This document shows positions 1 through 12,937 of a DNA stretch of 12,937 nucleotides, in pieces. The notes below the pieces were generated by a model. That model worked only from the letters and a program-made list of their open reading frames with translations. It had not been told where the DNA came from and did no database searches. This stretch comes from Planctomycetota bacterium. GTDB lineage: Bacteria; Planctomycetota; Phycisphaerae; WQYP01. Positions within the stretch are counted from its first letter, which is position 1; each line of letters starts with the position of its first letter. The stretch is taken from assembly GCA_021852245.1 (NCBI GenBank), contig JAJZNY010000120.1:1-12937 (forward strand), written 5' to 3'. The translations under genes were made by a program, and so were the position numbers.

Positions 1-1441
1 TGGTGCAATTGGTCAGCAACATGATCAGGCGGTCAATTCCGATTCCCAATCCGCCGGCCGGTGGCATTCCATGACACAATGCAGTTACGAAATCATGATC
101 CATCCGCGCCATCGATTCATGTTCCGGCAAACCCGCCAGCTGTGCGGAGAGTGTTTCATATTGCACCTCCGGATCATTAAGTTCCGTGTAGGCATTGGCC
201 AGTTCCATGCCGGCGACGTAAAGTTCAAATCGCTCGGCGATGGAGGGGTTGCCGACCTTGCGCCGCGTCAACGGACACAGCCCCGCTGGATAGTCAAAGA
301 CAAAAACCGGCCGGTCATAGTCTTTCAAAGACGGCTCGGCGAATCGCTCAAAAAGCTCTCCGCGAAGCACATCAGGATCTTTGCTGTCACTGTGTGTTAT
401 GCCGCAGTCAGCCGCGGCCTTGCGAACCGCAGCATCGTCTTCCATCGCAACCCCAACATGCCTTTGAAATAAATCGCCGTAGGCGATCCGCTCAAATGGG
501 CAGGTGTAATCAATCTGTCGATCTCCGAATGGCAGAAGCACCGGACCATCGGTTTTTTTCTGCAGGCGAGCTTCGTTTTCAGCCAGTGTCACCACCAACG
601 TTTCGGTCAATTCCATCATCCCGGCTAGATCGCTGTAAGCTTCGTACAGCTCCATCATGGTGAATTCCGGGTTGTGGCGCGTATCGATCCCTTCGTTTCT
701 GAAATTTCGATTGATCTCAAAAACCCGCTCCATACCGCCGACCATCAATCGTTTCAGGAATAATTCCGGACTGACGCGAAGATATAAATCGATATCGAGG
801 GCATTGTGATGCGTTAAAAACGGACGGGCGGCAGCACCACCGGCCATGGACTGCATCATCGGGGTTTCAACCTCGATGAATTTGCGCTGATGCAGGAAAC
901 TCCGAATTTCTGCGATGATCCGACTTCGCGCCTGAAATACAGACATCGAGCCGCTGTTGGCCGCCAAGTCCAAATATCGCTGCCGGTACCGCAACTCCGT
1001 GTCGGTGAGCCCATGGAATTTATCGGGAAGCGGCAGGAGGGCCTTGGCGGAAAGCCCGAAAGCGGTGGCCCAGATCGTGACCTCACCCGTATTGGTGTGG
1101 CCGACTTTTCCCTCAAACCACGCAATATCGCCAAGTTCGAGCAATTTCGCCTTTTCCCACTCGGCTGCGAGCATCTGCTTCGTCAGACCGATCTGCAATT
1201 TTCCGGAGGAATCTTGGACCGTGATGAAGATCAGCTTGCCGATATCGCGCAAAAGCACAATACGACCGCAAATCCGTGCGATCTGAGTTCCCTCATGAGG
1301 TGTGCTTTCGGTATGTAGCGCCTTGGCGTCGAGAACCGGTTGAACGCCGTCAAGCCGCGTTCCATACGGATCAACTCCAAGCGCCCGCCATTTTGCCAGC
1401 CGATGGTGCCGTTCCTGAAATTGGGGATGCTCTGAAATCAT
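1..1441 (-). CDS. lysS: Lysyl-tRNA synthetase, class II (C-terminus cut by window edge)
   Basis: Charges tRNA-Lys with lysine in the cytoplasm. About 480 codons are visible and the frame is still open at base 1; class II LysS is usually about 500 residues, so roughly the last 15-25 are missing. An OB-fold anticodon-binding domain lies near residues 55-145 (GRIVLLRDIGKLIFITVQD). Class II motif 2 is near residues 240-262 (RNFRNEGIDTRHNPEFTMME). Motif 3 is near residues 460-478 (MPPAGGLGIGIDRLIMLLT). The ATG at 1441 is preceded by GAGGA at 1445-1449, a tight 3-nt spacing, and no better in-frame start is seen. A promoter candidate lies at 1468-1495. tRNA-Gly sits just upstream in the same direction, so read-through from it is possible. 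Identification is secure; the exact start slightly less so. Confidence 0.95.
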   Translation of the reverse strand, partial: MISEHPQFQERHHRLAKWRALGVDPYGTRLDGVQPVLDAKALHTESTPHEGTQIARICGRIVLLRDIGKLIFITVQDSSGKLQIGLTKQMLAAEWEKAKLLELGDIAWFEGKVGHTNTGEVTIWATAFGLSAKALLPLPDKFHGLTDTELRYRQRYLDLAANSGSMSVFQARSRIIAEIRSFLHQRKFIEVETPMMQSMAGGAAARPFLTHHNALDIDLYLRVSPELFLKRLMVGGMERVFEINRNFRNEGIDTRHNPEFTMMELYEAYSDLAGMMELTETLVVTLAENEARLQKKTDGPVLLPFGDRQIDYTCPFERIAYGDLFQRHVGVAMEDDAAVRKAAADCGITHSDSKDPDVLRGELFERFAEPSLKDYDRPVFVFDYPAGLCPLTRRKVGNPSIAERFELYVAGMELANAYTELNDPEVQYETLSAQLAGLPEHESMARMDHDFVTALCHGMPPAGGLGIGIDRLIMLLTNCT

Positions 1442-1467
1442 GTGTCCTCATCAAAACCAAGCACCGC

Positions 1468-1495
1468 ATTCTAACGGTCTTACGTACATCCGCAA
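1468..1495 (-). promoter_or_regulatory. Candidate sigma-70-type promoter of lysS
   Basis: On the minus strand, TTGCGG (1490-1495) and TAGAAT (1468-1473) are separated by 16 nt and point at lysS. The -10 matches the consensus at 5 of 6 bases and the -35 only at its TTG. The 5' leader would be about 20-25 nt. Seen by eye only. Confidence 0.45.
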
Positions 1496-1556
1496 TTTAA
1501 CGCGCGCCGTACTCCAAACGGCGGCGGGGACGGCAGGGGGGTAAAGTCACGGGAAA

Positions 1557-1628
1557 AGCGGGCGAAGGGATTTGAACCCTCGACATTCACGTTGGCAACG
1601 TGACGCTCTACCACTGAGCTACGCCCGC
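1557..1628 (-). tRNA. tRNA-Gly (anticodon GCC)
   Basis: The minus strand folds into a complete cloverleaf. A perfect 7-bp acceptor stem (GCGGGCG with CGCCCGC) joins a D arm (GCTCAGTGGTAGAGC), an anticodon arm with stem TCACG/CGTGA and loop TTGCCAA, and a T arm with TTCAAAT. The anticodon is GCC, reading glycine codons GGC and GGU. The discriminator base is T (U), as is usual for bacterial tRNA-Gly. The 3' CCA is not encoded (the next bases are TTT), so a CCA-adding enzyme is needed. Length is 72 nt. Confidence 0.97.
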
Positions 1629-1642
1629 GTAAGTGAGGGGCA

Positions 1643-1670
1643 ATTATAACTTATTCCAAATCCGTGTAAA
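1643..1670 (-). promoter_or_regulatory. Strong sigma-70-type promoter of tRNA-Gly
   Basis: On the minus strand, TTTACA (1665-1670), a 16-nt spacer and a perfect TATAAT (1643-1648) lie immediately upstream of the tRNA. A GC-rich stretch follows the -10, typical of stable-RNA promoters. The predicted 5' leader is only about 8-12 nt. Confidence 0.75.
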
Positions 1671-1838
1671 TGCGCCGCCGACGGAAATCTCGCGCGGGTG
1701 AGGCAAGTTTTCCCCGGCGCTCCGGGGGAGTGCGAGTGGAAACAGGCCAGCCGCAGGCACGACGCCATACTCCCACCGTAGTTAATTACCGCCGACCGCA
1801 GGGAAAGAGAGAGAAACCCAATCAACCGCAGGGGACGG

Positions 1839-1853
1839 GCCGGCTGCGCCGGC
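1839..1853. repeat. GC-rich hairpin
   Basis: Perfect inverted repeat GCCGGC - TGC - GCCGGC (6-bp stem, 3-nt loop). No T tract follows on either strand, so it is not a standard intrinsic terminator. Confidence 0.5.
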
Positions 1854-1894
1854 AGAACGGGGAAAGTAGAAAGTGGAAAGGTGAGCATGCATGG

Positions 1895-1957
1895 GTCGTG
1901 CGAGGCACGACGGTAAGTGCTTTTTTCCACCGCAGGGGACGCTGAGGAACGCTGAGG
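1895..1957 (-). repeat. Structured dispersed repeat, copy U1 (inverted)
   Basis: Read on the minus strand, this has three degenerate 9-bp units (CCTCAGCGT-like, ending CCCTGCGGT), then an A tract and ACTTACC, then a perfect 7-bp hairpin GTCGTGC-CTC-GCACGAC. The same order (CTGCG units, GCGGT, A tract, ACTTACC, hairpin) occurs on the plus strand at 6463-6521. Read on the plus strand, the hairpin (1895-1911) is followed 9 nt later by six Ts (1921-1926), which is too far for a normal terminator. Confidence 0.6.
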
Positions 1958-1981
1958 CCGGGCGGCTGCGGTGCCAAATAG

Positions 1982-1999
1982 CCGCCGGCTTGCCGGCGG
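1982..1999. repeat. Strong GC hairpin
   Basis: CCGCCGG - CTTG - CCGGCGG: perfect 7-bp stem with a 4-nt loop. No T tract follows. It resembles short intergenic palindromes of the REP/BIME kind, but no second copy with the same sequence is seen in the window. Confidence 0.5.
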
Positions 2000-2010
2000 T
2001 AACGCTGGAA

Positions 2011-2034
2011 AGGGTATCAGGGTATCAGGGTATC
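2011..2034. repeat. Three tandem copies of AGGGTATC
   Basis: AGGGTATC occurs three times in direct tandem, with a partial AGG after it. It lies about 95 bp before the first RHS start codon. It is a short slippage-prone tract of unknown role. Confidence 0.8.
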
Positions 2035-2080
2035 AGGAAATTGAGGGGCGGACGTAACGGCCGTGGTTTGATTCCGCCTG

Positions 2081-2144
2081 CCCGGCGCGTTAGGCTTTCA
2101 TCGGTAATTCCATGTTGAGGCCGTGTTATGGTCGCAATCAATAA
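2081..2144 (+). promoter_or_regulatory. Conserved RHS leader / translation-start block, copy R1
   Basis: Shares with 3642-3703 and 6127-6188 the string CCCGGCGCGTTA, then TTTCA, then ATTCCAT and TTGAGGCCGTGTTATGGTCGC. GAGG at 2117-2120 lies 7 nt before the ATG at 2128, so part of the conserved block is a ribosome-binding site plus the codons for Met-Val-Ala-Ile-Asn. No clear -10/-35 pair was found inside it. Confidence 0.65.
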
Positions 2145-3141
2145 AATTCTGTTGCCCGAATGCACCGGTGGAGGGTGCGGTGGCGAGACCAGCACTTGCC
2201 CGGACCGCCGCGTCCACCGCCGCAATGCCGAAAACCGAGCACCGGTAACTCGCAACCATTGCCGCACGCAGCCGCTGGTGAATAACCTGTATCAGGGGAT
2301 GACGCTGGATGCGGTGACGGGGCTGTATTATGAACGCAATCGCGATTACTCGCCGAGCCTCGGCCGGTGGATGGAGGAGGACCCGGCCCAATTTATTAAC
2401 GGGGCCAATACGTATCAATTCGTCGATTCCTCGCCGGTGGGGAATGTGGATGCGCAGGGGTTGGTGGATGCCCCTGAGCCCGCATTTGAGCCCGAGCTCC
2501 CCGGTTTCAGACCCTTCGGGATCGAAAGCGGCGGCGGTGGAGAGGTGACTGCGCCTGGCGAGCCGGTGGGCCCAGGCGGCCCCGAGTTTACGCCATCCCC
2601 AGGCGTGGATGCGGCCGAGGGCGGCGGTTCCCCGACTGGGAGCCTCAGCGGCGGTGGATCCGGCGAGGGGGCGACCGAGGCCGGTTCGGGAACCGGCACA
2701 GAAACCCCCGAGGCGCCGGCGAGTGAGCCCGCGCCGGCGGCGGGCACGGCCCCGGCTGACTACCCGTCGATGGGCGAACTCGCCCGTGATCCGGCGCTGG
2801 CGAAGTACGAGCGCGTCCCCGAAATACTCGGTGAGCCGGCTACCGAATACTGCCCGGCGAGCGCCGCAGAGAGAGCAGTGCCTGAAATTCGGTTCGGTAC
2901 CGTACATGCGATGCCGCACTTCGTGGGAACGGGCGTAGACCAATCGCTGGTGGAAAACGCCATACAGTCCCAGCTGCAGAATGAATTAGCCGGGGCGACT
3001 GTTCAGGGCCCGTTCACGGGCGAGATAAACGTCGGAGGACAAACAAAAGTATATCGCGGGTTTGGCCTGCCGAATGGAACGGTAAACGTGGGAACCTACT
3101 ACCCTGTCAAACGAGGTAAGCACGATGGGAACAGAAACTGA
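2128..3141 (+). CDS. Orphan RHS-core protein with variable C-terminal (toxin-like) tip 1
   Basis: A 337-residue protein in three parts. After a short unrecognised N-terminus, residues 48-111 form an RHS-associated core (LVNNLYQGMTLDAVTGLYYE, SLGRWMEEDPAQF, GANTYQFV, ending NVDAQG). Residues about 112-210 are a Gly/Pro/Ala/Glu-rich linker. Residues about 211-337 form a compact tip with two histidines (H260, H264) and the ending YRGFGLPNGTVNVGTYYP. The tip layout (early His, late strand ending in TYYP) recalls EndoU/BECR-type RNase toxins, but this is a weak resemblance and no catalytic set is proven. The YD-repeat shell of full Rhs proteins is absent, and the usual DPxG cleavage motif at the core end is DAQG here. 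The start is the ATG in the conserved leader with GAGG 7 nt upstream. It overlaps the next gene by 17 nt, as expected for a toxin-immunity pair. Confidence 0.75.
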   Translation: MVAINKILLPECTGGGCGGETSTCPDRRVHRRNAENRAPVTRNHCRTQPLVNNLYQGMTLDAVTGLYYERNRDYSPSLGRWMEEDPAQFINGANTYQFVDSSPVGNVDAQGLVDAPEPAFEPELPGFRPFGIESGGGGEVTAPGEPVGPGGPEFTPSPGVDAAEGGGSPTGSLSGGGSGEGATEAGSGTGTETPEAPASEPAPAAGTAPADYPSMGELARDPALAKYERVPEILGEPATEYCPASAAERAVPEIRFGTVHAMPHFVGTGVDQSLVENAIQSQLQNELAGATVQGPFTGEINVGGQTKVYRGFGLPNGTVNVGTYYPVKRGKHDGNRN

Positions 3142-3502
3142 ATTCCGTGAATTGTCGGAACAGGAAAGGGTTCTGATAAGGACGCTTCTCTCGTTAAAGT
3201 TCCGAGGATCGCGCGAGCTAATGACTCAGCTACCAGATTTGCTTGCGCGACGAACTGACGAAGACGGTTCCTTGGAATTTAGGGTTCGTGGCCCCGCTTC
3301 GGCCAGCGTGCCAGATGGGCCTGTGGTGGAGGGAAATTATCCTGAGGACGCCGAGGGCGCCGAAACCCCAGTTCGGGTGAATGTCCTTCTGCATGTAAGA
3401 GGCGGCAAGCTTCGGATGTTGGAAATTTACAAGGACGATAGCTCCCCGTTAGCCGCCCCGCTCGATCCAAAAAAGCTTGCTCTGTTCAGCCCATTGGTCT
3501 GA
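3125..3502 (+). CDS. DUF6984-like small protein, candidate immunity protein for tip 1
   Basis: A 125-residue, soluble-looking protein without signal peptide or membrane segment. The pattern RELSEQERVLIRTLL near the N-terminus, DEDGSLEF in the middle, and VNVLLHVRGGKLRMLEIYKD followed by SSPL near the C-terminus matches what I recall of the DUF6984 family. This is recognition from memory, not a search. The ATG lies inside the end of the preceding RHS gene (17-nt overlap) with GAGG at 3113-3116 and an 8-nt spacer, so the two are probably translationally coupled. Position directly after a toxin-like tip and small size suggest an immunity role; this is inference. A general DUF6984 protein without immunity function remains possible. 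Confidence 0.75.
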   Translation: MGTETEFRELSEQERVLIRTLLSLKFRGSRELMTQLPDLLARRTDEDGSLEFRVRGPASASVPDGPVVEGNYPEDAEGAETPVRVNVLLHVRGGKLRMLEIYKDDSSPLAAPLDPKKLALFSPLV

Positions 3503-3557
3503 GGGCGCAGGGCGGGATGAGAGGCACGGGCCCCGGGGTCCCCTAGGCGGTGGTTCA

Positions 3558-3566
3558 TGCTATACT
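3558..3566 (+). promoter_or_regulatory. Possible extended -10 promoter before the second RHS gene
   Basis: TGCTATACT has the TGn extension and a TATACT -10, about 120 nt before the ATG at 3687. There is no good -35. Weak candidate. Confidence 0.3.
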
Positions 3567-3618
3567 CGCGGAGAACCCAGCCTCGGGCCACTGTCAGTTG
3601 CCGCGGACGGGTGCAACA

Positions 3619-3638
3619 GGGCGGCAGCTTTTCCGCCC
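3619..3638 (+). repeat. GC hairpin just upstream of leader block R2
   Basis: GGGCGG - CAGCTTTT - CCGCCC: 6-bp stem and 8-nt loop. It lies about 50 nt before the second RHS start codon. Role unknown; it may be part of the extended leader block. Confidence 0.35.
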
Positions 3639-3641
3639 CGC

Positions 3642-3703
3642 CCCGGCGCGTTATGATTTCAGTAAGGATTTCATTTTGGGGCCGATATGGTCGCGGTCAA
3701 TAA
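3642..3703 (+). promoter_or_regulatory. Conserved RHS leader / translation-start block, copy R2
   Basis: Second copy of the leader block. CCCGGCGCGTTA, TTTCA, ATTTCAT and TTGGGGCCG precede ATGGTCGCGGTCAAT. Relative to R1 and R3 it is 2 nt shorter between the purine-rich site (GGGG, 3678-3681) and the ATG at 3687, leaving a 5-nt spacer. Confidence 0.6.
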
Positions 3704-4706
3704 TGAATTGATGCACGGCGCGGAGACGATTCGCCGCCGCAGGCAGCCGCTGGTGAATAATCTGTATCAGGGGATGACGCTGGATGCGGTGACGGGGCTG
3801 TGCGATGAGCGTGCACGCGACTATTCGCCGAGCCTCGGCCGGTGGATGGAGGAGGACCCGGCCCAATTTATTAACGGGGCCAATACGTATCAATTCGTCG
3901 ATTCCTCGCCGGTGGGGAATGTGGATGCGCAGGGTAACAGCGCCGCCGTGCCGAGCCTGCGGAGCCTGACCTTGGGGATCGACCTCGGGATTCTCCAAGA
4001 TGAGCTTGCGTACTTCAAAGCCTCCGGTTACACGATGGCCGCTGCCCTCCTGCAGGGTTTTCTCGGGAACAGGAATGGCGCGGGCTACCCCGGAGGCAGC
4101 ACCAATGCCTTCAACACTCCCGCCTTCCCGAATGAGGTAAAAGGCTCCAAAGACTACCGCATTCACGCGAGCCGCTACCTGCGGAACTACATTGACGGGC
4201 TTGTGCAAAGGAACCGTGCGGCTTTCCCCAACGGCGAAGCGGTTATCGTCCCAATTCCGAAACACGCCAACATCTATATCCAGTTCTACTTCGACTTTGG
4301 GTACGGCGATTCGCCAACTCTGGCGAACGATCTGATGTATGCCTTCGGCGGCTTGGTGTTTAATTTCTCTGGCCGCATTTCCGTCACGCGCTGCCACGAC
4401 AATGTCACCTGGCCAACAAGGGGCCTCTATGTCAAAACCGATGACAATTACAATTTCCCCGTCTACACGCCCGGCAACCACAGGCATGGGTGGAGCAAGC
4501 TCTTTTTCGGTGTTTTGGCCGACCTGAAGAACTATGCTGCCGGGGCGTGGAACGCATTTGACGCGGGCTACTCCCTCCAGCACACCTTCGGATATAAATC
4601 GTTCTACCATCCGCTGAATTGGACCGACTCCTTCAGCGGCAAGTTTTCACTGTCGACTCCGCCCCCAAATTACGCTTGGATCGTGCCCAGCCTGGTGGGC
4701 GGGTAG
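3687..4706 (+). CDS. Orphan RHS-core protein with variable C-terminal tip 2 (unrecognised tip)
   Basis: A 339-residue protein. Its N-terminus (MVAVNN) and RHS core (residues about 20-83) are paralogous to the gene at 2128. DNA 3736-3934 is about 94% identical to 2261-2459, and 3825-3934 is completely identical. Directly after the core (NVDAQG) the sequence becomes unrelated: residues 84-339 are Phe/Tyr/Asn-rich and have no Gly/Pro linker. Notable stretches are SKDYRIHASRYLRNYIDGL, IPKHANIYIQFYFDFGYGD, LMYAFGGLVFNFSGRISVTR and TPGNHRHGWSKLF. I do not recognise this domain, and it shows no clear membrane helix or secretion signal. Two membrane proteins follow, which fits a tip acting at the membrane or cell wall, but that is inference. 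The YD-repeat shell is absent. The mutated core stretch CDERAR (YERNR in copy 1) suggests loose constraint there. Confidence 0.7.
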   Translation: MVAVNNELMHGAETIRRRRQPLVNNLYQGMTLDAVTGLCDERARDYSPSLGRWMEEDPAQFINGANTYQFVDSSPVGNVDAQGNSAAVPSLRSLTLGIDLGILQDELAYFKASGYTMAAALLQGFLGNRNGAGYPGGSTNAFNTPAFPNEVKGSKDYRIHASRYLRNYIDGLVQRNRAAFPNGEAVIVPIPKHANIYIQFYFDFGYGDSPTLANDLMYAFGGLVFNFSGRISVTRCHDNVTWPTRGLYVKTDDNYNFPVYTPGNHRHGWSKLFFGVLADLKNYAAGAWNAFDAGYSLQHTFGYKSFYHPLNWTDSFSGKFSLSTPPPNYAWIVPSLVGG

Positions 4707-4957
4707 GGGGGGACGGCGTCTGCTCCACCGGCGCAGCACTGGCGGAGCTTCCCGGCGGCGAGGTAAAGGAGGGGCCGGGATCGTCCGCCGAGGCCGGTTT
4801 GGCGACAGGTTTTTGCCGATGTGCTGGCGGAGGCCCGGCCCAAAGATGGAGTAAGGAAGTTGCGGCCAAGTTATCCCAGCCCACGGCATCTGGCTGTGGT
4901 TCTACCCTTAGATGCCTTGACCGTGGTGCCGACGTAGAGTGAACAGGCGTATGCCCT
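4707..4957. other. 251-bp gap with a coding-like remnant
   Basis: No complete gene with a good start is seen. One plus-strand frame is open from 4767 to the TAG at 4935-4937 and reads like protein (VWRQVFADVLAEARPKDGVR ... RHLAVVLPLDALTVVPT). It follows a good Shine-Dalgarno-like AAAGGAGG (4765-4772) but has no ATG near it; GTG at 4821 is the only usual start. It may be the tail of a displaced or decayed gene, or chance. Confidence 0.25.
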
Positions 4958-5530
4958 ATGAAGAATATCCCGGCCAAACTGATCCGTGACGTCCTGATAT
5001 GGACGCTTGCCGTGCTGCTCATCTTGATCTTCCCCTTGGCGTCCGTCGCGGTGATGGTCATACTGGGACGCCAGGGCGGTGGGAGTTATCCGTCCAGCGG
5101 GCACCCGGATATCACGTACGTTGAGGTTTCCACCCACGGGGGGCGTTGGATCGATACCCATACCTATGTGAACGTCAGCATCCTTTATGTCTCGACTAAG
5201 GCGAAGCGGGCCATGCAGGGATTTATCAACGCCAGATTGCCCGAGCAGGACCCCTGGCCCGCGTGGTGGCACGAAAGGAGAAGGTTCCCCAATGTCAGGG
5301 CCATTGTTAGTTTCGTATACCCATTCCAACCTCCCTGTTCCGCCCGTGCCAAAATATATAAGGTTCCGGGTGGCTTCTTCATGCTACTTTACCACCATTC
5401 CGATGCACCAGAACAGGCCTATTACGTACACGGCAGAAGCGCCGCCGCCTACCGCAGACTTTTCAAGCCGCTCTTTTCGGCTGGTCTGCCTTATGGCTAC
5501 GGGTACCACGGGCTCCATTTGTCGTTTTGA
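4958..5530 (+). CDS. Single-pass membrane protein, unknown function (candidate immunity protein for tip 2)
   Basis: A 190-residue protein with one N-terminal membrane segment (about residues 12-36; DVLIWTLAVLLILIFPLASV). Lys and Arg residues before it predict a cytoplasmic N-terminus and an extracytoplasmic remainder. The rest is rich in Tyr, His, Pro and Trp (PWPAWWHERRRF, YGYGYHGLHLSF) and matches no family I know. The ATG at 4958 has only a weak AGG 11 nt upstream; no better in-frame start is seen. It follows the second RHS tip in the same direction after a 251-bp gap and lies about 20 nt before another membrane protein gene. Immunity proteins to membrane- or periplasm-acting toxins are often membrane-bound, so an immunity role is plausible but unproven. 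Confidence 0.6.
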   Translation: MKNIPAKLIRDVLIWTLAVLLILIFPLASVAVMVILGRQGGGSYPSSGHPDITYVEVSTHGGRWIDTHTYVNVSILYVSTKAKRAMQGFINARLPEQDPWPAWWHERRRFPNVRAIVSFVYPFQPPCSARAKIYKVPGGFFMLLYHHSDAPEQAYYVHGRSAAAYRRLFKPLFSAGLPYGYGYHGLHLSF

Positions 5531-5549
5531 TGATATTTCGGAGATTACT

Positions 5550-5957
5550 TTGGCGAACTCCAAGGAGCAAACTTTTCTGCGTCGCTGGGGGCATGCGTGC
5601 TGGAAATTAGCGTGCAGGCTGGCTTCGCTAAGGCCGTCAGCCGCGTTGATCGCCGATATACTCGGCGCGGCCTTGGTTCTCTCTTACTTGTTGACAATTG
5701 CCCTGTTGCAATGGATGTCGCCGGTATTATTCATGACGCCCATGGCAAAGCACCCGTGGTGTATCGTCCGGTTTTGTAACGCAACTTGCGACTCCTTGGA
5801 CCTGATCGCCCTTTTCTCGTATTGGTTCACCTTCGGCGGCTGCGTTGCGGCGACTGCGTCCTTCCTCACCAGCCGTCGCGGGGATCGCCGAATTCCTTGG
5901 ATTGGGATCGTCGGATTTGCCGTTGCCACATTGATCTTGTTCTATGCACCCGATTGA
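5550..5957 (+). CDS. Small membrane protein with three predicted helices, unknown function
   Basis: About 135 residues if it starts at TTG 5550, which has GGAGA at 5540-5544 and a 5-nt spacer. An ATG at 5493 in the same frame would give 154 residues but overlaps the previous gene by 38 nt. The frame is open back to 5187, but that upstream part is the shadow of the preceding gene. Three hydrophobic segments are visible: LIADILGAALVLSYLLTIAL, LIALFSYWFTFGGCVAATAS and IPWIGIVGFAVATLILFYA. A basic, amphipathic N-terminus precedes them. It is not recognised as a known family. Its position suggests an operon with the single-pass protein at 4958, possibly as second immunity or accessory protein of the second RHS cassette. 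Confidence 0.55.
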   Translation: MANSKEQTFLRRWGHACWKLACRLASLRPSAALIADILGAALVLSYLLTIALLQWMSPVLFMTPMAKHPWCIVRFCNATCDSLDLIALFSYWFTFGGCVAATASFLTSRRGDRRIPWIGIVGFAVATLILFYAPD

Positions 5958-5969
5958 ATCTAGGCTGAA

Positions 5970-5982
5970 CCGCCACGGGCGG
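5970..5982 (+). terminator. Weak hairpin after the second cassette
   Basis: CCGCC - ACG - GGCGG (5-bp stem) 13 nt after the stop at 5957. The downstream bases (CGATTCTC) lack a T tract, so any terminator role is doubtful. Confidence 0.25.
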
Positions 5983-6126
5983 CGATTCTCAGCAAACGTC
6001 CGGCGAAGCTCTCAATTACCCACGAGTCGGGTCGCAGAATGGCGTGCCACGCGGTAACAGAGAATGGTTGGCCTACCGGCAAACGTTGCGGATGGGTGTA
6101 ATGAAGCGGCACCTCTCGTGCACCGC

Positions 6127-6188
6127 CCCGGCGTCACACTTTCATTGCAAATTCCATCTCGAGGCCGTGTTATGGTCGCGATAAATGA
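6127..6188 (+). promoter_or_regulatory. Conserved RHS leader / translation-start block, copy R3, without an RHS core
   Basis: Matches R1 closely: CCCCGGCG, CTTTCAT, ATTCCAT, then GAGGCCGTGTTATGGTCGCG, with GAGG (6161-6164) 7 nt before the ATG at 6172. The start codon opens only a 37-residue frame (6172-6285), beginning MVAINE, that runs into a dispersed repeat. It looks like a leftover leader whose RHS cassette was deleted, or a leader that never received one. Confidence 0.55.
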
Positions 6189-6244
6189 GGGATCGAGCAA
6201 TCGGAGCGGGCGGCATCGCCGGCTCGCGGCCTCAGTAACCTCTA

Positions 6245-6302
6245 CTCTGCGAACCTCCGCGTCCTCTGCGGTAAAAATGAAATAAAATCATGGCCGCATG
6301 GC
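6245..6302 (+). repeat. Structured dispersed repeat, copy U2
   Basis: CTCTGCGAA-CCTCCGCGT-CCTCTGCGG-T: three 9-bp units, then AAAAATGAAATAAAA and a degenerate CATG...CATG palindrome. The 9-bp part is the best preserved of all copies; the hairpin is the worst. Confidence 0.6.
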
Positions 6303-6365
6303 GCACGGGAGGGTACGAAAAAGCGTAAGGAGCTAATGCAAAAATCTTAATGCCTTTCATTCTTG

Positions 6366-6405
6366 GCGTGCGAAAAAAGCAAATGACATCATGCCCCAGG
6401 CATGA
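6366..6405 (+). repeat. Structured dispersed repeat, partial copy U3
   Basis: GCGTGCGAAAAAAGCAAATGACA is followed by a perfect hairpin TCATGCC-CCA-GGCATGA (6389-6405). The A tract and following bases align with U1 (GAAAAAAGCA), but the 9-bp CTCTGCG units are missing or decayed. Confidence 0.45.
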
Positions 6406-6462
6406 AGCCGTATCTCGCGCGGAGGCGGTTCAATGGCGCGAGCGAACCAGGTGCCGGAGCCT

Positions 6463-6521
6463 CTGCGAACCCCTGCGCCCTCCGCGGTAAAAATAGTTAC
6501 TTACCTCATGCGTCAGCATGA
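6463..6521 (+). repeat. Structured dispersed repeat, copy U4
   Basis: CTCTGCGAA-CCCCTGCGC-CCTCCGCGG-T, then AAAAATAGTTACTTACC and the hairpin TCATGC-GTCA-GCATGA (6506-6521). It shares ACTTACC plus hairpin with U1 on the other strand, with an A-T to G-C exchange inside the stem. Confidence 0.6.
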
Positions 6522-6651
6522 AGCGTGCTTGCTCGACTTTCACCTTTCTGGCGGCGCCGCCCGCAAAAATTGCCACGCCGTTTCGCCCCGAGGTCTCATA
6601 CCGCGTGGAGTGATCCTATCCATGGTAAATTGGGGTCGATGACTGGCAGGC

Positions 6652-6680
6652 TTGCAATTCCGGTCATCCACCGATACAAA
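6652..6680 (+). promoter_or_regulatory. Candidate promoter of proS
   Basis: TTGCAA (6652-6657), 17-nt spacer, TACAAA (6675-6680). Each box matches the consensus at 4 of 6 bases. The implied leader is about 20 nt and contains the proS ribosome-binding site. Confidence 0.35.
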
Positions 6681-6707
6681 CTGGGCCGCCAATGGAGGCT
6701 TGATTAA

Positions 6708-8486
6708 ATGCTGTGGTCAAAAACGTTAATCCCCACCACCCGTGAAGTTCCGGCCGACGCCGAGATTATTTCTCATCAGTTACTCCTGCGAGCAGGACTC
6801 ATTCGTCGTGTGAGTGCAGGCATTTACGATTGGCTGCCGCTTGGATGGAAGGTGCTCACCAAGGCCAACAGCATCATCCGCGAGGAGATGAATGCGATCG
6901 GGGCCTTGGAAATTCACATGCCTGCATTGCTGCCCGCGGATTTGTGGCGGCAGACCGGTCGCTATCAGGACTACGGTCCCTTGCTCTTCAAGGTGAAGGA
7001 TCGGCGCAACAGTGAAATGATACTCGGCCCGACGCACGAAGAATGCGTGACGGAGCTTGTACGGGCCTACGTTACCAGTCACCGTCAATTGCCGCTCACG
7101 CTTTATCAAATTCAGGGTAAATTTCGCGATGAGGCGCGGCCACGCAACGGGTTGCTTCGCGTCCGCGAATTTTTCATGAAAGACGCATACAGCTTCCACA
7201 CTTCTCTGGAAAGCCTGGCCAAAACCTATCAGGATATGTTTCAGGCTTATGTGAACATCTTCCGTCGCTGCGGGGTGCCTGCAATCCCGGTTGAAGCCGA
7301 AAGCGGGCCCATCGGTGGCGATGCCAGTCACGAATTTATTTGCCCATGCGAGGCCGGCGAGGATGTCATCGTTCAATCCGAGGATGGCAAGTACTGCGCA
7401 AACCTGGAGCGGGCCAGCCACCGTACCGAGCGTGAGTACCGCTTTGCCGATGCTCCGTCTGTCGCAGGTACCAATCTGGAGGAGATTGAGACACCCGACG
7501 CAACCTCCATTGAATCGGTTTGTCGGTTGCTTAAGATCGTGCCGCAAAAAATGATTAAAACGATGGTGTATGTGCGGCCGAATGACGCACCCGGAAACCG
7601 ATTTGTTGTGGCTTGTGTCCGCGGCGATCATGAAGTCAATGAGAATAAACTACGCCGTCTGGTGGGACCCGTCGAACTGGCGGATGAAAAGGCGGCACGA
7701 GAATTTGGATTCGCCATTGGATATGTAGGGCCGCATATCGCCAATTCACTGCCGGTTACTTTGGTTGTGGATGCTGATGCCCTGATGGTGACCGAGGCGA
7801 CAACCGGTGCCAATAAGCCATTCTGGCATGTCACCAATTTTTCCTTCGGCGCCCATATCGATCGGGAAAAAGCGGGGGAACCCTTGGTGGGTGACATCCG
7901 ACTGGTGGCGTCCGGGGATTGCTCTCCTTCGGGGTCGCCGCTGAAATTCAGCAAGGGTATTGAGTTAGGCCACGTATTTAAGCTCGGAACCAAATACACC
8001 GATGCGCTCGGTGCCGTTTATGCTGACGACAAACAGATCAACCATAGCATGATTATGGGATGCTACGGCATCGGGCCGGGGCGTATACTGGTAGGGGCGA
8101 TCGAGACCTCCCACGATGCGGATGGAATCATCTGGCCCATGAGCCTTGCCCCGTACGAGGTGGTGATCACGCCGGTCAAATTTGAGGGGCAGGTGGCCCA
8201 ATTTTCCAATGAGTTGTACCGCCAACTTGTCGATGCCGGAATTGACGTTCTACTTGATGATCGGGACCAACGACCGGGCGTAAAATTCAAAGATGCGGAT
8301 TTAATCGGCATTCCCCTGCGGATTGTGGTTGGAGAAAAAGGGCTTGCCCTCGGCCAGGTCGAAATAAAGTCGCGAACCGAAAAATCGCCAACCAACACAC
8401 CCGCAAACTCCGCGGTAACCCAGATCGTGGAGATGGTAAAAGCGAAAAGACTCCAGCCAGCAGGGGTGGCATCGGCGGGGGGGTAG
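6708..8486 (+). CDS. proS: Prolyl-tRNA synthetase, bacterial type with editing (INS) domain
   Basis: Charges tRNA-Pro in the cytoplasm. The 592 residues fit the bacterial ProS form (about 570-600). The catalytic core includes GPTHEECVT near residue 105, motif 2 near residues 140-164 (FRDEARPRNGLLRVREFF) and motif 3 near residues 451-466 (GCYGIGPGRILVGAIE). Between motifs 2 and 3, residues about 225-388 form the YbaK-like insertion domain that hydrolyses mischarged Ala-tRNA-Pro; its lysine is kept in MIKTMVYV. The C-terminal anticodon-binding domain runs from about residue 475 (LAPYEVVITPVKFEG) to 570 (GIPLRIVVGEKGLA). The ATG at 6708 has GGAGG at 6694-6698 with a 9-nt spacer. It is transcribed toward rpoD but separated from it by about 350 bp, so probably not in one operon. 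Confidence 0.97.
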   Translation: MLWSKTLIPTTREVPADAEIISHQLLLRAGLIRRVSAGIYDWLPLGWKVLTKANSIIREEMNAIGALEIHMPALLPADLWRQTGRYQDYGPLLFKVKDRRNSEMILGPTHEECVTELVRAYVTSHRQLPLTLYQIQGKFRDEARPRNGLLRVREFFMKDAYSFHTSLESLAKTYQDMFQAYVNIFRRCGVPAIPVEAESGPIGGDASHEFICPCEAGEDVIVQSEDGKYCANLERASHRTEREYRFADAPSVAGTNLEEIETPDATSIESVCRLLKIVPQKMIKTMVYVRPNDAPGNRFVVACVRGDHEVNENKLRRLVGPVELADEKAAREFGFAIGYVGPHIANSLPVTLVVDADALMVTEATTGANKPFWHVTNFSFGAHIDREKAGEPLVGDIRLVASGDCSPSGSPLKFSKGIELGHVFKLGTKYTDALGAVYADDKQINHSMIMGCYGIGPGRILVGAIETSHDADGIIWPMSLAPYEVVITPVKFEGQVAQFSNELYRQLVDAGIDVLLDDRDQRPGVKFKDADLIGIPLRIVVGEKGLALGQVEIKSRTEKSPTNTPANSAVTQIVEMVKAKRLQPAGVASAGG

Positions 8487-8578
8487 GCCGGTCGAAGAGG
8501 CATGGAATTCTGGTCGGAGTTTGAAAATCCGTGGCAGCCTGGCTGGGGAATCTGAAGGAATATTTCACCCAAGATGTG

Positions 8579-8605
8579 TTAAGAAGTTGTAAAACCGAGT
8601 ATAAT
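8579..8605 (+). promoter_or_regulatory. Candidate upstream promoter of rpoD
   Basis: Perfect -10 TATAAT at 8600-8605. The -35 is poor: TTAAGA (8579-8584) at 15 nt spacing or TGTTAA (8577-8582) at 17 nt. Transcription would start near 8612, right at the leader hairpin, giving a leader of about 230 nt. Confidence 0.4.
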
Positions 8606-8613
8606 ATACGGTT

Positions 8614-8663
8614 CGGCCGGTCGGAAGAGAGTTGGATACGCGAGTTCCCGCTTTCGACCGCCG
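8614..8663 (+). promoter_or_regulatory. Predicted 5'-leader hairpin of rpoD mRNA
   Basis: CGG[C]CGGTCG (8614-8623) pairs with CGACCGCCG (8655-8663): nine base pairs with one bulged C and a loop of 31 nt. It begins about where transcription from the TATAAT at 8600 would start. Function unknown; possibly mRNA stability or control. Confidence 0.35.
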
Positions 8664-8767
8664 GTATCGCCGATTGCACGGTGCATGAGGCACAAAACTT
8701 GGTGCGAGCCTGAACGCGGATTGCCACAGCGGCTTTTTTCAGCGAGTGTGGTGAGTCGCGTCGGTCG

Positions 8768-8794
8768 TTGATTTTAGTCTGTTTTCACTATGAT
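8768..8794 (+). promoter_or_regulatory. Second promoter-like pair before rpoD
   Basis: TTGATT (8768-8773), 15-nt spacer, TATGAT (8789-8794). The in-frame ATG at 8790 lies inside this -10-like box. If the promoter is real, that ATG would be upstream of the transcript start and could not be used from it. Confidence 0.3.
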
Positions 8795-8843
8795 TGCTCA
8801 TGCTGTGGACATAAGCGTCCTAACGGATGATCAGGAGGATTCC

Positions 8844-10673
8844 GTGACTCAAACCGCTCATTCTCAGGTACAGCCGCCCGCGACCGTCCATACGGTACTG
8901 CCGGCCAACGCCAATTCCAACATCGCCCTGTTGTTGGAACGGGGCAAGGCGCAGGGGTATCTGACATATGAGGAACTCAATGAACTGCTGCCCGACGATG
9001 TCATCGCTCCCGATCGGCTCGACGCACTGATGCAGCAGTTTGATGAACTCGGTGTCGAATTGATCGACAAGACCGATGAAGAGAAACAGCCGCCGCCATC
9101 ACCGGATGATCCTGATGAATCCATGATGAGCGAAGCGGAAGCGGAAATACGCGAGATCAAGGATGACGAACCGGCGGACGCGGCGAGTAAATCGATCGAA
9201 GATCCGGTCCGCATGTATCTGACGCAGATGGGTGAAATCCCGCTGCTGTCGCGCCATGAGGAGATTCAACTCGCAAAAAAAATTGAACTCACGCGCATGG
9301 CGTTCCGGCGCAAGGTGCTCGAGAGTGATTACTGCACCCAGGCGGCGGTGCAGATTCTCGCTCAGGTGCAGTCCGGTGAATTGCCGTTTGACCGCACGAT
9401 GAGAGTTTCGACCGCGGAGGAAGACGCCAAAGCCACCATCAGCAAACGTATTCCCGAGAATCTTGCCACCATACGGTTGATATGCGAGCGCAATCGCATG
9501 CGGTGGGAAAAAATCATTGATCCCGCCACCAGTGAAGCTCAGCGCCGGGAACTCCAGGCGCAGATCAGCTCGAGCCGACGCAAAGCCGTCACGCTCCTTG
9601 AAGAGCTTTCCCTGCGTACCAGCAAGATTATCCCGCTGATGCGCAAATTGCTTTCCATAAGCGATAAAATAAACAATCTGCGGAACCGATTAACCGACAA
9701 AAACAGCCGGTTGACGGAGGACGACCGCCTCGCCATGACAGATGAATACCAGGGGCTGCTGGATCTGGTTCTGGAAGATGCCGATTCTCTGGCCCAGAGG
9801 TGCCATCGCATCACATCCGTATTTAATGAATATGAAGACGCGAAGCGTAAACTTTCCGGCGGTAATCTGCGCCTGGTGGTTTCAATAGCCAAAAAATACC
9901 GCAACCGCGGGCTGACCTTTCTGGACATCATTCAGGAGGGGAACACCGGATTGATGCGGGCGGTGGATAAGTACGAATACCGGCGCGGCTACAAATTCAG
10001 CACCTACGCGACCTGGTGGATACGTCAGGCCATCACGAGAGCCATCGCCGATCATGCCCGTACCATCCGTATCCCCGTGCACATGATTGAAACCATGTCC
10101 CGGCTGCGGAACATCAGCAAAAAGCTGCTTCAGGATCTGGGGCGGGAACCGACCATCGAAGAAATCTCGCGTGAAGCCAAGATGCCCCCGTCCGAGTGTC
10201 GACGCGTGCTGAAAATCGCCCGGCATCCGATTTCGCTGGATCGACCGGTGGGGGAGTCGGAAGATTCCTATTTTGGGGATTTCATCGAGGACGAATCCGC
10301 TGACAACCCGGTGCAGACGGCGACTCAGGAAATGCTGCGGGACCGGATTGACCAGGTTCTCAAGACGTTGACGTATCGGGAACGCGAAATCATTAAATTG
10401 CGTTATGGCATCGGCGACGGATATACCTACACGCTGGAGGAAGTGGGGCGGATATTCAAGGTGACGCGAGAGCGCGTCCGCCAGGTGGAGGCCAAGGCGC
10501 TGCGTAAGCTGCAGCATCCCGTCCGGTCGAGAAAACTGGAAGGGTTTCTTGATGGATCCATCATGTCCACCATCGGCCTCATGCCCGGCGGAGCAGCGTC
10601 TTCGGCTGAGAGCTCGGACGGCGACGACGGCCTTGACATCGGAGATGACGGCCAGAACTCGCTCGATGGGTGA
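8844..10673 (+). CDS. rpoD: Principal (housekeeping) RNA polymerase sigma factor, RpoD/SigA type
   Basis: Directs RNA polymerase to -10/-35 promoters. I choose GTG 8844 (609 residues): AGGAGG at 8833-8838 lies 5 nt upstream, while the in-frame ATG at 8790 (627 residues) has no Shine-Dalgarno site. Residue numbers follow the GTG start. Region 1.1 is about 26-76 ([20 protein letters not shown]). Region 1.2 is about 117-149 ([16 protein letters not shown]). A long non-conserved, charged spacer follows to about 330. Region 2 is about 331-416 ([39 protein letters not shown]). Region 3 follows. Region 4 is about 501-570 with the -35-binding helix-turn-helix ([20 protein letters not shown]). After the usual end ([10 protein letters not shown]) comes an unusual 39-residue Gly/Ser/Asp-rich acidic tail. 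The gene ends 15 bp from the convergent murA. Confidence 0.97.
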
Positions 10674-10688
10674 ATTGGAGGCTGATCC

Positions 10689-11963
10689 TCAGTCCAGCTC
10701 CTTTTCATCTTTTCGAGTGATATCGGCACCGACGGCCTTGAGCCGTGTTTCGATCTTTTCATAACCTCGGTCAATGTGGTAAACCCGATTGACGATGGTT
10801 GTATCGCGGGCGGAGAGTCCGGCCAGCACCAGTGCCGCCGAAGCTCGAAGATCGCTGGCCATGACGGGGGCGCCGATGAGTTGCCTGGGGCCTTCTACAA
10901 TGACCGTCGGCCCTTCGCGATGGATGCGGGCACCCAGGCGTGAAAGCTCCGCCACGTGCATGAATCGGTCGGGAAATATTTTTTCGGTAATAATGCTGTT
11001 TCCATCGGCTGTTGTCAGAAGGGCCATGAACTGAGCCTGAAGATCCGTCGGAAAGCCGGGATATGGCTGGGTGGTCAGACTCGCTGCCCGCAAATTCCTC
11101 TGCGATGAGACCGTCACACCGGTACCGCTTGGTTCGGTAATGACACCGACCGCCCGCATTCGGTCGATAAACGCCATGAGATGATCGGTTCGCACATTGT
11201 CGATCTGCAGTTCGCCGTTGGTGATGGCCGCCGCGATCATGAATGTACCGGCTTCGATGCGGTCGGGAATAATCCGGTGTGTCGCGCCATGGAGAGATGA
11301 AACGCCTTCAATCGTAATCCGCGGGGTTCCATCGCCGGAAATCTTCGCCCCCATACTGCGAAGATAATCCGCCAGATCAACGATCTCAGGTTCACACGCG
11401 GCCGACTCGATGACCGTGGTTCCCGTCGCCAGAGATGCCGCCGACATGACGTTGGCGGTACCCAGAACCGTGGACCCGAAATTGCCACCCAGAAAGATCG
11501 AACCTCCCTTGAGCTTCTTGGCTTTGGCGACAATATCGCCATTTTCCAGATTGATGCTGGCCCCGAGCGCCTCAAGTCCCCGCAGATGGAGGTCTACGGG
11601 GCGATCGCCGATCGCGCAGCCTCCGGGCATGGATACGCGCGCGATGCCGCGGCGGGCCAGCAGCGGTCCCAACACGCAGATACTCGCCCGCATTTTCCTC
11701 ACGACATCGTAGGGCGCATGAGAGTTGCTGGTATCCTTGACTTCGATTCGAACTGCACTGCCCGAGCGTTCAACTTCCGCCCCAAGCATTTTCAGCAGAT
11801 CAATCTGGCTTTGAATATCCTGTAAATCCGGTACATCTTCGATGACGGACGGACCATCCGCCAGTAAAGCTGCCGCCATGATCGGCAGGGCGGCATTTTT
11901 TGCCCCGCTGATGCGCACCGTGCCACGAAGACGATGTCCACCGTTAATAACCAGACAATCCAT
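10689..11963 (-). CDS. murA: UDP-N-acetylglucosamine 1-carboxyvinyltransferase
   Basis: Transfers enolpyruvate from phosphoenolpyruvate to UDP-GlcNAc, the first committed step of peptidoglycan precursor synthesis, in the cytoplasm. The 424 residues match the family (about 420). Visible key sites: K22-N23 in ISGAKNAALPIM; the catalytic, fosfomycin-targeted cysteine at C116 in MPGGCAIGDRPVDLH; the catalytic Asp in GFPTDLQAQFMALL; and the Arg in DLRASAALVLAGL. The C-terminus has the usual HIDRGYEKIETRLKAVGADI. The start has GGAGG upstream with about 9 nt spacing. It lies 53 nt downstream of dapB in the same direction, so the two probably form an operon. The 3' end faces rpoD with a 15-bp gap and no visible terminator. 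The cysteine (rather than Asp) predicts fosfomycin sensitivity of the enzyme. Confidence 0.97.
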   Translation of the reverse strand: MDCLVINGGHRLRGTVRISGAKNAALPIMAAALLADGPSVIEDVPDLQDIQSQIDLLKMLGAEVERSGSAVRIEVKDTSNSHAPYDVVRKMRASICVLGPLLARRGIARVSMPGGCAIGDRPVDLHLRGLEALGASINLENGDIVAKAKKLKGGSIFLGGNFGSTVLGTANVMSAASLATGTTVIESAACEPEIVDLADYLRSMGAKISGDGTPRITIEGVSSLHGATHRIIPDRIEAGTFMIAAAITNGELQIDNVRTDHLMAFIDRMRAVGVITEPSGTGVTVSSQRNLRAASLTTQPYPGFPTDLQAQFMALLTTADGNSIITEKIFPDRFMHVAELSRLGARIHREGPTVIVEGPRQLIGAPVMASDLRASAALVLAGLSARDTTIVNRVYHIDRGYEKIETRLKAVGADITRKDEKELD

Positions 11964-11985
11964 TGCTTATTATCCTCCGTGAAAA

Positions 11986-12003
11986 AGAGAGTCTCCGGTC
12001 TCT
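11986..12003 (-). terminator. Weak hairpin between dapB and murA
   Basis: On the minus strand AGAGA - 8-nt loop - TCTCT is followed by TTTTTC (counting the last stem T). The 5-bp AT-mixed stem is weak. It could reduce read-through from dapB or be chance; it does not argue strongly against an operon. Confidence 0.2.
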
Positions 12004-12016
12004 GAATAGTTGAATA

Positions 12017-12823
12017 TCAGTTCATCTGCAGAACATGCCGCATGGTATATCGGCCGGCGGGTTTGCCGAATAAATAGGCTGCGGCACGCAGCGCTCCGCG
12101 TGCAAATGTGTCCCGACTCGTCGCCACGTGACGAATTTCCAAACGCTCGCCGCCGGTAGAAAAATAGACGGTATGCTCGCCGACGATATCGCCCATACGT
12201 ACGGCATGAATACCGATCTGCCCGTGTTGCCGCACGACGTTGTCGCCGTGCCTGCCGAAAATCAGATCATGCCGGGGGTCGCGGCCGGTAGCGCTGCATA
12301 TGGCTTCAGCCAGGGACAACGCCGTGCCGGACGGCGCATCTTTCTTCCGGTCGTGGTGCATCTCGACGATTTCAATTTCGTAGTCCGAACCGAGCTGATT
12401 GGCCATCGCTCCAAGCATGCCGATCAGCCAATTCACTCCGACGCTGGTGTTATTGGCCTGAAGAATCGGAATCTTTTCTGAAGCGGCCGAAATTAAATCA
12501 TGATCCGACTTCGAAAGACCCGTCGTGCCGATCACCGCGGCTCGGCCAAATTGCCTGCATACCGCCAGATTGCCCTTCAGGGCGGCCGGCTGGGAAAAAT
12601 CAATCAGCACATCAAAATCCGGTTCAAGATCGGCGGTGAGTTCCAGACCGGAATCATTAAGTCCAGCATATCGGAAAATATCTTTTCCGATGCGCGGAGA
12701 ATCCGGGCGATCAATCGCCTGACAGATTGAAAATTTTTCGGGTTCACCGTGGGCAAGCGTGACAATTCGAAGACCCATTCGACCGGCGGCGCCGCAGATT
12801 GCTAAACGTATCGGCTTCATCAT
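12017..12823 (-). CDS. dapB: 4-hydroxy-tetrahydrodipicolinate reductase
   Basis: Reduces 4-hydroxy-tetrahydrodipicolinate with NAD(P)H in the diaminopimelate/lysine pathway, which supplies the peptidoglycan cross-link residue and lysine. The 268 residues are the normal length. The N-terminal Rossmann fold shows ICGAAGRMG (glycines 11, 14 and 17). The substrate-binding and catalytic block is EMHHDRKKDAPSGTA with H156, H157 and K160 aligned to the known His-His-Lys set. VGVNWLIGML and the C-terminal GRYTMRHVL are also typical. ATG 12823 has GAGGA upstream with a 7-nt spacer; the next codon is also ATG, so a start 3 nt later cannot be excluded. It lies 51 nt downstream of a partial gene and 53 nt upstream of murA, all in one direction, suggesting a cell-wall/lysine operon. 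Confidence 0.97.
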   Translation of the reverse strand: MMKPIRLAICGAAGRMGLRIVTLAHGEPEKFSICQAIDRPDSPRIGKDIFRYAGLNDSGLELTADLEPDFDVLIDFSQPAALKGNLAVCRQFGRAAVIGTTGLSKSDHDLISAASEKIPILQANNTSVGVNWLIGMLGAMANQLGSDYEIEIVEMHHDRKKDAPSGTALSLAEAICSATGRDPRHDLIFGRHGDNVVRQHGQIGIHAVRMGDIVGEHTVYFSTGGERLEIRHVATSRDTFARGALRAAAYLFGKPAGRYTMRHVLQMN

Positions 12824-12874
12824 CGTTCCATCCTCATCGCGCCAGTATCATATCCTCACCGTGCTTCGGCCGCT

Positions 12875-12937
12875 TCAGGTGACCGGAAGAGTCTCACGCA
12901 GAGCGGAAATGATATCAGATAATTTGTCGGCGACCTG
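12875..12937 (-). CDS. C-terminal end of an unidentified gene upstream of dapB (cut by window edge)
   Basis: On the minus strand the last 20 residues before a TGA read QVADKLSDIISALRETLPVT, which looks like a protein's terminal amphipathic helix. The stop lies 51 nt before dapB, the usual spacing within an operon. A second minus-strand frame is also open to the edge (ending near 12856) but reads less like protein. Too little is present to name the gene. Confidence 0.4.
   Translation of the reverse strand, partial: QVADKLSDIISALRETLPVT

Follow-up and report, generated by a model that had tools for sequence, protein, structure and literature searches.

Twin Rhs cores with unrelated tips and a shared leader: a candidate family of small toxin-immunity cassettes in planctomycete genomes

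Accounts of orphan Rhs tips usually treat them as remnants next to a parent gene, in most cases devoid of start signals. Location behind a full-length rhs gene is typical of orphan rhs modules, without being defining in all accounts, and absence of translation initiation signals is usual, not universal. The array described here lies in a stretch of 12,937 nucleotides, analysed as a whole and referred to as the window. It shares with orphan modules a core followed by a variable tip, near-identical core DNA associated with differing tips, and a candidate immunity ORF behind the tip; it departs from them in its initiation signals, namely an ATG, an SD-like signal and a conserved start motif. On balance, the array probably consists of two mini-Rhs toxin-immunity cassettes and a third, emptied leader, and belongs to a family found across Phycisphaerae-type genomes. 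In one bacterial group, orphan tips seem to have become a scattered library that has a start sequence of its own and stands apart from full-length Rhs. The features of the region are as follows.

1557..1628, minus strand: tRNA-Gly (gcc) adjoining the array insertion (ARAGORN, Rfam); it stays beside proS in the sister genome
1696..6580, no strand: inserted array stretch, absent from the sister genome; ends placed within about 20 bp (two BLAST matches overlap by 8 bp)
1929..1957, plus strand: dispersed repeat (ACCGCAGAGG type), left copy, 24/29 to the consensus used
2081..2142, plus strand: leader element 1, with SD-like GAGG, ATG start and MVAIN; -10-like box altered (TTAGGC)
2128..3141, plus strand: gene 1, mini-Rhs of 337 aa (leader, core, linker, effector end)
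2261..2459, plus strand: Rhs core repeat copy 1 (TIGR03696), last 110 bp identical to copy 2
2461..2874, plus strand: tip 1 linker, common to P0002 and P0003
2875..3138, plus strand: tip 1 effector end, no relative among fetched proteins and loci
3125..3502, plus strand: DUF6984 protein (PF22480, E 3e-7), overlapping the gene 1 stop; candidate immunity gene for tip 1
3642..3701, plus strand: leader element 2, with -10-like TATGAT, GGGG, ATG and MVAVN
3687..4706, plus strand: gene 2, mini-Rhs of 339 aa
3736..3934, plus strand: Rhs core repeat copy 2 (TIGR03696)
3936..4703, plus strand: tip 2, possibly (weakly) colicin-M/DUF3289-like
4958..5530, plus strand: ORF of 190 aa, hydrophobic at the N-terminus, putative immunity gene of tip 2; relatives in L011 (behind a tip-2 relative) and L006
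5187..5957, plus strand: ORF overlapping 4958..5530 in another frame, start uncertain; relative in L006 (49% over 251 aa)
6125..6186, plus strand: leader element 3, no core behind; 37-aa ORF from 6172
6244..6272, minus strand: dispersed repeat, right copy 1, inverted relative to the left copy, 27/29
6460..6488, minus strand: dispersed repeat, right copy 2, inverted relative to the left copy, 26/29

A sequence-only reading of the window had reported two cores matching at about 94% in DNA, identical over their last 110 bp and followed by unrelated tips, within carriers of about 340 residues missing the Rhs shell. All these statements were confirmed. The two copies are identical at 187 of 199 positions, 2350-2459 equals 3825-3934, and all 12 mismatches fall within 2267-2349; with 12 mismatches placed randomly over the 199 positions, the probability of finding none in the last 110 is 4e-5, and their confinement to the first 89 bp points to a mosaic core. 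TIGR03696, the Rhs-associated core, is recognised in the translation of each copy (E 4e-16 and 3e-15), and no blastp relation between tip 1 and tip 2 was detected at E 1e-3. Only 54 and 30 residues precede the core in the open stretch, and no RHS_repeat match was found; the genes were consequently rejected as full-length T6SS Rhs effectors, the YD-repeat shell before the core being absent. At E <= 0.001 Pfam gave no match for either whole protein.

The survey of the window and of 74 planctomycete loci yielded 142 core ORFs. After removal of duplicates, and requiring both tips to be at least 60 aa long, 39 core pairs at least 90% identical in DNA were obtained, whose tips are related in only 2 cases and unrelated in 37. 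When the tip-length filter is omitted, duplicates being removed, such pairs become 51, 2 of them with related tips; the unfiltered count, 69 pairs, 9 of which have related tips, includes 7 exact between-bin duplicates and some very short tips. The contig titles of one genome, FK5.bin10 (G001), point to two coverage groups, for which reason it was excluded from statements on copy number. Conversely, the same tip may be found behind other cores, a check suggested beforehand: the tips of L011 and P0121 are 98% identical over 256 aa, while their upstream halves (leader and core) are different, and the family of tip 2 occurs behind varied leaders and cores. Tip exchange by recombination, as originally proposed, is supported by both sets of comparisons; the end of the core would serve as a homology platform, where recombination exchanges tips and homogenises cores. 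Related tips tend to have related next ORFs: this holds for 15 of the 50 pairs with related tips and fails for 35, whereas among all pairs it holds for 110 of 8001.

In each cassette, an rhs 3' end truncated on its 5' side, with core and tip remaining, would be fused in frame to a short leader providing the start codon, an SD-like signal and often a -10-like box, with the candidate immunity gene coming after the tip. The 5' element shared by both genes, together with its third copy downstream, had been missed by the earlier reading. A MVAxNE-like N-terminal motif is found in 57 of 91 short core ORFs, the other 34 falling outside it, versus 6 of 1176 background ORFs. These starts are often preceded by -10-like and SD-like signals: a -10-like hexamer lies upstream in 48 of 78 cases, versus 8.7% of shuffles. 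A sigma-70 consensus scan found no site at the leaders of gene 1 and gene 2, and 4 sites against 2.2 expected. The leader element pattern is above control in G001, G002 and G004, and not in G003, G005, G006 and G011.

No core was confirmed in viral contigs. The one exact viral match of the leader pattern (L136) was taken as a chance event, since the rest of the leader is absent and the ORF that it opens has no Rhs-like start. The search of plasmids gave no match to leader-core DNA. Integron cassettes were also considered and rejected: the three leader stretches fold like shuffles (z 0.69, 0.38 and -0.70), with no attC-like folding, and none of five related genomes contains an integrase over the TIGR02249 cut-off.

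The tips are longer than expected by chance, a length of 100 aa or more being reached by 111 of 131, versus 3.2% in shuffles, and dN/dS values of 0.24-0.41, with out-of-frame controls above 1, indicate that the cassettes are under purifying selection. That the tips might be parts of ordinary non-toxic proteins, one of the outcomes named beforehand as refuting, finds no support, Pfam matches at E 0.001 being limited to 5 of 117 tips (Ntox24 in three, two other families in one each). NCBIfam and PADLOC searches on tips gave single weak matches only.

Two functional options had been put forward for the array, a store of silent tips or a set of free-standing small toxins. According to the former, displaced tips await recombination onto full-length Rhs for T6SS delivery, and leaders merely keep immunity genes expressed. 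Silent stores are known in Salmonella and other Enterobacteriaceae, as the relevant parts of PMC3967940 and PMC2935791 report; moreover the four congeners searched all have TssB, a T6SS gene, long rhs genes occur in G004, a tip-2 relative (P0096) stands behind a core carrying an Rhs-repeat end, and no signal peptide is visible by eye in the tips. Against it, no full-length rhs gene was found within the 12.9-kb window and none adjoins the array, and G002 has 37 core matches versus one RHS-repeat match, located within a leader-started frame of 776 aa. In addition, start motif, tip length and constraint exceed what a store needs. This explanation is hence regarded as unlikely, and a purely silent store appears disfavoured. 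The free-standing option seems to fit better with the start motif, the frequent -10-like box, the long intact tips and the signs of purifying selection. The cassettes would live mainly as free-standing, self-maintaining modules, which occasionally may feed full-length Rhs.

Free-standing modules may also be purely intracellular toxin-antitoxin or selfish elements, persisting by addiction and playing no role in competition. Own start signals and lineage-specific islands are compatible with this possibility. Tip 1 is modular, being composed of a linker with relatives and an effector end without any among the fetched proteins and loci. The latter has no match among solved structures, where profile matches of DUF6984 reach E 0.27 and 0.52. 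The DUF6984 ORF overlapping the end of gene 1 was not noticed in the earlier reading. Two Rhizobiaceae plasmids carry DUF6984 relatives; no toxin is annotated immediately next to these, and they therefore provide no support for an immunity role.

Tip 2 may be weakly colicin-M/DUF3289-like. The DUF3289 Pfam model does not match gene 2 or its tip, and at E <= 1 matches none of 7 genomes. A structure model of tip 2 alone is of low confidence (pLDDT 55), and Foldseek found nothing for it at E <= 0.001 in the PDB or viral libraries; colicin M was pointed to only on a second look at this model. The model from the full gene 2 alignment has a pLDDT of 29.5. The colicin-M catalytic motif is D-x-Y-D; it is absent from the tip 2 alignment (A4), where most rows feature, by eye, only [DN]-x-Y-x-F. 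No match to tip 2 was found in the plasmid search. In L011 the related tip is followed by a partial relative of the 190-aa ORF that lies downstream of gene 2; the ORF overlapping this 190-aa ORF probably encodes a second membrane protein in its hydrophobic 3' part, beyond about 5530. A target outside the cytoplasm, beyond the reach of a purely internal toxin, is suggested, though not decisively, by the weak resemblance of tip 2 to colicin M and by its neighbour being hydrophobic at the N-terminus; modules of a solely selfish kind are accordingly rated as quite improbable.

Coreless leaders (26 of 65 leader matches), truncated tips and a transposase-like ORF, seen by eye within the L002 array, might suggest that the cassettes are functionless, decaying debris of former rhs loci, but this is very improbable, given the difference between in-frame and out-of-frame dN/dS and the prevalence of tips of at least 100 aa. 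It is hardly credible that the 110-bp repeat, close to short-read length, led the assembler to join unrelated tips to one core, because the gene 1 protein is found in 4 contigs, the DUF6984 protein is found in 6, a gene 2 variant with one core residue changed (P0052) lies on a 4560-bp contig, and near-identical cores with unrelated tips recur in other MAGs.

As for its origin, the array, 4.9 kb long, is inserted between tRNA-Gly and proS and is missing from a sister genome whose rpoD is 99% identical. The proS loci of three congeners, as fetched, contain neither array nor core, and two further array sites are free of cores in three congeners. Fixation and co-inheritance in all relatives, which the sequence-only reading had set against tip exchange, is thus not what is seen. 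By parsimony, insertion in the lineage of the window is inferred rather than loss in the sister; genes beside proS differ in outgroups, so that a clean empty site is seen in the sister only. The array would have arrived as an island adjoining tRNA-Gly. Proximity to tRNA genes is not general: a tRNA is present in 5 of 27 scanned sources, and two of these five (L002 and L128) are the same stretch. The array is flanked by the dispersed repeat, whose left copy (1929) is inverted relative to the right ones (6244 and 6460), an arrangement overlooked previously. Genome comparison indicates that cassettes sit at different sites in different species and keep swapping tips. A bolder, rather unlikely extension is that the MVAxNE leader, beyond giving a start signal, serves specifically as an N-terminal tag in loading, export or activation; shell-less mini-Rhs would then be a separate deployable effector class, whose carrier islands, bounded by inverted repeats, insert at other chromosomal positions from one species to the next and distribute a rapidly reshuffled toxin repertoire across Phycisphaerae.

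Rhs tips as independent modules, and the mechanism of tip exchange at the DNA level, become testable in this family. Provided that the five single matches belong to five tips, 112 of 117 tips have no Pfam match at E 0.001, so that the family also offers toxin and immunity proteins that may be new.

Among known systems, DUF3289/colicin-M-like T6SS effectors, as outlined in parts of PMC11148199 and PMC12135965, differ from tip 2 in the Pfam match, in the D-x-Y-D motif of the alignment and in the low confidence (pLDDT 55) of its model. A search of open-licence PMC papers found no title dealing with leaders of this kind or with Rhs arrays in Phycisphaerae. The Neisseria mafB silent cassettes share variable ends flanked by conserved stretches and arrays of fragments, but the fragments follow a full-length gene, unlike the window array, according to the mafB portion of PMC2935791. 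In the Salmonella Rhs orphan, a type II toxin-antitoxin module, a shell-less orphan toxin has its own signals, as here putatively; the promoter, in the portion of PMC7043789 describing it, is inside the core, whereas in the window genes a separate leader ahead of the core carries the putative signals. The orphan rhs-CT/rhsI modules and dissociated tips of Enterobacteriaceae, in the pertinent sections of PMC2935791, PMC3150448 and PMC3967940, likewise feature short core fragments, identical cores with unrelated tips, a small ORF behind, multi-member arrays and the same tip behind other cores. In contrast to them, the short ORFs of the family described here mostly begin with a common motif, and the array of the window is on its own.

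The near-identity of core DNA in gene 1 (2128..3141) and gene 2 (3687..4706), noticed in the sequence-only reading, was confirmed, and both genes match the Rhs-associated core model TIGR03696. The two copies (2261-2459 and 3736-3934) are identical at 187 of 199 positions of the DNA alignment, and all 12 differences fall within the first 89; random placement would leave the last 110 positions clean with P = 4e-5. No other core compared exceeds 94.5% identity to this shared 110-bp end. The closest relatives of the 5' parts differ: L002_8016 (0.966) in the case of copy 1, L007_1919 (0.921) in that of copy 2. Such a pattern would result from recent recombination or conversion at the core end.

A core-based scan of genome contigs yielded 74 loci, all from MAGs labelled Planctomycetota, Phycisphaerales or Phycisphaera; 80 of the 93 relatives found were retained. 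Together with the window, these sources contain 142 core ORFs, every one on the match strand, and 42 of the 75 contain at least two. A complete core end is present in 132 core ORFs, 125 of which are non-duplicate. Among the 39 pairs with core DNA identity of at least 0.90 over 126 nt and both tips of at least 60 aa, only 2 have related tips, as do 7 of 118 pairs at 0.85-0.90; in the listed non-duplicate pairs above 0.93, the DNA match stops 0-5 nt past the core. Tip 2, the C-terminal end of gene 2, has relatives in proteins P0121, P0096 and P0122, plus the near-identical P0052. Tips of this family were found behind different cores: those of P0121 and locus L011 are 98% identical over 256 aa, from within the final core residues onwards, behind different leaders and core types, and the P0096 tip follows a core with an Rhs-repeat end upstream. 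The scarcity of related tips behind similar cores and the P0121/L011 case support tip exchange, the main inference of the earlier reading. Tip 1 is modular: its 138-aa linker is common to P0002 (68%) and P0003 (59%), while the effector ends of the three all differ from one another. The P0002 end is weakly DUF4258-like (E 2e-4, 22 bits, under the cut-off of 25).

A 5' leader element lies upstream of both window genes, and 65 matches to it were found in 28 of the 75 sources, 39 running in frame into cores and 26 not. In 91 distinct short core ORFs, picked without use of any start motif, the first ATG is followed by V in 77 and A in 65, while position 5 is N in 53 and position 6 is E in 61; the pattern MVAx[NDA][EKDNG] fits 57 of them, compared to 6 among the 1176 other ORFs from the same loci that are 100 aa or longer. 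The motif is conserved across several MAGs despite differing codons and upstream DNA. Upstream of 78 starts selected with a relaxed version of the motif, a TATAAT-like hexamer (5 or 6 matches) occurs in 48, compared to 8.7% of shuffles, with 17 of the 48 at one single distance; an SD-like word occurs in 52 (raw count, without control). By contrast, gene 1's own -10-like box is altered, and a sigma-70 consensus scan of the window gave no site at either leader. Genome-wide, the leader pattern exceeded a reversed-pattern control in G001 (FK5.bin10), G002 (YP3.bin66) and G004, not in G003, G005, G006 and G011. One variant makes up 15 of the 27 leader copies listed for G004 (at most 2 mismatches) and differs from the variants among the G001 and G002 copies listed; such dominance would be expected from homogenisation within a genome or from recent expansion there. 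In L074:1-1246 (minus strand), a leader-like element opens a 415-aa ORF on the strand opposite to the array; this ORF lacks an Rhs core and matches no Pfam family.

Over 36 genes, median pairwise dN/dS, from pairs which are not independent, is 0.41 when leader and core are taken together and 0.29 in the final 42 core residues, compared to 1.22 and 1.12 in an out-of-frame control on the same alignment. Tip 2 and its L011 relative differ by dN 0.24 and dS 0.99, and 111 of 131 tips are 100 aa or longer, compared to 3.2% in shuffles. The sequence-only reading had offered either a store of silent tips or free-standing small toxins. A purely silent store is the less likely; the most probable reading is a set of mini-Rhs toxin-immunity cassettes that is mobile and self-starting, with toxicity and immunity both putative.

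Candidate immunity genes for such cassettes are an ORF at 3125-3502, a DUF6984 member overlapping the end of gene 1, and a 190-aa ORF behind gene 2. A partial relative of the latter follows the tip-2 relative in L011, and another follows a coreless leader in L006 (dN 0.35, dS 1.07). Next ORFs are related in 15 of 50 related tip pairs (matched at the C-terminal end, <99% identical), compared to 110 of all 8001 pairs, a set that includes exact duplicates; the remaining 35 may reflect exchange, the simple rule used to pick the next ORF, or lack of an immunity gene. On two Rhizobiaceae plasmids, DUF6984 relatives have no annotated toxin as a direct neighbour. Behind the only cassette of L004 lies an ORF (L004:6037-7158) that is WG-repeat-like by eye.

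The closest genome found, G002 (proS 96% and rpoD 99% as protein, 93.9% DNA identity over 4.7 kb), lacks window 1696-6580, the sequence starting at 6581 directly following tRNA-Gly, so the two genes are not fixed and co-inherited in all relatives. No core was found in the proS loci obtained from G002, G003, G004, G011 and the more distant G001. At two G002 array sites, by accA and by dapF, G003, G004 and G011 retain the near-side gene together with the one next to it, with no core within the 2.4 to 11.2 kb examined beyond the near-side gene; the far-side genes were not found in these stretches. Given these empty or coreless sites, the three sites tested are each specific to one species compared, and only the window's is a clean empty site. 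Both sides of this tRNA-Gly vary between close relatives: lysS lies 53 bp from it in the window, whereas G002 has a 732-aa ORF, glycosidase-like by eye, between the two (L117:4853-7051, minus strand). In G002 it is this other side of the tRNA that carries an extra gene, of 2.3 kb.

The window array is flanked by a dispersed repeat:
1929-1957, ACCGCAGAGGACGCAGAGGTTCGCAGAGG-type repeat, left copy
6244-6272, ACCGCAGAGGACGCAGAGGTTCGCAGAGG-type repeat, right copy, inverted to the left one
6460-6488, ACCGCAGAGGACGCAGAGGTTCGCAGAGG-type repeat, right copy, inverted to the left one

Repeats of this kind are common in many bacteria. This one is present in 14 of the 75 sources, with 30 matches in total against 1 after each source was shuffled; the proS loci of four congeners (L117-L120) gave none. 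In 7 of the 14, a coreless leader is followed by a reverse repeat within about 430 bp, and in 5 a forward repeat lies ahead of a leader; exceptions to this order are L011, L024 and L057. This arrangement suggests a recurrent array boundary, although contig ends cut many of the loci. Copies occur both at array ends and elsewhere, among them in L002:14965-15678; inside the L002 array lies an ORF resembling, by eye, an IS110-type transposase (5755-7233, minus strand).

G002 contains 37 core matches and a single RHS-repeat match, within a 776-aa frame beginning with the same leader. Several long rhs genes are present in G004; the first 1003 residues of one have no relative in G002, G003, G011 or G001. 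Full-length rhs genes could be hidden by MAG incompleteness, which is worst at repeats. TssB is present in G002, G003, G004, G011 and G005, and was not found in G001 or G006. Contig titles of FK5.bin10 give two coverage groups (about 1.7-1.9 and 2.8; for example L001, L003 and L013 against L033 and L064), and the bin may therefore be a mixture of two organisms; over 3141 bp, its L013 and the YP3.bin66 contig L014 are identical. A pair in G004 (L122:5630-15300) is nearer to the textbook arrangement: behind an Rhs ORF of 2154 aa comes one of 766 aa whose tip end is similar and whose start is MVSANE-like.

Published accounts describe, in Enterobacteriaceae, dissociated rhs tips whose cores are identical and whose ends are unrelated (PMC2935791), and orphan modules carrying functional toxins (PMC3150448). 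Orphan modules are activated when fused to the main rhs gene (PMC3967940), and in Salmonella orphan Rhs toxins can work as toxin-antitoxin modules driven by internal promoters (PMC7043789). The window array is of this kind. No description of the present variant was found in the literature searched; it differs from known orphan rhs tips in its separate leader with a start motif, its stand-alone arrays apart from full-length genes, and its island behaviour.
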